The position numbers and the translations under genes are program-made. From assembly GCA_030644725.1 (NCBI GenBank), contig CP130629.1:3611501-3675500 (forward strand): 64,000 nucleotides of DNA, written 5' to 3'. Below are positions 1 through 64,000 of the stretch, piece after piece (the stretch's first letter is position 1; every line of letters starts with the position of its first letter). Origin of the DNA: Candidatus Electrothrix communis (GTDB lineage: Bacteria; Desulfobacterota; Desulfobulbia; Desulfobulbales; Desulfobulbaceae). A model generated the notes under the pieces. It saw nothing but the letters and a program-made list of their open reading frames with translations, was not told the origin of the DNA and made no database searches.

Positions 1-2759
1 TGCATAAAGCCTGAGGGTGTACCTATATCTGTGATATAGATACCATAGGTTTCTCCCGCATTGATGGTCAGACCGCCGATATCCGCGAAAGCGGCAACAC
101 CTGTGCCGTTGGCTTGGATCGTGTCGGTCCCCAGCAATGTCCAAGCTCCTGCATTGGCTTCATTGCCTGCATAACCGCCTGGGGTGGTGTACACCTCAAT
201 GGTTACCGGGTTGGTGATCTCGGAATGGGGAATATCAAATCCGGAAATGGTTATTGTTTCATGGGCGGTGATGTCGAACATGGCTCCGTTTTGGCTGTTC
301 CCACCCCGGTACGTGGTTTTGAGTGATCCAGATTCAGTACCGCCGGTCACCCAGAGCGCATAGTCCGCATCTGTTGCTGTTGTTTCAACATGCGCATCCT
401 GGACAACTGCGTCGGCGAAAATTTGAACATACCATTGCCCGGCCTCGGGATTGGGGATAAAAACATTTTCAACGGTATCTTTGGTGTTAGACGACCCGCC
501 GGAGGTAGAAACATTTCCTGCTGTCAAACCATTGTTGCCCCAATAGACGATTCCGCTGGGTGACGTGACCTTTAACGAAAGATCGTTGATACGGTGCAGC
601 GCAGCACTGGTTGTACCTTCTGGATCCATATAGGTCATGGTTACGTTTAAATCGGGTTCCCCGGATGCAACCTTAATGATATGGAGTTTATTTTGCCCCT
701 GTGCTAAGATGTTGGACTCGTTCACATAGAAGGTTTTGGCTCGGAGATCGTAAAGATTTTCCAAATCCGGCATACCCCAGCCCTGGACGTATCGATCAAT
801 ACTGCCCGGTAAGGTTCTTGCTGTTCCTGGTGTCCAATCGTAGCGGTAGGCTGTGTTGATCAATGCGGCCTTGGCTAGCATTGCTTTGGGCCGGTTACTG
901 AACACTGTGCCGCTGCCCGAGGTCAGCATGCCAGACCCTTCCCAGGTATTCTCATGCCACATCTGATGAAATAGGCCCATATGTCCGGCGACCGTCGGTG
1001 TGGCACCACTGGTTCCTCCGAAATTAGTGTACGACGTGTTGCTGTTGTTGTTGGCGGCCAAGGTCTGGTCGTAGAAAAAACATAGATCAGGCTTAATTCG
1101 TCCGTCCTCTGCCGGACCTACGCTTGTTCCAGAGCTATTTACCCATGTGTCATCACTCCGCGAAAGTGTACCGTAGTGGTTTACCGCACCAACAGAAACA
1201 ATATTTTTGGCCCATGCCTGAGGGCGCGACAACCGAGCAGCTGTTCCGTTGGTGGCAGTGCCCGCATTACTTTGCGACTGCGTGTGCAACAGGCCGGTTT
1301 GAAAAATTACGTCATCCATTTCACTGGATATGGATGAGTAGGAGGTGTTGCGTGCGCTGCCCACACTTGATGTCTGCACAACTCCCTGAGAAATGGTACC
1401 GCTGGTAGCGGTCAACTCCTGGGCTATTTGCAGGCGGGTTTCAGATCCTCCAAACTGAGTTGACTCATTATAGGCATAGAAATACCCTGTATCCGCATCA
1501 GGAAGCAATCCACGTGCATTCGCACTTGCACCACGGGCGAACATATGGGAGTACACTGAGGTGCCGTGAGGGGAGCCCGTCCCTGTGCCGGTGCTGTGCA
1601 ACGTGGGAAGGAGCAAGGAGAATTCGGTATGGGTGCTGAGGATTTCGGTGTCAAAGACTTCAGCTCGTACCCCCTGCCCGGTAAATCCCAAAGTGTTTTC
1701 AAGCACATTTGCTCCACCGATCTCTCGAACGATGTCCATGTCTGTACCGCCAAACCCCCAAGGTTCGATGAAATGCACTTCGTTCATCTGGGCTACCTGA
1801 AGGAGCTGGTTCATAGTCAAGGTCGCCTGCATGCGGAAGCCGCCCGGCGTAACTACACTCACGATGCCGCCTAGTGCCTCAATAGCCGCCTTGACAATAG
1901 CCTGCTGTTCTGGTTCGTCAGTGTCCTGCAAGGTATTGGTTTTAGGTGCTGGCGGAACATTTCCGGCATCATTCGGTGCCGCAGCTTGTTCAATGACTGA
2001 TCCTCCATCAGCCCGTTGAAAGACCTCAATGGAATATTCATTCTTAGTAAAGAACTCACCCTTTCCCTCTTGCACGCCTTCGACGTTATCCAAGCCACTT
2101 TCGTAGGACGTCATGATCGCCTTATCCAGTTTATAAGCCGGATGAAATTCTCCAACCCAGCGCACATGGGATGCTTGCTCGGCCTCGCTTGCGGCGGCGG
2201 CAGACATTCGCACGATATACGTATTATCCGGCAAATATCGGTATATCTTTCCGCCTAATTCTTCGATATGCTCACGATATTCTTTAATAGGCACTGTCCA
2301 GAATTGCATCAGGTACAGTTCGTTTTCCGCGACGGCCTGCAGCTCCGCATCCACTGCAAGGGCATCGTCTGACAGCGGATCATGAACTCCGTAACGTAAT
2401 GGAATGCTGTAGTTCGCCTGACGAACCCTCCCGACGCTCTCACCGGTGCTGCTGTCTGCTCCAGATACAGAATCATCAATTGAAAAAAATGATGCCTGTG
2501 TCCCGTTGTCCCGCACTTCCTCCCAGAGACGAATAACCTTAGAAGAGTTTGAAATTTCAAGTCTCCGCTCATTCACCACCTCGCCTGATGACGAATGAGA
2601 CTCGTCACAGCATGGAAGAGGCTGTGGTGACGATATGTTACTGTCCAATCCATCAGTGTCAGTATCGTCGTCTTGACCTAATGCAAAAGGGGGAGGCCAT
2701 CCCCAGCATAACAGCGCGTACATGAGCGCAGTAAACAAAATGCTACTTTTTTTAATCAT
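1..2759 (-). CDS. secreted S8 (subtilisin-like) serine peptidase, 3' end outside window
   Basis: The reading frame stays open from an ATG at 2759, preceded by AGGAG, to the left edge, so about 919 residues are visible and the C-terminus is missing. Residues 1-28 form a signal peptide. A long N-terminal region of about 340 residues precedes the peptidase domain. The S8 triad is visible: Asp in VFDTE near residue 368, His in SPHGTS near 398, Ser in GGTSGATP near 585. After it come beta-rich segments resembling a proprotein-convertase P-like domain (near residues 680-800), then a repeat-like region that runs off the window. It is probably exported and degrades or processes extracellular protein; the substrate is unknown. 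The family call is firm, the role is not. Confidence 0.85.
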   Translation of the reverse strand, partial: MIKKSSILFTALMYALLCWGWPPPFALGQDDDTDTDGLDSNISSPQPLPCCDESHSSSGEVVNERRLEISNSSKVIRLWEEVRDNGTQASFFSIDDSVSGADSSTGESVGRVRQANYSIPLRYGVHDPLSDDALAVDAELQAVAENELYLMQFWTVPIKEYREHIEELGGKIYRYLPDNTYIVRMSAAAASEAEQASHVRWVGEFHPAYKLDKAIMTSYESGLDNVEGVQEGKGEFFTKNEYSIEVFQRADGGSVIEQAAAPNDAGNVPPAPKTNTLQDTDEPEQQAIVKAAIEALGGIVSVVTPGGFRMQATLTMNQLLQVAQMNEVHFIEPWGFGGTDMDIVREIGGANVLENTLGFTGQGVRAEVFDTEILSTHTEFSLLLPTLHSTGTGTGSPHGTSVYSHMFARGASANARGLLPDADTGYFYAYNESTQFGGSETRLQIAQELTATSGTISQGVVQTSSVGSARNTSYSSISSEMDDVIFQTGLLHTQSQSNAGTATNGTAARLSRPQAWAKNIVSVGAVNHYGTLSRSDDTWVNSSGTSVGPAEDGRIKPDLCFFYDQTLAANNNSNTSYTNFGGTSGATPTVAGHMGLFHQMWHENTWEGSGMLTSGSGTVFSNRPKAMLAKAALINTAYRYDWTPGTARTLPGSIDRYVQGWGMPDLENLYDLRAKTFYVNESNILAQGQNKLHIIKVASGEPDLNVTMTYMDPEGTTSAALHRINDLSLKVTSPSGIVYWGNNGLTAGNVSTSGGSSNTKDTVENVFIPNPEAGQWYVQIFADAVVQDAHVETTATDADYALWVTGGTESGSLKTTYRGGNSQNGAMFDITAHETITISGFDIPHSEITNPVTIEVYTTPGGYAGNEANAGAWTLLGTDTIQANGTGVAAFADIGGLTINAGETYGIYITDIGTPSGFM

Positions 2760-3211
2760 AAAGATTCTCCTTTCTTTTGATTTGACAGCAAGCTATCTCG
2801 TGAAAGAGGTACGTATTCAGTTGCTTGCCCAAAACACATCTATATTGAATCTTGGATAACCGCGCCCTTAGGGTGGGGGAAAACAAATGAGCAGATTTGA
2901 AAAGTTATCACATGTCTTGTTAAGGAAATAGGGGGCATAATCACCTCTTGATGTTACAAAGAATAATGCTCAATCATTACCCTTTCGTACCATTTTGTCA
3001 ATTTTCATCTTCAGTGAAGCCTAACTTTTATTGTAAAAAACCAGATGATTTTAAGAATTTCTTGACTGTAACTTGTTGATTTTACGTCGGTGTGCTTTTT
3101 GTGAGCTTTGGGGAAGGTCAAGGGGGAATAAGTCGTTAATTTATCGTTCGGAATGTATGCGTTTTTTGTTGATGCTTAATAGAGGGCAAAGATAAGCGTC
3201 GTACGGACCAT
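2760..3211. other. AT-rich intergenic region
   Basis: This 450-bp stretch upstream of the peptidase holds no supportable gene. It is AT-rich and presumably contains the peptidase promoter on the minus strand; I could not identify a convincing -35/-10 pair or operator. Confidence 0.5.
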
Positions 3212-3415
3212 TCACACGGTCACCGCCTCAATCTCGGTGCCATCGGTGAGCAGGAGATAGGATTGCAGGCCGCGCAACAGCTGAATATCCTTTAGAGCCT
3301 GATACCCCTTGATCTGTTCAATCCCTTCGGTCCGCTTTGCTTTCATCCCCTTTGCCCCCTCTTTTTTCTTGCTGTATTTCAGCTCAAAGAGGAACTTATA
3401 CCGTAATAAGATCAT
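3212..3415 (-). pseudogene. C-terminal remnant of AAA-ATPase/PD-(D/E)XK nuclease family protein
   Basis: The 67-residue frame matches only the tail of the AAA-ATPase-like/DUF1703 (PD-(D/E)XK) proteins. It carries the FELKY segment holding the nuclease E-x-K, a Lys-rich stretch and the EQIKGY helix. The N-terminal ATPase part, normally several hundred residues, is absent; the frame instead begins inside the stop codon of the nitroreductase gene (ATGA overlap). That position is probably fortuitous, so I read it as a decayed fragment rather than a coupled small gene. Confidence 0.6.
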
Positions 3416-4074
3416 TCCACAAAGGTCGCAATTTCCTCCACCGGACTGCGTTCGGTCCGGTACCCGTTCACCGGGGCCGCCATGTCCGCATAGCCCACAG
3501 AAAGACCCAAGACCAGCCGTTTATCAACCGGGATGCCCAGGTACTCCTTAATCTGAGGAGCATAGTCAGTGGCAAAGGCCTGGGGCACCGTGCTCACCCC
3601 TTTAGCCTGAGCCGCCAGCATCAGGGTTTGGGCAAAGAGCCCCAGGTCAAAGAGCGACCACTGGGACAGAGAGCTGTCTTGATACAGATAGATGGCGTGG
3701 GGTGCGCCGTAAAAGGAGAAGTTGGCCTTCTTGGCTTTGGTGATGATCGCCGGCTCAGTGAGATCCATACCGGTGAGTTTGCTGCGCTTGGCCATTAGGT
3801 AATCAATGCGGGCCTGCTCTGCCTCGGGCCAGGATTCAGGGGCAGGAAGATCCGGGCAGGGCGGGATTCCGTTGTCTAGGAGCTCTACCATCATTTGCGA
3901 GAGCCCTTCCTTCTTCTCCCCAGAGACCACCATCACCTGCCAGGGCTGGGTGTTCTTGTAGGAGGGACTCCAGCAGGCTGTTGCAATGATTTCTCGCAGT
4001 AGATCCTGGGGAACCGGTTTGTTTTGAAAGGCGCGGATACTGCGCCTGTTGGTAATGCATGTGATGGCGTCCAT
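3412..4074 (-). CDS. nitroreductase family FMN oxidoreductase
   Basis: A 220-residue protein of normal nitroreductase length. The N-terminus has the family signature TNRRSIRAFQ with the phosphate-contacting Arg-Arg-Ser. SPSYKNTQPW follows near residue 35, and a Gly-rich C-terminal LGLSVGYAD segment is present. Such enzymes use FMN and NAD(P)H to reduce nitro compounds, quinones or flavins in the cytoplasm; the substrate cannot be read from sequence. The ATG at 4074 is chosen because homology begins there and GGAAAAAGAG lies before it; the frame extends upstream only into a repeat. The gene runs downstream of, and in the same direction as, the purH-like gene. Confidence 0.85.
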   Translation of the reverse strand: MDAITCITNRRSIRAFQNKPVPQDLLREIIATACWSPSYKNTQPWQVMVVSGEKKEGLSQMMVELLDNGIPPCPDLPAPESWPEAEQARIDYLMAKRSKLTGMDLTEPAIITKAKKANFSFYGAPHAIYLYQDSSLSQWSLFDLGLFAQTLMLAAQAKGVSTVPQAFATDYAPQIKEYLGIPVDKRLVLGLSVGYADMAAPVNGYRTERSPVEEIATFVE

Positions 4075-4110
4075 ATCTCTTTTTCCTTTGTATGTTGTAT
4101 GCAATATGGG

Positions 4111-4201
4111 TAGGGGCACGGCGCGCCGTGTCCTTGCCGGAAACCGCAATATTTCAGGGCATCGAGGGGATGATAGGGGCAATTCATGAATTGCCCCTAT
4201 C
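4111..4201. repeat. REP-like palindromic repeat, family 1, copy a
   Basis: The element starts with TAGGGGCACGGCGCGCCGTG and ends in a perfect 30-bp palindrome at 4172-4201 with arms GATAGGGGCAATTCA/TGAATTGCCCCTATC. The outer TAGGGGC...GCCCCTA signature is shared with 14679-14740 and 49720-49790. It sits between the purH-like and nitroreductase genes and could act as a transcription or mRNA-stability element between them. Confidence 0.7.
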
Positions 4202-4212
4202 AACCGTTCTGC

Positions 4213-5502
4213 TTAATGCTTGAAGGACCGCTGACCGGTGAACATCATAGCCACCTGCGGGTCTGCCTCATTACAGGCCTCAATAGATGCATAGTCGCGC
4301 ATGGAACCGCCTGCCTGGAGGATTGAGGTGATACCTTCGCGGATACCTACATCCGCTCCGTCCCGGAACGGGAAAAAGGCATCGGAGATCATGGTGGAGC
4401 CGGGCAGGCCCGCTTTATCTTCCTTGACCTTGGCATCAATGGCCTCTTTATCGCCTGCATCCCGCTTCCCCTGCTCGACTTCCAGGGCCAGATCCGCATA
4501 GGGGATACCGAATTTGTCAAAGCAGGTGATGTCAGCGTATTTCACATAGGCCTTATGCACGGCGATCTCGGCCACGCCCACGCGATCCTGCTCGCCCGTC
4601 CCGATCCCGGTTGTACACCCGTCCTTAACGTAGATGACCGAGTTGGAGGTCACGCCATGCTCTACAGCCCAGCCGAAAATCATGTCGTCAAGTTCCTGCT
4701 GTGTGGGTTGGCGCTCGCATTTATATTCCTGTCCCTTCCAAGTGGCGGTGGCCGGTTTCAGGTCGGCAGCGGAACGGATGGAGTTGACAGCGGATTGCTG
4801 GACAATGATGCCGCCGTCAATCAGAGATTTGAAGTCAACAAAGCGGAACTTCTCGAAATCAGCCAAGCGGTTGATGCCGTCCATACGGATGACCCGCAGG
4901 TTTTTGGCCTTGGACAGGATCTCCAGGCTACCGTCCTCAAAGTCAGGAGCACAGACCACCTCTAAGTAGTTCTGGCTCATCAGCTCTGCTGTTTCCTTAT
5001 CTATAGCTCGGCTGGTGATGACGGCCCCACCAAAGGCAGCAATGCGATCAGCCCGGTTGGCCTTATTATAGGCATCAGCCAGACTGCTGCCCACAGCCGC
5101 ACCGCAGGGGTTATTATGCTTGAGGATAACAGCTGCCGGTTTATCCACCAAGTACTTAATAATGTTCAGACCATTATCTACGTCCGTGAGGTTGATCTTG
5201 CCCGGATGCTTCCCCACCTGCAACATATCCTCTACTTTGATTCCACTGACCAAAGCGTTACCTGGCTCAATGAATTTGCAGTCGCCAAGCACCAGATTGC
5301 CGTTGACCAGCTCATACAGGGCTGCTTCCTGATCCGGGTTCTCGCCGTAGCGAATACCGCGCTCGTCCACGCCCCCGTCTTCAGTGGGGATGGCCCAGGT
5401 CCGCTTGCGGTAGACCAAGGTCTGGTCGCCAAAGGAAACGGTCATATCCATAGGGAAGGAATCACCGAGGATAGTTGTGTACATTTTTTTGATGTCGCTC
5501 AT
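4213..5502 (-). CDS. purH: phosphoribosylaminoimidazolecarboxamide formyltransferase (PurH-like, AICARFT domain only)
   Basis: A 429-residue enzyme of the penultimate step of de novo purine synthesis, transferring the formyl group of 10-formyl-THF to AICAR. The RYGENPDQEAALY motif lies near residue 50, the catalytic KHNNPCG near 128-134, and a C-terminal GGSMRD...MMFTGQRSFKH ending is present. Canonical bifunctional PurH is about 520 residues with an N-terminal MGS-like IMP cyclohydrolase domain. That domain is missing here, so ring closure must be encoded elsewhere. The ATG at 5502 has GGAG nearby. The nitroreductase gene lies downstream across a palindromic repeat. Confidence 0.9.
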   Translation of the reverse strand: MSDIKKMYTTILGDSFPMDMTVSFGDQTLVYRKRTWAIPTEDGGVDERGIRYGENPDQEAALYELVNGNLVLGDCKFIEPGNALVSGIKVEDMLQVGKHPGKINLTDVDNGLNIIKYLVDKPAAVILKHNNPCGAAVGSSLADAYNKANRADRIAAFGGAVITSRAIDKETAELMSQNYLEVVCAPDFEDGSLEILSKAKNLRVIRMDGINRLADFEKFRFVDFKSLIDGGIIVQQSAVNSIRSAADLKPATATWKGQEYKCERQPTQQELDDMIFGWAVEHGVTSNSVIYVKDGCTTGIGTGEQDRVGVAEIAVHKAYVKYADITCFDKFGIPYADLALEVEQGKRDAGDKEAIDAKVKEDKAGLPGSTMISDAFFPFRDGADVGIREGITSILQAGGSMRDYASIEACNEADPQVAMMFTGQRSFKH

Positions 5503-5925
5503 GATAGTGCTCCGGGTTTATCTTTGGGTTGCTGAATAAATCTCTGATCCTGTTCCAAGGTGGTATTGTCGGATGCCTTGTGCATATTGCACGTTTTTCT
5601 GAATCGTTCTGGGAACGATGGTCAAAAAAACAATAGTCCGCAAGACCGGTTTGGCCGACAGGGGGATTTTTATTTTGTGGCAATGGGATGCCATCTTGTC
5701 TGAAAGCTCAAAAAGATAAAAAGTATAATATGAACAGCATCGGTTGCCAACAGAGAAAATCGACTGTTGCTGCATCGGAGCTTAGCTTGGGTTGGGCAGC
5801 GGGATGACAAAATCATTTACCCCCTCTGTCTGCTGTGTTAGATTAGCAGTCATTTATAATGTTACTTCGGGTTTGTTCATTTTCTCCGGGTGAGAAAAAC
5901 CTCAGCAAGGAAGGGATTGTCCATC
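5503..5925. other. divergent intergenic region between purH-like and glyQ
   Basis: The region separates divergently transcribed genes and should carry both promoters. A consensus TATAAT lies at 5855-5860 on the plus strand, about 70 bp before the glyQ ATG, but no good -35 box is at the right distance. Short overlapping frames here look like chance. Confidence 0.4.
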
Positions 5926-6813
5926 ATGTATTTTCAAGATATTATCGCGGCCCTGAATAGCTACTGGGCCTCTGCCGGTTGCGTTGTTATGCAGCCCTAT
6001 GACATGGAAGTCGGTGCCGGAACCTTTCACCCGGCCACGCTGCTCAAGGCTCTGGGGCCGGAACCCTGGAAGGCCGCTTACGTGCAGCCCTCCCGCCGCC
6101 CCACTGACGGGCGCTACGGTGAAAACCCCAATCGCCTCCAACATTATTATCAGTACCAGGTCGTCATTAAACCTTCGCCGAGCAATGTGCAGGAGATGTA
6201 CCTGGAGAGTCTGAAAAAATTCGGCCTCAACCTGCTGGAGCATGATATCCGCTTTGTTGAGGATGACTGGGAATCACCCACCCTTGGGGCCTGGGGCCTG
6301 GGTTGGGAGGTCTGGCTTGACGGCATGGAGATCACCCAGTTCACCTATTTCCAGCAGGCCGGTTCTATTGACCTGAAGCCCATCACCGTGGAGATCACCT
6401 ACGGCCTGGAACGCATCGCCATGTATCTCCAAGAAAAGGAATCGGTCTACGATATTGAGTGGAACAAGGAGGTCACCTATGGTGAGATCTTCCTCCAGGC
6501 AGAACGCGAGTTCTCAGCCTTTAATTTTGAAGAAGCCAATGTGGCCGATATGGTCACTAGCTTTGATAATTATGAGCAGGAGGCCCTGAAGCTGGTGGAG
6601 AAAGATCTGGTTCGTCCTGCTTATGATTACTGCCTCAAATGCTCCCATACCTTTAATCTGCTGGATGCCCGCAAGGCTATCTCTGTTGCTGAGCGGACCC
6701 GCTATATCGGACGTATCCGTAATATTGCCCGTCAGGTTGCTCGACATTATGTGGATCAGCGAGAGGCAATGGGCTGGCCCATGCTGAAGGAAAGAGTAGC
6801 GGAAGTGGCGTAG
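5926..6813 (+). CDS. glyQ: glycyl-tRNA synthetase alpha subunit
   Basis: A 295-residue protein with the near-invariant GlyQ sequence [14 protein letters not shown] at the start, [15 protein letters not shown] near residue 24, [16 protein letters not shown] near 58 and the class II core segment [21 protein letters not shown]. The alpha chain forms the catalytic half of the bacterial alpha2-beta2 enzyme charging tRNA-Gly. The internal ATG at 5926 is chosen because the family begins with this Met and AAGGAAGGG lies upstream. The beta-subunit gene glyS, often adjacent, is absent from the window. Confidence 0.96.
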
Positions 6814-6852
6814 TTTCTTGGTTGCAAGGCAGACGAAGGGAGGGAGTTTTTA

Positions 6853-7122
6853 ATGACGTGGCAGGAAACAGGTGCTTTTATCGTTCAACGTATTGTCGCG
6901 GTGATTACAGCCTTAGTCATTATTGCGGTTATCCTACCGAGTATTGTGCCACCGGAAATGCTCCCGGCTGATGCCGGTTGGTTGGCCCGGCATGCAAAAA
7001 TTTTTTATATCTCGGTGATTCTTGCGGAGGTTGCTCTTATCTTCCAGTATTGGTCGGAAAAATTGCGAAAAGTTGGTTGGGCGCTTTTGACGCTGACGTT
7101 TTTTTGGGTTGTTTTTGGATAG
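6853..7122 (+). CDS. small integral membrane protein of unknown function
   Basis: An 89-residue protein with three strongly hydrophobic segments, about residues 13-32, 47-64 and 71-88, and a short charged SEKLRK loop before the last. AAGGGAGGGAG lies just upstream of the ATG. It starts 39 bp after glyQ and ends 18 bp before the ATPase gene, so it may be cotranscribed with either. I recognise no family. Confidence 0.6.
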   Translation: MTWQETGAFIVQRIVAVITALVIIAVILPSIVPPEMLPADAGWLARHAKIFYISVILAEVALIFQYWSEKLRKVGWALLTLTFFWVVFG

Positions 7123-7140
7123 GTTGTCCTGAGAGGAAGC

Positions 7141-8508
7141 ATGATCAAGGATATACGAATAAATAATTTCAAGTCCTGGCAGGAGTTGGGCCTGAAATTG
7201 TCCCCGATAACCGGTCTGTTCGGCCCGAACAGTTCCGGGAAAAGCAGTCTGCTCCAGTTTCTTCTTATGCTGAAGCAAACAAAAGAGACAATGGACAGAT
7301 CTCTTGCTTTAGATTTCGGCTCGTTAAAAACGTATACCAACTTAGGGACATTTCGAGATGTTATTTATTCCCATGATATTGAGAAGGCACTTCAATGGGA
7401 TATACATTGGGAGCTGGTTGACGAGCTTGAAATCATTGACCCTCTTGCCGATAGAAAATCAGTGCTCTTTAAAGGCGGGGAGTTGTCATTTTCTTCCAGC
7501 ATTGCTTTGAAAAATCAACAGCCAACATCAGAATTTATTGAATATACGTTTAATGACCAGAAGTTTTCGCTCAAGAGAAGGAAAAGTAAACCAAGCTCAT
7601 TCTCACTGAAAACAGAGGGAAACGACGATCAATTTCGTTTTATTCGCAACCAGGGAAGAGCTTGGGATATTCCTGGGCCGATAAAATCCTATGCTTTTCC
7701 CGATCAGGCAAACACGTATTTCCAAAATGCAGGCTTTTTAGGGGACTTAGTCTTTTCATATGAAGCCTTGATGGATCGCATTTTTTATCTCGGTCCATTA
7801 AGAGATTATCCTAAACGTGAGTATATATGGTCAGGTTCAAGTCCTTGGGATGTGGGGCCGAGAGGAGAGCGTGTTGTCGATGCGCTGCTTGCGGCCAAAG
7901 CGCGAAATGAGCTGCGTAGTTTAGGTTATCGAAAAAAAAGAAAACCATTTGAAGAAATAATAGCGTATTGGCTGAAAGAGCTCGGTCTTATCTCGGAATT
8001 TAAGGTTTTGGAGATTGCCGAGGACTCGAATTTATACAAGGTTCAGATCAGAAAAGATGCACATTCAGCCCCGGTATTGATTACTGATGTGGGGTTCGGT
8101 TTCTCACAGTTTCTTCCGGTTCTTGTGTTACTGTATTATGTTCCAGAGAGTTCCATTGTCCTTTTGGAGCAGCCTGAAATACATTTACATCCCGCTGTTC
8201 AGTCCGGCCTTGCTGACGTTATTATAAATGCGGTAATGACCAGGAAAATACAGGTTATTGTTGAAAGCCATAGTGAGCATTTATTACGTCGCCTGCAACG
8301 GCGGGTTGCGGAGGAGGAAATACAACATACCGACATTTCATTATACTTCAGCCAAAGCAAATCGGGTACATCTACAATAACACCGCTGGAGTTAAATTTG
8401 TTCGGAGAAATAAGCAACTGGCCGAAAGATTTTTTTGGCGATGAATTCGGTGAAGTGGCAGCGACAAGAAAAGCCGGAATCAGAAGAAAGATGAATGCTC
8501 AAGAATGA
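7141..8508 (+). CDS. AAA family ATPase, DUF3696/OLD-like
   Basis: A 455-residue ABC/SMC-type ATPase of the OLD-like group. The Walker A GPNSSGKS is at residues 28-35, right after the typical IRINNFKSW start. The Walker B-like VLLEQPEIHLHP lies near 338-350, followed by the VIVESHSEHLLRRLQRRV stretch characteristic of DUF3696 proteins. The long middle insert has no clear coiled coil. Relatives are often the sensor or motor subunit of two-gene phage-defence modules, paired with a nuclease. Here the stop overlaps the start of a PIN-like gene by 4 bp (ATGA), implying translational coupling and a joint function. The biological role is inference. Confidence 0.8.
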   Translation: MIKDIRINNFKSWQELGLKLSPITGLFGPNSSGKSSLLQFLLMLKQTKETMDRSLALDFGSLKTYTNLGTFRDVIYSHDIEKALQWDIHWELVDELEIIDPLADRKSVLFKGGELSFSSSIALKNQQPTSEFIEYTFNDQKFSLKRRKSKPSSFSLKTEGNDDQFRFIRNQGRAWDIPGPIKSYAFPDQANTYFQNAGFLGDLVFSYEALMDRIFYLGPLRDYPKREYIWSGSSPWDVGPRGERVVDALLAAKARNELRSLGYRKKRKPFEEIIAYWLKELGLISEFKVLEIAEDSNLYKVQIRKDAHSAPVLITDVGFGFSQFLPVLVLLYYVPESSIVLLEQPEIHLHPAVQSGLADVIINAVMTRKIQVIVESHSEHLLRRLQRRVAEEEIQHTDISLYFSQSKSGTSTITPLELNLFGEISNWPKDFFGDEFGEVAATRKAGIRRKMNAQE

Positions 8509-9005
8509 AAGAATGCAACGTAGTTGACACCAATGTGCTGATTTCTGCCAATGGTCGGGATACACACGCTGATTTGCAATGTCAATTAGCCTGCATTGAA
8601 GCACTTGAAAGAATACGCTCCGAAGAAATAATACTTCTCGATAGTCTCGGCCTCATTATGGATGAATATTCCGGGTATTGCAGCTACAAAGGAGAACCGG
8701 GTGTCGGTGACTATTTTTTTAAATATATTCATGACAATCAGCAGGTTGAAAATAAATGCCTTATTGTAGAAATAACCGAAGACAAAGAAAAGGGCTTTGT
8801 AGAATTTCCAGACCATCCCGGCCTTGATACTTTTGATCGTTCTGATCGTAAATTCGTCGCAGTTGCAATTGCATCTGACGTTACATCAGGCGATAATCCT
8901 GCTGTTTACAATGCCACAGACAGCGACTGGGAAGAACATAAAGCGGCATTGTACGATGTTCATCTTTTTGTCACCCAATTATGCCCTCAACATGCCTTGA
9001 AATAA
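8505..9005 (+). CDS. PIN-domain-like nuclease partner of the AAA ATPase
   Basis: A 166-residue protein with PIN-fold features: VDTNVLISAN at residues 7-16 with acidic D8, LIMDEY with E54, FDRSDRKFVAVAIAS near 112-126 with the third acid, and ATDSDWEEHK further on. Spacing fits a metal-dependent RNase or nickase of the PIN superfamily, though it is longer than VapC toxins. It overlaps the preceding ATPase gene by 4 bp. The pair resembles a two-component ATPase plus nuclease effector system; I cannot assign it to a named type. The start is fixed by the coupled ATGA. Confidence 0.65.
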   Translation: MKECNVVDTNVLISANGRDTHADLQCQLACIEALERIRSEEIILLDSLGLIMDEYSGYCSYKGEPGVGDYFFKYIHDNQQVENKCLIVEITEDKEKGFVEFPDHPGLDTFDRSDRKFVAVAIASDVTSGDNPAVYNATDSDWEEHKAALYDVHLFVTQLCPQHALK

Positions 9006-9012
9006 ATACACG

Positions 9013-10974
9013 ATGACCACCTATATAACAACTCCGATTTACTACGTAAACGCCATGCCCCACATCGGGCATGCCTACACCACCATCATTGCCGATACCT
9101 ACAGCCGCTTCCGCCGTCTCTGCGGAGACGAGGTGCGCTTTCAGACCGGCACGGATGAGCACGGTGAAAAGATTGTCCAGGCCGCAGAAGGGGAGGGTAT
9201 CAGCCCGCGCGAGTACGTTGACCGCATTTCCGATTCCTTTCGCCAAACCTGGCCGGGTCTGGACATTGCGCCGGATCATTTTATCCGCACCACTGATGCG
9301 GATCATATCAAGCTGGTGCAGGATATTCTCCAAAAGGTCTACGATCAGGGGGATATCTATTTTTCCGAGTACTCAGGTCATTACTGCAAGGGCTGTGAAC
9401 GTTTCCTGACCGAAAAAGAACTGGTAGACGGCAAATGCCCGGATCATCAGACCGTGCCCGAGGAGATCAGCGAGCAAAACTATTTCTTCCGCATGTCCAA
9501 GTACCAGGACTGGCTGATTGACCATATCAAGAGCAATCCTGAATACATCACCCCGGAGCGCTATCGCAACGAGGTGCTGTCCTTTCTCAGTGAGCCGCTG
9601 GAAGATCTCTGTATTTCCCGTCCTTGCTCCCGCCTGACCTGGGGCATTCCGCTGCCCTTTGATAAGAATTTTGTTACCTATGTCTGGTTTGACGCCCTGA
9701 TTAACTACCTGACCGGGATCGGCTATCCGAACGGCCCTGATTTTGACAAACATTGGTCCGTGGCCGAGCATGTGATTGCCAAGGATATCCTTAAACCCCA
9801 TGCCATTTACTGGCCCACCATGTTGCAGTCCATGGGCGTGGCTCCGTATAAGCGACTCCATGTCCACGGCTACTGGAACGTGGATGAAACCAAGATGTCC
9901 AAGTCCATCGGTAACGTGATCCGGCCCGGTGAGCTGGTGGAAGAATACGGGGTAGATACGGTGCGTTATTTTCTCCTCCGGGAGATGAGCTTCGGGCGTG
10001 ATTCCTCCTTTTCCACAGAGGCCTTGGAGTCTCGTCGCAACTCGGACTTGGCTAATGACGTGGGTAATCTCTTCTCCCGCGCCTTGACCATGCTGGCCAA
10101 ATATGCCGATTCCATCGTACCGGAGATCGACAAGGCCACGGTTACCGATGAAGATCGGGTTTTGGTGGATGCCTTGGAAAAGATGGTGGCTGATTACACC
10201 ACCGCAATGAACGCCTTTGAGTTCCACAAGGCCTTGCAGTCAATCTGGGAGGTCATCGGCATGCTCAACCGCTTCATTGTCACCAATGCTCCCTGGGAGC
10301 TGGCAAAAGATCCTGATCAGGCCGGGCGACTGAACACGGTGCTCTATTTCCTGGCAGATAGCCTGCGATTGCTTGCTTTGGTGTTACGTCCGGTTATGCC
10401 CACTGCGGCAGACAAGATGGCCGCAGCTCTGGGACAGGAGAAAGAGCTGGCCAAGGCGACATTGGAGGAAGAGGGATGTTGGGGCAGTATGCAGGCAGGC
10501 ACTGTGCTGCATCAGGGCGAGGCATTGTTTCCTCGCTTGGAGAAAAAGAAAAAACAGCAGCCTCAAACTCAAGGGAAGGAACAGAGCAAGAAAGGTAAGG
10601 CAAAGAAGAAAGAGGCCGAGCCAGAAATCGATATGGAAGGCCTAATTACCTTTGAGCAATTCGGCGAGGTCGAGCTGCGGGTGGCTGAAATTGTCACGGC
10701 GGAGAAGATCAAGAAGGCGAACAAGCTGCTCAAGTTGACCGTCAAAGCACCGGAAGAGCGCACCTTGGTTGCGGGTATCGCCCTGCATTACAGCCCGGAA
10801 GATTTAGTGGGCAAAAAGGTGATCATCGTGGCCAACCTGAAACCGGCCAAGCTGATGGGGATTACCTCTCAGGGTATGGTGCTGGCTGCCAAGGAAACTG
10901 ATGCGGACGGCAATGAGCGGTTGGTGCTTTCCACGGTGGCCGGGGATATTGCACCGGGTTCGCGGGTGGCGTAG
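9013..10974 (+). CDS. metG: methionyl-tRNA synthetase with C-terminal tRNA-binding domain
   Basis: A 653-residue class I synthetase that charges initiator and elongator tRNA-Met. PHIGHAYT (the HIGH motif) lies near residue 16 and KMSKS near 294. A zinc knuckle CKGCERF...KCPDH is present, and after a Lys-rich linker (about 505-540) there is an EMAP/Trbp111-like domain (about 545-653) that aids tRNA binding and dimerisation. The ATG at 9013 matches the family start TTYITTPIYYVNA. No strong Shine-Dalgarno is visible, and the gene begins only 7 bp after the PIN gene, so translation may depend on the upstream message. Confidence 0.97.
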   Translation: MTTYITTPIYYVNAMPHIGHAYTTIIADTYSRFRRLCGDEVRFQTGTDEHGEKIVQAAEGEGISPREYVDRISDSFRQTWPGLDIAPDHFIRTTDADHIKLVQDILQKVYDQGDIYFSEYSGHYCKGCERFLTEKELVDGKCPDHQTVPEEISEQNYFFRMSKYQDWLIDHIKSNPEYITPERYRNEVLSFLSEPLEDLCISRPCSRLTWGIPLPFDKNFVTYVWFDALINYLTGIGYPNGPDFDKHWSVAEHVIAKDILKPHAIYWPTMLQSMGVAPYKRLHVHGYWNVDETKMSKSIGNVIRPGELVEEYGVDTVRYFLLREMSFGRDSSFSTEALESRRNSDLANDVGNLFSRALTMLAKYADSIVPEIDKATVTDEDRVLVDALEKMVADYTTAMNAFEFHKALQSIWEVIGMLNRFIVTNAPWELAKDPDQAGRLNTVLYFLADSLRLLALVLRPVMPTAADKMAAALGQEKELAKATLEEEGCWGSMQAGTVLHQGEALFPRLEKKKKQQPQTQGKEQSKKGKAKKKEAEPEIDMEGLITFEQFGEVELRVAEIVTAEKIKKANKLLKLTVKAPEERTLVAGIALHYSPEDLVGKKVIIVANLKPAKLMGITSQGMVLAAKETDADGNERLVLSTVAGDIAPGSRVA

Positions 10975-10999
10975 CATCATCAGCATCATATAATACTTT

Positions 11000-11023
11000 C
11001 CCCTCACCCGTACAGGTGAGGGG
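11000..11023. terminator. hairpin between convergent metG and tonB
   Basis: A perfect 9-bp stem (CCCCTCACC/GGTGAGGGG) with a 6-nt loop between the 3' ends of metG and tonB. No clear T-run follows on either strand, so it is either a weak bidirectional terminator or a mRNA 3' stabiliser. Confidence 0.55.
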
Positions 11024-11030
11024 CATGTTC

Positions 11031-12062
11031 TCAATGTAGCTCAAAGCGCACAGGAACCTTTACCCACATTGACTGGGTTCGCCCCCCTACCGTCCCCGGA
11101 GAAAACCGCCAACCCCGCACAGCCTTCAGGGCTGCCTTATCAAGAATTGTATGGCCGCTACCGGCAAAGAGCCGTAATTCTTCCACCCTGCCGTTTATAT
11201 CAATCTTGGCCTCAATGGTGACAACCCCTTCAAGCCCGCGTCTTCTGGCCATGCGGGGGTATTCCGGTGGTGGATTGCTTTGGTAGAGCGGTGCCGCTTC
11301 TTGGACAACACCGGTGCTGACCGGCGGTGTTGTTCGCGTCGTTGTTCTGACGGGGGTGGATGAAACCACCTGCCTCGTGATCGGAAGAGTACGGCGAACG
11401 GGTTGTTGGCGAATCGGTTGTGTGTTTTGCCTGATCGGCTGTTGATATATTTGCCGAGAGGTTATTGTTCTGCGGACAACAGGTTGCTGCCGGGAAATTA
11501 CAGGCTGAGCCTGCCGAACCACCACCGGCTGGACCACAGCCCGCCGTATCGGCTGTGAAGTCACGGTGCTCCGCACAGGTGTTCGGACAATTTGCGGTTC
11601 AGGCTTTTTTATCGGTTGAACAGCCAAGGGCTTTATCGCCTGCCGGATAACCGGGGCAAGTTTTGGCAGCGGCTGAGGAACAGCGGAGATTTTTTTTCCG
11701 GGCTTCAGCATGAGCAGGCGGGCCGCTTGATGCTGCACTGTTCTGATTTTGGGCAGAGCCGGTGCTTTCTGAACGATCTTCTTCAGCGGTTCGGGTTTTG
11801 GCTTGGGTTTAGGTTTGGGCAATAAGGGACGGATGGGCTGATGCTCTGTCGCTGTAATCTTCGGGAGAGCCGGCACTGCCTGAACAATTTTTTTCAACGG
11901 CGGCGGAGGCGGGGGGAGCCGCTTCAGGCTGACGGAAATTTTTTGAGGCAGGGGAGCGGGCCGCACTGTTTCAGGCAGCTGCATTCGCCAGGAGAGCAAT
12001 GCGCCGTGCAAGGCCAACGTCAGGACGGTTGCGGGCAGCATTCGTTGCATTGCTTCGTTCAT
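11031..12062 (-). CDS. tonB: TonB energy-transducing protein
   Basis: A 343-residue periplasm-spanning protein. One N-terminal membrane anchor (about residues 8-24) is followed by a long Pro/Lys/Arg/Gln-rich spacer with many PKP, PVRR and QQP repeats (about 30-250). The C-terminal TonB domain is near 262-343, with YPRMARRRGLEG and a terminal VPVRFELH strand. It links the ExbB/ExbD proton channel to the TonB boxes of outer-membrane receptors. The ATG overlaps the exbD stop by 4 bp. As the only TonB in the window it probably serves the five receptors seen here. The basic spacer is unusually rich in Gln and Arg. Confidence 0.93.
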   Translation of the reverse strand: MNEAMQRMLPATVLTLALHGALLSWRMQLPETVRPAPLPQKISVSLKRLPPPPPPLKKIVQAVPALPKITATEHQPIRPLLPKPKPKPKPEPLKKIVQKAPALPKIRTVQHQAARLLMLKPGKKISAVPQPLPKLAPVIRQAIKPLAVQPIKKPEPQIVRTPVRSTVTSQPIRRAVVQPVVVRQAQPVISRQQPVVRRTITSRQIYQQPIRQNTQPIRQQPVRRTLPITRQVVSSTPVRTTTRTTPPVSTGVVQEAAPLYQSNPPPEYPRMARRRGLEGVVTIEAKIDINGRVEELRLFAGSGHTILDKAALKAVRGWRFSPGTVGGRTQSMWVKVPVRFELH

Positions 12063-12487
12063 GGTGTTGTGGTCTCCGCCTCGGCCTGAAGAGATATGCT
12101 GGTGAGACCTGCCTGCCTGACCCGATCCAGTACCTGAAACAGCCCCTGATAGGGAACCGATTTGTCGGCAAAGATCTGCACATCAGGGTTTTTCTCCTTA
12201 CTTGCCGCCTTTTTTTTCTCCAGCAGCTGCTCCAGCTGCGCAAGCTCCACCGGTTCCTCATCAACAAAGAGCTTCAGGCCCCCGTCCGCAGCCTGGATGG
12301 TGATCCCGACCGCCTCTGCGGTTTCCAGGCTTGCGGTGCTGGATTCTGGCAGATCCACATGCTGTCCGTGATGCACGGCCATGGACAGCATGGCATAGAT
12401 GAAAAAGACGAGCAGCAGGAAAACAATGTCGATCAGAGGTAACATTTCGACACGGGGCGGTGCCATACTGCGATTGCTCAGTTTCAT
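12059..12487 (-). CDS. exbD: ExbD/TolR biopolymer transport protein
   Basis: A 142-residue protein with the family layout: a short cytoplasmic start, one transmembrane helix at about residues 15-36 holding the conserved proton-carrying Asp (D20 in MLPLIDIVFLLL), and a periplasmic domain. It forms the inner-membrane proton channel with ExbB and drives TonB. It overlaps exbB upstream and tonB downstream by 4 bp each, so the three are translationally coupled. Confidence 0.93.
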   Translation of the reverse strand: MKLSNRSMAPPRVEMLPLIDIVFLLLVFFIYAMLSMAVHHGQHVDLPESSTASLETAEAVGITIQAADGGLKLFVDEEPVELAQLEQLLEKKKAASKEKNPDVQIFADKSVPYQGLFQVLDRVRQAGLTSISLQAEAETTTP

Positions 12488-13098
12488 TTTCTCCCCTCCG
12501 CCTCCATTTTTCGATAGCCTACCTCCAGGCGGGTTGCATATTTTTCCATAAGATGAGTAGCGTTATCAATTCGGCTTTTGAAGTAATTATAAGGAAAAAC
12601 TGTAAAAATAGAGATCGTCAAGCCCGTAGCCGTGGTAATCAGGGCCTGGGCAATACCGCCGGTAACCAGTTTGGGATCAGCCATGCCGCTGCTGCCAAGC
12701 ATCTTGAACGAGGATATAATCCCGATCACTGTGCCTAGAATACCCAGGAGTGGGGCCACCGTAATCATGGTATCCAGCACGATCATAAATTGTGACATTT
12801 TTTTGAGCAGATGCTGGGCCTCCGCCTCCATCGCTTTACTCATGTCATAGTCCCTGTGCAGGACGCCTATTTTGAGTACCCGCACTACAGCATCATCGCT
12901 GCCCTTTGTTTTTTCTTCGATCTTCTCCCAGTCCATAGCTTCGGCAATGGTCAACATTTCATCGCGCAGGGCACGGTTGCGCTGACGGACCATACTTACC
13001 CAGAACAGGGTGCGTTCAATGATTATTGTCAGCACGATGATTGAACAGGCGATCAGCGGCCACATGACTAAGCCGCCGTTGTGTATCAATTCCCACAT
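12484..13098 (-). CDS. exbB: ExbB/TolQ/MotA proton channel protein (ExbB1)
   Basis: A 204-residue MotA/TolQ/ExbB-family protein. An N-terminal helix (MWPLIACSIIVLTIIIERTLF) is followed by a cytoplasmic loop and two C-terminal helices containing the conserved ITVAPLLGILGTVIGIISSF and GGIAQALITTATGLTISI segments. The ATG at 13098, with AGAGG before it, fits the family start MWELIHNGG; the frame extends 17 codons further upstream without support. It is coupled to exbD by a 4-bp overlap. A second, diverged copy lies at 17497-18168. Confidence 0.93.
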   Translation of the reverse strand: MWELIHNGGLVMWPLIACSIIVLTIIIERTLFWVSMVRQRNRALRDEMLTIAEAMDWEKIEEKTKGSDDAVVRVLKIGVLHRDYDMSKAMEAEAQHLLKKMSQFMIVLDTMITVAPLLGILGTVIGIISSFKMLGSSGMADPKLVTGGIAQALITTATGLTISIFTVFPYNYFKSRIDNATHLMEKYATRLEVGYRKMEAEGRK

Positions 13099-13245
13099 AA
13101 AATTGTTGTACCTCTTTTTTTGTCTGTTTGAAACAGTTCTGCCTAGCACAGTCTGTGATTTTTTTCAAGCAGCAAACAGGTTGTATCCGTCTTTCGGGGC
13201 GTTGTTTTATTGGCTCGGAAGACGGATATGCAAACCGGGTTATTG

Positions 13246-13602
13246 CTATTTTTGGTCAAGCATCTCTTTACTCACCTTGGCACCCAGGCGGACAAAATGG
13301 CCATCCTCATCTTTGACCGTGATTTTCCAATGTCCTGGGGTATCTGGGCGGAAACAGAAATAGCCGTTCCTGTCGGTGCGGCCGGATTGAAAGGGAAGTT
13401 TGGCATTGGGGGCGATAATTTCTACTGTGGCGTAGCTCATCGCTTCTCCATCGTCATAGGAGGCAGATGTACAGAGAGCTTCGCTGCTGCTCCCTGTGTC
13501 ACCGTGGACAGCGTGGGCATACCCATGAGCGGACAAGAGGAGTGTCAGGCCCAGAGGCAGAACCATCAGAAAGAAAGCCTGTTTTTTACGGATATTGCGC
13601 AT
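13246..13602 (-). CDS. NikL-like periplasmic protein (carboxypeptidase-regulatory-like domain)
   Basis: A 118-residue exported protein with a signal peptide ending near GYAHA (about residues 1-30). A single beta-sandwich domain of carboxypeptidase-regulatory or NikL type follows: ATVEIIAPNAKLPFQSGRTD, then RNGYFCFRPDTPGHWKITVKDEDGH. NikL proteins accompany NikK in nickel ECF transporters of proteobacteria. It sits 37 bp downstream of the DUF4198 (NikK-like) gene and upstream of exbBD-tonB. A nickel or cobalt role is inferred from this pairing. Two Cys and several His residues are present. Confidence 0.65.
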   Translation of the reverse strand: MRNIRKKQAFFLMVLPLGLTLLLSAHGYAHAVHGDTGSSSEALCTSASYDDGEAMSYATVEIIAPNAKLPFQSGRTDRNGYFCFRPDTPGHWKITVKDEDGHFVRLGAKVSKEMLDQK

Positions 13603-13639
13603 TATATTTCTTGAGGTAATTTTGGATGATGTTCCTGAC

Positions 13640-14413
13640 TTATTTTACTTCCAGGGTAAGGGTCGCTGAAAATGATTCCACATCACAGACGTTCTGGTCT
13701 GGATAAGGCTCCTCGTATTCCGCCTTGATCAACCAGACACCGGGCTGGAGGATGCGGATGCTCCCCATCCCTTCTTGGTCGGTCTTGGCTGTATAGGCAA
13801 AGACATCTTTTTCCGTCGAGAACCCCATATAGGTGGCAAAAATTTTCCCCTTATACGGCTTGCCACGGAGGAGCAGCTGCACCGGGAAATAATCGCCAGC
13901 TTTTAATGAGGCCGGATTGGCCTGGGGGATAATCTCCAGGGGATGGCCGACCGCATCCTTGTTCACCGCAGCATCTTCGGCATCCACCGCAAGCAGTCCT
14001 TTCGTGCTTTTATGTGAGCGTACGCATCTCAGCACATTCTTCAAGCCCTCTTTGCTTTGTTTCTTCCACCCTTCTGTGGTCTTGGTGTAAAAAACGGTCT
14101 TGCGTTCTGCCGCAACCGTATAGATTCCTGGTTCACTCAGTGCTTCCTCGGTCTCGTATTCAATGACATTCGCAGCCTTGAGGGGGATTTTTTGTCCGGC
14201 AGGGTCAAGCAGGTCCATGCCCTCCAGATCCTCCTGTTGCAGAAAACTGCCCAGAGGGTAGCCATGCCCGTAGCCGATGTTGATCTTGGGCGTTTCTCCG
14301 GTGTGGCGTGAGTAGCTGTCCGCATTAACCCAAGGATAATGACCAAAGGCCTGATTGCCGAAAAGAACAGTTAGTCCCAGACAGATTGCGAGGGTTGTAT
14401 ATCTTTTGCGCAT
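13640..14413 (-). CDS. DUF4198 (NikK-like) periplasmic protein, copy 1
   Basis: A 257-residue exported protein with a signal peptide ending after NQAFG. The mature chain then starts HYPWVNAD, typical of DUF4198 proteins, where an N-terminal His is thought to bind metal. Beta-rich segments and a terminal SFSATLTLEVK follow. The family is associated with nickel/cobalt uptake (NikK). It is closely similar to the protein at 32040-32813, and both lie downstream of a TonB receptor gene. A role as periplasmic acceptor or chaperone for the imported metal is inference. It is followed 37 bp later by the NikL-like gene. Confidence 0.75.
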   Translation of the reverse strand: MRKRYTTLAICLGLTVLFGNQAFGHYPWVNADSYSRHTGETPKINIGYGHGYPLGSFLQQEDLEGMDLLDPAGQKIPLKAANVIEYETEEALSEPGIYTVAAERKTVFYTKTTEGWKKQSKEGLKNVLRCVRSHKSTKGLLAVDAEDAAVNKDAVGHPLEIIPQANPASLKAGDYFPVQLLLRGKPYKGKIFATYMGFSTEKDVFAYTAKTDQEGMGSIRILQPGVWLIKAEYEEPYPDQNVCDVESFSATLTLEVK

Positions 14414-14532
14414 TTTTTCTTTCCTTTATAGAGTGAGTAGAATAATAAATAAATTCAATTATCTGAGTTTGATATAATGAGCTACGTATCGCCTGTTTTT
14501 TTTGCTGCATTACAAGGAAATAGTGTCAGTAT

Positions 14533-14566
14533 CCCTCACCCACCGTTTCAATGGTGTGGGTGAGGG
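14533..14566. terminator. GC-rich hairpin downstream of TonB receptor 1
   Basis: CCCTCACCCACC and GGTGTGGGTGAGGG form a stem of about 12 bp with an 8-nt loop. It lies between the receptor gene and the DUF4198 gene and resembles the hairpin at 11000-11023. No T-run follows, so read-through is likely. Confidence 0.45.
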
Positions 14567-14678
14567 GAATAGTTACGTCGAACTCAGGTTAATTGTTACG
14601 TCGAAAAAGCAGTGTTCTTTTATGTAGTTACCTCTTAGGAATGTAACAAGAAATATTTTACCCATTATGCCGGGTACC

Positions 14679-14740
14679 GTAGGGGCGAATCCCTGTGTTC
14701 GCCCTTGCATACCGGGCAGGCACAGGGACCTGCCCCTACG
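14679..14740. repeat. REP-like palindromic repeat, family 1, copy b
   Basis: GTAGGGGCGAATCCCTGTG opens and CACAGGGACCTGCCCCTAC closes this 62-bp imperfect inverted repeat. It lies in the 380-bp gap between receptor 1 and the DUF4198 gene. The rest of the gap (14414-14792) is AT-rich and holds no gene I can support. It shares its outer ends with 4111-4201 and 49720-49790. Confidence 0.75.
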
Positions 14741-14792
14741 ACATGTATAGAGAACGGGGAACTTATTTTTTGGAAAATCTCTTATTTAAATG

Positions 14793-16865
14793 CTAAAATT
14801 CCATAGTCATGGTCAGATAGGCCGACAGCGGCAGAGCGGGAGAATACGTGCGATTAGCCCCTCCTCCGTTATAGTCCACATATTCTTTGTCAAGCAGGTT
14901 GATGACATCAAAGGAGAACCGGTAGTTCCTCTTTGTCCCGAAACAGTAGGAGGCTTGCGCGTCCAGCCGCCCCCAGTCCTCCGACTCATGCTCGTTTTGA
15001 TTATCAAGATAGTATCCTTCCTCCCAATGATAACGCAATCTTCCGCCCAAACCCTCGGAGGGAGCATAGCCAACCTCTAGATTAACGATGTGCGCTGGTA
15101 CCCTCGTCAGGGTGTTGCCAGCATATGACTGACCGTCAATCAGATATTCGTCGTATTCCGCATCAATGTATCCGTAATCGGCGTGCAGATAGCCGTAATC
15201 GAAGCCGTAAAGGTCGAGGCTCAGCTCAGCTCCGTTACGGGTGGTTTTGCCTACGTTGTCGAATTCTCCAGAGCCGGAAACCGTCTCGATGAAATCCTCG
15301 GATGTTTTTAGCTGAAAGGCGATAAGCTCCGCCATGATCCAATCGTTCGGCCTGATGCGGGTTCCTGCTTCCACCTGTTTTCGTTTCTGAGGGTCCCAGT
15401 TTTCTTGCGTAAAGGCGGCCATTTCCGAAAAGCCGGGCATGAGGGCAAAGCCTTCACTGTAATTGGCAAAGAACTCAAGGCGATTATCCAACAGATTGAG
15501 TACACCGCCTGCCTTAGGTGAAAATATTGTCTGGGTATCCATGGAGAACTCTTTGCCTTCGTCGAGATAGTCCGCAAGGCCGCCGTCAAAATAGTCGAAA
15601 CGTGCTCCTAAAAATATGCTCAGGAAGGGGGTGATCTGGATATTTCCTTCGGTGAATAACCCCAAGGATCGCATGTCAATATTATAATCCCAGAACTGCT
15701 CGCCTTTTTCACGTCCTGTTCCGGCCAGCAGCCGCCAGCGTCGACGACTGTCGTCTTCAACCATGTAGTCGGCACCGGCGGTCAGACGCAGTTCCTTGGC
15801 AAGGACATCGCCGATGAAATTATAACTTCCCCCCATTCCGTAGACAGCTCGGTCAAAATCACGGAGGTTGCCGACAACGGCATCCGGGGCAAGGCCTTCG
15901 GGATCACCTGCATACCAGCGCTTGAAATTTTGATCAGAGTTCCATAGATAGAACAGTGCTTTGGACTGAGAGTTCAGGCTGTAATCAAAGTCCAGCCTCC
16001 CCTCCAGGCGGTCTTTGCTGCCGCCGTTGGTTTCGCTCACGGCCTGGGTGGGATCCGTATCAAATTTTTCCTGGGTGAGGTAACCCGGAGCATCCCAGTC
16101 CGAGTTGAAGGCACGCAGGCTGATTCGGGCACGCAGTGCGTCGGTCAACCTGTGGCTTATTCTGGTGGCACCGTTCAGTTTGTCCCAGTCGGAATTATCT
16201 TGGTAGCCGTCTGTATGGTAATTCTGCATGGAAAAAACATAATCGGTTTTCTCGTTGGAAAAACCGCCGACATAGTTGGACTCATAGGTGTTATGGGCAC
16301 CGTAGTGTAACTTCATCTGCTGGCTGTCAACACGTTTTTTAGTGTAATAGGAAAGGGTTCCCGCAGAAGCGTAGTTGCCGTAGAGCGCCGAGGCTGGCCC
16401 TTTGATGATCTCTGTCCGCTCCACCTCATCGGGGTTGATGGTATTCGTGTCCGCATAGCCGTCTCCTTCGTTCAGCAAAATGCCGTCCACATAGATGGCC
16501 GTGTTGGGGCCGTGTGAGTTGCCGGAAAAACCGCGCATGATAAAGTTGGCCGCAGTCCCTCCTTGTTTGTATTGAATGATGGAGATACCAGGGGCTTGCT
16601 CCACCATGTCCAAGGGGGTGGTATAGACGCGGTTTGTGATATCCTCATTGTCGAGAATGGTGGCCGAGGTACTCTGAAGATTGGCATTAACTGCTTCGCC
16701 CCGCACGACCACCTCGTCGAGTACGGTCGAAGCGGCAGCATTCGCCTGCTCTGTTGCAACCGGGTTCGCTGCTCCGGTAGGAACAGGTGTGATGGGCAGG
16801 ATGGCAGTTGCGAGGAGCAAGGCATACTTCCTGCTGCCTTGCTCCTTTTTGGTACGTTTCATCAA
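14793..16865 (-). CDS. TonB-dependent outer-membrane receptor 1
   Basis: A 690-residue protein with a signal peptide (about 1-32), a TonB box LDEVVV near residue 49, a plug domain (about 60-170; DMVEQAPGISI, then IIKGPASALYGNYASAGTLSYYTK) and a 22-strand-type barrel ending in the aromatic MEF. AAAGGAGAAATTG precedes the ATG. It belongs to a cluster with NikK/NikL-like proteins, ExbBD-TonB and a BtuF-like protein, so the ligand is probably a metal chelate or nickel/cobalt complex (inference). About 270-430 bp upstream lie two copies of the conserved upstream module. Confidence 0.92.
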   Translation of the reverse strand: MMKRTKKEQGSRKYALLLATAILPITPVPTGAANPVATEQANAAASTVLDEVVVRGEAVNANLQSTSATILDNEDITNRVYTTPLDMVEQAPGISIIQYKQGGTAANFIMRGFSGNSHGPNTAIYVDGILLNEGDGYADTNTINPDEVERTEIIKGPASALYGNYASAGTLSYYTKKRVDSQQMKLHYGAHNTYESNYVGGFSNEKTDYVFSMQNYHTDGYQDNSDWDKLNGATRISHRLTDALRARISLRAFNSDWDAPGYLTQEKFDTDPTQAVSETNGGSKDRLEGRLDFDYSLNSQSKALFYLWNSDQNFKRWYAGDPEGLAPDAVVGNLRDFDRAVYGMGGSYNFIGDVLAKELRLTAGADYMVEDDSRRRWRLLAGTGREKGEQFWDYNIDMRSLGLFTEGNIQITPFLSIFLGARFDYFDGGLADYLDEGKEFSMDTQTIFSPKAGGVLNLLDNRLEFFANYSEGFALMPGFSEMAAFTQENWDPQKRKQVEAGTRIRPNDWIMAELIAFQLKTSEDFIETVSGSGEFDNVGKTTRNGAELSLDLYGFDYGYLHADYGYIDAEYDEYLIDGQSYAGNTLTRVPAHIVNLEVGYAPSEGLGGRLRYHWEEGYYLDNQNEHESEDWGRLDAQASYCFGTKRNYRFSFDVINLLDKEYVDYNGGGANRTYSPALPLSAYLTMTMEF

Positions 16866-17130
16866 TTTCTCCTTTTATGTCTCGCGATGGTACTACTTGT
16901 TGCAATATCGTAACTGCTTAGCCTCGTAATTGCTTAGCCATAGCTTGAATCGTTGTTCCCTGGTACCATAATGTGCTGTTTGTGGGGGCAGGGGATTGAG
17001 ACGAAACAAGGGAGCTAGGGGGAGATAGGAAATAGCTATCTCTGAAGCTAGAACAGTAAGATGGGGTGTTTTTATGTTTAAAGAGCCTGCAGCATGTGGC
17101 TAAATAGTTGGGCATTATTTAACACAGTTC

Positions 17131-17206
17131 TGCATACCCGTACAATAAGGCTGAAACCTCATTTTTTCGGGAGAAATACCTGGATGTCGGGCGGGGGATG
17201 AAGAAA
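17131..17206 (-). promoter_or_regulatory. conserved TonB-receptor upstream module, copy A (weaker copy A2 at 17249-17290)
   Basis: Read on the plus strand it has CCCGTACAATAAGG, then CCTCATTTTTTCGGG, then ATACCTG and GATGTCGGGCGGG. The same order of blocks recurs at 34964, 55561, 55848 and 58433, each upstream of another TonB receptor. On the minus strand the Cs and Gs can form a short hairpin around the AAAT. A second, weaker match (AGCTTTTTTAGGCGGGCG, then GCCC) follows at 17249-17290. The rest of the 630-bp gap upstream of receptor 1 holds only the small frame at 17409-17504. No 27-bp palindrome like that of copies B, C and E is seen here. Confidence 0.6.
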
Positions 17207-17408
17207 AAACGTAATGGTTTTAGGAGCTAGTTTTTTCGAAGTAGGATGATAGCTTTTTTAGGCGGGCGATTGCCCATTCCGATCCGGGTGATCCGGGCGT
17301 TTCGGGCAGAGTCCAGAAGTGCTCTGGTGAAATCCGGGAGAATATCGATGTTAAAGAGGTGATTTCTTTCTCGTTGGAATTTTTAAAACGGAGAGGGAGG
17401 TCTGCTCC

Positions 17409-17504
17409 TCAGGCCTTGCCTGAGAGACCGGTGCTGGAGAGCAGGAGAATGAGTATAATGAGTATAAGGACCAGGGTGTTGCATTGTCGTCTTATATTAT
17501 TCAT
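17409..17504 (-). CDS. 31-residue hydrophobic peptide coupled to exbB2; frame continues past TGA
   Basis: The ATG lies inside the end of exbB2 (ATGAATAA overlap) and encodes a single membrane-spanning or signal-like peptide (LVLILIILILLLSS). After the TGA at 17409-17411 the same frame stays open for 62 more codons to a TAA at 17220-17222, giving hydrophilic residues such as KNSNEKEITSLTSIF. A different frame over the same stretch is also open near its end. It could be a decayed exbD-position gene, a small real peptide, or a TGA read-through/selenocysteine case. No convincing SECIS was found. Confidence 0.35.
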   Translation of the reverse strand: MNNIRRQCNTLVLILIILILLLSSTGLSGKA

Positions 17505-18168
17505 TATGTTTTGTTACAAGGGGAGGGGGCGCTTCCTGGCCCTTGTCGCCTTGATATTTTTCCAACTTTTTAAAGACGACCTCCAGGCTGCTGCCATATT
17601 TTTCCATCACATGGACAGCTCTGCTTATCTTGGTGTTGAAGAAATTATAGGGGACCACCGCAATAATAGAGATAGCAAGACCGGCAGCAGTGGTAATGAG
17701 GGCCTGTGCAATCCCCCCGGTGACCAGCTTGGGGTCAGCTATGCCGCTGCCGCTCCCCAACATTTTGAATGAGCTGATAATGCCCAACACGGTTCCGAAG
17801 ATACCCAGGAGCGGGGCAATGGTGATCATCGTATCCAGCACCGGCATGAAGCGGCTCATACGCTGAAACATCCGGTCTCCCTCGGCTTCCATAGCCTTGC
17901 CCATGTCATAGTCCCGATGAACAATGCCCACAACAAGCAGGCGAATAACATGATCTTCGCATCCTGCGGTTTTCTCTTTGATCAAGGCCCAATGACCGGT
18001 CTCGGCAAGGGAAAGAACCTCGTCCATCAGCTTTCGGTTCCGTTTTCTTGTAAGATCGATCCAGAACATGGCCCGTTCTATGACCACTGTTCCGACAGCG
18101 ATGGAACAAAGCAGCAGAGGCCACATCACCGGGCCGCCGTTCAGCAGGGTTTGGTAGACACGCATCAT
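17497..18168 (-). CDS. exbB: ExbB/TolQ/MotA proton channel protein (ExbB2)
   Basis: A 223-residue paralogue of the ExbB at 12484-13098 with the same three-helix layout: MWPLLLCSIAVGTVVIERAMF, DTMITIAPLLGIFGTVLGI, and IAQALITTAAGLAISI. A charged C-terminal tail of about 25 residues is longer than in the first copy. The ATG overlaps the binding-protein gene by 4 bp. No exbD follows it, so it would need the ExbD encoded 5 kb downstream or elsewhere. Confidence 0.9.
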   Translation of the reverse strand: MMRVYQTLLNGGPVMWPLLLCSIAVGTVVIERAMFWIDLTRKRNRKLMDEVLSLAETGHWALIKEKTAGCEDHVIRLLVVGIVHRDYDMGKAMEAEGDRMFQRMSRFMPVLDTMITIAPLLGIFGTVLGIISSFKMLGSGSGIADPKLVTGGIAQALITTAAGLAISIIAVVPYNFFNTKISRAVHVMEKYGSSLEVVFKKLEKYQGDKGQEAPPPLVTKHNE

Positions 18169-19028
18169 TTTGCCGAAGTCAGTTCAGGATGAATAAGAGC
18201 GGCCATGGTGGAGAGGGTCTCTGCAAAGGTGGCCGGGGAAGGGCTGCACGCCAGGTCCGGGCTGACCACATGCACCTGATCATTCTGGACAGCCGCTATG
18301 GGAAAGCCCTGCCACTTCTTTTTTTCCTCCTGAGCAATGCCGGTTTCACTGCCCATCATGGCGATGATGATGACGTCAGGATTTTTGACCAGCACTTTTT
18401 CGTAGCTGGCTGTGCCGTGCTGCTGATCTCCGATGACGTTGACAGCGCCGCTCAGGGCGATAAAGTCATGGGTGAAGGAGTCTGGTGCTGCCCCAAAAAG
18501 CGGTCGGGAGCCGATCTGTAAAAAAACCTTAGGCCGGGGGAGTTGCGCCGTAGCCACGGCCACGGCTTTCACTTTTTTTTCAGCCTCCCGCACAACCTGT
18601 TCGGCCCGTTCCTCCATGCCGAGAAGCTTGCCGAGTTGACGGAATTGGGTGCAGATTTCGGCAAAGGAGGCAGACTGCGGAAATTGTTCCACCCGCAGGC
18701 CGAGATCGCGGAATTTTTTCAGCTGAACTGGTGAAGTCAGACCGGTTGCCAAGATGAGATCCGGGCGTAGGCTGAGGATTTTTTCAAGGGAGAACTGCAT
18801 GACCGAGCCGATCTTTTTCTTGTCTTGAGCCGCTTCAGGACGGACGCAATAGCTGGTGTTGCCGACCAGGCGGTCTTCCGCCCCGAGCAGGTAAACATTT
18901 TCGGTATTGATCGGCCCGAGGGAGACGATCCGCTGGGGGAAATGGTTCTCTTGCTCTTGGGCCAACCCGGTCAGGGGCAAGGCGCAGGAGAGCAGAGTTA
19001 TGATAAGGAAAAAGGAGGTTGTATACAT
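18165..19028 (-). CDS. BtuF-like periplasmic substrate-binding protein (cobalamin/Fe-chelate family)
   Basis: A 287-residue exported protein with a signal peptide to about residue 23 (PLTGLAQEQ). The class III binding-protein pattern is clear: RIVSLGPINTENVYLLGAEDRLVG at the start of the first lobe, KILSLRPDLILATG, a long linking helix near 140-160, then FIALSGAVNVIGD and KVLVKNPDVIIIAMMG. The family delivers cobalamin, heme or ferric siderophores to BtuCD/FhuBC-type permeases. No permease or ATPase of that type is in the window. It is first in the exbB2 gene pair and close to receptor 1. Confidence 0.85.
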   Translation of the reverse strand: MYTTSFFLIITLLSCALPLTGLAQEQENHFPQRIVSLGPINTENVYLLGAEDRLVGNTSYCVRPEAAQDKKKIGSVMQFSLEKILSLRPDLILATGLTSPVQLKKFRDLGLRVEQFPQSASFAEICTQFRQLGKLLGMEERAEQVVREAEKKVKAVAVATAQLPRPKVFLQIGSRPLFGAAPDSFTHDFIALSGAVNVIGDQQHGTASYEKVLVKNPDVIIIAMMGSETGIAQEEKKKWQGFPIAAVQNDQVHVVSPDLACSPSPATFAETLSTMAALIHPELTSAK

Positions 19029-19132
19029 CTATGTTCTCAATGGTAAAGTTCAGGGGACAGGGTATCTGTTCGAGAAATAAGGAAATAAGGGAAAGGCCCC
19101 AATTGTTTTCTAGAAAATTTAACGTCCCCCTA

Positions 19133-19564
19133 TTAATATGAGCAAAGTTTTTGATATTTTTCCTCATTCCATTCATTTCCCCAAGGGCCACTTTTTTTTA
19201 TGGCTTTACACATTCCTCTTTCTTCTTCGTGAGAAATCAAGGCCCATGGTTGTTGGTCCTTAGTAAGTAAAATGGAGTTAGCTGCTATCCATTTAAGTTC
19301 CCAAGTCACTTTGTTGATATTGTTACAAACAGCCTCAGGGATACCAAAACCAACAGTAATTGGAGGTAAATTGGGTTTGTATTGTTCTAATTCACTGTTT
19401 TTTATTAGCTCTACTTTATTGCATACGAATACATCACTAATCACATCTGATGTATTTTCTGCTGAAAGGCATAAATAAAGCCATGCCGTCGCATTATTTT
19501 CTTCGAATACTGCATAGAGACTTTTTTGGTCGTTATAAGACGACAGGAATAATGGTTGTGTCAT
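19133..19564 (-). CDS. hypothetical protein
   Basis: A 143-residue soluble-looking protein with no signal peptide and no motif I recognise. It contains a Trp-rich C-terminal half (WELKWIAANS, QQPWALISHEEERG, GPWGNEWNEEKY) and three Cys. The composition resembles small cytoplasmic immunity or accessory proteins, but that is only an impression. Codon use is more AT-rich than in neighbouring metal genes. Confidence 0.45.
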   Translation of the reverse strand: MTQPLFLSSYNDQKSLYAVFEENNATAWLYLCLSAENTSDVISDVFVCNKVELIKNSELEQYKPNLPPITVGFGIPEAVCNNINKVTWELKWIAANSILLTKDQQPWALISHEEERGMCKAIKKSGPWGNEWNEEKYQKLCSY

Positions 19565-19630
19565 ATTTTTATATTGCTAACAATGTTAATAAGAAAAGTA
19601 AGGGACAATCTTTTTTTGGAGATTGCGCAT

Positions 19631-19661
19631 CTATGCTGGATGCATCACGCAGGTTAAGCGG
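19631..19661 (+). repeat. 31-bp direct repeat, copy 1 (copy 2 at 21018-21048)
   Basis: CTATGCTGRATGCATCAYGC followed by ARGTTAAGCGG occurs here and at 21018-21048 in the same orientation with only three differences. The two copies bracket the SUI1 gene, the small membrane protein and a gene fragment, so they may be ends or target copies of a mobile segment. Confidence 0.6.
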
Positions 19662-19746
19662 AGAGACAGCTCGTTGCTCAAATCGTCTGATTTCGTTGCA
19701 CTCAATCGGACCTACGATACTGAGGGCATTCATTTACTAGAGATTT

Positions 19747-20106
19747 CTATCCGCCTGATAATTTTACTGTATAGCCCAGTTCTAACAGTTCTTGCTGAAG
19801 AATATCTCGATGATCACCTTGTATCTCAATAGTACCTAATTTTACAGTACCGCCCGTGCCACATTTTTGTTTGAGTTGCTTAGCTAGTTTTTTAAGATCT
19901 TTTTCATCAAGAGGTACTCCAGTTATAATGCATACCCCTGATCCTTTACGGCCTTTGGTTTCTCGACCTATTCGCACAATACTGTCACTGGGAGGTCTCA
20001 GGTATTCCTTACCACAAATACATTCTTTGATGGCATTTTCGCATTTTGGACAGGTCCTCCCGCGCTCTGTGGAATATACAATACCCTTATTTTGTTTTGA
20101 TTTCAT
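19747..20106 (-). CDS. SUI1/eIF1-family translation factor (YciH-like)
   Basis: A 119-residue protein. The C-terminal 70 residues are a SUI1 domain: KGSGVCIITGVPLDEKDLKKL, then GTGGTVKLGTIEIQGDHRD and the terminal LLELGYTVKLSGG. The N-terminus carries a small Cys motif, CPKCENAIKECIC, probably a zinc knuckle. Bacterial homologues bind the small ribosomal subunit and can influence start-codon selection. The gene stands alone. Confidence 0.9.
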   Translation of the reverse strand: MKSKQNKGIVYSTERGRTCPKCENAIKECICGKEYLRPPSDSIVRIGRETKGRKGSGVCIITGVPLDEKDLKKLAKQLKQKCGTGGTVKLGTIEIQGDHRDILQQELLELGYTVKLSGG

Positions 20107-20359
20107 AAATTGACTTCAGGTCTTCTGGTTTACAGAGAATATTAACTTTGATTTCGGTCTCTATAGCTTCTTCTTTACGCGTTTTGGGGTAGGCGTGAGT
20201 TTTTTTCTTGCAATCCAATCCTATTACGTTTCCTCGTCCTCTCCAAAATAAATTTAGCACACAGTTATAACTTCACCTTGACATGGTAATAGGTATTCTT
20301 ATTAAATTATTTTAAGTGATACCAAATATTATATCGATATTTTACAAGGAGTAATAATT

Positions 20360-20839
20360 ATGAGATTATCTATTTCTGAAAAGTACCTAAAGAAACAAAA
20401 GAATATATCGGTCACTTATTCTTTCCTTGGTGGCTTAGCTGTAAGTTTCGTGTTTATTGTATTTGGATTAAACATAGACTATCTTACAAAAGAAGTTTTA
20501 ATTATTGTATCAATACTTTCAATAGTATGGATGCTTTTTCTTGGATTATTGGATAATAGAACCCGTTCTAATGATTTAAGGAATCGCCATATAGAAATAA
20601 AAAAAGATAAAATAGTATTAATTGACTATGAAGTAGAGCATCATATTCCGATTAAATCAATTGCATCAGTAAACATTCAAAACATCAAAGGAGTGATATC
20701 AAGTATAGAATTATCATTAAAGAAAAGCTCAACTTTTATAATTGATAACAGTTTGAAATTTGAAGGTTATGAAGAGATTGAGAGGCTAGCTGATTTTTTA
20801 AGAAGCGCTCTCCCAGAGGAACCTGTGAAAAGCCGTTAA
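20360..20839 (+). CDS. small membrane protein with PH-like domain
   Basis: A 159-residue protein. Two hydrophobic helices (about residues 18-37 and 46-63) are followed by a soluble C-terminal beta-rich part whose pattern (IEIKKDKIVLIDYEVEHHIPIKSIASVNI) resembles bacterial PH-like domains. AAGGAG lies 9 bp before the ATG. It is AT-rich compared with the flanks, which suggests transfer. Function unknown. Confidence 0.55.
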   Translation: MRLSISEKYLKKQKNISVTYSFLGGLAVSFVFIVFGLNIDYLTKEVLIIVSILSIVWMLFLGLLDNRTRSNDLRNRHIEIKKDKIVLIDYEVEHHIPIKSIASVNIQNIKGVISSIELSLKKSSTFIIDNSLKFEGYEEIERLADFLRSALPEEPVKSR

Positions 20840-20879
20840 ACGAATTAATATAAGTACTCGTTAGGTTAAATGGGGGTCA

Positions 20880-20987
20880 GTGCTGCATGCGTTCCTGGAG
20901 CTGCTAAAGCGTCAGGTCGGCTTTGTCAGCTTCGGATTTGTTGATCCCAATTTCTGTGACAAGCCCGATCGCTAAAAAATGTCCCAT
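20880..20987 (-). pseudogene. N-terminal gene fragment
   Basis: An ATG at 20987 opens a 27-codon frame (MGHFLAIGLVTEI...) to a TAG, after which the same frame continues as QLQERMQH to a second stop. The in-frame amber inside an otherwise sensible sequence suggests a broken start of a larger protein whose remainder is missing. Low certainty. Confidence 0.3.
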
Positions 20988-21398
20988 TATGTTGCCCTTT
21001 TTTAGAATTTTGAGAATCTATGCTGAATGCATCATGCAAGTTAAGCGGCGATATTGATTAAAAATCATAATCCGGATATTGCTCAGGTGCCTTTCCGTGA
21101 CGCTCAACAATAACAGGCTCTGATCCATCAGTTTTATTGGAATCTATTTCCTCCACAACGACCAGAAATTCCCAACAATCCCCAAAATCAAAGAAGAACG
21201 TCATTTCCATTCCAGGGGAAAATGAAAACTCTCCAAGCCGAACTTCATCCGTATAAGGCTCACCGCCTCCTACCTCAAGAGATGGATGATTGATGTATCT
21301 TTTCAACCCATAACGATCGTTGTAAATAAACTGATACAGGTGATCATTATAAAACTCAAAAGCCTTGAGAATCTCCTGAAACAGCTATCCCCTTTCTC

Positions 21399-23182
21399 GG
21401 GTACCAACTTAAGCCGGGACAAAATGAACCTCGTCCCAAAAAATCATAACCTGAAATATCGTTTTTGATTGCCAGAAGTCTATGAAAAATAAGTTTATTG
21501 AAAAAATACTTTAACTGCTCGTAAAAAAATAGCATATTTCCGTTATGAAAGCATTAACGGAAAAAATACGATCTATCGGTGGCAGAGTTTTTGCGGCTCT
21601 GGGGAAGTCAGACAAGCTTACCTACGAACAACTGGCAAAAGAAGCGAATACAAGCAAAAGTAGTGCGTTTCGACAAGTTAAAGGAATTCAAAGAAGAAAT
21701 ATCTATCCCGAATCTGTTTTGTGGGAACATGAAGAGGGGTATGAGTGGATTCGCAGGCATTTTTTGCCACCTTGTTGATATTCGGTGTGCAACATGGAAT
21801 AGGAGCGGACACCCTTTCCGAATATTTCAAGGTGCTTCGACTCGACACGCATATCGGGGTATCACCCACGCCTATACGAACCAGACTCTCTCAGCTTCAG
21901 GATGCAATTATCAGGTTTCAAAAAGAAGTTGAACAAAATTATAAAGATGTATTCAAAGAGGTGATCGGTGCGGCGGACGAAACATTTTTCTGCAATGCAC
22001 TCATTCTGGTATTTATGGACCTGTCATCGGGTTATTTAATTTTAGAGGATGTCGCTGATGACAGAAGTTTTGATACCTGGTTTAAAATGTTGGAACCACG
22101 CCTTGAGGAGTTAGGTGTACACGTTCAGCTGATGGTATCTGATCGAGCTAAAGCGTTAATAAAGTTGGCTGTGGTCGGGCTTAAATGTGATCACAACGCT
22201 GATATTTTTCACGGCTTGCACGATATCAGTAAATGGATGGGCTCAACTTTAGGCCGCCGTAAGAGCACGACGAAAAGACAGTTGGATAAGTGCGAGTCAA
22301 GTCTTGAAAAAGCTGAAAAAGAGGAGCAAACAAAAAAATTGTGGCCTCCAAAGTGAAGCAGGTCGAAGAAGCACGGGCTCAAGACCAAAAAGCCACGCAA
22401 GATCTGGATAACTACCGTGGAACAATAAGGAAAATATCAAAAACGGTGCATCCGTTCAAACTGGACGACAATAAACCGCAAGATTCTGCAAACGTTGCAA
22501 AAGAGCTGCGAGAGCAAGCCAAGAATATTGAAACGCTGGCCTGCAAACAAGGTATTAACGACAATACCGGCGTTATGAAGAAATTTAAGAATCAAATAAA
22601 AGAATTGGTCCCATCAATTGATTTTTGGTGGTTGTATGTGTTCACTAACCTGATAGGGCTGGGAAAGAGGAGCAAGGAACTGCTGGATTGGGCAATGTAC
22701 CATCTTTTGCCTACGGTGTATTGGTACAATCAGGCAAGAAAAACTAAGAACCCAACCCTTCGAAAAGAATATGAAAAAGTATGGGAAAAAGCTTTGGTCG
22801 TCTTTCAGGCGCATGCCTTGACTGGAACATTTAGCGAGGATGAGATTTTCTTTTGGCAAAATTGGGCCGAGGAAATGGTGGGAAAATTTCATCGAGCTTC
22901 CTCTGCTGTCGAAGGACGTAACGGATTCTTGTCACAAATTCATCATAATAATAGAGGATTGAATTCAAATCGTCTCAAATCGCTTACCGTTATGCATAAT
23001 TATTTCACAAAACGCTCAGATGGCAGTACAGCAGCGCAACGATTGTTTGGTGAAAAGCCACCGGACTTATTTGAATGGTTGCTGCACCAAGTGGGCGAGT
23101 TGCCCCTGCCTCGTAAGCCGAGAAAACATGTCAAGAGTAACCCTTTGAATTTACTTTCTGTCCCGGCTTAAGTTGGTAGCCT
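21399..23182 (+). mobile_element. insertion sequence, about 1.78 kb, DUF6399-type transposase
   Basis: Perfect 20-bp terminal inverted repeats TACCAACTTAAGCCGGGACA lie at 21402-21421 and, inverted, at 23159-23178. They extend outward by two or three imperfect bases. CTTTCTC at 21392-21398 and 23183-23189 is a probable 7-bp target duplication. The element carries one transposase gene split over three frames and lies inside the pRiA4b ORF-3-like gene. Confidence 0.85.
21545..23171 (+). pseudogene. transposase (DUF6399-like, DDE type), two -1 frame breaks
   Basis: The three consecutive frames are 21545-21778 (N-terminal helix-turn-helix, LTYEQLAKEANTSKSSAFRQV), 21745-22356 (DDE core start with VIGAADETFF and LMVSDRAKALI) and 22341-23171 (C-terminal core with SSAVEGRNGFLSQIHHNNRGL). 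Together they give about 535 residues. Both transitions are -1 shifts at homopolymers, T6 near 21760 and A7 near 22332. They could be programmed frameshifts, as in several IS families, or decay. The third frame ends within the right inverted repeat. Confidence 0.75.
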
Positions 23183-23597
23183 CTTTCTCCATACTCTGCC
23201 GATAGATACTTTAAAAACATGGACCCCTTGTTGAAATGGAGCTTGAGGTGGTGTCAATACGGTGTTCCAATCGGTAAAATACGGCTGAACAGTTGTCCGC
23301 CACAGTTCAAAACTCGCCACCTTAATTTTATCAACTGACGTCTCCAGCAAGAGGAGATCCAACTCCTGTTGCGTTACTTCCCGAGCACTTTCCAGGACAG
23401 CTTTTCCCCAATCCGTTGGAGTAATGTTTTCAATGCGCCACCCTTCCCCTTTATTTGGTTCACCGGATTGAATATCGATAAACCCGAATAATTCCAGCAA
23501 AGCTAGGGAGTGATGTCCCGGCAAATATTTCAGACGGTCCTCTTCTTGCTTATTCCCAGCTATCTTTACTCCATTTTTCGGCATCTTGACGTAAAAT

Positions 23598-23641
23598 GGG
23601 GTCAGAGTGAAATTAAACCAGACTTAATTTTACTCTGACCC
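23598..23641. terminator. long hairpin followed by T-run
   Basis: GGGTCAGAGTGAAATTAA pairs with TTAATTTTACTCTGACCC (about 17 of 18 positions) around an 8-nt loop. TTTTT follows on the plus strand. It sits between the MFS gene and the broken pRiA4b-like gene; on the minus strand only a short T-run follows, so it may also be a dispersed palindromic repeat. Confidence 0.6.
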
Positions 23642-23671
23642 TTTTTACTTCACGGACGCATGAAATATTCT

Positions 23672-24928
23672 TTACAACTTCTGCTGTACCGGTTTGAGAC
23701 ACAGAGCCATCAGTGCAGCTGCGACAAGAAGAGCAGCTGAACAGTAATACGCAAAGGTAAATGTCTGCGTTTTATCATAGACTTGCCCGGCAAGCAGTGA
23801 CAGCGTAAAGCCACCCAGGCCCCAAGCTGTGAAGACCAGTCCATAATTTACACCAAAGTTCCGAATGCCATAGTAATCCTTGGTGATCGACGGAAACAGA
23901 GCAAGGTTAGCGCCGTAGTTTGCCCCGACCAAGGCGGACAGTATTCCAAGAACAAGGCTTGACCCGAGAATATTACCAGCTCCGGCCTGTGACAGGAGGA
24001 GGATTATCACCGCTTGCAGGACGAAACAGCTGAAGAGCGTCGTTTTCCGACCAATCTTATCAGAGAGTATGCCAGCGACTATCCTGCCACCACCATTGCC
24101 AACAGCCAGAATGGCGACAAGAACAAAGCCTAGGCTTACACCGGATTGAATCTCTGCTATTTTTGCGAGCTTAGAAATAATCATCAACCCAGCCCCTGCT
24201 CCGCAGGCATACATGAACCAGAGGGCGTAAAATTGCCAGGTTATAAGCATTTCCTTGGGGTGATACTCCATCTTGGCAGTACTCTTGTTAGCTGGCATAG
24301 GTGGGGTTCCAGCAGGTATATAACCCATTGGGGGAGGCTGAAGAAACTGGGCCAGCCCTACAACAATAATAAGAAAGCCGACACCCAAAATCATCAGAGT
24401 TGTAGAGAGGCTGTAGGCTTGAATTAATGTTTTAACCAGTGGCGCTACATAAACACTTGCCAGTCCAAATCCAGAAACGACAATGCCAGCGATCAGGCCA
24501 GTTCGAGCCGCAGGAAACCACTTGACGGCAGGCGGTGTAGCTGAGGCATAACCAAAGCCAATACCGGCTCCAGCCAGGATTCCAAAGCCGAAGATAAAAC
24601 CAAGGGTGGTTGTTGTCTGGCTGGCTGTCAGCAGGCCAATGCCCACCAGCAAACCACCAATGCTCGCTACTGTTCGAGGACCGATTCGATCCTGCATGCT
24701 TCCTGCTGGCACCATAACCAGCGAGAAGACCAGACAGGCGACTGAGTATGGGAGAGATTTGGCTGCCTCTGACCATCCCCATACATCTGGAATTCCTTTA
24801 CTCACCACGCTCCATGTGTACAGTACACCGAGAGCAAGATTGATGCCAAGACCGGCAAAGACAACTATCCAGCCTTTGTTTTTTACGGTACTTGGCGATG
24901 AGGATACGTTGGATATTTTTTCAGACAT
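23672..24928 (-). CDS. OFA-family MFS transporter (oxalate/formate-antiporter type)
   Basis: A 418-residue inner-membrane protein with about 12 hydrophobic helices. It starts WIVVFAGLGINLALGVLYTWSV, the OFA signature, with the MFS loop motif DRIGPRTVASIGG between helices 2 and 3 and its echo SDKIGRKTTLFSCF in the second half. OFA members exchange small carboxylates such as oxalate, formate or lactate; the substrate here is unknown. The gene appears monocistronic. Confidence 0.85.
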   Translation of the reverse strand: MSEKISNVSSSPSTVKNKGWIVVFAGLGINLALGVLYTWSVVSKGIPDVWGWSEAAKSLPYSVACLVFSLVMVPAGSMQDRIGPRTVASIGGLLVGIGLLTASQTTTTLGFIFGFGILAGAGIGFGYASATPPAVKWFPAARTGLIAGIVVSGFGLASVYVAPLVKTLIQAYSLSTTLMILGVGFLIIVVGLAQFLQPPPMGYIPAGTPPMPANKSTAKMEYHPKEMLITWQFYALWFMYACGAGAGLMIISKLAKIAEIQSGVSLGFVLVAILAVGNGGGRIVAGILSDKIGRKTTLFSCFVLQAVIILLLSQAGAGNILGSSLVLGILSALVGANYGANLALFPSITKDYYGIRNFGVNYGLVFTAWGLGGFTLSLLAGQVYDKTQTFTFAYYCSAALLVAAALMALCLKPVQQKL

Positions 24929-25048
24929 TTGATTTTTTTCCTCGTAGAAGCATTATGCTGCTCATAATCAGAGCCGGATCCTTATTTTTGCCAACAGGTG
25001 ATCCAGCCTGGACCTGAAAGTCAGTGATGTGTTGTATCCATGCACTCT

Positions 25049-25864
25049 TTACCAGTACCAATTCGTTCCAACGCCAATTTCACACTGGACGTTGCTTACC
25101 CCTTCTACGCCTCCTGCTATTTGAGGAATCAACTCCAATGCTTTAACTGAATTGGCAGTACCATCAATGATAACCTCTCCGTCATTTGCTTGTACCTGGA
25201 TAGCAGCACAGTTGGTCGCAGGATTATTGGCCAATGTGGCCCAGACTCTGCAACTCAGCCTGAAGTCCTCAAAAATTTTCTGGTTTTCAGGGGAAGGCAT
25301 AAACTCCTTTTGTTCCGCAATGCTGGCAATAGCTGTACAGGCAGTCTCCGTACTAACTTTATCCAAATTCAAAATCAAATCATAGAGACTGGGGTCCTTC
25401 CAGTCAACATTGAAGAGCAGCTTGGTCCACCGGCTTCGATCCTTGCTTACCCGCTGGATACGAGCAATGGCTTTTTCTTTGCTTTGCGGTTCTCTTTTCA
25501 TAAGAGCTTCTACGCGGTACTCCATGTTGGCAATTATCCTGACCCGAAGTACCTGGGGAAGATGCGAGAGAAGCAGATGACCATTGACCCCATGGTAAAC
25601 AAGATTTCCATCTTTCGCATGTGCCAGGATAGCAGCCGTTATACACTTTACGTATGCCAGGCGCTTGCCGGGAACCTGCTGCCAGAATGGTGGAGCTCCA
25701 TTCATTGTTTTATTTATAGCTGTTTCTGGAATGCCGTAGTCCCTAGCTATTTCGTGGAGCACTTTTTCCCGGCTGAGAATAGGGTAGTCAAGGTCCTTGG
25801 CAAGTTGGGAGGCAACGTCTTTGCTTCCTCCATAGGTACCTCGACTAATAGTAATAATTGCCAT
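25049..25864 (-). CDS. cytidylate-kinase-like protein with C-terminal BON domain
   Basis: A 271-residue cytoplasmic protein. Residues 1-190 match the cytidylate-kinase-like family (MAIITISRGTYGGSKDVASQLA, the P-loop variant GTYGGS, and REKVLHEIARDYGI). The C-terminal 75 residues look like a BON domain (CRVWATLANNPATNCAAIQV, DGEVIIDGTANSVKALELIPQIAGGVEGV). The fusion suggests a nucleotide-binding regulator rather than a classical CMP kinase; no substrate can be assigned. It lies upstream of the MFS gene in the same orientation, with about 120 bp between them. Confidence 0.8.
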   Translation of the reverse strand: MAIITISRGTYGGSKDVASQLAKDLDYPILSREKVLHEIARDYGIPETAINKTMNGAPPFWQQVPGKRLAYVKCITAAILAHAKDGNLVYHGVNGHLLLSHLPQVLRVRIIANMEYRVEALMKREPQSKEKAIARIQRVSKDRSRWTKLLFNVDWKDPSLYDLILNLDKVSTETACTAIASIAEQKEFMPSPENQKIFEDFRLSCRVWATLANNPATNCAAIQVQANDGEVIIDGTANSVKALELIPQIAGGVEGVSNVQCEIGVGTNWYW

Positions 25865-26260
25865 ATACGTTCTCCTCTAAGTAGGTGAGCAAAAAGAATT
25901 CAACATTTTTTTTGATGCAAAATGCACAAAAAATTCGGTCCCGACATTTTTCAGTAACGTCCTGGCAACCAGGATTGCTTCTTTTGCTGTCGATTTCCTC
26001 ATATTATGCCCCGTGTTGTTGGGTCAGACGCGATTGATTTTTCTATCTTAATTGATTATCCTGTTAAAATCAATCGAGTTTGAAAGAGGTGGCGGAAGGC
26101 TTTTTCCGGCGGGGTACGGATTGGATGGGCAATTCAGGAATCTGTATAGCTGCTTGTGGAACAGCCGGGAATCGGCAGACCCGGACAGGTTGCGGGCACC
26201 GGAGAGCTGGTTGTCTCAGCGGACTTGCGTATGTTATCCCCTATTTTGAACAGGGCGGTA

Positions 26261-26345
26261 GTGGTATCATGCTGGGAATCATGCATATTTCCATGAAATG
26301 TGGCCTGGGTCCTTTTGATTTATCAGAAATCAATCGATTCCGACC
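26261..26345 (+). repeat. 85-bp direct repeat, copy 1 (copy 2 at 26712-26795)
   Basis: Both copies share ATCATGCAT, TTCCATGAAAT, GTCCTTTTGAT, TATCAG and AATCAATCGA in the same order and spacing. The second copy ends at the stop codon of the radical SAM gene. They bracket the candidate small RNA. Confidence 0.65.
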
Positions 26346-26469
26346 CCATTGATTCATGCGTTGCGCACATACCCGTCCCCATCATCACGGACAAAATATG
26401 ATAAAAAAATAACTGCTCATTAAAGATGAGTATATTTTTTCCGTTTGCAGGAGAAAAGAAAAAAATAAC

Positions 26470-26492
26470 AATGAGAATGCAAGTCATTATCG
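26470..26492 (+). promoter_or_regulatory. Fur-box-like palindrome
   Basis: AATGAGAATGCAAGTCATTA followed by TCG resembles the classical Fur site (GATAATGAT/ATCATTATC half-sites). It lies 26 bp upstream of the -35-like TTGACA at 26518. Prediction by eye only. Confidence 0.4.
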
Positions 26493-26517
26493 TTTAATAT
26501 TATAAGGAAAAATATTA

Positions 26518-26657
26518 TTGACAAAGTCTTTCTATTAAGGTTACAAATCATAATATGAAGATAATTGAAAGTGCCATCCACTAAAGATGAATCTGCGGGT
26601 ATCTTCAGTCACACCTCCTCTTTTCGGGCAGCTCTACTCTTGGGCTGCCCCCTTTTT
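26518..26657 (+). ncRNA. candidate small RNA with its own promoter and terminator
   Basis: TTGACA at 26518-26523, an 18-bp spacer and TACAAA give a plausible promoter, so the transcript would begin near 26554. It ends in a Rho-independent terminator at 26626-26657 (GGGCAGC stem, 11-nt loop, GCTGCCC, then CCTTTTT). The roughly 100-nt product holds only very short frames. A Fur-like site lies just upstream, so an iron-regulated small RNA is a reasonable hypothesis. Confidence 0.45.
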
Positions 26658-26794
26658 ATTTCATATCACTTCAATTATACGACATTTATTTATTTCTTGT
26701 TAAATATGTAAGTGTTATCATTCTGCGCATCATGCATGCTTCCATGAAATTGCCTGAGTCCTTTTGATCTATCAGGAATCAATCGAGTCCGAGC

Positions 26795-27700
26795 CTATCG
26801 GCTCCAGGCTGCCAGCTGCGAAACTTCAGCCCGTAACCGTGTTAAGGTTTCAGGGGAGTTGAACAGTTTTCGACACAGCTCGCATTTACTATAGGTTATT
26901 ATATCGCGGGCCTTCATACCGGTAAATGATGCAATATTTGTTATCCCCTTGGTTCTGATGAAGCTGTACAACTGCTCCGTTTCAGTTTGAGTAAAAAGCT
27001 GTTCTATTGAATTGTCGGTCAGGTTCCCAAGGTAGAAAAAATTTGTCTCCGAAAAATGGCTCCCTGCATCGCAACAGGCGTACATATCAAGATCTGGAGT
27101 AAGATAGGGGTTCATCTCGCAGCAGTTTTCCTGATAATCGGTCAGAATATTTCTGCGTTTAAAAGAAGCGGCGCGACCTGCATATATGACAGGTTCTGGG
27201 AAAAATTTGAGGTCCTGATCCCGCAAAAACTGTTCATATGGATCATCCTCTATGGAAAAATCGGTGATAAATGAAATAAAATAATCTAACCCGTTCTTCT
27301 GGCAACTGTGTGCTGCATTCAACACATTGTTCCGATCTACATTTTTCTGGTGCCACCTTGAGTAACTTAATCTTAATTGGCAAAGCCCATTTTCTTTCAA
27401 TTCTGAAACAAGACGTTCAGAATCCTTTGCTGTCTTTGCCCAATAACAATTGGTAACAATTCTCGTATATATTCCGAATTGTTTGCACAGTTTTACAAGC
27501 TCTGCAATTTCATTGAAATACAGAAACGGTTCACCAGCTGAAAAACTTATTCCACGAACACCTGCTTGGGCCATTTCGGCAATTATTCCTTTTGCCTTAT
27601 TATGATCCATTTTCCTGCAATCAGGGATATCCTCCGCAGCCACGCAGTGCTCGCACTTGATATTACATCTGGTTGAGTATCCAAAAGCTAATTTACGCAT
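26795..27700 (-). CDS. radical SAM protein with C-terminal cysteine cluster
   Basis: A 301-residue enzyme. The 4Fe-4S motif CNIKCEHC (C12, C16, C19) sits at the very N-terminus, followed by ISFSAGEPFLY, the GEP motif of S-adenosylmethionine binding. The C-terminal part contains paired cysteines (ENCCEMN, MYACCDAG, KCELCRKLF), suggesting an auxiliary cluster of SPASM/twitch type. Such proteins often modify peptides or act as anaerobic maturases. No partner gene of a known type is adjacent; a 23-codon frame at 27734-27805 is a weak precursor candidate. GAGAGGG lies upstream of the ATG. Confidence 0.8.
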   Translation of the reverse strand: MRKLAFGYSTRCNIKCEHCVAAEDIPDCRKMDHNKAKGIIAEMAQAGVRGISFSAGEPFLYFNEIAELVKLCKQFGIYTRIVTNCYWAKTAKDSERLVSELKENGLCQLRLSYSRWHQKNVDRNNVLNAAHSCQKNGLDYFISFITDFSIEDDPYEQFLRDQDLKFFPEPVIYAGRAASFKRRNILTDYQENCCEMNPYLTPDLDMYACCDAGSHFSETNFFYLGNLTDNSIEQLFTQTETEQLYSFIRTKGITNIASFTGMKARDIITYSKCELCRKLFNSPETLTRLRAEVSQLAAWSR

Positions 27701-27985
27701 ATTTAGAAATGACCCTCTCGGTTTCCATATAAATCATTCTGTAAAAAAGGTGTACTCTACTTGGAAAACAGAAGCATGATTCTGGCTGAACAAAACTTTA
27801 ACCATGCTGAATTAAAAAAGTAAACATAAAATCATAATCTTGGGTGGGAAACTACACATGCTGGTATTACAGATATAAAAAGGACAGGGAACTGACGGAG
27901 AAATACAGCGGGGCATTGCAGGCTCAAATTTTCCCGGAGCCGAGAAGGAGATAACCGCAAGACAGCAGCGCAGAAGCCTTTTCCG

Positions 27986-28014
27986 TTGCATGCAACGCAT
28001 GCATTGCCTATAAT
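27986..28014 (+). promoter_or_regulatory. promoter of the vapBC-type operon with overlapping palindromes
   Basis: TTGCAT and a perfect TATAAT are separated by 17 bp. The spacer and -35 region contain TTGCATGCAA and GCATGC palindromes, likely operators for autoregulation by the toxin-antitoxin complex. The antitoxin ATG is about 50 bp downstream. Confidence 0.65.
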
Positions 28015-28059
28015 GAATGCACCCCTAGATGATTTCCCAACAATCTCAACCTAAGGAGT

Positions 28060-28314
28060 GTGCCGATGTCAGGTCTTACCATCCGAAACCTTGATCCTGC
28101 TGTGAAAAAGGGCCTGCGGATACAGGCAGCCCGCCATGCCTGTTCAATGGAAGAGGAGGCCAGAAGAATTTTACGGGCGGCCATTCTGCAACCCGTTGAG
28201 GAAAAAGGATTAGGTAGTTTTATTCAGCAGAAATTTAATAAAATCGGTGGAGTTGAGATAGATCCTGTTCGTTCTGCTCCCCGTTGCTCGAATTTATGGG
28301 GTGAAGAGGAATGA
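28060..28314 (+). CDS. FitA/VapB-type ribbon-helix-helix antitoxin
   Basis: An 84-residue protein. The N-terminal ribbon-helix-helix is evident in LTIRNLDPAVKKGLRIQAARHACSMEEEARRILR (the FitA/plasmid-stability pattern). A C-terminal tail, rich in charged residues and Pro, would wrap the toxin. AAGGAG lies 9 bp before the ATG and the stop overlaps the toxin start by 4 bp. It binds the toxin and represses its own promoter. Confidence 0.85.
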   Translation: MPMSGLTIRNLDPAVKKGLRIQAARHACSMEEEARRILRAAILQPVEEKGLGSFIQQKFNKIGGVEIDPVRSAPRCSNLWGEEE

Positions 28315-28730
28315 TCCTTCTTGATACCAATATCCTGTCGGAACCGATGCGCCCGTCTCCGAGTGAGCGGGTTATCTCCTGGCTGGATCAGCAGGTCGTC
28401 ACCGATCTCTTCATCTGCGCTGTCACTAAGGCGGAGATCGAACTCGGTATCGCATTATTACCGGAAGGCAGGAGAAAACAGTCTTTGTTTTCCGCAGCCC
28501 AAGAAATATTCAGCAAATTTTCCAAGCATTGCTTGGCGTTCGGGGCGACCGAAGCCTCTATCTATGCCGGAATTATAGCCGATGCCCGTAAAAAAGGAAA
28601 AACAATGACCGTGGAAGACGGCCTAATCGCTGCTGTCGCCGTATCCAACGGCTTCAGTTTGGCAACCCGGAATATCAAAGACTTTAACGGCATTGCAGAA
28701 TTACCGTTAATCAATCCCTTTGAAGGGTAA
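28311..28730 (+). CDS. vapC: VapC-type PIN-domain toxin
   Basis: A 139-residue PIN ribonuclease. LLDTNILSE gives the first acid (D5), AVTKAEIELGI the second (near residue 43), and TVEDGLIAAVAVSNGFSLATRN the third and fourth (near 100-118). The length is normal for VapC/FitB. It probably cleaves tRNA or rRNA when freed from the antitoxin. It is coupled to the antitoxin by ATGA. Confidence 0.88.
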   Translation: MILLDTNILSEPMRPSPSERVISWLDQQVVTDLFICAVTKAEIELGIALLPEGRRKQSLFSAAQEIFSKFSKHCLAFGATEASIYAGIIADARKKGKTMTVEDGLIAAVAVSNGFSLATRNIKDFNGIAELPLINPFEG

Positions 28731-28775
28731 GCCCTGTCAACCGACAGACATAGAACAGCAGCGAATCAGGCAGGC

Positions 28776-30785
28776 TTAGTAATCCCAGCGCAAGGTAGCA
28801 AAGAAGCCGCGTCCCGGCATGGGATACCCTTTAACATAGGCGTAGTCTTCATCAAGGAGGTTGTTGATCTCGCCCCGCAGGGTGAAGGAACCCAGTCGTT
28901 CAGCTTCATAAAACCGCCAGGAAGCAGTCAGGTCGGTCACCGTGCTTGCGTCCAGCTCAACCACCGGGGTCGGAGAGGCCCCTGATTCCCAGTCCTCCAC
29001 ATCCTGAGTGCCCGCATAGGCAACATTGAGGCGGCAGGAGATTCCGTCGCCGTTGCTGACCATCAGTCCGGCAGATATATTCGCCCCGTTGACATCCTGG
29101 AGGTTTTCGTCCGTGCTCTCATCCTCATATTGGGTCAGGAGGGTCATGTTGAAATAGGGACGCATTTCCCAGGGCCAGTCCATGCGCATGCCCAGATCAT
29201 AAGAGAACTCACCCTCAACACCGGAAATTGTGGCATCACCGAGATTTTTCCAGGTCTTGGACCCGTCCGCCTGATAATCAGTAATGATTTTGTCCTCGAA
29301 ATCCGTATGAAAATAGGTAAGTCCCATCCTGAAGCTGTTGCGGCTGTAGTCCAGTCCGCCCTCATAGGTAGAGCTTGTTTCCGGATCAAGATTAGGATTA
29401 CCCACAGTGCGGGTGCCGAAGCGGTCAAAATCCGCAGCTAACTGATCCGCCGAGGGGATCATAAAGCCTTGGGCATACTGGGCCCGCAGCTTGAGCTGTT
29501 CCGTGACCAGCCAGGAGAGGCCGATTTTGGGGGTGAAATGATCCGTATCGGTGTTTCGACCTGCCGGTTCCACAACCTCGACCTCGTACCAATCATAGCG
29601 CAGACCGATATCAACGGTCAGGCGTTGCTCAGGAAAGGTTGTTTTACCGAGGAGAAAGACTGCGGGATTGGTATAGCTGGTTGTATTGGGGGTCCAGGTA
29701 TTTTCCACCTCGTAATCAAGCCAGTCAATACCGCCGGTGAGTCGGGTCTGTCCGAAGGTGCCGGTGAGCTGGGCCTGGGCACCCTGCTGATCGGTTGTGT
29801 TGGAGGAGGCAATGCCGTTATCCCAGCCGCTCGGGTCGGAAGCGGTGGGATCCAGCCAGGAATTCTCATCCCTGCCAAAGAACCAGCGGGTCATCCATTG
29901 CCAGCGATCCGAGCTGGTTGCGCCTGTATAGTTGAGATCAACGGAATAGTTTTCCTTGTCTGTGCTGTCATCCAGATCATTGGCGCTGAAATAGCCGGGG
30001 CTGCCGTAGTTGTCCAGTTGGGAGCCGGTGAAGACCAGACCGAGGCGGTTCTTGTCAGAAAACGACCAGCCCAGATTTGCACTGACGCCGGATGCGGCAT
30101 CAAAACCGGTGTTGCCGAACTCGTCACCGCTCCCGGTTTCATAGGCATCTCGGGAGGATCGGCTGTAGGAACCTGCGAAATCAAGCTTGCCCTCCTTCAG
30201 GGTGCCGCCCACGCTGGTTGCATAGGCCCCGAAAGACCCGCTGCCCGCTTCAACAAAGGCAGTCGTGCGTTCCGCCTTGCGGGTGATAACATTGACCACC
30301 CCGCCCATTCCGGCTGAACCGTACTGCACGGCTCCAGCCCCGCGAACGATTTCGATTCGCTCCACATTCCCGGTGAGCAGCTTGGCTACATTGCCGGTCC
30401 CGGCCCGGCGACCGTCCAGCAGGATCAGGACATGGCCCTGAAGATCATTGCCGTGCGAATCTGTGCGAAAACCACGAATCCCGATGGAGGTCAGCCCGCC
30501 GGGATATTTATGCAGATGACCGATGGCTTTCTCGGTCAGCAGATCACCCACATTGCTAGCCCCGGATTGTTCAATTTCTTCCCGGTCAATGACCGTGACA
30601 TTGGCGCTGACCTCTTTTTTACTCTCCGATGTGCGGGCGGCGGTGACCACTACTTCGTCCATCATGACCGCCTGTCCATCTCCCGAATCCCCAGGAGAAT
30701 CTGCGGCGGAATCTGCGGCAAAACCTGTTTGTCCTGTACACAGGGTCAGCAGCAGGCAGACTGAAACGGAATAACACTTTCTCAT
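28776..30785 (-). CDS. btuB: BtuB-type TonB-dependent receptor under cobalamin riboswitch
   Basis: A 669-residue outer-membrane receptor with a signal peptide (about 1-23) and TonB box MDEVVVTAA. The plug domain has SNVGDLLTEKAIGHLHKYPGGLTSIGIRGF and AVQYGSAGMGGVVNVITR, and the barrel ends LRWDY. The ATG at 30785 is chosen for its AAAGAGGAAAGG site and family start; an upstream extension reads through the riboswitch terminator. A cobalamin aptamer and attenuator lie upstream, so it is almost certainly a cobalamin or corrinoid importer that is switched off when cobalamin is plentiful. No btuCD is adjacent. Confidence 0.92.
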   Translation of the reverse strand: MRKCYSVSVCLLLTLCTGQTGFAADSAADSPGDSGDGQAVMMDEVVVTAARTSESKKEVSANVTVIDREEIEQSGASNVGDLLTEKAIGHLHKYPGGLTSIGIRGFRTDSHGNDLQGHVLILLDGRRAGTGNVAKLLTGNVERIEIVRGAGAVQYGSAGMGGVVNVITRKAERTTAFVEAGSGSFGAYATSVGGTLKEGKLDFAGSYSRSSRDAYETGSGDEFGNTGFDAASGVSANLGWSFSDKNRLGLVFTGSQLDNYGSPGYFSANDLDDSTDKENYSVDLNYTGATSSDRWQWMTRWFFGRDENSWLDPTASDPSGWDNGIASSNTTDQQGAQAQLTGTFGQTRLTGGIDWLDYEVENTWTPNTTSYTNPAVFLLGKTTFPEQRLTVDIGLRYDWYEVEVVEPAGRNTDTDHFTPKIGLSWLVTEQLKLRAQYAQGFMIPSADQLAADFDRFGTRTVGNPNLDPETSSTYEGGLDYSRNSFRMGLTYFHTDFEDKIITDYQADGSKTWKNLGDATISGVEGEFSYDLGMRMDWPWEMRPYFNMTLLTQYEDESTDENLQDVNGANISAGLMVSNGDGISCRLNVAYAGTQDVEDWESGASPTPVVELDASTVTDLTASWRFYEAERLGSFTLRGEINNLLDEDYAYVKGYPMPGRGFFATLRWDY

Positions 30786-30834
30786 AACCTTTCCTCTTTG
30801 TGTTGTTTGTCCAGGGAAAGGCCCTGTAAAGAGC

Positions 30835-30874
30835 AAAAAAAATCCCCGGACCAATGATATATTGATCCGGGGAT
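30835..30874 (-). terminator. riboswitch-controlled intrinsic terminator
   Basis: On the minus strand ATCCCCGGA pairs with TCCGGGGAT over a 15-nt loop and is followed by eight Ts. It sits between the cobalamin aptamer and the btuB start codon, so ligand binding probably terminates transcription here. Confidence 0.85.
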
Positions 30875-30980
30875 GCCCTTGTTTTCCACGAATAATTCTG
30901 CGCATCTCTCTCCCTTGTCCACGGGGAGCGAGGCGTTCCTGGCATGCTTTTTCTCTGGCACGGCAGGTTAATACATTTCA

Positions 30981-31134
30981 GACAGGTCTTCTGACTCCCG
31001 GATTATCCTCTTGCTGCGCCTTCCCACATGAATCATGCAGTGGCTTTATGCAGCATTTGTCCCCGGTTACAGCGGCGGGCCCGTCCCGGATTTACACCGG
31101 GTTCCCTCTTATGCTCGGTTAGGAGCATCTGAAA
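30981..31134 (-). promoter_or_regulatory. cobalamin riboswitch aptamer
   Basis: Reading the minus strand, the hallmarks appear in order: GGGAACCCGGTGTAAATCCG, then CCCGCCGCTGTAACCGGG, the GCCACTG block, GGGAAGG, and finally the B12-box region AGTCAGAAGACCTGTC. Spacing fits the cobalamin class. It precedes the btuB-type receptor and its attenuator. Confidence 0.95.
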
Positions 31135-31321
31135 TGCGGGGCAAGCCTAACTGAAAAAAAACAAAAGGTCAAGTTGTTGGTTGGTCCGTCCCGAGGTCGC
31201 TGCTTGACACGGTTCGATTTTCTGCCGTCTACGACTGGATTGTACAGGGAGGATTTTGCTGTTTTTTTTGTTAACGGCTTCGGTGAGCTAAAAGGGTGCG
31301 CTCTGTTACCACATCATCCAC

Positions 31322-31663
31322 TCACGCTTTTTTGACGAATTCTGACTTGAGTTTCATCGCGCCTATACCTTTAATTTTGCAATCGATGTTGTGGTCGCCT
31401 TCTACCAAGCGAATATTTTTAACCTTGGTTCCAACTTTAACGACAGAGGATGTGCCTTTAACTTTGAGGTCTTTTATCACCACAATCGCATCGCCATCGC
31501 TTAGAGATGCGCCGTTGGCATCTTTTATTGCAGCCTCTTTTTTTTCTGTACTTTCTTCGGAGTTGGCCAGCCATTCGTGACCGCATTCCGGGCAGACCAA
31601 CATTGCGCCATCTTCATACGCATATTGGGAGTTGCACTTGGGGCAAGGTGGAAGTTCACTCAT
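31322..31663 (-). CDS. phnA: PhnA/YjdM-family zinc-ribbon protein
   Basis: A 113-residue protein with an N-terminal zinc ribbon (CPKCNSQ...CPECGHEW, four Cys) and a C-terminal PhnA domain ([41 protein letters not shown]). The family name comes from location near phosphonate genes in E. coli; its biochemical role is unsettled. It is a single gene with no phosphonate neighbours here. About 375 bp upstream (31664-32039) hold nothing I can support. Confidence 0.9.
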
Positions 31664-32039
31664 AGATTTATCTCTTTTTTATTGCTTAACGGGGTTAATA
31701 AGCGGAAGCATTTTCATGGGATTGGCAATCATAAACAGCTGCATTTGTCACTTATGAATGACATTTAACTCATTAATATGAAAAACGGAATCGAAAATTT
31801 TGCATAAATAACCTTCTAAACCATTCCGAATTAAACAAGCCAGTATTCTTACCCAGTTCGCCTCTGGATGTCAATGCAAGTCGGAGATAGAGCTAGAGAG
31901 GAAGGACCGCAAGGAATCGATGGGGCAGGATCATGGAAGGAAAGAGAGGGCCGCCGCACTCAGCATTCATGAGGTGGCCCAGCTCGTATTTCTCGCAGGA
32001 TTAATATGTAGCGGAGGCTATAAGCCGGTATAATCCTGC

Positions 32040-32813
32040 TTATTTTATCTCTAAAGTCAGCGTCGCTGAAAACGACACCACATCACAGACTTTCTGGTCT
32101 GGATAGGGTTCCTCGTATTCCGCCTTGATCAACCAGATACCGGGCTGGAGGATGCGAATCTTGCCCATCCCTTTTTTGTCGGTCTTGGCAGTATAGGCAA
32201 AGACATCTTTTTCTGTCGAGAAACCCATATAGGTGGCAAAAATCTTACTCTGGTAGGGTTTGCCGTGCAAGAGGAGCTGCACCGGGAGAAAGTCTCCTGC
32301 TCGCAATGCAGCAGGATTCACCCTAGGGATGATCTCCAGGGGATGGCCCACAGGATTGATATCCATATCCACTGCTGCATCCCCAACCGCCAGCAGGGCT
32401 TTCGAGGCCATGTGGGAGCGGGAGCATTTAATAACGTTTTTCAGACTTTCCTTGGATTGCCGTTTGCCGCCCTCTGTGGTCTTGGTGTAAAAGCCGCTCT
32501 TTCGGAGGGCTGTAACTGTGTAAATACCAGCTGTTGCCAGGGCCTCTCCGGGCTTGAATTCCGCCGCATCAATAATCTGAAGCGGGATTTCCTGTCCAGC
32601 AGGGTTACGCAGGGACATGTTTTCCACATCTTCCATGCGGAGGAAGCTGCCCAAGGGATAACGGTGGCCCCAGCCGACGGTCAGTTTAGGAGTTTCTCCG
32701 GTATGGGGGCTGTAGTTATCGGCATTAATCCAGGGATAATGGGCCAGAGCCAGGGAAGAAAAGAGGCTGCTCAGGCCGATGGACAGCACCGTTGCTGCAA
32801 TAATTTTACGCAT
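32040..32813 (-). CDS. DUF4198 (NikK-like) periplasmic protein, copy 2
   Basis: A 257-residue paralogue of the protein at 13640-14413, similar along its whole length. The signal peptide ends ALA and the mature protein starts HYPWINAD, leaving an N-terminal His. The shared C-terminal motif GIWLIKAEYEEPYPDQKVCDV is present. It lies 29 bp downstream of TonB receptor 3, so the two are likely one operon. It is unlikely to be the metal transporter itself; more probably it accepts or senses the imported metal. Confidence 0.75.
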   Translation of the reverse strand: MRKIIAATVLSIGLSSLFSSLALAHYPWINADNYSPHTGETPKLTVGWGHRYPLGSFLRMEDVENMSLRNPAGQEIPLQIIDAAEFKPGEALATAGIYTVTALRKSGFYTKTTEGGKRQSKESLKNVIKCSRSHMASKALLAVGDAAVDMDINPVGHPLEIIPRVNPAALRAGDFLPVQLLLHGKPYQSKIFATYMGFSTEKDVFAYTAKTDKKGMGKIRILQPGIWLIKAEYEEPYPDQKVCDVVSFSATLTLEIK

Positions 32814-32842
32814 TTTTTATTTCTCCGTATTATTTGAGTAGG

Positions 32843-34804
32843 TTAAAAAGAAAAATCTAATTTTGCCAGAAACATTCTGCCGCTGCGGTAGTTGCCGTCG
32901 TCACCCTTGTCTGAATTAAGGATGTTGTCCGCTTCAAGGCTCAACGTTGTCGCTTTGCCGATCTTTTTGTAGATCCTCGCGTCGATAACGCTGTGTCCGT
33001 CAATGGTGGAGGTGTTACTGTTGTTCGTGTACTGATCGCCTGTACAGGTCAGCACACCGCTGATGCCCAGGGCATATCTGTCATACTCATAGGTCGGGGT
33101 CAGAGAAAAACTGTGCTCGGGCACATAGGGCAGGTTCAGACCGGTTTCGTTGTTATCTGAGTCCGTATAGGTATAGGCAAGAGTCAGCGATAATCCCTCA
33201 TGATTGAACCGAGTCAGCAGCTCGATGCCTTGGGTAAGTGCCTCGTCCACATTATGGTAAGTGCGTAGGGGGATGCCGTCATACAGGGTGCCGGTATTCT
33301 CCTGGATGACCATGTCTTCCACCTCGTTGCGGAACAGCCCGACACTGGTCATGAGGCGGTCATCCAGCATCCAGTGCTCGATTCCTGCGGAATACCCTAT
33401 GCCCAGCTCCGGCTGGAGATCTCGGTTGGACTGGACATAATAGTCGCCGTGCCGGTAGGGAACGTCATAATACAGCTGACGGATGGTCGGTGATTTGAAG
33501 GAGCGACCGATTGAGGCCCGCAGGGTCGTTGCGTCGGACACGTTGTACATCAGGCTGAGCTTGGGATTGACCTCACTGTCAAAGACGGAGTGATCATCAA
33601 AGCGGAGACCGGCCACCAAAGTGAGGTCATCCCGGAGGGCGATCTCATCCTGGGCAAACAGACTGGCGGTGTCCACCTCCTCATTGACCCGAATAACCGA
33701 GCCGTTCTGGTTCTCAATGGTAAAGTCGATGGTCTGGCGTTGCAGCTCGCCGCCCAAGGTGAGGGTGTTGTGGTCACCCGCATACCAAGTGTACTGGAGT
33801 TCGCCTTGGTCGAAGCCGATATCGCCGTACTTATAACCGTGGGCATATCCGGGGAAACCGTGGACAAAGTCCCAGGTATAGGTATATCCCTTGACTGCCA
33901 GAATATTATTCTCGGTCAGACGCCAGTCCATTCCGGCGGAAATCCGCTGACTGTCTTCATCCCGATTGCCCTCTTTTTCATAGGCACTGGCCTCGCCTTT
34001 GAGAAAGAGATCAACCGCATCGGTAGCCGCCAGATCGACCTTGGCCATCAGGGAGTGGCGATTGGAATCAATTGGATCTTTTCGGGAATCCTCTGCTGAC
34101 TCGTAGTTGTAGTTGATCAGGTAGCTGAGGCGCTCCAGCGGCTTGTCGCCCAAGGAAAAGTAGGCCTGGGAGGTATTGCGGTAATCCCCGTCATCTGAGG
34201 CCGGAGAAACCGTGCCGTCAGAGTTGACCTTTTCTTTCACTTTGTACCAGCCATACGAGGAACCGACTCGGCCGCTCATCGCATCCGGTGTATCCTTGGT
34301 GATGATATTGATCACGCCAGCCATGGCATCACTGCCGTAGAGGGCGGAACTTGGTCCTTTGACCACCTCAATGCGTTCGATCATATCTACCGGGATCTGA
34401 TTGAGGCCGACCCCGTATTCCCCCATGCCGCCGCTCTGGCCGCAGCCCATCACCCGCTGACCGTCAATGAGGATCAGACCGTAGCCGTCATTGAAGTTCA
34501 GTCCTCGCATATTGGCCCGCCAAGTATAGGTGCCGAAGACGTCATCGTGCATGGCGCTGGTAATGCCCGGCACGGTCTTCAGGATATCCATAGCGTTTTG
34601 GGCGTTGCTCTGTTCAATATTTTGACGATTGATCACTACGGTTTCCACCGGTACATCCTTCAAGGTATGCGGGGTACGGGTGGCGGTGACGACCACTTCG
34701 TCCAGAGTGTGGGGCTTGATGTCGGTTTGTTTCTGCTCATTGGCATAAGCGGTCCCCGCGAGGAAGACCGCAAGGGCTGTGGCAGGCATTATGTGTTTCT
34801 TCAT
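32843..34804 (-). CDS. TonB-dependent outer-membrane receptor 3
   Basis: A 653-residue receptor of the BtuB/CirA-like group. A signal peptide (about 1-21) is followed by TonB box LDEVVVTATR, the plug segment AMDILKTVPGITSAM, VVKGPSSALYGSDAMAGVINIITKD, and a barrel ending LDFSF. It is the first gene of an operon with the second DUF4198 protein. Upstream lie two copies of the conserved module. A metal-chelate ligand is inferred from the DUF4198 partner. Confidence 0.92.
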   Translation of the reverse strand: MKKHIMPATALAVFLAGTAYANEQKQTDIKPHTLDEVVVTATRTPHTLKDVPVETVVINRQNIEQSNAQNAMDILKTVPGITSAMHDDVFGTYTWRANMRGLNFNDGYGLILIDGQRVMGCGQSGGMGEYGVGLNQIPVDMIERIEVVKGPSSALYGSDAMAGVINIITKDTPDAMSGRVGSSYGWYKVKEKVNSDGTVSPASDDGDYRNTSQAYFSLGDKPLERLSYLINYNYESAEDSRKDPIDSNRHSLMAKVDLAATDAVDLFLKGEASAYEKEGNRDEDSQRISAGMDWRLTENNILAVKGYTYTWDFVHGFPGYAHGYKYGDIGFDQGELQYTWYAGDHNTLTLGGELQRQTIDFTIENQNGSVIRVNEEVDTASLFAQDEIALRDDLTLVAGLRFDDHSVFDSEVNPKLSLMYNVSDATTLRASIGRSFKSPTIRQLYYDVPYRHGDYYVQSNRDLQPELGIGYSAGIEHWMLDDRLMTSVGLFRNEVEDMVIQENTGTLYDGIPLRTYHNVDEALTQGIELLTRFNHEGLSLTLAYTYTDSDNNETGLNLPYVPEHSFSLTPTYEYDRYALGISGVLTCTGDQYTNNSNTSTIDGHSVIDARIYKKIGKATTLSLEADNILNSDKGDDGNYRSGRMFLAKLDFSF

Positions 34805-34963
34805 TTTTTGTTGCTCTCCTTCTTCTTCAATAAAGTACAGCGTATTCAGTTAATGCGTCCCGCTTTTCCGGAGATAGCAGGTGGAATCCGCTTCTTCGTC
34901 CGGTCGGCATCTCACGTTCTTCTGTACAAATTTTGTCCTCAATCAAACTACCAGGCAAAAATC

Positions 34964-35013
34964 GCCTGGACAATAAGGTGAAGGGCTCATTTATCTGGGA
35001 ATTTTATTGGGGG
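34964..35013 (-). promoter_or_regulatory. conserved TonB-receptor upstream module, copy F (weaker copy G at 35188-35233)
   Basis: Plus-strand CCTGGACAATAAGG, GCTCATTTATCTGGGAATTT and GGGGGAC follow the same order as the copies at 17131, 55561 and 55848. It lies about 160 bp upstream of receptor 3. Copy G has GGCAGTAGCCTTATTTTTCG followed by GGCA. The remainder of the gap 34805-35521 holds nothing else I can support. Confidence 0.5.
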
Positions 35014-35521
35014 ACAAGGGGAAAACGGGTGAGTGCTGGCGGAGAGGAAAGGAGTGATGGGGCAGGAAAAGGTATACCCATCAGGACGATGTGTCCTGGG
35101 GGAGGGCTTTCCTCTAAGGCAGGATTTCTCGAACCAGACCATCATGTCGGGACATTTGCCCGAGTAACAAGGCAGATCCCCGGTCTGAGCGGGCAGTAGC
35201 CTTATTTTTCGGGCAAAGGGAGGTCAGTCGGGCAAGGCCGTATGGGCACGGTCTTTTTTGTACATAAGTTGGATGCTCGTAAAAGAAGTCTATTGAAGAT
35301 GCAGGCAGTTATCTCTAATGATTTCAGTTCACATGAAGTTGCACGTTTCTCTCAGTATTCATTGTGTTTTAATTATTTGTTTTTTTATGCCTTATTTTGG
35401 GAAAAGCAATTTACTGATAATGGATAGTATTATTAACGTATTGTTTTTTTGATATAAGTATTGACATGTCTTGTTGTATCTGTTTATTTTACTTGTGTAA
35501 TCGTTTGGATTGATTAAAAAA

Positions 35522-35791
35522 ATGCACTTTGCGCTGGTGGCGGATGAAAAATTGAATTGTTGGGAATTTAAAAAATGTGGGAGAGAGCCGGGCGGAAGGA
35601 ATATTTTACAATATGGGGTTTGTTCTATACCCGTAGCTATAGATTGTGACGGTATTAATGGCGGAAAAAATGGTGGACGGGCCTGTTGGGTGTGGCGAGA
35701 GTTTGCTTGCAAAGAAATTATGCGGAAATGCTCTGTGCAGGAAATCAGAGAATGTCGTGAATGCGATTTTTACGCTTCAATTAAAAACTGA
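35522..35791 (+). CDS. two-CW domain protein, copy 1
   Basis: About 89 residues, Cys-rich. LNCWEFKKCGREPGG and ACWVWREFAC carry the two Cys-Trp pairs that name the family, followed by CRECDFY. Such proteins are probably zinc or iron-sulfur binding; function is unknown. The ATG at 35522 lies close to the family start; a TTG at 35510 is an alternative. A second copy follows 16 bp later. Confidence 0.7.
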   Translation: MHFALVADEKLNCWEFKKCGREPGGRNILQYGVCSIPVAIDCDGINGGKNGGRACWVWREFACKEIMRKCSVQEIRECRECDFYASIKN

Positions 35792-35807
35792 GTAGGTTAA
35801 AGCTGCT

Positions 35808-36089
35808 ATGGACGAAAAGTTTTTGAACTGTTGGGAGGCAAAGGATTGCGGGAGAGAACCGAACGGAAAAAATGTTGATCAGGATGGTGTTTGTCCGGTT
35901 TCGGTTGCTTCGTCTTTGGATGGTATTCACAATGGTAAGAATGGAGGCCGTTGTTGTTGGACTTTTGCTTCGTCCGAGAGTAAATACGATAATATCATAC
36001 TGAATTGCCTTGAAAAGTCACAAGGGTGCAATAACTGCGATTTTTACAAATCAGTTAGAGATACAACAGTATTGCTTGTGAGAGCGTAG
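35808..36089 (+). CDS. two-CW domain protein, copy 2
   Basis: A 93-residue tandem paralogue of the preceding gene with LNCWEAKDCGREPNGKN, GGRCCWTF and a terminal CNNCDFYKSV. Eight Cys are present. The last 46 bp overlap the 3' end of the convergent transposase gene, so the C-terminal residues TTVLLVRA may be an extension acquired by that insertion. Confidence 0.7.
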   Translation: MDEKFLNCWEAKDCGREPNGKNVDQDGVCPVSVASSLDGIHNGKNGGRCCWTFASSESKYDNIILNCLEKSQGCNNCDFYKSVRDTTVLLVRA

Positions 36090-36781
36090 ACGATAAAGAG
36101 GGTCACAGGTCGCCCTCTCTTTTTTGGTTTGAGGCGCCTTCCGGTTAGTGTTGCCAGCTCGTCTTTAAATCGATCATTTCCGAGAGCCATACCTTTATGG
36201 GTGTTGGTTCGTATATCTTCCAGTAACTTATTATCGACGTGCAGAGTAAAAAGTTCACGATAATGCTTCTGTCGATCCTGTGGGGTTTCTCCTAAAGAGA
36301 GATATTCACGGTGCTGTGAACATAAATTAGATATCTTGCCCAACCCGTTGACCTGATAGCTGGACCAAGTATATTCTCCGGGGTCTGCAACCATTTCTGC
36401 CCGAACAGGATTTAGTTCTATATATTTATAAACCTCCAGGAGATAGCGTTCCTCCTGAACCAGGCAGGATTTAAAACGTCCTTCCCACAGCGTTCCGCTC
36501 CGGCGATAGGCAGAGTTGAAGTATTGAACATAGCGACGACCCAGGGACTGCATCATTTGGCTGATTCCTCCGTCCTGCCGGGGAGTACACAGGAGGTGGA
36601 CATGATTTGTCATCATGACCCATGCGTGGATTTCCACGCTATATTTCCGGGAATACTCCTTAAGCCAACCTGTATAGGCCCCATGATCTTCCTCGGAAAC
36701 AAAGCAGGCTTGCCGGTTGTTGCCGCGTTGAATGACATGAACCGGTATGCCTATGGGGGATATTCTCGGGAGTCGGGGCAT
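36044..36781 (-). CDS. REP-associated tyrosine transposase (Y1, IS200-like)
   Basis: A 245-residue HUH-type enzyme. MPRLPRISPIGIPVHVIQRG is the typical RAYT start, the metal-binding NHVHLL lies near residue 59, and the conserved SLGRRYVQYFN, GTLWEGRFKS and YIELNPVRAEMV segments follow. Such enzymes are single-copy and move or process REP-type palindromes. Two families of palindromic repeats occur in this window. Intact by length. Confidence 0.9.
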   Translation of the reverse strand: MPRLPRISPIGIPVHVIQRGNNRQACFVSEEDHGAYTGWLKEYSRKYSVEIHAWVMMTNHVHLLCTPRQDGGISQMMQSLGRRYVQYFNSAYRRSGTLWEGRFKSCLVQEERYLLEVYKYIELNPVRAEMVADPGEYTWSSYQVNGLGKISNLCSQHREYLSLGETPQDRQKHYRELFTLHVDNKLLEDIRTNTHKGMALGNDRFKDELATLTGRRLKPKKRGRPVTLFIVYALTSNTVVSLTDL

Positions 36782-37022
36782 TGAGTTTTCAATTGGTTAG
36801 ATGAGGATGTGTGGTAAGTCTCTCTGACCCTTTTTATTTTTTTCTTATATTGCCGGAAGTACAAGCGTTGTGGTGGGGCAGGGGGTGGGTGGTAAAGCGG
36901 GAAAGATTGGTGTTTAGGGGATGGGGTGTAGGTGGTGAAAATGGAATAATGTGGCTTGTGATCCGCCCTTCGAGGAAGGGCGGATGTTGTTGTTTTTGAT
37001 TTACGTCCCCTATTGGATCGGA

Positions 37023-38234
37023 TCAGGACACCTCCCAATGTATGGTTGCCGCCTGTCCGGTAGTGATTGATCCTGTCTGGTAGTCCGTTATCTTCTTTTC
37101 ATTGACCGTAAAGCTGGTATGCTCGTTTTCAAGAATCTCTACAAAGGTAGGCAATTTGGCTCCGCTCTCCATATCAGGAATCGAAGGGCAGTAATAGCCT
37201 GAATTGATATAGACCGGAGCATTCTCCCGGCCATTCCAAACCAATCTATAATCATGGGTATGCCCCATGACCACTACCCGCGCTTCAGGGCACTGCTGGT
37301 AACATTGTTTGGCAAAATAATCCAGTCCATTGAAGTTTACCTCTATTTCTTTAATATCCTGAAGGAAGTCTTGCAGGGAAAGGAGGCCGGGGTAATAATC
37401 ATCCACTGCATCAGAAGAGGGATGACCACCTCGGTACCATTCCATGTTGTATTCCAGTTTGTTGCACTTATCAAAAGAGAGGACAGCATCTAAAGCAGTT
37501 TCTGCAATATTAGGAGATTCCCCCCGTTCAATCAGATCCTTGATCGTTTGGATGATCACTTTGATGTCCACACCAATATGTGAGTAATCTGGATCGCCAG
37601 AGTCTTTCAGGTGGGCACTGTTAGGCTTGTCAGTGCTGAGTTGTTTAAGCACTGAATCTCCCACAGTACGGGTGATAAAGTGGCCCACTGGTAACGGAAC
37701 ATAGGGGTTGGCCGACATATTGGCAGGTTTATTAAACAGGTCGTGAAGATGCCCGTGCTCAGCATATATTTTGTTGTTGCTGCTCTGGTAAAAGGTGTTC
37801 TCAGCCCAGGTCATTGTGAGGTCATTGCCGACTCCCGGAAGAACAGCTTGATCGGTATGCTGAGTAAACCAGGCATTGATTTCCTGAAGTTCTGCCAGCA
37901 TATCATGGTTTCCATTAACAAAGCGCAGGTTTCCCTTACCCTTCAGGGCCTCCAGAACAGTAATGAAATCACCGCTCCCGTCGCTCTGCCTGGTAAAGAC
38001 TTCCGGGTTGCTTGTCATAATTTCCGTAATTGTGGGAGGAAGATCATGTGGTGCATATGTCCACTGATCAAACCAATCCCCAAGGATAACAACATCGTTG
38101 ATGTCGTTGGCATGTTCGAGAACATAGCGCAGGAATCCTTTTAACGCTGCTGTATGTACTTTATCTTGATACCAATTGGTTTTTCTGTTTACTCCCATAT
38201 GGATGTCGCTGATAAAGAGCGTTCTTGTGGACAT
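37023..38234 (-). CDS. calcineurin-like metallophosphoesterase
   Basis: A 403-residue protein with the five family motifs: SDIHMG (D10, H12), GDWFDQW near residue 51, NGNHDM near 108, a His-bearing EHGHLHDL near 165, and GHTHDYR near 325. A dinuclear metal site is expected. No signal peptide is seen, so it is probably cytoplasmic. Substrate unknown. The long central insert (about 200-290) is not typical of small phosphodiesterases. Confidence 0.85.
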   Translation of the reverse strand: MSTRTLFISDIHMGVNRKTNWYQDKVHTAALKGFLRYVLEHANDINDVVILGDWFDQWTYAPHDLPPTITEIMTSNPEVFTRQSDGSGDFITVLEALKGKGNLRFVNGNHDMLAELQEINAWFTQHTDQAVLPGVGNDLTMTWAENTFYQSSNNKIYAEHGHLHDLFNKPANMSANPYVPLPVGHFITRTVGDSVLKQLSTDKPNSAHLKDSGDPDYSHIGVDIKVIIQTIKDLIERGESPNIAETALDAVLSFDKCNKLEYNMEWYRGGHPSSDAVDDYYPGLLSLQDFLQDIKEIEVNFNGLDYFAKQCYQQCPEARVVVMGHTHDYRLVWNGRENAPVYINSGYYCPSIPDMESGAKLPTFVEILENEHTSFTVNEKKITDYQTGSITTGQAATIHWEVS

Positions 38235-38319
38235 ATTTTCCTCCTTTTTGAGATAATAGACCTGCTGTAACTGGTATCTGCGATTCCTCTCAACCTGAAC
38301 GGCTCATTATTTTGAGGAA

Positions 38320-38883
38320 CTAAAAAGCATAGGAGAGCAGAAGCACCATTCCCCATTGACTGGTTTCTTTGAGAAATATTTTTCCATCATAATCCGCTGG
38401 CAGAGCCTTATTTTCCTCAATACCGTCACCCAATACCTGCACGGAAGGATTTAAAGCTATTCCAAGTCCGATGTTGAAGCTTTCATCACGCTCAGTCCGT
38501 CTAAAGCCGATCATCATACCTGCACTTATATTTTTTATAACTTCATTACTGCCTGTTTGGATTCCTACAAACGGGCCGATCCCCCATTCCCCTCTTTTAT
38601 GCCCCAGGAATTCACCGGGAGTGAAAAAATAATGGGTCTCGAGCATGAAGCCCGGCTGATAGTTGTCTTCTTTTTTTATCCTGACGATGTTGTTAATAAG
38701 CTCTGCGCTTTCTACATTATCATCGCCTAAATTCATTGTTAAACCGACAGCAACGCCAAATTTAAATCCCTCTATTTTACTTGCCGTTGTTGTCTCCATA
38801 TCAATAGGGTCAGGTTCTTCCGCAAAGGAATTGGAAGCGAAGAAGAAACAAAATAACAGGGTGGTGATAAGTGTCTTTTTCAT
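38320..38883 (-). CDS. exported protein, probable outer-membrane beta-barrel
   Basis: A 187-residue protein with a signal peptide (about 1-21, FFASNSFAEE) and alternating-residue strands such as FKFGVAVGLTMNLG, GFMLETHYFF, GIGPFVGIQTG and WGMVLLLSYAF. A terminal Phe fits a small barrel. No family recognised. It lies 85 bp upstream of the metallophosphoesterase. Confidence 0.55.
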   Translation of the reverse strand: MKKTLITTLLFCFFFASNSFAEEPDPIDMETTTASKIEGFKFGVAVGLTMNLGDDNVESAELINNIVRIKKEDNYQPGFMLETHYFFTPGEFLGHKRGEWGIGPFVGIQTGSNEVIKNISAGMMIGFRRTERDESFNIGLGIALNPSVQVLGDGIEENKALPADYDGKIFLKETSQWGMVLLLSYAF

Positions 38884-39019
38884 TTTGATGCTCTTTGCAG
38901 TTTAGCTCAACTTATTCAATAACTTAACATTAAGGCGAAATTAGCTGATTTGAGTATAAACTGAGGGGATTGATAAGGTTCGTCGTGGTATTGCCGTCCT
39001 TCCAGCTGTCAAAAGAGAA

Positions 39020-39763
39020 TCAGTTTGCTGAAGAAGGCGGCAAGATAAGCTTAGCCAGCAGATCATTAGCAAGGTCGATATTCGGATTGACTTGGCTGAG
39101 ATCAACCTGTCCGTTGACGCAGTTTTCAGCGTATTGCCAGAGGAGGATCGGGCAGGGGAGTTTGATCTCCGGGGTGAGGAATTCGCTCTCCCATTGGGGG
39201 CGTTGAGCACTGCATTCAGTGCTGTGATAGCGGGCAACCCAAACGCCGTAGCAGGGGACACCAGCCTCGTGGGTTCGGTTCAGGGCTGTCCAGGTAACTT
39301 GGTTGGTCTGGGCAGCATAGACGCAGGGGAGGAGTGAAACCGCATTCTCGCTGCGTTCCCGGCTGTATGTGCGTATGGTTTCGGCCCAGCCAGTGTAATA
39401 TGCTTCTGAAAGGGCCGGAGAGTTTTCAACATCAAGGAAAACAAAGAATTCTCCGCCCTGACGGGCGAGATACTCTATCGGGAAGCTTGCCAGGATGTCG
39501 TCAACACAGGCACGGGCATCTATAGCACCTTCTGCCTCTGTACCGCCTACATGGGATGTTCTGCGGGTAATGGGCAGCAAGCGGATACCGGCTTGAGCGA
39601 GCGCTTCATTTTCTATGGCATGGTGGTATTCGACAACACCCTGGGTTGCAAAATAACGGCCCCAGAATACGGGAAGCTCCCCTAAAAAATCCTTTACTTC
39701 TCCAATGAGCTTTTCTGTGACATTTGCGTAACTGCTGTCCACACTTGGTTTTCCTTGTGTCAT
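39020..39763 (-). CDS. DUF1906-like (glycoside-hydrolase-like) protein
   Basis: A 247-residue protein lacking a signal peptide. The fold pattern matches the DUF1906/Rv2525c-like family related to GH25: VFWGRYFATQGV, then AQAGIRLLPITRRTSHVGG, a strand FFVFLDVENSP and late LLWQYAE. Such proteins may act on peptidoglycan or be catalytically inactive. The ATG at 39763 has AGAGGAA 5 bp before it, and homology begins there. It lies 106 bp downstream of the thaumatin-like gene. Confidence 0.65.
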   Translation of the reverse strand: MTQGKPSVDSSYANVTEKLIGEVKDFLGELPVFWGRYFATQGVVEYHHAIENEALAQAGIRLLPITRRTSHVGGTEAEGAIDARACVDDILASFPIEYLARQGGEFFVFLDVENSPALSEAYYTGWAETIRTYSRERSENAVSLLPCVYAAQTNQVTWTALNRTHEAGVPCYGVWVARYHSTECSAQRPQWESEFLTPEIKLPCPILLWQYAENCVNGQVDLSQVNPNIDLANDLLAKLILPPSSAN

Positions 39764-39869
39764 AGTTCCTCTTTTTCTAGCATTGAGAAGACGAGATTGA
39801 GCACATTTGAACTCCGTGCTAAAAAAGGGAGGCGGCCACATACGACGGCCTCCCTTTCACGTTCCTGTT

Positions 39870-41513
39870 TTACCTTGTGCCTGAGGGGCAGAAGTTTATC
39901 GAGTAATTCACGGCATTGCCATGTTTTCCCATCGGAGTGGAGCATTTGAAAGTACTGGTCTTGTCATCAAAGGGGTAGGAATAAGCGGTGGGACACATTT
40001 TTTTCACCGGCTCTATCCAAGGTTTTGCGTCGGTGGCCCAATTGGAATTGGAGTTCTCACATTTACCCGTATTGAGGGTAAAACCCCAATTCTCACATCC
40101 ACAACAAGAAGATGTTGCACCTTTAGAATAGCAGGAAGCATTGAAAGGACTTCCACTAGCACACCCAAGAAGTTCAGTGAGGTTTCCGGTACCTACCGTT
40201 TTACCGCAATCAATTCCGGCAACATTGGCATTGCCATCAGTAAAGGCGCACACTTCATCAGCGGTCCACCAACCGACACGTTCTCCACATACCTGATTGA
40301 CAGTATTATTGCTTGTATCTAGAGAAAGCCCACAAACCTTTCCATTAGAACACTGGCCCTCCGTTTCAGTACAGGATTTTCCTCCGGCTTTGACCATTGG
40401 AATAACGTGAGTTTCTCCTTTTTGGGTAGCCCATATACACGATCCGAGGTTTGCGTTGGGAGAATCCGTGCTTCCGGGATTGCCACAATAAAAATCACTA
40501 GTGGGGTCTGCTGAAGCTTGCCCATAGGTTTGCCCGGCGGTCGGCTTCATTTCGACTGGTAGATTGATGCCATTGATAATGGAAATATCGTAATAATCAA
40601 CCACATTGTTAAGCAGAGTGAATTCCGCAAGTGTCGTCGGACCAAGGGGCCCCGTATAGGAATTGTACCCACTCGGAGTTAGAGCAGTATCACAATTTTT
40701 TCCATTACTGTCACAGCCGGTGGAAGCCCAGATATTTCCACTTATTTTGACAAACTGCTGTCCGCTGGTAGCCTTGTTCCCGACAGGTTGATTTGACAAG
40801 GTAACGGTGAGGTCATCGCCTGCATCCAGCACTTGTTTCTTATCCCAGCCCAAACTCCAGTAGCAAGACCCTTTATTGGTCGTACTATCTATATCTCCAC
40901 AAATCATCTGACTTGAAGGACAATCACTTGTTTTGGAACAGGATATCGCTTTCCCTGCTTCACTCTTGATTGGGTCCGTTTTGTCGTAAGTGAATTTTCC
41001 TCCCGTGAAACCTACCCACACCGTTTCGCTACAGCTATTGGTTATGGTAATAGTTCTTTTTACGGCAGGATAAGCATTGTTGCAGGTCGTGAAATCACAA
41101 TCTTCTGAGCACTCGTTAGCTGTCCATGCGGTTGAACTGCATCCCCCATAATTGCCAGCAACGGGTGTTTTACTTACACAGACGATATTGTCAATTGAAG
41201 AACAACTCTTTCCCGCAGCACTTAACTCAGCACATTGCGTTGAAGAACATTTACTTACCGGGAGAGACGCTTCACATGAATTGTAGTTACAACTTTGGGT
41301 ACAGCTTGAGGAATTCCATTCGGATGGACTACATCCTCCCTTGACAGTACCTTGAACACATGCATAAGGATTAGAGGAACTACAAGAAAGTGTCGCACAT
41401 TGGCTTGGAGTACAGTCAGGCGTAGTTGCTTGCGCCGTCAACGGAAGTACCAGTAATACAAGTGCAGCCACGATGCCACTTTGCAGAACGTTGAAAACAT
41501 GGTGAAAGGACAT
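39870..41513 (-). CDS. secreted Cys-rich protein with thaumatin-like domain
   Basis: A 547-residue exported protein. A signal peptide (about 1-30, ending LTAQA) is followed by two or three Cys-rich repeats in residues 30-150 (TPSQCATLSCSSSN and similar). A thaumatin-like domain starts near 160 (KRTITITNSCSETVWVGFTGG), and about 35 Cys in total suggest many disulfides. The start at 41513 is chosen for its GGGGAG site and signal peptide. Thaumatin-like proteins are common in plants and fungi and rare in this kind of bacterium. Confidence 0.75.
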   Translation of the reverse strand: MSFHHVFNVLQSGIVAALVLLVLPLTAQATTPDCTPSQCATLSCSSSNPYACVQGTVKGGCSPSEWNSSSCTQSCNYNSCEASLPVSKCSSTQCAELSAAGKSCSSIDNIVCVSKTPVAGNYGGCSSTAWTANECSEDCDFTTCNNAYPAVKRTITITNSCSETVWVGFTGGKFTYDKTDPIKSEAGKAISCSKTSDCPSSQMICGDIDSTTNKGSCYWSLGWDKKQVLDAGDDLTVTLSNQPVGNKATSGQQFVKISGNIWASTGCDSNGKNCDTALTPSGYNSYTGPLGPTTLAEFTLLNNVVDYYDISIINGINLPVEMKPTAGQTYGQASADPTSDFYCGNPGSTDSPNANLGSCIWATQKGETHVIPMVKAGGKSCTETEGQCSNGKVCGLSLDTSNNTVNQVCGERVGWWTADEVCAFTDGNANVAGIDCGKTVGTGNLTELLGCASGSPFNASCYSKGATSSCCGCENWGFTLNTGKCENSNSNWATDAKPWIEPVKKMCPTAYSYPFDDKTSTFKCSTPMGKHGNAVNYSINFCPSGTR

Positions 41514-41679
41514 ACTCCCCCCCCCTATAAAAAATGAATAAGACGTCATTGCCATCAATTCAATAACGTAACGTGTGATTATCGGGCTACGTCCCCTATT
41601 TGCTCTATTTGCTAAGTTGCATACTGTGGAGCGTGATAGGAGATGTGTGTTTGGCAAGTGAGCGATTCTTGTTTTTTGT

Positions 41680-42942
41680 TCAAGCACGGGTGTGCTTCAT
41701 GAGACAAACGACAGGCTCGGGCCCCTCACTGACTTCCTCTGTAACCTCGGTCGGCAACTGAATAGGTGGCAGGCGGTCCGCTAGTGGAATGTCTTCCTCG
41801 CGTCGTAGCGTGTTGACTTGGATGTGGCGCCACAGCGTCGTCCCGCCATTCGAGCCAAACTGAAACTCAAAGTCCACGATCTGCTCGTACTGCAGCTGGT
41901 CGATGACTTCTTTCCTTCCGTCCTTACTGACGACCTCGATCTCCTCTAACCACATGCGGAAGCGCATCCTGACGACTCGGCAATAGCGTTCCACCATCAC
42001 GTTGTTGACGGTGGCGCCTTGAACTCCAGTCTCGTGGAACGAGTCCAGCTCAATCAAGTCATACTTTTTGAAGCACAGCCCCTCGTTAGCATCAATCAAT
42101 TTTAGATTTGGCTGAACAGTGTACGGGAACTTGGCACCGAATTGATCATAGTTGAAAATTTTCTCAAAGTAGGCCCGACCGCTGTTGACACCACCGTCTT
42201 CTTGATCTTCGCGAGGAAGTTTTGTCCAGCTTGGCTTTTCACGCGACCCTTGAATGAGGTCTTTCTCGGGGTTAATACCCATGGATGGAGACACCGTTAA
42301 ATACTGTGGTTCCCAAAGATCGGCGATGTATGGCGCTTCACCCTTGACGTCGGATGCTGTCATGTTGCCTGTCAAGTGAATGGTCGTGCCGTGGGGAATC
42401 ACACCAGAACGCGAAATCGTATGAGGCGGCACGAACTGGGGACCGAGTTCTCCTGGGCCTAACACAGGCTCAGCACCGTCCGTCTTCACTGACTCCGCAT
42501 CCGATGGATGATTGAACATGTTCGGTGGATTTTGGTACGGGCTATTCGGGTCCCAAGGCATCTGGTTGTCGCCCAGCCACAGGTACATTCCGTTCTCGAA
42601 GTGCTGGAGGAGGTTATCGTTGTCGATGATCGCAGTTTCGTATTTGACTACACCGTTAAACTGCTCATTGGATCCCCCACGATTGCGGACGGGGGCGTTG
42701 ACTTGCGTGAACTTGAGCTGCTCCCTGTACTCTTGGGACTTGAAGTGGAAAACGCCAAAGATCGTCTCCGAGGATGTGCCAGGCGATGGCATTGGTGTGG
42801 TGTGCAACCCTCTCGGACCGCCCTTCCAATTGATCCAAGTACCATTAAGCTTGGATAAGATACCGAACTGCGGCCCGGTGGGCTGTCCTTCCTTCCACTC
42901 CGTGTAGGGTTTCACGGAAGATTTTTGTGGCTCCTTTGGCAT
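41680..42942 (-). CDS. hypothetical protein, possible heme-binding beta-barrel type
   Basis: A 420-residue protein without a signal peptide. LNGTWINWKGGPRGLHT, then FREQLKFTQVNAPVRNRGG-like segments and ENGMYLWLGDN resemble heme-binding/nitrobindin-like barrels, but I am not sure of the family. A Pro-rich linker follows the first barrel, and the C-terminal half (MRFRMWLEEIEVV, QIVDFEFQFG) looks like a second beta-sheet. It sits upstream of the thaumatin-like gene in the same direction and downstream of the broken ferritin-like gene. Confidence 0.5.
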   Translation of the reverse strand: MPKEPQKSSVKPYTEWKEGQPTGPQFGILSKLNGTWINWKGGPRGLHTTPMPSPGTSSETIFGVFHFKSQEYREQLKFTQVNAPVRNRGGSNEQFNGVVKYETAIIDNDNLLQHFENGMYLWLGDNQMPWDPNSPYQNPPNMFNHPSDAESVKTDGAEPVLGPGELGPQFVPPHTISRSGVIPHGTTIHLTGNMTASDVKGEAPYIADLWEPQYLTVSPSMGINPEKDLIQGSREKPSWTKLPREDQEDGGVNSGRAYFEKIFNYDQFGAKFPYTVQPNLKLIDANEGLCFKKYDLIELDSFHETGVQGATVNNVMVERYCRVVRMRFRMWLEEIEVVSKDGRKEVIDQLQYEQIVDFEFQFGSNGGTTLWRHIQVNTLRREEDIPLADRLPPIQLPTEVTEEVSEGPEPVVCLMKHTRA

Positions 42943-43392
42943 TTTTTTCTCCTGATTTGTAGTTTTTTTTATGGGGAAACATTTTCATTTACAAGCTATC
43001 CAACACAAAAAAACAAAACATCATCCCCAAAGGGGAGTATCACCTTTCTTCCAGCTATCCGTAGCCTCTCCAATCAACTGTCTCATAATATCAACAATAT
43101 TCTTCCAGGGGACATCAGCGCCGGGCTTTGGAACCTCATAAAGAGCTCCCAACTGATTAAGGAGCATTGTGAATACCGGGATCAAGCCAGGAGGAGATAT
43201 CCTTTCACCTCCATACACTTCGAGGGGAAGCTCCTTTTGCACTTTCAAAAAACGACCATAGTGAGCATAATGATTATATTTATTATATTCTAAATATGGT
43301 GAAGGAAAAATCTGAGCATCGTATACCAACCTGTATTGCTCAGGAATCGGAAAGTCCTCCTCATTATGACTACCAACAATCTTACAATTTTT

Positions 43393-45030
43393 CAACCTGT
43401 GCGGTTAGCCATTTTTTAGTCTAAGCAGCCAGTTTAAAATCAATATCCTTTTCCTCAAACCACTTTCTGTATTCATTATTTTGCTTAAGGGCAGTAATCG
43501 TAGCCAAGGCCACTGTTCCCTTTTTGGTCCAGCTCATCCCATTATGTTTTTGTCGTTCTGACACAATCAGATCATTCGCCTTTTCACCGACAGCACTCGA
43601 ATTACAAAGTCCGAGTTCTTTTCGGGCAGCATAGCAGGGGATATAAGGTCGGTTCCTTTCCAGGTAGGCAATGAGTTTCTCTAATGATTGAACGTTCTTT
43701 ATATCCTTCTCCGGGATCTCACGCAAAAACTCAATTGCTTTATCTGTGAGACCGTACCAAAGCAACGGCTTGAGTTTATTGAGAACTTCATTGCGTAATT
43801 TCCGACCGTTCATTGTTTGACTCAGCAACTCCCCGCACTTCTTACCAAGGTGGTACCAGTCCAATATTATTCCCATATTTTCTTTCCAGGAATAAAAATT
43901 TATAATTGCTGTATTCAGGACTGTATGACCATCAGTAAAAAACTGGAATCGTTTCCCGGAAAGACCGTTAGCAAGTAAAAAGACATTATAATAGGAAGAA
44001 GAGAGGTTATGGACGCTCCGTTTAAGACATATTTTGTCCCGTTGTGAGAAAGACGAGCGATTGTGTTATGTGCGTATTTCCTTGTATGCGCGGTTCTTTT
44101 CTGCCCCGGAATTCTGTTATCTTCCTGTCTTTTTACATTAACATCATCCACCGCTATGTTGATTGTTTCAGAAGGATCCTCGTAGCCTATCGGATTATCT
44201 ATGTAACCATCAGAAAAGCCACATACTTCTGTACAAAGAGAGACTGCGTCGTCAATCTTCTCCTGATCCAGAAAAAAGGGACTGATTGAGTATACTCTGG
44301 ATTCTCTTCTTGATATATCCCGGTCTCTTCAAAGCCATGCCGGGATAATATTTGTTCGGATTTTTTTGTTATATGCTCAAGCAGGGCAGTTCCTTCCCGC
44401 TCTGTAGCTTCATGAAGTGTACGGGATGGGGTGCCGTCTTTTTCCTGGTACCGGATGCGATTGATTAATCGTGTTGTTTTTCTGTATGATTCTTCCGTAT
44501 CACCGTAAATCAAAGCTATTTCTTTGAAACCTGTGGTTCGGTAATACTCTTTCCCATGCAGGCACGAAAAAACATCTTGACCGGTGTTGTATCGCACGTC
44601 GGCACCCTTCAGGATACTATGAGTAAAGAATGCAAATCGTCCGGCTTCCCCATCAACTTTATATGGACAACTATTTTGAATTACTTGTTCTCCGGCTTCA
44701 CTCATCTCACCAGCTTTTTTTTGAGACACCCCGGTAAGGTGCTCGGATAAAGCAGACCGTATTGTCGGATATGCGGTTTGTAAAATGGTTTTTTCGCACT
44801 TGTCTATACTTACAGCATCTTTCTCACTGATAACCATATTGAAACTGCCATCTTGCTGCTTCGTCGGGCTATCGCTAATAGATTCGTTACACTCTACAAG
44901 TTCAACGCTTACTTTGACTTTATACCCAGTCATTCTGATCCCTCCACATGAAATATCAGTCTATCCTTCTATAATATTAATCGCATGTCACGCGTGAGGG
45001 TAGTGAAAATTAATCTAACCGCACAGGTCG
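43393..45030 (-). mobile_element. ISKra4-like insertion sequence, about 1.64 kb
   Basis: Inverted ends ACCTGTGCGGTTAG lie at 43395-43408 and, inverted, at 45015-45028. CAATTTTT at 43385-43392 and 45031-45038 is an exact 8-bp target duplication. The element holds one transposase gene with frame breaks. Confidence 0.8.
43421..44933 (-). pseudogene. ISKra4-like transposase, two -1 frame breaks
   Basis: The N-terminal frame (44933-44199) is followed after a -1 shift at CCCTTTTTT near 44278 by IDDAVSLCTEVCGF, YIDNPIGYE and NIAVDDVNVKRQ, which includes the DDE region. A second -1 shift at TTTTT near 43965 leads to LANGLSGKRFQFFTDGHTV and the C-terminal frame (43876-43421) with IILDWYHLGKKC and MSWTKKGTVALA. 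In total about 500 residues. Both breaks are at homopolymers. Confidence 0.75.
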
Positions 45031-45820
45031 CAATTTTTTACTTGAACAGTTCCTCTGGCTGGATGCCCTTCTCCTTGATTAACAATGGTATCAATTGCAT
45101 TTATGGCATCACTATATTTTGTTATAATTTGCCTGAACTGTTGCTGACCAAACCGTTTCTGCTGATGTTCAACACCCCAGTTAAATGCATCTTCGCCAAC
45201 CTGCCTAATCCCCTCACGTAGTGCATCGTACATCTCGGCGATGGAACTATAAGGGTACTGGGGGGTTGTATGGTCACTTTTATTTCCTTCACTATCTTCT
45301 GGTATCTCAATCAGAAGCATAGTTTCTATAGTTTCTTGGTTCAATGGGCCCAATGATGCATTAAGGTCATGGCATTCTGGGTCGAGATAGGGGATATCCT
45401 TTCCATACTGAGGTGGTGAAAAGTCAGGTTTTGTATCTAGCGCGAGACAAAGGTTTGATGCTAATTGCATATGGAGCATTTCTTCCATAATGACACTGCC
45501 GATACACTTGTAGGCATCGCAGCTGGTGTCCTTTATTGATGTCATTGCAGTGATATAAAAGGGCAGTGTGTATAATTCTATTTGTACCGCGACCTGAGCA
45601 TGCTCTTGTACGAGTTGTTTTGTCCATTTTTCGGGAGACTCTTTCATTAACTTTCTCCATTTATTATTTAACTAATTGTACATACTGAGTTTTTTTTTAA
45701 GTCCCATATTGAACTTCAGTGGAAGAAGGAACCCGAGTCTCGATTCAGCAAAAAAAACTCAATTCCAAACTCTCCACCACCTCAGCCCCACTCCACACAT
45801 TTACGATAGTTCTGGGTACA

Positions 45821-47095
45821 TCAATCAGACCACTTCAGGGTCGGCATACGCCTGCCGAGGCACTGTTGAATCTGCATCAAGGTCGGGGAGTCAGGATCGC
45901 TGACTAGCGTGGTTCCCCCCTTGGCATCCGGCACACCGAACTGTAGATTCAGGTTTGGCTCGAATGCCAGCACGATTGAGGAACCACCGTAGCCAAAGTG
46001 CCCCATCCGATCGCCTTTTTTCAGCCTTGCTCCCTCGGGCACCTCATTAATGATACTGCCGACACCCCAGAATCCGATAGCCATCATTGCCACCAGACCG
46101 AGTTCTTCCGTCCGAAATATCCAAACATAGCGTTTATGTTTACCCAGGCTCCGGTACCAGCCTACCCGGTCGCTATCTTCCGGCAGTGCTGGCGCGTAGG
46201 GATCGTTGGGATCATAGTTATCAAAGTCATAGTTGTAGGATCCTTCGTACATCCCTTGGTGGATGACCGTCCCGGAGACAGGAGCACGGAAGTGATGGTA
46301 ATCGGTGAACCAGAGCAGAATGTCGAGCAGAGGGCCGCCTATAAAACTCCCACCATATCCTGGAAGAGCCTGTTCGAGCTGGAGCACGTCATGTGATTTG
46401 CCCGGAAGGGGGTACTTATTACCTTCGAGTTGTCCGCGAGTGAGATAAAACACACCTCCGTCACAGGGCGCGATCACTACATTCGGATCGTCGGCGCAAG
46501 GACACATCGGCCGCTTGCCCGGTTTCAGTTCCCGGAGAAAAAATTGGTTGAAGGACTGAAAACCGTCTGTTGGGACTATGTATTCGCTTATGTCAAAAGG
46601 ATGCTCCGTGGTGCCTTGGTAGTTCATCCATTCGTCGATAGATCCTGTCGAATCTGTGCTGTTGAGCCACGCTCCACGGAGATTGAGAAAGTCAACAAAC
46701 CAGTTCTTGAAGCGCTGATCCTCATTATTGAGCATCAACCCCGCTTTGGTGTTCGCAAGATAGTCCCATTGCTCAATGTAGTAACCAGGACCGATACCCG
46801 TCGGGACGGGAGCGTAGTAGAGCCACATCGCAAAGAAGTCCGACATCGGTTTTTCACCATTGCGATAGGGATACCAGAACGTCCGCCGGTCCTGTTCAGG
46901 ATTCAGCAAGGGATTACAGGCCTCTGACAGCGATTCCAGCATCAATGCACCCGTCTTCGACATACGTCCGTCGGGATGAACGAGCATGGCGTCCAACTCC
47001 GCAAGTAGAAGAGCAATCTGTTCCTTGTCCTGTTGAGTCCAAGGGGTGGCGGGCGGCGGGGTCACCCCATCATCAATAATTTCGTTATCGGACAT
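45821..47095 (-). CDS. PsiD-like phosphatidylserine-decarboxylase-family protein
   Basis: A 424-residue pyruvoyl-type decarboxylase homologue. An N-terminal PSDC-like region (about 40-170) is followed by the decarboxylase core: FFLRELKPGKRP, TDYHHFRAPVSG with the catalytic His, and GHFGYGGSSIVLAF near residue 374, where GGSS replaces the LGST autocleavage motif. This architecture is that of fungal and bacterial amino-acid-decarboxylase-like members such as PsiD, not of membrane PSD. AGGAGAAG precedes the ATG. The gene is immediately upstream of the VioB-like ferritin gene, suggesting a joint pathway on an aromatic amino acid (inference). Confidence 0.85.
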   Translation of the reverse strand: MSDNEIIDDGVTPPPATPWTQQDKEQIALLLAELDAMLVHPDGRMSKTGALMLESLSEACNPLLNPEQDRRTFWYPYRNGEKPMSDFFAMWLYYAPVPTGIGPGYYIEQWDYLANTKAGLMLNNEDQRFKNWFVDFLNLRGAWLNSTDSTGSIDEWMNYQGTTEHPFDISEYIVPTDGFQSFNQFFLRELKPGKRPMCPCADDPNVVIAPCDGGVFYLTRGQLEGNKYPLPGKSHDVLQLEQALPGYGGSFIGGPLLDILLWFTDYHHFRAPVSGTVIHQGMYEGSYNYDFDNYDPNDPYAPALPEDSDRVGWYRSLGKHKRYVWIFRTEELGLVAMMAIGFWGVGSIINEVPEGARLKKGDRMGHFGYGGSSIVLAFEPNLNLQFGVPDAKGGTTLVSDPDSPTLMQIQQCLGRRMPTLKWSD

Positions 47096-47278
47096 GGCAA
47101 CTTCTCCTTTCTTGGTGTGTTCCTGCTCGTATTTCTTTTCGGATTCCGCCCCGTTTAGTTAAGCCTGGATTCAAGTGATAAGTGCATTTCGAAGACAGGC
47201 ACCATTTATTTATATCTCCCGTCAGGGTTGCGGTACATCTGAGCCTTGACAACCCCAAAAAAACAAAAAAACTAACTC

Positions 47279-47718
47279 TCATCCCTCCACAACCTCAACC
47301 CCACTCCGCACCCAAAGCCGCCACCGCTCCACATACCGACCGATGTTCTGTTCAGAAACACCTTGCTCATAAAGCTGGTTCAGTTTGTCCCGATGGTTGG
47401 CCCAGGTCATCCAGGCAATGGTCAATCCATTGATCAACCGCTTACCAATCCGATAGCCGAGGAAGTCAAAGTCTGTGGTTCTCAAGCGACCTATATAGGT
47501 CTTGAACGGGTGCTTGGTCATCTTGACTGCATTCAACACCCGATTCATTATCCGCACTGCTGTGCGGAGTTGGTTCCGCGTCCTGGATAAAATCACCCTG
47601 TCATCCATAAACCGTCCATAGAACAGATCATGTTTTTCGCAATACTGACCGAGTTTCTCATCCACTTCCATGCCACTTCGAGGTTGTCAGTCGTCACAAT
47701 GCGTTCAATAAGTTGCAT
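47279..47718 (-). pseudogene. reverse transcriptase remnant
   Basis: The 3' part encodes 130 residues with the catalytic FMDD motif (YGRFMDDRVILS), TDFDFLGYRI and a terminal maturase-like region. Just upstream an ATG at 47718 opens MQLIERIVTTDNLEVAWKWM, a typical RT N-terminus, in another frame. The palm domain between them is missing. This is a deletion derivative of a group II-intron-like or related RT gene. Confidence 0.7.
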
Positions 47719-48281
47719 TGCGGCAGTGTGGAAAGTGATAAGTTATAATATTAGGACGTATCAAGACAATTGAATAAATAAAAGCATGGAGAAAATGACG
47801 CAAAAATACATTATAGAATTTCAAATTTACTTTATTTTAAATAAAGAGCCCTCTTTTTGTGATTTATTCCAAATAAGGAATTCTCACTTATGCAGAGTAA
47901 AGTTTTTTTGTTTCATTTAATATGACGTTAAATTTTTTATATGCCAAATCGTTGCACCTTTTCAAGCGTTTTCTTTCGATAATGTTTGTTTTTTAGATGG
48001 CAAACAATATAAATGAAGGATAACCTGCTGAATACAAATGATTATATTCGCACTGAGTAAGGGTGGGAAAAATTTACTCATACCAAGAGAATGCGGAGGA
48101 AATAATCAGGCTTACCTGTTCAGAAAAGCCTGCGACGAAATGCTGTGCAGCTCGGGAAGAAAAAGAGGCTGAAAAAAGGAGAGGAAAAACAAGAAACCCT
48201 CCAGGAGGTCATGCCCGGATGAGCAGCAACCCGTCCCGGAGGGACGATACGAATAACCCAACGTTTCAACGCTGGGGCTCA
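47719..48281. other. AT-rich intergenic region
   Basis: No gene is supported. The first 350 bp are very AT-rich; the last 60 bp carry a family-2 palindromic repeat that abuts the stop codon of the ABC ATPase gene and may serve as its terminator. Confidence 0.5.
48232..48276. repeat. two-hairpin palindromic repeat, family 2, copy a
   Basis: CGTCCCGGAGGGACG and CCCAACGTTTCAACGCTGGG form two adjacent hairpins. The same pair, in inverse orientation, lies at 55998-56044. It sits at the 3' end of the nik-type operon. Confidence 0.7.
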
Positions 48282-48887
48282 TTAGCACGACAGCTCGTTC
48301 ATAGTAACGGTGGTATGACAGACACGCTTGAGCAGCTCCCGGTTATGACTGATAACCAGCATACCGAGCTGTTCCTGCTTCACCGTTTCCAGCAGCACCT
48401 GCCAGACCTGGGCCTGACTGATCGCATCCAGCATGGCCGTGATCTCATCGGCAATGAGAAAGGCGGTCTGCGGGCTCAGGGCACGGGCAATGGCCAGTCG
48501 TTGGAGCTCGCCACCGGAAAGCTCATGGGGGTATCTGTTCAGCCAAGGCATTTTTATACCGAGTTCGGCAAGGAGTTGTTTTTTCGGCTCAGAGGATTCA
48601 GCTAGGGACCGCTCCAAGATCCAGCGAGGATTGAAGCTCTGCTCCGGGTGCTGATTGATCAGCTGAACCGGCAGGAAGCTCTTGTGAGCAATCGGGTTTC
48701 GATTCACCCGAATCTGTCCAGACTGGGCAGGCAGATGGCCGCAGAGCACCTTGGCCAAGGTGGTTTTGCCTGAGCCGCTGGGCGCGATGAGTCCGGTCAC
48801 TTGGCCGGGGCTGAGGCTGATATTGAGATCGTTAAAAACAGGCGTGCCGCCGTTATAGGCAAAGCGCAGTTGGGTGGCTTCAAACAT
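48282..48887 (-). CDS. ABC transporter ATPase (NikE/OppF type)
   Basis: A 201-residue ATP-binding subunit. Walker A APSGSGKT lies near residue 37, the signature LSGGELQRLAIARAL near 130, and Walker B FLIADEITAMLDA near 150. It is shorter than NikE/OppF (about 260) and lacks the C-terminal oligopeptide-type extension. The ATG at 48887 overlaps the preceding ATPase gene by 8 bp. It is the last gene of the receptor-ABC operon starting at 55339. Confidence 0.88.
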   Translation of the reverse strand: MFEATQLRFAYNGGTPVFNDLNISLSPGQVTGLIAPSGSGKTTLAKVLCGHLPAQSGQIRVNRNPIAHKSFLPVQLINQHPEQSFNPRWILERSLAESSEPKKQLLAELGIKMPWLNRYPHELSGGELQRLAIARALSPQTAFLIADEITAMLDAISQAQVWQVLLETVKQEQLGMLVISHNRELLKRVCHTTVTMNELSC

Positions 48888-49695
48888 GGGTTTCTTTTCG
48901 GCTGAATCGAATATTGTTTTCTGCGGACAGGAAATCGTTTTCTGGCAGGGCCTGATACAGGGCAAGGCTGTACGGGGAGGAACAGAGGCCTTGACGGAAT
49001 TTTTCCGCAGGCATGGTTTCCATCAGGGTACCGTCTTTCAGGATTGTGACATCGTCGGCAAAAGGCAGTGCCCCGCTGAGATCATGACTGATGAGCAGGA
49101 TGGCCCGGCCTTCATCGGCCAGCTGGCGGAGATGGGTAAAGACCTGGCGGCAGTTGTCCTCGTCCAGGCCGGTGGTGGGTTCATCGGCCAGCAGGAGTTT
49201 GGCCCGGCCTACGGTTGCGCAGGCCAGCAGGACTCGACTGGCCATGCCGCCGGAGAGCTCAAAAGGGTAGAGGCGGAAGACATCTCGGCTGAGTCCGTAG
49301 CGAGTAAAGACGGCCTCAGTCTGTTTGTCAGCCTGCCTCCTGGACAGACCAGCCAAGCGGGCAGCCCGTTGCACCTGTTTGCCCACCCGCTGGAGCGGGT
49401 CCAGCCCTTCCGCTGATTGGGGAATCAAGGCTATCTCTCTTCCCCGGAGCGGAGCCGGGTCTGCGTATTCTTCCCCCTTGAAGCGGATGCTTCCTCGGCA
49501 GGTACTATTGGCAGGCAAGAGACCGAGGATGGCCGTCAGCAGGAGGCTCTTGCCCGCGCCGCTGGCTCCGGCCACCAGATTAATCGAGCCGGGGCGGACC
49601 AGAAGCGAGACCCCATTCAGTCCGTTGATCTGTTGGCGATGCAGGCCGTGCTCATAACGGCTGAACGAGATGTGCAGATTGTCTATTGTTAACAC
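48880..49695 (-). CDS. ABC transporter ATPase (NikD/OppD type)
   Basis: A 271-residue ATP-binding subunit with Walker A GASGAGKS near residue 46, LSGGMASRVLLACA, Walker B KLLLADEPTTGLDE and the H-loop LLISHDLSGAL. A GTG at 49695 with AAGGA seven bases upstream is preferred. The ATG at 49719 overlaps the end of a REP repeat and lacks a site. It powers the two permeases encoded just upstream. Confidence 0.88.
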   Translation of the reverse strand: MLTIDNLHISFSRYEHGLHRQQINGLNGVSLLVRPGSINLVAGASGAGKSLLLTAILGLLPANSTCRGSIRFKGEEYADPAPLRGREIALIPQSAEGLDPLQRVGKQVQRAARLAGLSRRQADKQTEAVFTRYGLSRDVFRLYPFELSGGMASRVLLACATVGRAKLLLADEPTTGLDEDNCRQVFTHLRQLADEGRAILLISHDLSGALPFADDVTILKDGTLMETMPAEKFRQGLCSSPYSLALYQALPENDFLSAENNIRFSRKETHV

Positions 49696-49719
49696 GATAT
49701 ATTCCTTGATTATCAGCAT

Positions 49720-49790
49720 GTAGGGGCAGACCTGCGTGTCTGCCCTTTTATGCGTTTTATGTGTAAGGGCGGTTCGCGAACCGCCCCTAC
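49720..49790. repeat. REP-like palindromic repeat, family 1, copy c
   Basis: GTAGGGGCAGACCTGC opens the element, and a hairpin GGGCGGTTCGCGAACCGCCC with flanking GTA and CTAC closes it. It fills the gap between the NikC-type permease gene and the ATPase gene, inside an otherwise tightly overlapping operon. Confidence 0.8.
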
Positions 49791-49792
49791 GG

Positions 49793-50611
49793 TTATCCCT
49801 GACTTGTGCGCGGTTGCAGGAGAACGCGCATGTTCTCGCCCATGATATCAAAGGCCTTGACCATAGCCAGCAGGGCTGCTCCGGGCAGGACAGCCAGCCA
49901 CCAATGACCGGTGGAAAGATGGCGCATGGCCTCAGCCAGGATGATACCCACAGCCGGTTCATGGGGGGAAAGTCCAAGGCCGACAAAGGTCAGGCCTGCC
50001 TCATGGAGGATGGCGTGCGGGAAGAGCAGCAATAACCCGACAAAGAACTGCGGCACCATATGCGGCATAATATGTTGGCGACCGATCTGCCAAGGGGTTT
50101 TGCCGAAGCAGCGGGCATGGTGAATGAACTGGCTCTCTTTGAGTTGTAAGGTCTCTGCTCGAATGATCCGGGCCAGCCTCGGCCAATGACTGATAGCCAC
50201 AGCAATGGTGACTCCTTTCAGGCCTCCGCCAAAGGCAAAGGAAATCAGGATAAGGAGCACCAGATGGGGCAGAGTGATAAAGATATCAATGAGCCAGGAA
50301 ATTATCCCGTCCACCCAACCGCCTAGGGTCCCGGCGGCAATTCCGAGGAACAGGGCCAGCAGGGCACTGGCCGCCGCCGCCATAAGGCCGGTCTGGAGGC
50401 TGAGACGCAGCCCGGCAATGGTGCGCAGAAACATGTTGCGGCCCATCCAGTCAGTGCCGAAAAGATAGCTGAATCCAGGAGGCTGATTGCGTAGGGCAAG
50501 ATCGGTGTTTAGGGTTTCAGGGACAAAAAAATGATGCGCAACAATAATGGCCAGGAGGAAGGTGGCGCAACCACCGGCTGTTACCAAGGCGCGGGTTCTT
50601 TGATGTATCAT
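49793..50611 (-). CDS. ABC transporter permease (NikC/OppC type)
   Basis: A 272-residue inner-membrane permease with six predicted helices, an N-terminal HPFG-like start (NTDLALRNQPPGFSYLFGTDWMGRN), and the EAA loop ARCFGKTPWQIGRQHIMPHMV. It forms the channel with the NikB-type protein and overlaps that gene by 4 bp. The start fits the family. Confidence 0.9.
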   Translation of the reverse strand: MIHQRTRALVTAGGCATFLLAIIVAHHFFVPETLNTDLALRNQPPGFSYLFGTDWMGRNMFLRTIAGLRLSLQTGLMAAAASALLALFLGIAAGTLGGWVDGIISWLIDIFITLPHLVLLILISFAFGGGLKGVTIAVAISHWPRLARIIRAETLQLKESQFIHHARCFGKTPWQIGRQHIMPHMVPQFFVGLLLLFPHAILHEAGLTFVGLGLSPHEPAVGIILAEAMRHLSTGHWWLAVLPGAALLAMVKAFDIMGENMRVLLQPRTSQG

Positions 50612-51585
50612 GATGTGGTGGCCTTTCTCATTCGAGGATCAATAACGGTGTACAAGAGGTCAGCCACAGTGTTGCCGAAAAAGACAAATAGAGCGCTGAC
50701 CAAGACAATACCTAAGAGGAGAGGGATATCTCCGCCCAATCCGGCCTTGATGGTGGCTTGGCCCAGGCCGGGATAGGAAAAAACCTGTTCGGCCAGGATG
50801 GAGCCGCCAAAGAGTTCACCGAAGGTGGCGAATTGAATCGTCAGGGCGGGCAGCAGGGTATGGCGCAGGGCGTGGCGACGGAAGACACCCCAGGTGGATT
50901 CGCCTTTGGCCCGAGCAAAGAGGACAAAATCACTGTTCAGTACCTCAAGCAGTTTTTGCCGGGTGTGCAGAGTGACTGCGGCCACTGAGATGATGCTCAG
51001 GGTGGCGGCGGGCAGGAGCAGGTGGCGGAGCCACTGCCCTATGCTCACATCGGAAGGGTTCATTCCGGGCGGATAGGCGCAGCAGACCGGGGTCCAGCCT
51101 AACTGCACGGAGAAGATAATAACCAGCAGCATGCCCAGCCAAAAGGTCGGGGTGGAGGCCAAGGTATAGGCGTAGAGACGGATGAGTCGGTCGTAGATTG
51201 AGTTTTCTTTCAACCCGGCAATGATTCCGAGGATAAAGCCGATGACCCCGGAAAGCAGCCAAGCTGCCCCCATCAGAGCCAAAGAAGGGAGAAAGCGGCG
51301 AGCGATCACCTTGGTCACCGGTTCCTGAAAGATAAGGGAGCGGCCCATATTGCCGGAAAGGATCTCTTTCTGCCAATGCAGGTAGCGCATCAGCGGCGGC
51401 TGATCAAGACCCCATCGCTCGGCGATCTGCTGGCGTTGTTCCTGACTCATCTGGAGCATGTCCGCCCCTATATAGGCCTGTACCGGATCAATAGGGGAAA
51501 ACTGAAGCAGGGCAAAGGACAGCATGGCCACAGCAGGCAGAATCAGAATCAGCTGGATCAGTTTTTTTCGAAGAAAGAATTTCAT
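50608..51585 (-). CDS. ABC transporter permease (NikB/OppB type)
   Basis: A 325-residue permease. The family start (RKKLIQLILILPAVAMLSFALLQFSPIDPVQAY), about six membrane helices and the EAA-type loop RAKGESTWGVFRRHALRHTLLP are present. It ends with the typical LLYTVIDPRMR. It overlaps the binding-protein gene by 4 bp. Substrate class nickel or oligopeptide; nickel or a metallophore complex is more likely given the receptor in the same operon. Confidence 0.92.
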   Translation of the reverse strand: MKFFLRKKLIQLILILPAVAMLSFALLQFSPIDPVQAYIGADMLQMSQEQRQQIAERWGLDQPPLMRYLHWQKEILSGNMGRSLIFQEPVTKVIARRFLPSLALMGAAWLLSGVIGFILGIIAGLKENSIYDRLIRLYAYTLASTPTFWLGMLLVIIFSVQLGWTPVCCAYPPGMNPSDVSIGQWLRHLLLPAATLSIISVAAVTLHTRQKLLEVLNSDFVLFARAKGESTWGVFRRHALRHTLLPALTIQFATFGELFGGSILAEQVFSYPGLGQATIKAGLGGDIPLLLGIVLVSALFVFFGNTVADLLYTVIDPRMRKATTS

Positions 51586-53246
51586 GGTTTTCCCTGTCCC
51601 CCCTGCCCGTTCTGCTCTTCCTTCCAGTGCCAGTCAACAATGTTTGCGGTAATCGGCCAGCCGTGGCCGTGGGGCTCTACTCTGATCGTGCCGATATCAA
51701 GGCCTTGGTCCACCAGATAGGTATGATCCAGGTTGACCAGCCAGGCCCAGGGGGCATCACCCAGAGCGGAAACGCCGGTGCTGCCGTCCCATTGGGCGGC
51801 TCGCCAGAATTTTGTTGCCTCTTCATCGGTAGCTGCGGCCAGGGCCTGATCCAGATAGGCATCCACTGCGGGGTTGTTGTACAGGCCCGGATTGAAATAT
51901 CCCTGCCCGGAGACTCGGCTGTGAAAAAGATGATAGAGTTCGGTCGGATCATAGCTGCCCCAACCGAAGAGCACGGCCTGGGAGTGCTGGACTTTTCTGA
52001 TTTCATCCCAGCTCTTGCCGGACAGCTTCAGGCGGATTCCCAGAGGAGCCACCATATCAGCCACGGCCAGGGCCAGGGATTGGCGGATCAGTCGGTCAGC
52101 GGGGTACAGGAGGGTGAACTCTGCTACCACCCCTTCCTTGTCCAGAAGACCGTCCTGATCGTGGTCCTCCCAACCTGCTTCGTGCAGCAGGGCAGCGGCT
52201 TTTTTCAGGTTATTATCTTTGATCCTGGTTGCCTTTTCTTCCCAGTCCAGATGACTGACCGAGCCATAGGCCGGGGTACCGAAGCCGTTCAGCACGCCCT
52301 CCACCAGGGCCTGGCGATCTATGGCATAGTTGATCGCCTGACGGATAGCTGGATCAGCCGTGACGTCATTGCCCACTGGCAATCCGTTCAACTCTTCATG
52401 TCCCGCCTTCTGACAGGGAAACATGATGCCTCGGTTGTCCACGCTGGTTGCCCGGACGAGGCGCATCCCCTCCACGGCTTTATCAGCCAGGATCTGGGGC
52501 ACAGCTGCCACCTGGACAGTACCTGCCTTAGCAGCGGCAAAGGCTGTATCCGAATCAAGGAAGAGAAAGGCCAGCCGCTTGATGGCGGGCTTTTTGCCGT
52601 AGTACAGCGGATTGGCCTCGACAATGAGCTGCTGTCCTTCGTCCCAGCGCACCATTTTATACGGGCCCGAGCCGATAGGATGTCGCCCGTAATCTCTGTC
52701 GTGAGCGTGTTTCGGCACAATGCCTAGGGTTCGTAGATAATGGATAAAGGTGGATCGCGGCGTTGAGAGGTGAAAAGAAACACTGTGTTCCCCTGTAACC
52801 TTTGCCTGATTCATAAAACTCAGATCAACCAGCCCGCCGGAATCCTTGGCTGTGTTGAAGGTATAGGCCACATCCTCGGCAGTGAGCGGGGTGCCGTCGG
52901 AAAAGAGGGCATCTAGCCTGATATCTACATTCCAGGTGAGTCGATCCTCGCTGACGGAATAGGAGGTGGCCAGATCATGCTCCATTTCCAAGGCATCATT
53001 ATAGCGGAGCAGGGTGGACTGAAAGAGCGGCGAACCGTAGCGTCCCCAGCCCATAGTCGGGTCATAGCCCTGTTCTTCCTCACCGCCGATGGCAAGTACC
53101 AGGGTATCGGTTGTCCGACTTGGTGAAATGACGGCATGTTGGTGCTGAGTCTCGTTTTTCTGCTGTGGCTGCGATTGATCACAGCTGATCAGGAGGAGCA
53201 GGAATAGGATGCCTGCTAACGGTTTTGCTGTACGGAATATCAACAT
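51582..53246 (-). CDS. ABC transporter substrate-binding lipoprotein (NikA/OppA family)
   Basis: A 554-residue family-5 extracellular solute-binding protein. The lipobox LISC with Cys22 predicts a lipoprotein anchored to the membrane. TLVLAIGGEEEQGYDPTMGWG and GTPLTAEDVAYTFN mark the family, and IGSGPYKMVRWDEGQQLIVEAN is typical. NikA-like proteins bind nickel as a small-chelator complex. The ATG overlaps the receptor stop (ATGA), so the receptor and importer are one coupled operon. Confidence 0.92.
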   Translation of the reverse strand: MLIFRTAKPLAGILFLLLLISCDQSQPQQKNETQHQHAVISPSRTTDTLVLAIGGEEEQGYDPTMGWGRYGSPLFQSTLLRYNDALEMEHDLATSYSVSEDRLTWNVDIRLDALFSDGTPLTAEDVAYTFNTAKDSGGLVDLSFMNQAKVTGEHSVSFHLSTPRSTFIHYLRTLGIVPKHAHDRDYGRHPIGSGPYKMVRWDEGQQLIVEANPLYYGKKPAIKRLAFLFLDSDTAFAAAKAGTVQVAAVPQILADKAVEGMRLVRATSVDNRGIMFPCQKAGHEELNGLPVGNDVTADPAIRQAINYAIDRQALVEGVLNGFGTPAYGSVSHLDWEEKATRIKDNNLKKAAALLHEAGWEDHDQDGLLDKEGVVAEFTLLYPADRLIRQSLALAVADMVAPLGIRLKLSGKSWDEIRKVQHSQAVLFGWGSYDPTELYHLFHSRVSGQGYFNPGLYNNPAVDAYLDQALAAATDEEATKFWRAAQWDGSTGVSALGDAPWAWLVNLDHTYLVDQGLDIGTIRVEPHGHGWPITANIVDWHWKEEQNGQGGQGKP

Positions 53247-55339
53247 CAGTTCGATCCTTTATGTCTGTAGCTCAGTGTCAGGCCGATATAGCGACCGTCA
53301 CTGCCTGCGTATTGATTGTCTGGTACGCCGTAGGGATCGTCCCAGTAACCGACGTATTCGGAATAGCTTTCGTCCAGGAGATTTTTGATGTTCAGGGCCA
53401 GCTCCCAGTCATCGCCGATTTCCTGCGCTACCTGCATATCCACAACCTCGTAGCCGGGATAGGAGTGCAAATTATCAGCTGTGGTGTACCAGCTCCCTGT
53501 ATCCCGGTACCACAGGCTCAAAGAGGTACCTTGGTCAAAGCGGTATTCACCGCCGATTTTAAAGATGTACTCAGGAATGGAGGGCACCTCTTTGCCCTGA
53601 TTTTCTCCGCCCTCGTAGGTGGCTTCGTGGTATGTCCAGGAGGAGAAAAGCTGGAGACCGGGCAGAGGAGACAGGCTGAATTCAAGCTCATGCCCGTTCC
53701 GCTCTGTGTCGCCTTCATTGATGTATTCCCCGGAAATCCAGCGGATGGTGTCTTCAACGCTGTGAAAATAGGCGTAGCGGAGCAGCAAACGCTCCCACTC
53801 GGCCTTAGTGCCAATTTCCCAATGGAAAAGGCTGGTTTCATTCGGTGAATTAACTTGATATTTATCGCTGCCCTGGGGCAGCTGGAAGCCGGTGCCGGTA
53901 TTGGCGTACAGACTGTAATGCTCCAAAAAAGAATAGATGGCTCCGCCGCTGGTTGTCCAGATATCGTAGTCCCGCATATCCCTAGCTGCGTCGGTTGTAT
54001 TGTCGGTGTTTTCGCCGCTGAAGAGATCGTAGCGGCCTCCGGCAAAGAGCCGCAGGGAGGCAAAGGGATCGTAGTTTATCTTTGCATACAGGCCGAAGTC
54101 GTTGAGGTCGTAGTCGTTATCGCTGGTTAACTCAGTCCGATGGCGGTAGGTGGTGTTAAACTTCTGCTCTAGGGTGCTGAAGGAACGCCAATCAAAGCCG
54201 GTATCAAAACGGAATAATCCGGTATCGCCTGCATCAAGGTCGTAGCCGAGATTGGCCAAGGCACCAAGAATAAGGTGCTCGTAATGACTTTCTGTCTGGC
54301 CGCCGCCCCAGTCAGCCCAGCGGCTGTAATTTTCATCCACCACCCAGGCCTTGAACTCCAGGGGCATGGCCTTGCTGATATCCCAATCCAGATGAAGCTG
54401 GGCCTCGGAAAGATCCTTCCAGCCGCCGTCATCCTCCTGGATGGACTGCTTGGGGTTCTGTGTCCAGAGGTATTCAGGCAAATATCCGGCTGTATGCCAG
54501 TCCGCATCATAGGTGTGGAGGACCAATCCGGTTTTGAGATCGTCAGTGAAATGATAGAACCATTTGCCGTAGAAATTCTGCCGGTCATAGGCTGCGTTGT
54601 CCTGATAGCCGTCCGTATCGAAATACTCCAGCGAATAGACCTGATTGAATTTGCCGTCCAGGTGTTCGCTGCCCAGCGAGACATAGCCCTTGCGGGTATT
54701 GAAGCTGCCGTACTCGGCTTTGGCGTGGCTGAAATTTCCTTGGTTGCGGGTGTGAAAATGGATTACTCCGGCCCGGTTCCAGTTGGCGTAGCGGGCATCA
54801 ATCGGCCCCTTGACCACCTCAACCCCGACTATATCATCGGCAATGAGCTGATTGAGGTCAATGGCCCCGTCCGCACTGCCCATGTGGTAGTTGTAGGGAA
54901 TGCCGTCAATGGTTACCGCAGTATGGTTGCCGTGGCTATCGTTGCCAAAACCGCGCAGAGTGAAGCCGTTGGGCACACCTCCAGAGTTGTAATCGCCGAT
55001 GGTGATGCCGGGCACATTGCGTAAGACATCAAGAGCTGTTTTATTGTTCTGTCTGGCGACCTCTTCTTCGCTCACCACGTCAATCGAGCCGGGAAGATCT
55101 ACCGCAGGGGTATCTTGTTCCCCTGTGACCAGGATTTCGCCCATCGTCATAATAGTACTGGCAGGTTGACGAAGGCTCAGCTGTTTTTCAGAGGGAACCT
55201 TGATATTTGTGTTTCCTGTACTCTCTTCGGGGGAGGCCGCACTGTCTGTAGCAGCGCAGGGAGAGGCAGCAGCAAAGGCGACCAAGGTAAACAGTATTTC
55301 TTTTGCGTAGTTTTTGCGCATAGTTCCTGGATTAATCAA
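53246..55339 (-). CDS. TonB-dependent receptor 4, first gene of nik/opp-type operon
   Basis: A 697-residue outer-membrane receptor. A signal peptide (about 1-30) is followed by a TonB box MGEILVTGEQD near residue 66, the plug (TALDVLRNVPGITIGDYNSGGVPNGFTLRGFG), VVKGPIDARYANWNRAGVIHFHT, and a barrel ending LTLSYRHKGSN. The last residue is not aromatic, unusual for a receptor. Its stop overlaps the binding-protein start. A promoter duplication with two module/operator units lies upstream. Confidence 0.93.
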   Translation of the reverse strand: MINPGTMRKNYAKEILFTLVAFAAASPCAATDSAASPEESTGNTNIKVPSEKQLSLRQPASTIMTMGEILVTGEQDTPAVDLPGSIDVVSEEEVARQNNKTALDVLRNVPGITIGDYNSGGVPNGFTLRGFGNDSHGNHTAVTIDGIPYNYHMGSADGAIDLNQLIADDIVGVEVVKGPIDARYANWNRAGVIHFHTRNQGNFSHAKAEYGSFNTRKGYVSLGSEHLDGKFNQVYSLEYFDTDGYQDNAAYDRQNFYGKWFYHFTDDLKTGLVLHTYDADWHTAGYLPEYLWTQNPKQSIQEDDGGWKDLSEAQLHLDWDISKAMPLEFKAWVVDENYSRWADWGGGQTESHYEHLILGALANLGYDLDAGDTGLFRFDTGFDWRSFSTLEQKFNTTYRHRTELTSDNDYDLNDFGLYAKINYDPFASLRLFAGGRYDLFSGENTDNTTDAARDMRDYDIWTTSGGAIYSFLEHYSLYANTGTGFQLPQGSDKYQVNSPNETSLFHWEIGTKAEWERLLLRYAYFHSVEDTIRWISGEYINEGDTERNGHELEFSLSPLPGLQLFSSWTYHEATYEGGENQGKEVPSIPEYIFKIGGEYRFDQGTSLSLWYRDTGSWYTTADNLHSYPGYEVVDMQVAQEIGDDWELALNIKNLLDESYSEYVGYWDDPYGVPDNQYAGSDGRYIGLTLSYRHKGSN

Positions 55340-55450
55340 TGCATAGGTTTTTTTATAATCCGTGGGTCTGTCCCCGGTTCGGGAGGAAGAAGGTCGAACC
55401 GGGGAACAGCACCAGCAGAGTTACAACAACAAGGTATGGTGGATGTTGGT

Positions 55451-55626
55451 GGAGGGAACCACCATTTTGTTCAGCAGGGCAGGAGTCACTCATTTTTTTA
55501 CTACTGACGCAGCTTGAATAATACAATTTTAAATTTTGTATTATCTTTACCACAGTCTCAGCTGCCCGCACAATAAGGTAGGAAGCTCATTTTTTCGGGC
55601 GGAATGCCCGGAGGGCGGGTCCAAAA
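55451..55626 (-). promoter_or_regulatory. upstream module copy B with 27-bp palindromic operator (55518-55544)
   Basis: The module at 55561-55620 reads on the plus strand GCCCGCACAATAAGG, AGCTCATTTTTTCGGGCGG and AATGCCCGG. Sixteen bp nearer the gene lies a perfect palindrome, ATAATACAA-N9-TTGTATTAT, at 55518-55544. On the minus strand TTGTGC in the module and TAAAGA 18 bp later could be -35/-10, so the palindrome would cover the start of transcription. The whole unit resembles 55740-55906. Confidence 0.65.
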
Positions 55627-55739
55627 TGACGCTATCTGAAAAAACGGCGGCCGCAGAAGAAGAAGATGGAAAAAACTGCGACCACCGCCAAGGAGAGGTT
55701 ATTGAGATACTTCTAAGTTTCGTTGCCCTTTTATATAAA

Positions 55740-55906
55740 GTTGGTGAAGGGAACCTTAAGCCGGACAGGAGTTCCACATTTTTTTATTCCTGACGCAGCT
55801 AAGATAACACGATCAATAATTTCGTATTATCTTTACCACATTTTTAGCTGCCCGCACAATAAGGCAGGGAGCTTATTTTTTCGGGTGGAATGCCCAGGGA
55901 GCGGGT
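55740..55906 (-). promoter_or_regulatory. upstream module copy C with 27-bp palindromic operator (55804-55830)
   Basis: Second unit of the duplication: module at 55848-55906 (GCCCGCACAATAAGG, AGCTTATTTTTTCGGGTGG, AATGCCCAG) and operator ATAACACGA-N9-TCGTATTAT at 55804-55830, with 17 bp between them. The flank GTTGGTGAAGGGAACC matches GTTGGTGGAGGGAACC at 55451. Confidence 0.65.
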
Positions 55907-55997
55907 AGAAGGGCCTATGGAGAATATCGACTACTTCCTAGGCTGCTTATAAAAAGGATGATTATTAACTGTGAGCTGGGACGGTGGGCCTGAAAGC

Positions 55998-56044
55998 CCA
56001 GGGTTGAAACCCTGGACTATGTTCAGTGCGTCCCTCTGGGACGG
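55998..56044. repeat. two-hairpin palindromic repeat, family 2, copy b
   Basis: CCCAGGGTTGAAACCCTGG and GCGTCCCTCTGGGACGG form two hairpins. It is the inverse-orientation relative of 48232-48276 and lies between the two TonB receptor genes. Confidence 0.7.
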
Positions 56045-56080
56045 TCTTCCTTCCGTGTCCCGGACTGATCTCATAATCAG

Positions 56081-56113
56081 CTGCCCGCACAATGAGGCGG
56101 GCAGCTCATTTTA
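56081..56113. promoter_or_regulatory. module-related hairpin (copy D) at the 3' end of receptor 5
   Basis: CTGCCCGC-ACAATGAG-GCGGGCAG is a perfect 8-bp hairpin directly after the receptor 5 stop codon, followed by CTCATTTTATC. Its sequence overlaps the first half of copies B and C. It may act as a terminator for receptor 5. Confidence 0.5.
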
Positions 56114-58324
56114 TCAGTAGGTAACAGAGAGAGTCAACATGGCGGAAAAAGGAGCACCGGGGTAAAAGGTGGCCTTTCCGTCCCTGGTGTCATCATAGCC
56201 ATTGATGCTTGATATGTATTCCTTATCAAAAAGGTTGTTCAATTCAAAAGAGCATTTGACCGCCTCAGCTCCCCAGAGTTCAGAAAAGGTGTAACTCATA
56301 CGCAGATCAACAAGAGCGGCTCCATCAACTTCGTTTTTGTGTTCCAGATCAGCATACCGGTTGCCGAGATAGCGCAGCATGGGCACGATCTCAAAATTTC
56401 CAGGATGATAGATAAATCCTGTTTTCAATAACCATTCTGGAGTGTCCACTACCTGATTCCCTTCGGATTCCAGCCTTTTTCCCGCATAGGTCAAATCGTT
56501 GTCATAGGTCATTGAGGTGTAGGTGGGGTTGAAAAAAAGGCTGAGATCATCGCTCAGGTAGGCATTCATTTCCAGATCAACCCCATAACTTGTTACCTCG
56601 CCCACATACTGAGAGTAGTTCAAATTCACCCTGGGATCGTAGATTGTGGTGACCAAATTGCTATGGGCGCTATAAAAAAAGGTCGGTGCGATGTCAAACC
56701 AGTCGCCTATATAGCGGATGCCGAAATCAACTGTATGCGACTCTTCGATATCATAGCCGTCAAAGAGATCTTGCAGGTCAATTCCCTGTGCCTGAAAAAT
56801 ACTTCGGTTCGCACTGTAAAGATTCACCAGCGGCATGTAGGAATAAGGCCGAATAAAGGTTCTGCCGTATCCTGCCCGCATTTCCAGGGCATCGTTGAGT
56901 TGTAACGATGCAGCGAGGGTGGGCAGCAGGATATCGTATTCCGATGCCTCTCGATCTAAATCCGGGGTTCGCAACAAGGCGTAATCCGGTCCTGGGCCGC
57001 TGATGTATCCCTGACTGTCAGCTTCTTTGAAATGAAAGTATTTCAGCCCTGCTTGCCAGTTGAACATACCGTGGCTGCCAGCCAATTTCACATAGGGGCT
57101 GTTGATATAGGAGGTGCCTCCGCTTGCCATTCTGCCATAGCCTCGATATGCGAAGTCTGAGCCGACCGAAGCGTAGTTCTGACTGTAAATGTGCATGTCC
57201 ACAGCTTCAAAATGATACCCCAGCGAGGTGTTGAGGGATGGCGTTTCCCAAACAGCCTCACTGATCAGCCCAGTGCGTTTTATATCCCGAATCCTCTTCC
57301 GGATGCTGGATTTTGAAGCACCCTCCAGAATTTCCGCATCCTCCTTGGAATAATAAGGTTTTACTGTAAAAAGCAGGGAGTCTGCAACCTGCATTTTCAG
57401 CACGGCGAGTACGTCATCATTTTGGTATTCGCCCCGGTTATAGTCGTAATAATTGACATCCTCGGCAGGATTCCCCGTGAGAGTTGCATTATAATCTTTG
57501 TCATAATTCGCTTCGAGATTTTGAATGTCAGCGGAAGTCAAACGTCGATAAAGATGCTGTTCCAGGTCATTATGATTATACCAAATTTTAATATCAGCCT
57601 TTTCTCCCAGAGGCTGGCTCAGGGCCAGATTGGCATTCAGTCGAGGGCCGAGTTCACCGGTCCCGCGCCATTTATCCGCTCCGCTGTACGAAAAGGAACC
57701 GGAAACTTTGCTGTTCACTTCAGGCAGGGTACCCGGATCAACCCGAAGAAAGGTGCGGGTGTATGCATTCGTTCCGACGCTCTGTTTAAAGGAAAATCCG
57801 AAATCCTCATGGGGCCAGTCAGGTTTGAGCTGCAAGCTGCCGCCCCGTGAACCCACGCCTGTGCCGATGTCTCCGGGCATTGCGCCCTTATACATGGAAA
57901 TGCTTTCCATGTTTTCCATGTCATAGAGATAATCACGGGGGCCGATGGGATTACCGCCGTAGTTGGGCACGCCTTCCACAGTGAGCGCACCAAGAGCGCT
58001 TTTTACCCCGCGCACCCGGACAGTGCCCATCTCCGCACCCAGTCCGTTGCTGTCCGCACTTTCCACGTTAATGCCCGGCAACATATCCAAGGCACCGTAA
58101 ACGCTGGTGGTTGCCTTTACCCCCTGAATCTCAATTCCTTTGGCCGTGATTTCGCTGCCGGTGTAGACCGTCTCACTGGCCTGCATGGTCGGGGTAATCA
58201 ACTTTTCCCCTGACACCAAAACCTCTGGCATTTCTTTTTCTTCCGCTCCCGCATTTCCTTGGGTAAGGAGAGCTGCTGCGGTCAGACTGATCAATATTTT
58301 TCTTTTGTACATTGTACGCTGCAT
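56114..58324 (-). CDS. TonB-dependent receptor 5
   Basis: A 736-residue receptor. The signal peptide spans about 1-27 (LTQGNAGAEE) and a TonB box MPEVLVSGEK lies near residue 32. The plug has SVYGALDMLPGINVESADSNGLGAEMG and ESISMYKGAMPGDIGTGVGSRGGSLQL, and the barrel ends LSVTY. Met5 at 58312 is an alternative start; neither has a strong site. The gene stands alone between the nik-type operon and the protease, but shares the module and operator with receptor 4. Confidence 0.92.
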   Translation of the reverse strand: MQRTMYKRKILISLTAAALLTQGNAGAEEKEMPEVLVSGEKLITPTMQASETVYTGSEITAKGIEIQGVKATTSVYGALDMLPGINVESADSNGLGAEMGTVRVRGVKSALGALTVEGVPNYGGNPIGPRDYLYDMENMESISMYKGAMPGDIGTGVGSRGGSLQLKPDWPHEDFGFSFKQSVGTNAYTRTFLRVDPGTLPEVNSKVSGSFSYSGADKWRGTGELGPRLNANLALSQPLGEKADIKIWYNHNDLEQHLYRRLTSADIQNLEANYDKDYNATLTGNPAEDVNYYDYNRGEYQNDDVLAVLKMQVADSLLFTVKPYYSKEDAEILEGASKSSIRKRIRDIKRTGLISEAVWETPSLNTSLGYHFEAVDMHIYSQNYASVGSDFAYRGYGRMASGGTSYINSPYVKLAGSHGMFNWQAGLKYFHFKEADSQGYISGPGPDYALLRTPDLDREASEYDILLPTLAASLQLNDALEMRAGYGRTFIRPYSYMPLVNLYSANRSIFQAQGIDLQDLFDGYDIEESHTVDFGIRYIGDWFDIAPTFFYSAHSNLVTTIYDPRVNLNYSQYVGEVTSYGVDLEMNAYLSDDLSLFFNPTYTSMTYDNDLTYAGKRLESEGNQVVDTPEWLLKTGFIYHPGNFEIVPMLRYLGNRYADLEHKNEVDGAALVDLRMSYTFSELWGAEAVKCSFELNNLFDKEYISSINGYDDTRDGKATFYPGAPFSAMLTLSVTY

Positions 58325-58346
58325 AAGCTTTTTTTTGTTATATGAC

Positions 58347-58381
58347 TGAAACCACTACCGACTTCAGTCGTAGTGGTTTCA
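58347..58381. promoter_or_regulatory. 12-bp inverted repeat between operator and receptor 5 start
   Basis: TGAAACCACTAC and GTAGTGGTTTCA are perfect arms around an 11-nt centre, immediately upstream of the receptor 5 start codon. In the minus-strand transcript this would be a strong stem close to the ribosome-binding region; it could also be a protein site. Confidence 0.5.
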
Positions 58382-58390
58382 ATTTCGATG

Positions 58391-58417
58391 GTAATACAAA
58401 AATGAAATTCGTGTTAC
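58391..58417 (-). promoter_or_regulatory. 27-bp palindromic operator upstream of receptor 5 (copy E)
   Basis: GTAATACAA-N9-TCGTGTTAC has the same 9-9-9 geometry as the operators at 55518 and 55804. The conserved module copy E lies 15 bp further upstream. Confidence 0.65.
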
Positions 58418-58432
58418 CAATTAAGCATATCC

Positions 58433-58495
58433 AACCTGCCCTTGCAATAGGCCCACCGCCTCATTTTACCGGGCCGAATACCTATATGATGTCGG
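58433..58495 (-). promoter_or_regulatory. conserved TonB-receptor upstream module, copy E
   Basis: Plus-strand blocks GCAATAGGCC, CCTCATTTTACCGGGCC, GAATACCTA and GATGTCGGG align with copy A at 17131 and more loosely with B and C. Confidence 0.55.
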
Positions 58496-58552
58496 GAAAC
58501 CCGGCAGTTTCAGGAGGGGCATCCGGGATTCGAACCTGTGCCCCCGACCTGT

Positions 58553-58583
58553 AACCCGCTTCACTGCGGGGTTTGATTTTTTC
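58553..58583 (+). terminator. Rho-independent terminator-like hairpin on plus strand
   Basis: AACCCGC, a 6-nt loop and GCGGGGTT are followed by TGATTTTTTC. No plus-strand gene precedes it, so it may end an unannotated short transcript running away from receptor 5. Confidence 0.45.
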
Positions 58584-58777
58584 AGTTCAACATGTATCTT
58601 TGGCAAATTGAAATCGCTAGTATTTAATCGGGGTCTGTCCCTAATTTACTTCTAATTTACTTCTAATTTACTTTCTACTGGCAAAGGGGGATTGTTGTTT
58701 ACTTTTAAGATGAAGCCGATATACAATTCTAAAGAAATCTATATTACGGAATCCATAACAATACAGGGGCGATTATT

Positions 58778-60106
58778 ATGATACAACTTTTATCAAGATT
58801 ACTTATACGGTCACATTCGTCTAATGTAATGAAATACGTTTGCTTTCTAATGTTGCCGGTCTTTCTCGTGGTCACCAATTCGGCTGAAGCGATAATAATT
58901 CGAGCAGATAAACCAGATGTTGATTACCTAAACTATGCTTCTAATTTTCCATATGTAGGTGCCTTGACATTAGCTAATGACGAACCAAGTGTTCAGTATT
59001 GTTCAGGCAGTCTTATTCATCCTCAGTGGGTCATGACAGCAGCGCATTGCCTATATGATAGTAACGGAAATGAAATGATATACGGTAATTTTTTCATACA
59101 ACAAGATCATATGTTTCGAGTAATAGGGGGGGTGGCGTACAAAAATTGGACGAACCCTATTATTTCTAAAATTTTTTTCCCCCATGCTGACATAGCGTTG
59201 CTATTGTTAGAAGGAACCGGTGTACCTAGTGAGATAGCAACTCCGGTACAATTAGATGCTCCAGACCTAATCGAAAAGGACGGAGCAGCTGGGGCGCTTA
59301 TAGGTTTTGGATGGACAGGAGATGGGCTTAAGGGAGCAACCTCAAATGACCATACAATGAGAGCGGGAACTAACAAAATGAACATAGGAGATATTAGTAA
59401 TATGTTATTAGGATTCAAAACTATTACTAAAAGATTATATAGTTATGATTTTGATCACCATAGCAATAAAAGTAATCTGTCAAACAGTGATAATAATAAA
59501 ATTAGTCAAAAATACGAAGCTATGAGTGGTTTAGCTGATAGTGGTGGGGCAATAGTCCAAGGAGGCCCTATTGTCCCAAATATTTTTGGTACCGTTCCAG
59601 TTCTTACAGGCGTTATCTCAGCAGGAGTTCCCGCTTTGGGCTGTTATACCCGTCTGGAAAAACCGAGAGAGTTTGGTCAATACTGCTCAGTAGGGTTTGC
59701 AGTACGAACTAGATATTATGCAGGATGGAGTAAACGAGTAATCGAAAAATTCATACATGATAGCATTCCATTACGTCTTCAAATTCCTCGTAACTTTCAA
59801 ATTCCAGGGAAAACTGTTTCTGATGTTATAGATAAGAAAAGGTTCATCGTGGTCGGCAGTGGAAAGCCGCCAATAGAATTACTAGCAGGGATTCCATCTA
59901 CATTTTTTTCTAAGGGTAATTTTACGGTGAAATTTAAGATCACATCAGACAATTTTAGTGAGGAATTCAAGCGAAATGAATACGACAAGCTCTTTAACCC
60001 CCCTAATCAACCCGTATTATTTAAATATCAACAGCCTATAGCCCAGGGAATCTCTCAATATCAACTTGTTGAAGATGGTGATTTGGGGAGTATCGCGTTA
60101 AATTAA
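58778..60106 (+). CDS. secreted trypsin-like (S1) serine protease
   Basis: A 442-residue exported protease with a signal region ending near VVTNSAEA (about residue 42). The catalytic triad is visible: H90 in MTAAHC, D138 in HADIALLLLEG and S255 in ADSGGA, a variant of GDSGGP. The C-terminal 150 residues are outside the protease domain. The ATG at 58778 has AGGGG upstream; the ATG at 58829 would give a more standard signal peptide but has no site. The gene is AT-rich versus its neighbours. Confidence 0.88.
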   Translation: MIQLLSRLLIRSHSSNVMKYVCFLMLPVFLVVTNSAEAIIIRADKPDVDYLNYASNFPYVGALTLANDEPSVQYCSGSLIHPQWVMTAAHCLYDSNGNEMIYGNFFIQQDHMFRVIGGVAYKNWTNPIISKIFFPHADIALLLLEGTGVPSEIATPVQLDAPDLIEKDGAAGALIGFGWTGDGLKGATSNDHTMRAGTNKMNIGDISNMLLGFKTITKRLYSYDFDHHSNKSNLSNSDNNKISQKYEAMSGLADSGGAIVQGGPIVPNIFGTVPVLTGVISAGVPALGCYTRLEKPREFGQYCSVGFAVRTRYYAGWSKRVIEKFIHDSIPLRLQIPRNFQIPGKTVSDVIDKKRFIVVGSGKPPIELLAGIPSTFFSKGNFTVKFKITSDNFSEEFKRNEYDKLFNPPNQPVLFKYQQPIAQGISQYQLVEDGDLGSIALN

Positions 60107-60121
60107 TTGTACTAGCAGTTC

Positions 60122-60157
60122 ACCGGGTACGTGTTCAGCACGTAACCCGGTTTTTTT
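60122..60157 (+). terminator. Rho-independent terminator of the S1 protease gene
   Basis: ACCGGGT and ACGTG arms pair with CACGT and AACCCGGT around TTCAG, followed by seven Ts. It lies 15 bp after the protease stop. Confidence 0.9.
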
Positions 60158-60359
60158 ATATCTGAACTCGCTTAATCAACATTTTCATATAATTTTTTAC
60201 CGAGAACTCTCTTTGTCCTAACCCACTCCTTGGGATAATAGGGGACGTACCCCGTTAAATTCAAGAGAACAAGTCGCATAACGGATTTTATGTGAACAGA
60301 TGTACATCAGGGGCCATTTTTTTTAGTCGTCTACTTCTTTCTTTCCTCTCGCTTTCAAA

Positions 60360-60385
60360 TAAAAAAAGGAGAGCTTGCGCTCTCC
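60360..60385 (-). terminator. Rho-independent terminator of the trmO operon
   Basis: On the minus strand GGAGAGC-GCAA-GCTCTCC is followed by seven Ts, 17 bp beyond the trmO stop codon. Confidence 0.9.
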
Positions 60386-60401
60386 TTCAGGCTACATCCT
60401 G

Positions 60402-60818
60402 TCAGGATTTTTCCTCAGGCTTGTTCTTAATATCCACAATAGGCGTACCGTCAAGGATATCCAAGCCAGAAACCTCAATCCGGCAACCGTCCACGGCAAG
60501 GACTTTCAGCTCGGAAATTGCAATAGGATTGGGCCGTCTGGGACTGCGGGTGGCGAACACACCGCGTAATCCTTTGGATTTGTCCCCGCGCGGGTGGACC
60601 CGCAGGGTTTCGCGGTCAGCCTGATGGAACCAGCAGAGGACAACAATGGTCTTGCCGACTGTGACGCCGTCTAAGCCCTCCTTATATTGGGGGAGAATTT
60701 CCAAGGTGCCAATACGGTCAGACTCGGCATGGAATTTGGGCGCATCTTCAATGCGGAGGATATCGCTGTGGACGGTGCCGATGATGTGTAATACTGGTTG
60801 TTGCATGGAATCTTGCAT
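60402..60818 (-). CDS. trmO: TrmO/TsaA-family S-adenosylmethionine-dependent methyltransferase
   Basis: A 138-residue UPF0066/TrmO protein with the family core: ILPQYKEGLDGV, VLCWFHQADRE, the signature GVFATRSPRRPNPIAISEL and a terminal LDGTPIVDIK. TrmO methylates the t6A at position 37 of tRNA-Thr. The ATG at 60818 has GAGGAG nine bases upstream and is preferred over a TTG at 60881. It is the last gene of the second ABC operon; other UPF0066 proteins also sit beside metal transporters, so a different substrate cannot be excluded. Confidence 0.85.
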   Translation of the reverse strand: MQDSMQQPVLHIIGTVHSDILRIEDAPKFHAESDRIGTLEILPQYKEGLDGVTVGKTIVVLCWFHQADRETLRVHPRGDKSKGLRGVFATRSPRRPNPIAISELKVLAVDGCRIEVSGLDILDGTPIVDIKNKPEEKS

Positions 60819-60864
60819 GGGATCTTGCTCCTCATTAATGAGTTGGTTGTTGGCGGGGGAGAAA

Positions 60865-62775
60865 TTACTGGGGAACGACAAAGGAGGGTTCTGTTTTGTC
60901 CTGCCATATATTTATGTTATGGCAGACAACCGTCCGTTGATCAATCAGCCTGGGTTGTGGCAACGAGAGAGCGCAATTTTCCGCAACCTGATCGCAACGG
61001 GCCGCAAAGCCGCAGCCGCCTGAAAAATCCTCTGAGCGCACAGCGAAATTTCTGCCGAAAACACGTCCCCGTACGCTGTCCAGCAAAAACTTGGTATAGG
61101 GATGCGCGGGTCTCTCCAGCACCGATGCAGCCGGACCGCATTCCACCATTGCGCCGTCCAGCATAACCCCGATGCGATCACTGACCTTGCGGGCCAAGGC
61201 CAAGTCATGGGTGATAAAGAGCATGGACAGCCCTAATTCAGTCTGGAGACGGAGGAGCAGTTGCAGTACCTTGGCCTGGACACTGGGATCAAGGGAACTG
61301 GTCGGTTCGTCGGCGATGAGCAATTGTGGCTTGAGCATCAGGGCGCGGGCGATACTCAGTCGCTGCAAGGCTCCCATATTGAGCTGATGGGGATATTGCT
61401 TTAAAAAATTTTGGTCATGTGGCAGATGCGTCCGGGCCAAGGCCTCCTCAACCGCTTCCAGCAGGCTGTCTTTGTTTTTTTGTCCGTGAATTCTGAGCGG
61501 TTCGGCGAGAATATCAAAAATCGTGAAGCGATGACTGAATGATTCCGCCTGATTTTGATAGACCACCCCGATTTTTCGAGCCATTGACTTATAATCGCTT
61601 TGAATCCATTCATCCATATTCCTGCTGTCAAAGGTTCTTTCACCCTTGTCCGGTTGCAATAAACCGGCTGCTATCATGGACAGGGTTGATTTGCCTGAAC
61701 CGGTTTCACCGATCAGCGCGAAAACCTCTCCGGCCTTGATGCTGAGATCTGTCGCCTTCAGAGCCTGGATATCCTTATATGCTTTTTTCACCCCTTTGAG
61801 CTCTAAAATATTGACGATTCCCTGACGCAGACAGCGGACAGCGGCGTCTCCGGTGGCGGGCAGCACAGGCCGGTTTTGAGCACACAGCTCCGTGCTTTGG
61901 GTGCAGCGATCAACAAAAAGGCAACCTTTAGAGCCGGGCGATGGACTGGACGTGCCAACGGTCCGGCGGAGAGATTCGCCCCGGATGCCGCCCAGATCCC
62001 TGGCCCGTTCCATATCTGGGTATGATCTTCCTAGAGCCATAGTGTAGGGATGAGAGGGAGCAAGCAGCAGGTTGTTCGAGGGCAGCCGTTCCATGATTTG
62101 GCCGGAATACAACACCACGGTTTGCTGGGAATTCTGGACAGCGAATTCCAGATCATGGGTGATCAGCAGGATCGCCTTACCCTTATCCGTAGCCTGCCGC
62201 ATAACTTGGGAAATAAGGACTCTGGTCACCGCATCAAGATTGGAGGTAGGTTCATCTAAAATCAAAACATCAGGATCAAGGACAAGGGCCATTGCCAGTA
62301 GAACCCGCTGCGCTTGACCGCCGCTTAACTGATGGGGATAGCGGTTGTATTCCCGCTCTGTGAGCCCCAGTTGCCCTAACGCCTGGGCCGCCTTTTGCAA
62401 GGATTCGTTTCTATTGATTTTTTTACGACAGATCAAGGGCTCAGCCACCTGTTCAATCACTCGATGCACCGGATTGAGATTGGCTGTGCCGTTTTGAAAA
62501 GCCATAGCTATTTTGAACCAACGTAGACAATTCACCGCCTTTTGATCCTTATAATCAATTTCTTCGCCGTCCAGGCTGATCTTGCCCAGGATTACTGTCT
62601 CCTTGGGCAGTAGGCCTAAACAGGCCAAGGCCAGAGTTGACTTGCCGGAACCGGATTCACCGACCAGGGCTGTGCAGGTTCCGGGCTTGACCTCCAGGTC
62701 AATATCCTCCAAGGCCTGAAGCAAACCGTGCTTCGTCTGATACAGGATCGACAGGCCGTTTATGCGTAGGGTCAT
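60865..62775 (-). CDS. fused dual ABC ATPase (NikD-NikE/OppD-OppF type)
   Basis: A 636-residue protein with two ATPase domains. Domain 1 has GESGSGKS near residue 39, LSGGQAQRVLLAMAL and LILDEPTSNLDA, followed by the oligopeptide-type C-terminal Cys segment (GCLFVDRCTQSTELC). Domain 2 starts near 320 with GETGSGKS and LLIADEPTSSLDP. Its signature is LNMGALQRLS instead of LSGGQ, so one composite ATP site is probably degenerate. The ATG at 62775 overlaps the permease stop by 4 bp. Confidence 0.9.
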   Translation of the reverse strand: MTLRINGLSILYQTKHGLLQALEDIDLEVKPGTCTALVGESGSGKSTLALACLGLLPKETVILGKISLDGEEIDYKDQKAVNCLRWFKIAMAFQNGTANLNPVHRVIEQVAEPLICRKKINRNESLQKAAQALGQLGLTEREYNRYPHQLSGGQAQRVLLAMALVLDPDVLILDEPTSNLDAVTRVLISQVMRQATDKGKAILLITHDLEFAVQNSQQTVVLYSGQIMERLPSNNLLLAPSHPYTMALGRSYPDMERARDLGGIRGESLRRTVGTSSPSPGSKGCLFVDRCTQSTELCAQNRPVLPATGDAAVRCLRQGIVNILELKGVKKAYKDIQALKATDLSIKAGEVFALIGETGSGKSTLSMIAAGLLQPDKGERTFDSRNMDEWIQSDYKSMARKIGVVYQNQAESFSHRFTIFDILAEPLRIHGQKNKDSLLEAVEEALARTHLPHDQNFLKQYPHQLNMGALQRLSIARALMLKPQLLIADEPTSSLDPSVQAKVLQLLLRLQTELGLSMLFITHDLALARKVSDRIGVMLDGAMVECGPAASVLERPAHPYTKFLLDSVRGRVFGRNFAVRSEDFSGGCGFAARCDQVAENCALSLPQPRLIDQRTVVCHNINIWQDKTEPSFVVPQ

Positions 62776-63626
62776 ACTGCTGATTCTCCAAAGTTTTCTC
62801 GCAAACGGGGGTCCAGCATTTTTTCCAAACTGATCACTATGAAGGTGACGGTCATGATCAGTAGAGACAGGCAGAGCACCGGCGGCAGGAGCCAGTTCCA
62901 CCAGACATCCAAGTAATAGTATTTAAGCGCATAATGGATCATCATGCCCAGGGATTTTCGGCCCGGATCAATCAGCCCCATAAAGGCCAAGGATGCCTCC
63001 ATGAACATGGCCATCCTGCACTTGCCGGAAAAACCGATGAGGTAAAGCGGAAACAGTTCCGGGAGCAGATGGCGGAAGATGATATAGCTGTTACCGGCTC
63101 CCATCTGGACAGCGGCCCGGACATGCGGGCTTTCTCGGACAATTAGGGTTTGCGCCCGGATGGCCTTGCTGATTGTCGGCCAGATAAGCAGGGCCAGAAT
63201 AACGGCCAGTGTCAGGGGCGGCGGTTGAAACAGGGCTGAAATCAGAATCAGCACCATGATGGCGGGAACAGCCAGCAGCACATCAGCCAGCCGCATGAAG
63301 AGCATGTCAATGATGCCGCCGAACCAGCCCGCAGTCAGTCCGATAAGCACACCTATGCAGAGTGACACAGCGGCACAGGTCAGACCGAAGAGCACGGTGT
63401 TGCGAACCGCACAAATCAGGCCCGCAAGAATATCCTGGCCGCAGTCGTTGACCCCTAAAGGATGGACGGCGCAGGGCGAAGAAAGCGGCGTGAATTCCAT
63501 AGCTGAGGGATCATGTGGACATATTGCCGAGCCGAAGATTGAGGCTGTGGCAAAGAAAAAAAACAGGATGCCGCCCGTGAGCAGCCAAGGATCGCGGAGC
63601 ATCTTTTTTTTAGCGTTGATATGCAT
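62772..63626 (-). CDS. ABC transporter permease (NikC/OppC type), second operon
   Basis: A 284-residue permease with six helices. FTPLSSPCAVHPLGVNDCGQD is the family start motif, and the EAA loop AAVQMGAGNSYIIFRHLLPELF is present. It overlaps both neighbours: the NikB-type gene by 17 bp and the fused ATPase gene by 4 bp. The ATG at 63626 is chosen over an upstream Met. Confidence 0.88.
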   Translation of the reverse strand: MHINAKKKMLRDPWLLTGGILFFFFATASIFGSAICPHDPSAMEFTPLSSPCAVHPLGVNDCGQDILAGLICAVRNTVLFGLTCAAVSLCIGVLIGLTAGWFGGIIDMLFMRLADVLLAVPAIMVLILISALFQPPPLTLAVILALLIWPTISKAIRAQTLIVRESPHVRAAVQMGAGNSYIIFRHLLPELFPLYLIGFSGKCRMAMFMEASLAFMGLIDPGRKSLGMMIHYALKYYYLDVWWNWLLPPVLCLSLLIMTVTFIVISLEKMLDPRLRENFGESAV

Positions 63627-64000
63627 CCTGCACTCGCGGATCAAGAGAGGCGTAAACAAGTTCCAGCAGCATGATCATAGCCAGCACCATGATAGAGGAA
63701 ATAAGGACAATCGCCTGGATTACCGGAAGATCCCGGAGCCGGATGGCGTTGAACAGCAGGGTGCCCAGGCCAGGATAGGCATGAATCCGTTCCACGACAA
63801 AGGCACCCGTGACCGTGAAGGCTAAACGCAGGCCAAAGCGGGTCACTAAGGGGAGCAGAGCGTTGCGGGCCGCATGGGCGTAGCGAATCCGCAGGCCGGA
63901 AAGCCCCTTGGCTTGCGCGGTTTTTATGTACGGCTGGCTGATCACCATGATCATACTGGTTCTGGTCAGGAGAAAATTTCCAGGAAAATACGCGATGACC
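63610..64000 (-). CDS. ABC transporter permease (NikB/OppB type), 5' end outside window
   Basis: The frame is open from the right edge to 63610, giving the last 129 residues. SQPYIKTAQAKGLSGLRIRYAHAARNALLPL is the EAA loop of the family and the C-terminus ends SLDPRVQDAYQR. The upstream genes of this operon, probably including a binding protein, lie beyond the window. Confidence 0.9.
   Translation of the reverse strand, partial: VIAYFPGNFLLTRTSMIMVISQPYIKTAQAKGLSGLRIRYAHAARNALLPLVTRFGLRLAFTVTGAFVVERIHAYPGLGTLLFNAIRLRDLPVIQAIVLISSIMVLAMIMLLELVYASLDPRVQDAYQR

Follow-up and report, generated by a model that had tools for sequence, protein, structure and literature searches.

Putative NikR operators at two TonB-dependent receptor genes and a Nik/Opp-type importer operon of Candidatus Electrothrix communis

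Cable bacteria carry electric current via conductive fibres with a nickel cofactor. In Candidatus Electrothrix communis, three palindromes of fixed geometry lie upstream of the genes for two TonB-dependent receptors (receptors 4 and 5), and the question is which regulator they serve. An earlier note on this DNA had pointed to their likeness to deltaproteobacterial NikR sites and had withheld the regulator, since the half-sites stood in the opposite order. The stretch analysed here (64,000 nucleotides of contig CP130629.1, positions 3,611,501 to 3,675,500; the window) was compared with the whole 4.85-Mb genome and with 73 genomes of the family.

A pattern scan confirmed the three palindromes and their consensus, RTAAYACRA-N9-TYGTRTTAY, at the positions given in Table 1. 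The arms of 9 bp are perfect or near-perfect and enclose a 9-base loop. All three contain the half-sites RTAAYAC and GTRTTAY without mismatch, in reversed order and separated by 13 bp (N13). With up to three mismatches they were the sole matches in the window (100 dinucleotide shuffles: mean 0.44, maximum 2), so that the restriction to receptors 4 and 5 holds inside the window; a search for N13 pairs with 0 or 1 mismatch in all four half-site orders yielded only re-readings of the same palindromes. In the genome, too, nothing else matched with 0 or 1 mismatch, and all three lie within 2.9 kb; behind them came a single site with two mismatches. At up to three mismatches the genome count (33) fell below that of a backwards-pattern control (41), hence only near-exact matches are meaningful. 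Accordingly, a 3-mismatch match at 602497, about 1 kb from nikR and in A/T-rich surroundings, was rejected. The earlier note would have taken the idea as refuted if the motif turned up at unrelated genes at the rate expected by chance; for the near-exact sites this was not the outcome.

Table 1 Features of the window around the three palindromes
Feature	Position	Strand	Evidence
NikR-type operator (putative), gene-proximal, upstream of TonB receptor 4	55518..55544	-	0 mismatches; reversed N13 pair
NikR-type operator (putative), gene-distal, in duplicated promoter region	55804..55830	-	0 mismatches; inside 151-bp duplication
NikR-type operator (putative), upstream of TonB receptor 5	58391..58417	-	0 mismatches
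Duplicated promoter region, copy A (module + operator)	55470..55620	.	Repeat search
Duplicated promoter region, copy B (module + operator)	55756..55906	.	Repeat search; 81% to copy A
Conserved promoter module, proximal; dyad AATGAG-N8-CTTATT	55562..55616	-	Alignment and column conservation; promoter reading inferred
-35-like TTGTGC of proximal module	55568-55573	-	Inferred promoter reading
Extended -10-like TGGTAA of proximal module	55547-55552	-	Inferred promoter reading
Conserved promoter module, distal copy	55848..55902	-	Alignment
Conserved promoter module, receptor 5	58436..58490	-	Alignment
TonB-dependent receptor 4; frame open from TTG, likely ATG start 55321	53246..55339	-	Pfam Plug + TonB_dep_Rec
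NikA/Opp-type solute-binding protein	51582..53246	-	SBP_bac_5
NikB/OppB-type permease	50608..51585	-	NCBIfam Opp2B nickel permease best, below cut-off
NikC/OppC-type permease	49793..50611	-	NCBIfam Opp2C best, below cut-off
NikD-type ATPase; open frame exceeds gene	48880..49986	-	TIGR02770 best, below cut-off
Second ATPase of the transporter	48282..48965	-	ABC_tran
TonB-dependent receptor 5	56114..58324	-	Pfam

The sites at 55518 and 55804 are not independent, because both lie inside a 151-bp tandem duplication (81% identity). By direct reading they differ at seven positions, three of them in the arms, and all three are compatible with the consensus. Each palindrome follows a copy of a conserved module, which among the loci searched has so far been seen only in cable bacteria. 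The earlier note had placed the palindromes 15-17 bp downstream of it; this is right for the direction of the genes (minus strand), while the figure depends on the chosen end of the module. Counted in the module alignment, the operators start 21-22 columns past the last invariant base; they lie directly after a promoter-like -10 box. Thirteen of 27 modules carried a site, a fraction that is biased, since the search for the module covered loci already retrieved, most of them for holding sites. Among these 27 aligned copies (gapless), none of seven predicted RNA pairs showed two-sided changes, in a test that left out one possible further stem on the 5' side, and the module is therefore read as DNA.

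The regular arms and short loop could also suit an RNA hairpin, acting as attenuator or terminator. We regard this as hardly credible: the arms consist largely of A and T, the gene strand has no run of T after the palindromes, a terminator scan left them unlisted, and at nikM promoters (see below) these half-sites are also present at this spacing as direct repeats, which cannot pair this way. A search of the whole window against Rfam (E up to 0.1) gave nothing overlapping the operators. A riboswitch or other known RNA was thus rejected at these positions; the matches elsewhere were a cobalamin riboswitch (30964-31147) and two Acido-Lenti-1 matches below the gathering score of that family.

Which protein could read these sites? 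A search of the genome revealed a single NikR (C1:601264-601491, E 3.4e-33). It exceeds the cut-offs of two NCBIfam equivalog models for NikR, falls below that of TIGR02793 and is related to solved NikR structures. For most species, GTGTTAC-[N13/14]-GTAACAC has been predicted as the NikR signal (Rodionov et al. 2004, PMC545781, here and below after its accessible text). This canonical deltaproteobacterial site shares half-site and spacing with the palindromes, bearing out the likeness noted earlier, whereas the half-site order is opposite at the receptors of the window. The same study, however, predicted the opposite order, GTAACAC-[N13]-GTGTTAC, for two clusters of the relative Desulfotalea psychrophila, one of them nikMLKQO, and a closely similar signal for nikK of D. 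vulgaris; the order as a reason to withhold the regulator thereby falls away. Half-sites, spacing and order of these Desulfotalea sites, which are themselves predictions, are identical to those of the window, and one target there also has two consecutive sites. In contrast, the targets are nikMLKQO and an unnamed cluster instead of TonB receptors and a Nik/Opp operon, and all three palindromes of the window have an extra inner symmetry (RA/TY). The Escherichia coli operator GTATGA-N16-TCATAC likewise precedes a nickel importer, and its two half-sites are spaced by about two turns of the helix, although its half-site letters differ and it spans 28 bp instead of 27 (PMC7055735, accessible text).

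Many nikM/cbiM promoters of the family carry the same spacing. The set comprised 63 of 68 match rows, five having been removed by hand (G035 and G065:C391, two pieces each; G067, contig edge). Allowing up to one mismatch, 35 of the 63 upstream regions contained an N13 pair, with all four half-site orders represented, while each other spacing from 5 to 25 occurred at most five times; the shuffle controls for the orders preserve single-base content only. Half-site order is hence no argument against NikR, because all four orders stand at nikM promoters of the family at one spacing. The exact reversed order was found at nikM of G022, G023 and G033, and the canonical one occurs in Desulfobulbaceae at nikM of several genera. 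Against NikR speaks the own nikM site of the window genome, which has one mismatch and can be read equally well as tandem or canonical; no recognisable half-site pair was seen at nikM of G060. Exact tandem-order N13 pairs were rejected, being at chance level across eight Electrothrix genomes (4 versus 5 in the control); one copy of the window genome lies within a coding frame. Benanti and Chivers reportedly described a tandem NikR site in Geobacter uraniireducens. NikR N-termini, extracted by pattern, could be aligned for 22 of 36 loci; the other 14, including all five from Campylobacterota, lie outside the alignment.

Across the 73 family genomes, the 27-bp pattern with at most one mismatch gave 24 sites in 13 genomes (control: 2) and the exact core 28 sites (control: 5). 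Sixteen of the 24 stand in front of uptake genes of the nickel or TonB type, among them a true nikABCDE operon of G045 with NikA and NikB exceeding curated cut-offs. Four have a weaker link (two FmdE-domain genes and two methyltransferase/ExbB regions; the methyltransferase was scanned in G052, and that of G044 was assigned by eye for its similarity to it). For the remaining four no target fits (G007, G013, a contig edge in G058, an ABC gene in G060), and six of the 28 core sites likewise lack one, which counts against NikR. Core sites also lie upstream of nikR-nikM (G052), a broken nikR (G044) and nikM (G022, G023, G033; judged from coordinates beside nikM, while G004 and G025 were judged from short loci). 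Two further receptor 4 orthologues were found in 257 genomes of the order, both with a site upstream (in G063 with one core mismatch). In G059 and G063, receptor 4 and the Nik/Opp operon are separated and each has its own site; these two genomes are near-duplicates at the loci, and members of a single genus do not count as independent. NikR, present in 60 of the 73 genomes, is too common for its co-occurrence with the sites to carry much weight. Some sites of relatives neighbour a TonB receptor that is accompanied by a tetrapyrrole methylase gene, or stand before FmdE-domain genes of unknown role; a literature search for FmdE together with TonB-dependent and nickel found nothing.

These data bear on two alternatives. 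As two of the three copies are part of a tandem duplication, the palindromes might be functionless remnants of a mobile repeat or local duplication, but sites in 13 of 73 genomes before different genes, accompanying genes that have separated, make this most improbable. Alternatively, the sites could belong to a different metal regulator, such as a repressor of the Zur/Fur type, with half-sites resembling those of NikR. All eight Electrothrix genomes contain an N13 site in canonical order, which in the three inspected stands before a membrane-type protein of 220 aa (one frame of 241 aa) and a binding protein. In the window genome the latter matches the zinc/manganese binding proteins AztC and MntC below cut-off, and the same kind of site may therefore act in zinc or manganese supply; for the receptors, too, nickel is a putative substrate. 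Yet identical half-sites and spacing at 35 of 63 nikM/cbiM promoters, at true nikABCDE and before nikR, together with the matching NikR signal predicted for the group (PMC545781), leave this alternative rather improbable.

Receptor-5 homologues provide a comparison beyond the family. N13 pairs stand at receptor 5 in two other Electrothrix genomes and at four of five homologous loci in Campylobacterota, all five of whose genomes encode NikR; 300 Markov controls gave no such locus 288 times and one locus 12 times. The Helicobacter-type pattern TATWATT-N11-AATWATA was rejected at the receptor-5 homologues: its one near match (L040, one mismatch) sits on the N13 pair and the rest are weaker. Against NikR, the homologues of Electronema aureum and two MAGs (L034-L036) and of Imhoffiella (L037) showed no N13 pair even when one mismatch was allowed, although these genomes carry NikR.

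The nature of the cargo is a separate matter. Scanned against NikABCDE equivalogs, the four NikA/B/C/D-like proteins of the window all fell below the curated NCBIfam cut-offs, and the transporter is therefore named Nik/Opp-type only. The two best PDB relatives of its binding protein are the putative solute-binding protein 3ry3 and the nickel-binding YpYntA (4ofl, E 8.5e-139), and from this similarity to YntA the transporter may work like a nickel importer. Location at nickel-uptake genes, which in relatives means nikABCDE above cut-offs and nikR-nikM, is thus suggested in the window by similarity. NikR could also bind while receptors 4 and 5 carry cobalt, a corrinoid or a mixed-metal opine co-regulated with nickel. 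In the PDB, receptor 4 is related to siderophore-type receptors (FhuA best), the tetrapyrrole methylase and FmdE neighbourhoods of relatives would fit such cargo, and NikR regulons predicted elsewhere include non-transport genes, e.g. hydAB in D. desulfuricans (PMC545781). On the other side stand the closeness of receptor 4's operon partner to YpYntA and a match, confined to residues 563-711 of receptor 5, whose closest PDB relative is CntO, a receptor for metal-pseudopaline, with FoxA at about an equal score. We consider a different cargo unlikely, yet the most serious of the alternatives.

Taken together, the three palindromes are very probably NikR operators of the receptor 4/Nik-Opp operon and of receptor 5, mediating repression under nickel sufficiency. 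We infer that under nickel shortage both receptors and the ABC importer would be produced and nickel imported, probably as a chelate. With sufficient cytoplasmic nickel, tetrameric Ni-NikR would place each of its two ribbon-helix-helix dimers on one of the 7-bp half-sites, reversed and 13 bp apart, and would cover the DNA just past the -10 box, blocking transcription. More tentatively, and with slightly more doubt than confidence, NikR of this family may read half-sites at 13 bp irrespective of orientation, so that operators would flip half-sites freely in evolution. In cable bacteria, this flexible operator would have been joined to the conserved module, giving a dedicated regulon for nickel acquisition that comprises several TonB receptors and Nik/Opp importers, in some species also metallophore genes resembling nicotianamine synthase, and that would supply the nickel of the conductive fibres.

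NikR-controlled TonB receptors for outer-membrane nickel uptake, as proposed here, are known as FecA3 and FrpB4 in Helicobacter pylori (PMC7055735, PMC11247825), to which the cable-bacteria receptors are stated to be unrelated, as to other known nickel receptors (PMC11247825). A Nik/Opp/Dpp importer with an upstream TonB receptor has been proposed for cable bacteria from homology and phylogeny (Hiralal et al. 2024, PMC11247825); judged by content and order, it probably corresponds to 48282-55339 of the window. The accessible text of that study names NikR three times, all in reference titles, and contains no operator analysis, and our literature search found no published regulatory evidence on nickel uptake in cable bacteria. 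A putative NikR operator at the receptors provides independent, testable evidence for their nickel role. The four orders at one spacing offer a simple way to probe half-site reading by a symmetric ribbon-helix-helix dimer, and the operators name receptor 5, the FmdE genes and the NAS pairs as further nickel candidates. For cable bacteria, they outline a candidate nickel-controlled route that may feed their nickel-containing wires.

The earlier note had placed three 27-bp palindromes of the form RTAAYACRA-N9-TYGTRTTAY at TonB-dependent receptors 4 and 5, and all three were confirmed in position and consensus with no mismatch. Scanning the whole genome (a single contig of 4,845,585 bases) with up to one mismatch returned these three sites only. 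With up to three mismatches the count (33) was lower than in the control (41), and such matches thus carry no information. The copies at 55518 and 55804 both lie within a 151-bp tandem duplication, hence the independent cases number two rather than three.

Written as RTAAYAC-N13-GTRTTAY, the palindromes are exactly the reversed form predicted for NikR of Desulfotalea psychrophila. The deltaproteobacterial NikR signal predicted by Rodionov et al. 2004 (PMC545781) is GTGTTAC-[N13/14]-GTAACAC; the same account gives the opposite order, GTAACAC-[N13]-GTGTTAC, for two D. psychrophila loci and a variant of it for nikK of D. vulgaris. The half-site resemblance to NikR sites pointed out in the earlier note therefore holds, and the reversed order has a predicted precedent. 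The genome encodes one NikR, which scores above two of the NCBIfam NikR equivalog cut-offs and below the third, and aligns over nearly its full length with solved NikR structures.

Sites, targets and promoter modules (window coordinates; G-numbers, genomes of the 73-genome family set; L-numbers, loaded loci)
Feature	Location	Strand	Context
Palindrome	55518-55544	-	upstream of receptor 4
Palindrome	55804-55830	-	upstream of receptor 4
Palindrome	58391-58417	-	upstream of receptor 5
TonB receptor 4	53246-55339, likely start 55321	-	downstream of sites 55518 and 55804
TonB receptor 5	56114-58324	-	downstream of site 58391
Module element CCC-n4-AAATGAG-N8-CYTATTG-n4-GGC	17142-17164, 34970-34992, 55570-55592, 55848-55902, 56089-56111, 58444-58466	-	window
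Same module element	L128-L132, L139-L143, L035, L036		outside window
Site with uptake target	window genome		3 of the 16 sites
Site with uptake target	G045		nikABCDE; NikA and NikB above curated cut-offs; site-to-start gap 51 bp
Sites with uptake target (two)	G052		NikA-like binding protein; TonB receptor-DUF4198-NAS cluster
Sites with uptake target	G005, G010, G059 (two), G063, G064		TonB receptors; in G064 behind short exported protein
Sites with uptake target	G059, G063		Nik/Opp operons; first frame shorter in G063
Site with uptake target	G058		FmdE gene, then receptor 5
Site with uptake target	G060		Peripla_BP_2 gene adjoining TonB receptor

Receptor 4 is directly followed by Nik/Opp-type transporter genes: one for a solute-binding protein, two for permeases and two for ATPases. 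Among PDB entries, the binding protein is most closely related to a putative solute-binding protein (3ry3) and to the nickel-binding protein YpYntA (4ofl, E 8.5e-139); four of the transporter proteins were scanned, and all fell short of the nickel equivalog cut-offs. A search of 257 genomes from the order (E up to 1e-100) placed receptor 4 in three of them, each time with a site, that of G063 having one core mismatch. In G059 and G063, near-duplicates at these loci, receptor 4 is separate from the Nik/Opp operon and each of the two has a site. For residues 563-711 of receptor 5 the closest PDB structure is the metal-pseudopaline receptor CntO, with FoxA about equal; the receptor shares 94% identity with its counterpart in Candidatus Electrothrix aarhusensis, which makes the window genome very probably that of an Electrothrix cable bacterium. 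A strong inverted repeat, GAAACCACTAC...GTAGTGGTTTC, can be read in the presumed leader between the receptor-5 operator and the start codon (58348-58380). Elsewhere in the window, a cobalamin riboswitch (30964-31147) lies upstream of a further TonB receptor (28776-30905).

Across the 73 family genomes, the 27-bp pattern with up to one mismatch occurred at 24 sites in 13 genomes (two for the backwards-read pattern), and the exact core RTAAYAC-N13-GTRTTAY at 28 sites in 17 genomes (control: five). Sixteen of the 24 precede uptake genes of the nickel, TonB or binding-protein kind. For another four the link is weaker, to FmdE-domain genes (G059, G063) or methyltransferase/ExbB regions (G044, G052), and the last four lack a suitable target (G007, G013, a contig edge in G058 and an ABC gene in G060). 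By the same standards, weaker links included, 22 of the 28 core sites have a target, among them nikR-nikM (G052), a broken nikR (G044) and, at a distance of about 70 bp, nikM of G022, G023 and G033; the other six lie in G004, G025 (inside a frame), G049 and, one each, G058, G059 and G060.

FmdE-domain proteins adjoin sites or receptor-5 homologues in Electrothrix and Sulfurospirillum (L129:5001-6194, L139:3233-4360, L038:8205-8735), and in Ca. E. aarhusensis a TonB receptor followed by a double tetrapyrrole methylase gene is found 1.7 kb from a site (L140:3987-5747). Pairs of nicotianamine-synthase-like genes (PF03059) occur in five of the 73 genomes (G052, L133:14042-14935; G044:C245; G059; G060; G063). 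All five also contain a 27-bp-pattern site, and the G052 pair belongs to a cluster behind one, which suggests that some cable bacteria have a nickel chelator of the nicotianamine or opine type; a PF03059 search found no such gene in the window genome.

In this group NikR is predicted to act mainly on nikM operons (Rodionov et al. 2004, PMC545781). From 68 match rows, 63 nikM/cbiM upstream regions of the family were used and five dropped. In 35 of the 63, two half-sites with no more than one mismatch in total were spaced by N13; the remaining spacings between 5 and 25 bp were each seen in at most five. Exact pairs comprised 11 in canonical, five in tandem, three in reversed and two in reversed tandem order. 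Within genus g7 the nikM site is reversed in G022, G023 and G033 and tandem in G029 and G034; its position hardly differs, as though an in-place flip of the left half-site separated the two orders. The 21 extractable NikR N-termini of the family have ML(K/R/L)RFS(V/I)S in common, shared by genomes with canonical (G010, G011, G013, G045), reversed (G033) and tandem-like (G059 and the window genome) nikM sites. Ribbon-helix-helix dimers are two-fold symmetric, and it is therefore plausible that NikR reads its half-site in either orientation. The window genome's own nikM site is GTGTTAC-N13-ATATTAC; similar sites directly follow a TTGACA promoter-like box in seven of the eight Electrothrix genomes. 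Another N13 site, in canonical order (L248, G000:C1:3819073-3819099), occurs in all eight (10 sites, two in the control). In the three genomes looked at, the genes behind it encode a membrane-type protein and a binding protein like ZnuA/MntC; it may mark a further NikR target or point to a different regulator.

Beyond the genus, Campylobacterota receptor-5 homologues (51-53% identity) have the N13 pair, with up to one mismatch, within 160 bp upstream of the gene at four of five loci; among 300 Markov controls, 288 had no such locus and 12 had one. NikR is encoded in all five genomes; three of the loci are from close relatives (Sulfurospirillum) and hence not independent. The pair is absent at L034-L036 (Electronema aureum and two MAGs) and L037 (Imhoffiella) although NikR is present, which argues against a universal rule. 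L041, the most distant of the twelve receptor-5 loci, has neither pair nor NikR.

The module upstream of the sites (27 copies, aligned without gaps) stands in front of many Electrothrix metal-uptake genes. In Electronema it lies at receptor 5 too; it was not seen in the remaining loaded loci. Its inner dyad AATGAG-N8-CTTATT lacks RNA-type covariation, and the module resembles a DNA dyad joined to a shared promoter's -35 region. The 13 site-bearing copies have a consensus extended -10-like TGGTAA (columns 65-70), and a TTGTNN -35-like box can be read directly within the module, 18 bp before it. The operator starts at columns 70-74 in 12 of these copies and at column 81 in the other. With the -10-like box just before it, the operator would cover the presumed start site, and a repressor bound there would block RNA polymerase. 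A consensus promoter scan did not list the module promoters, and the overlap is therefore inferred.

Sites of this type, in this order too, have already been predicted, and in Helicobacter TonB receptors are known to be under NikR control (PMC7055735). In a literature search on Electrothrix and NikR, no earlier study of operators or of NikR in cable bacteria came up. In the available text of Hiralal et al. 2024 (PMC11247825) NikR occurs three times, always in reference titles; a second cable-bacteria paper (PMC11976967) names a nickel-responsive regulator as one of the nickel-binding proteins, and the words 'NikR' and 'operator' are absent from its available text. What may be new is that four half-site orders are tolerated at one fixed spacing, and that the operator is combined with the module, which among the loaded loci is so far confined to cable bacteria. 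Because of the nickel fibres, the finding is of unusual biological interest.
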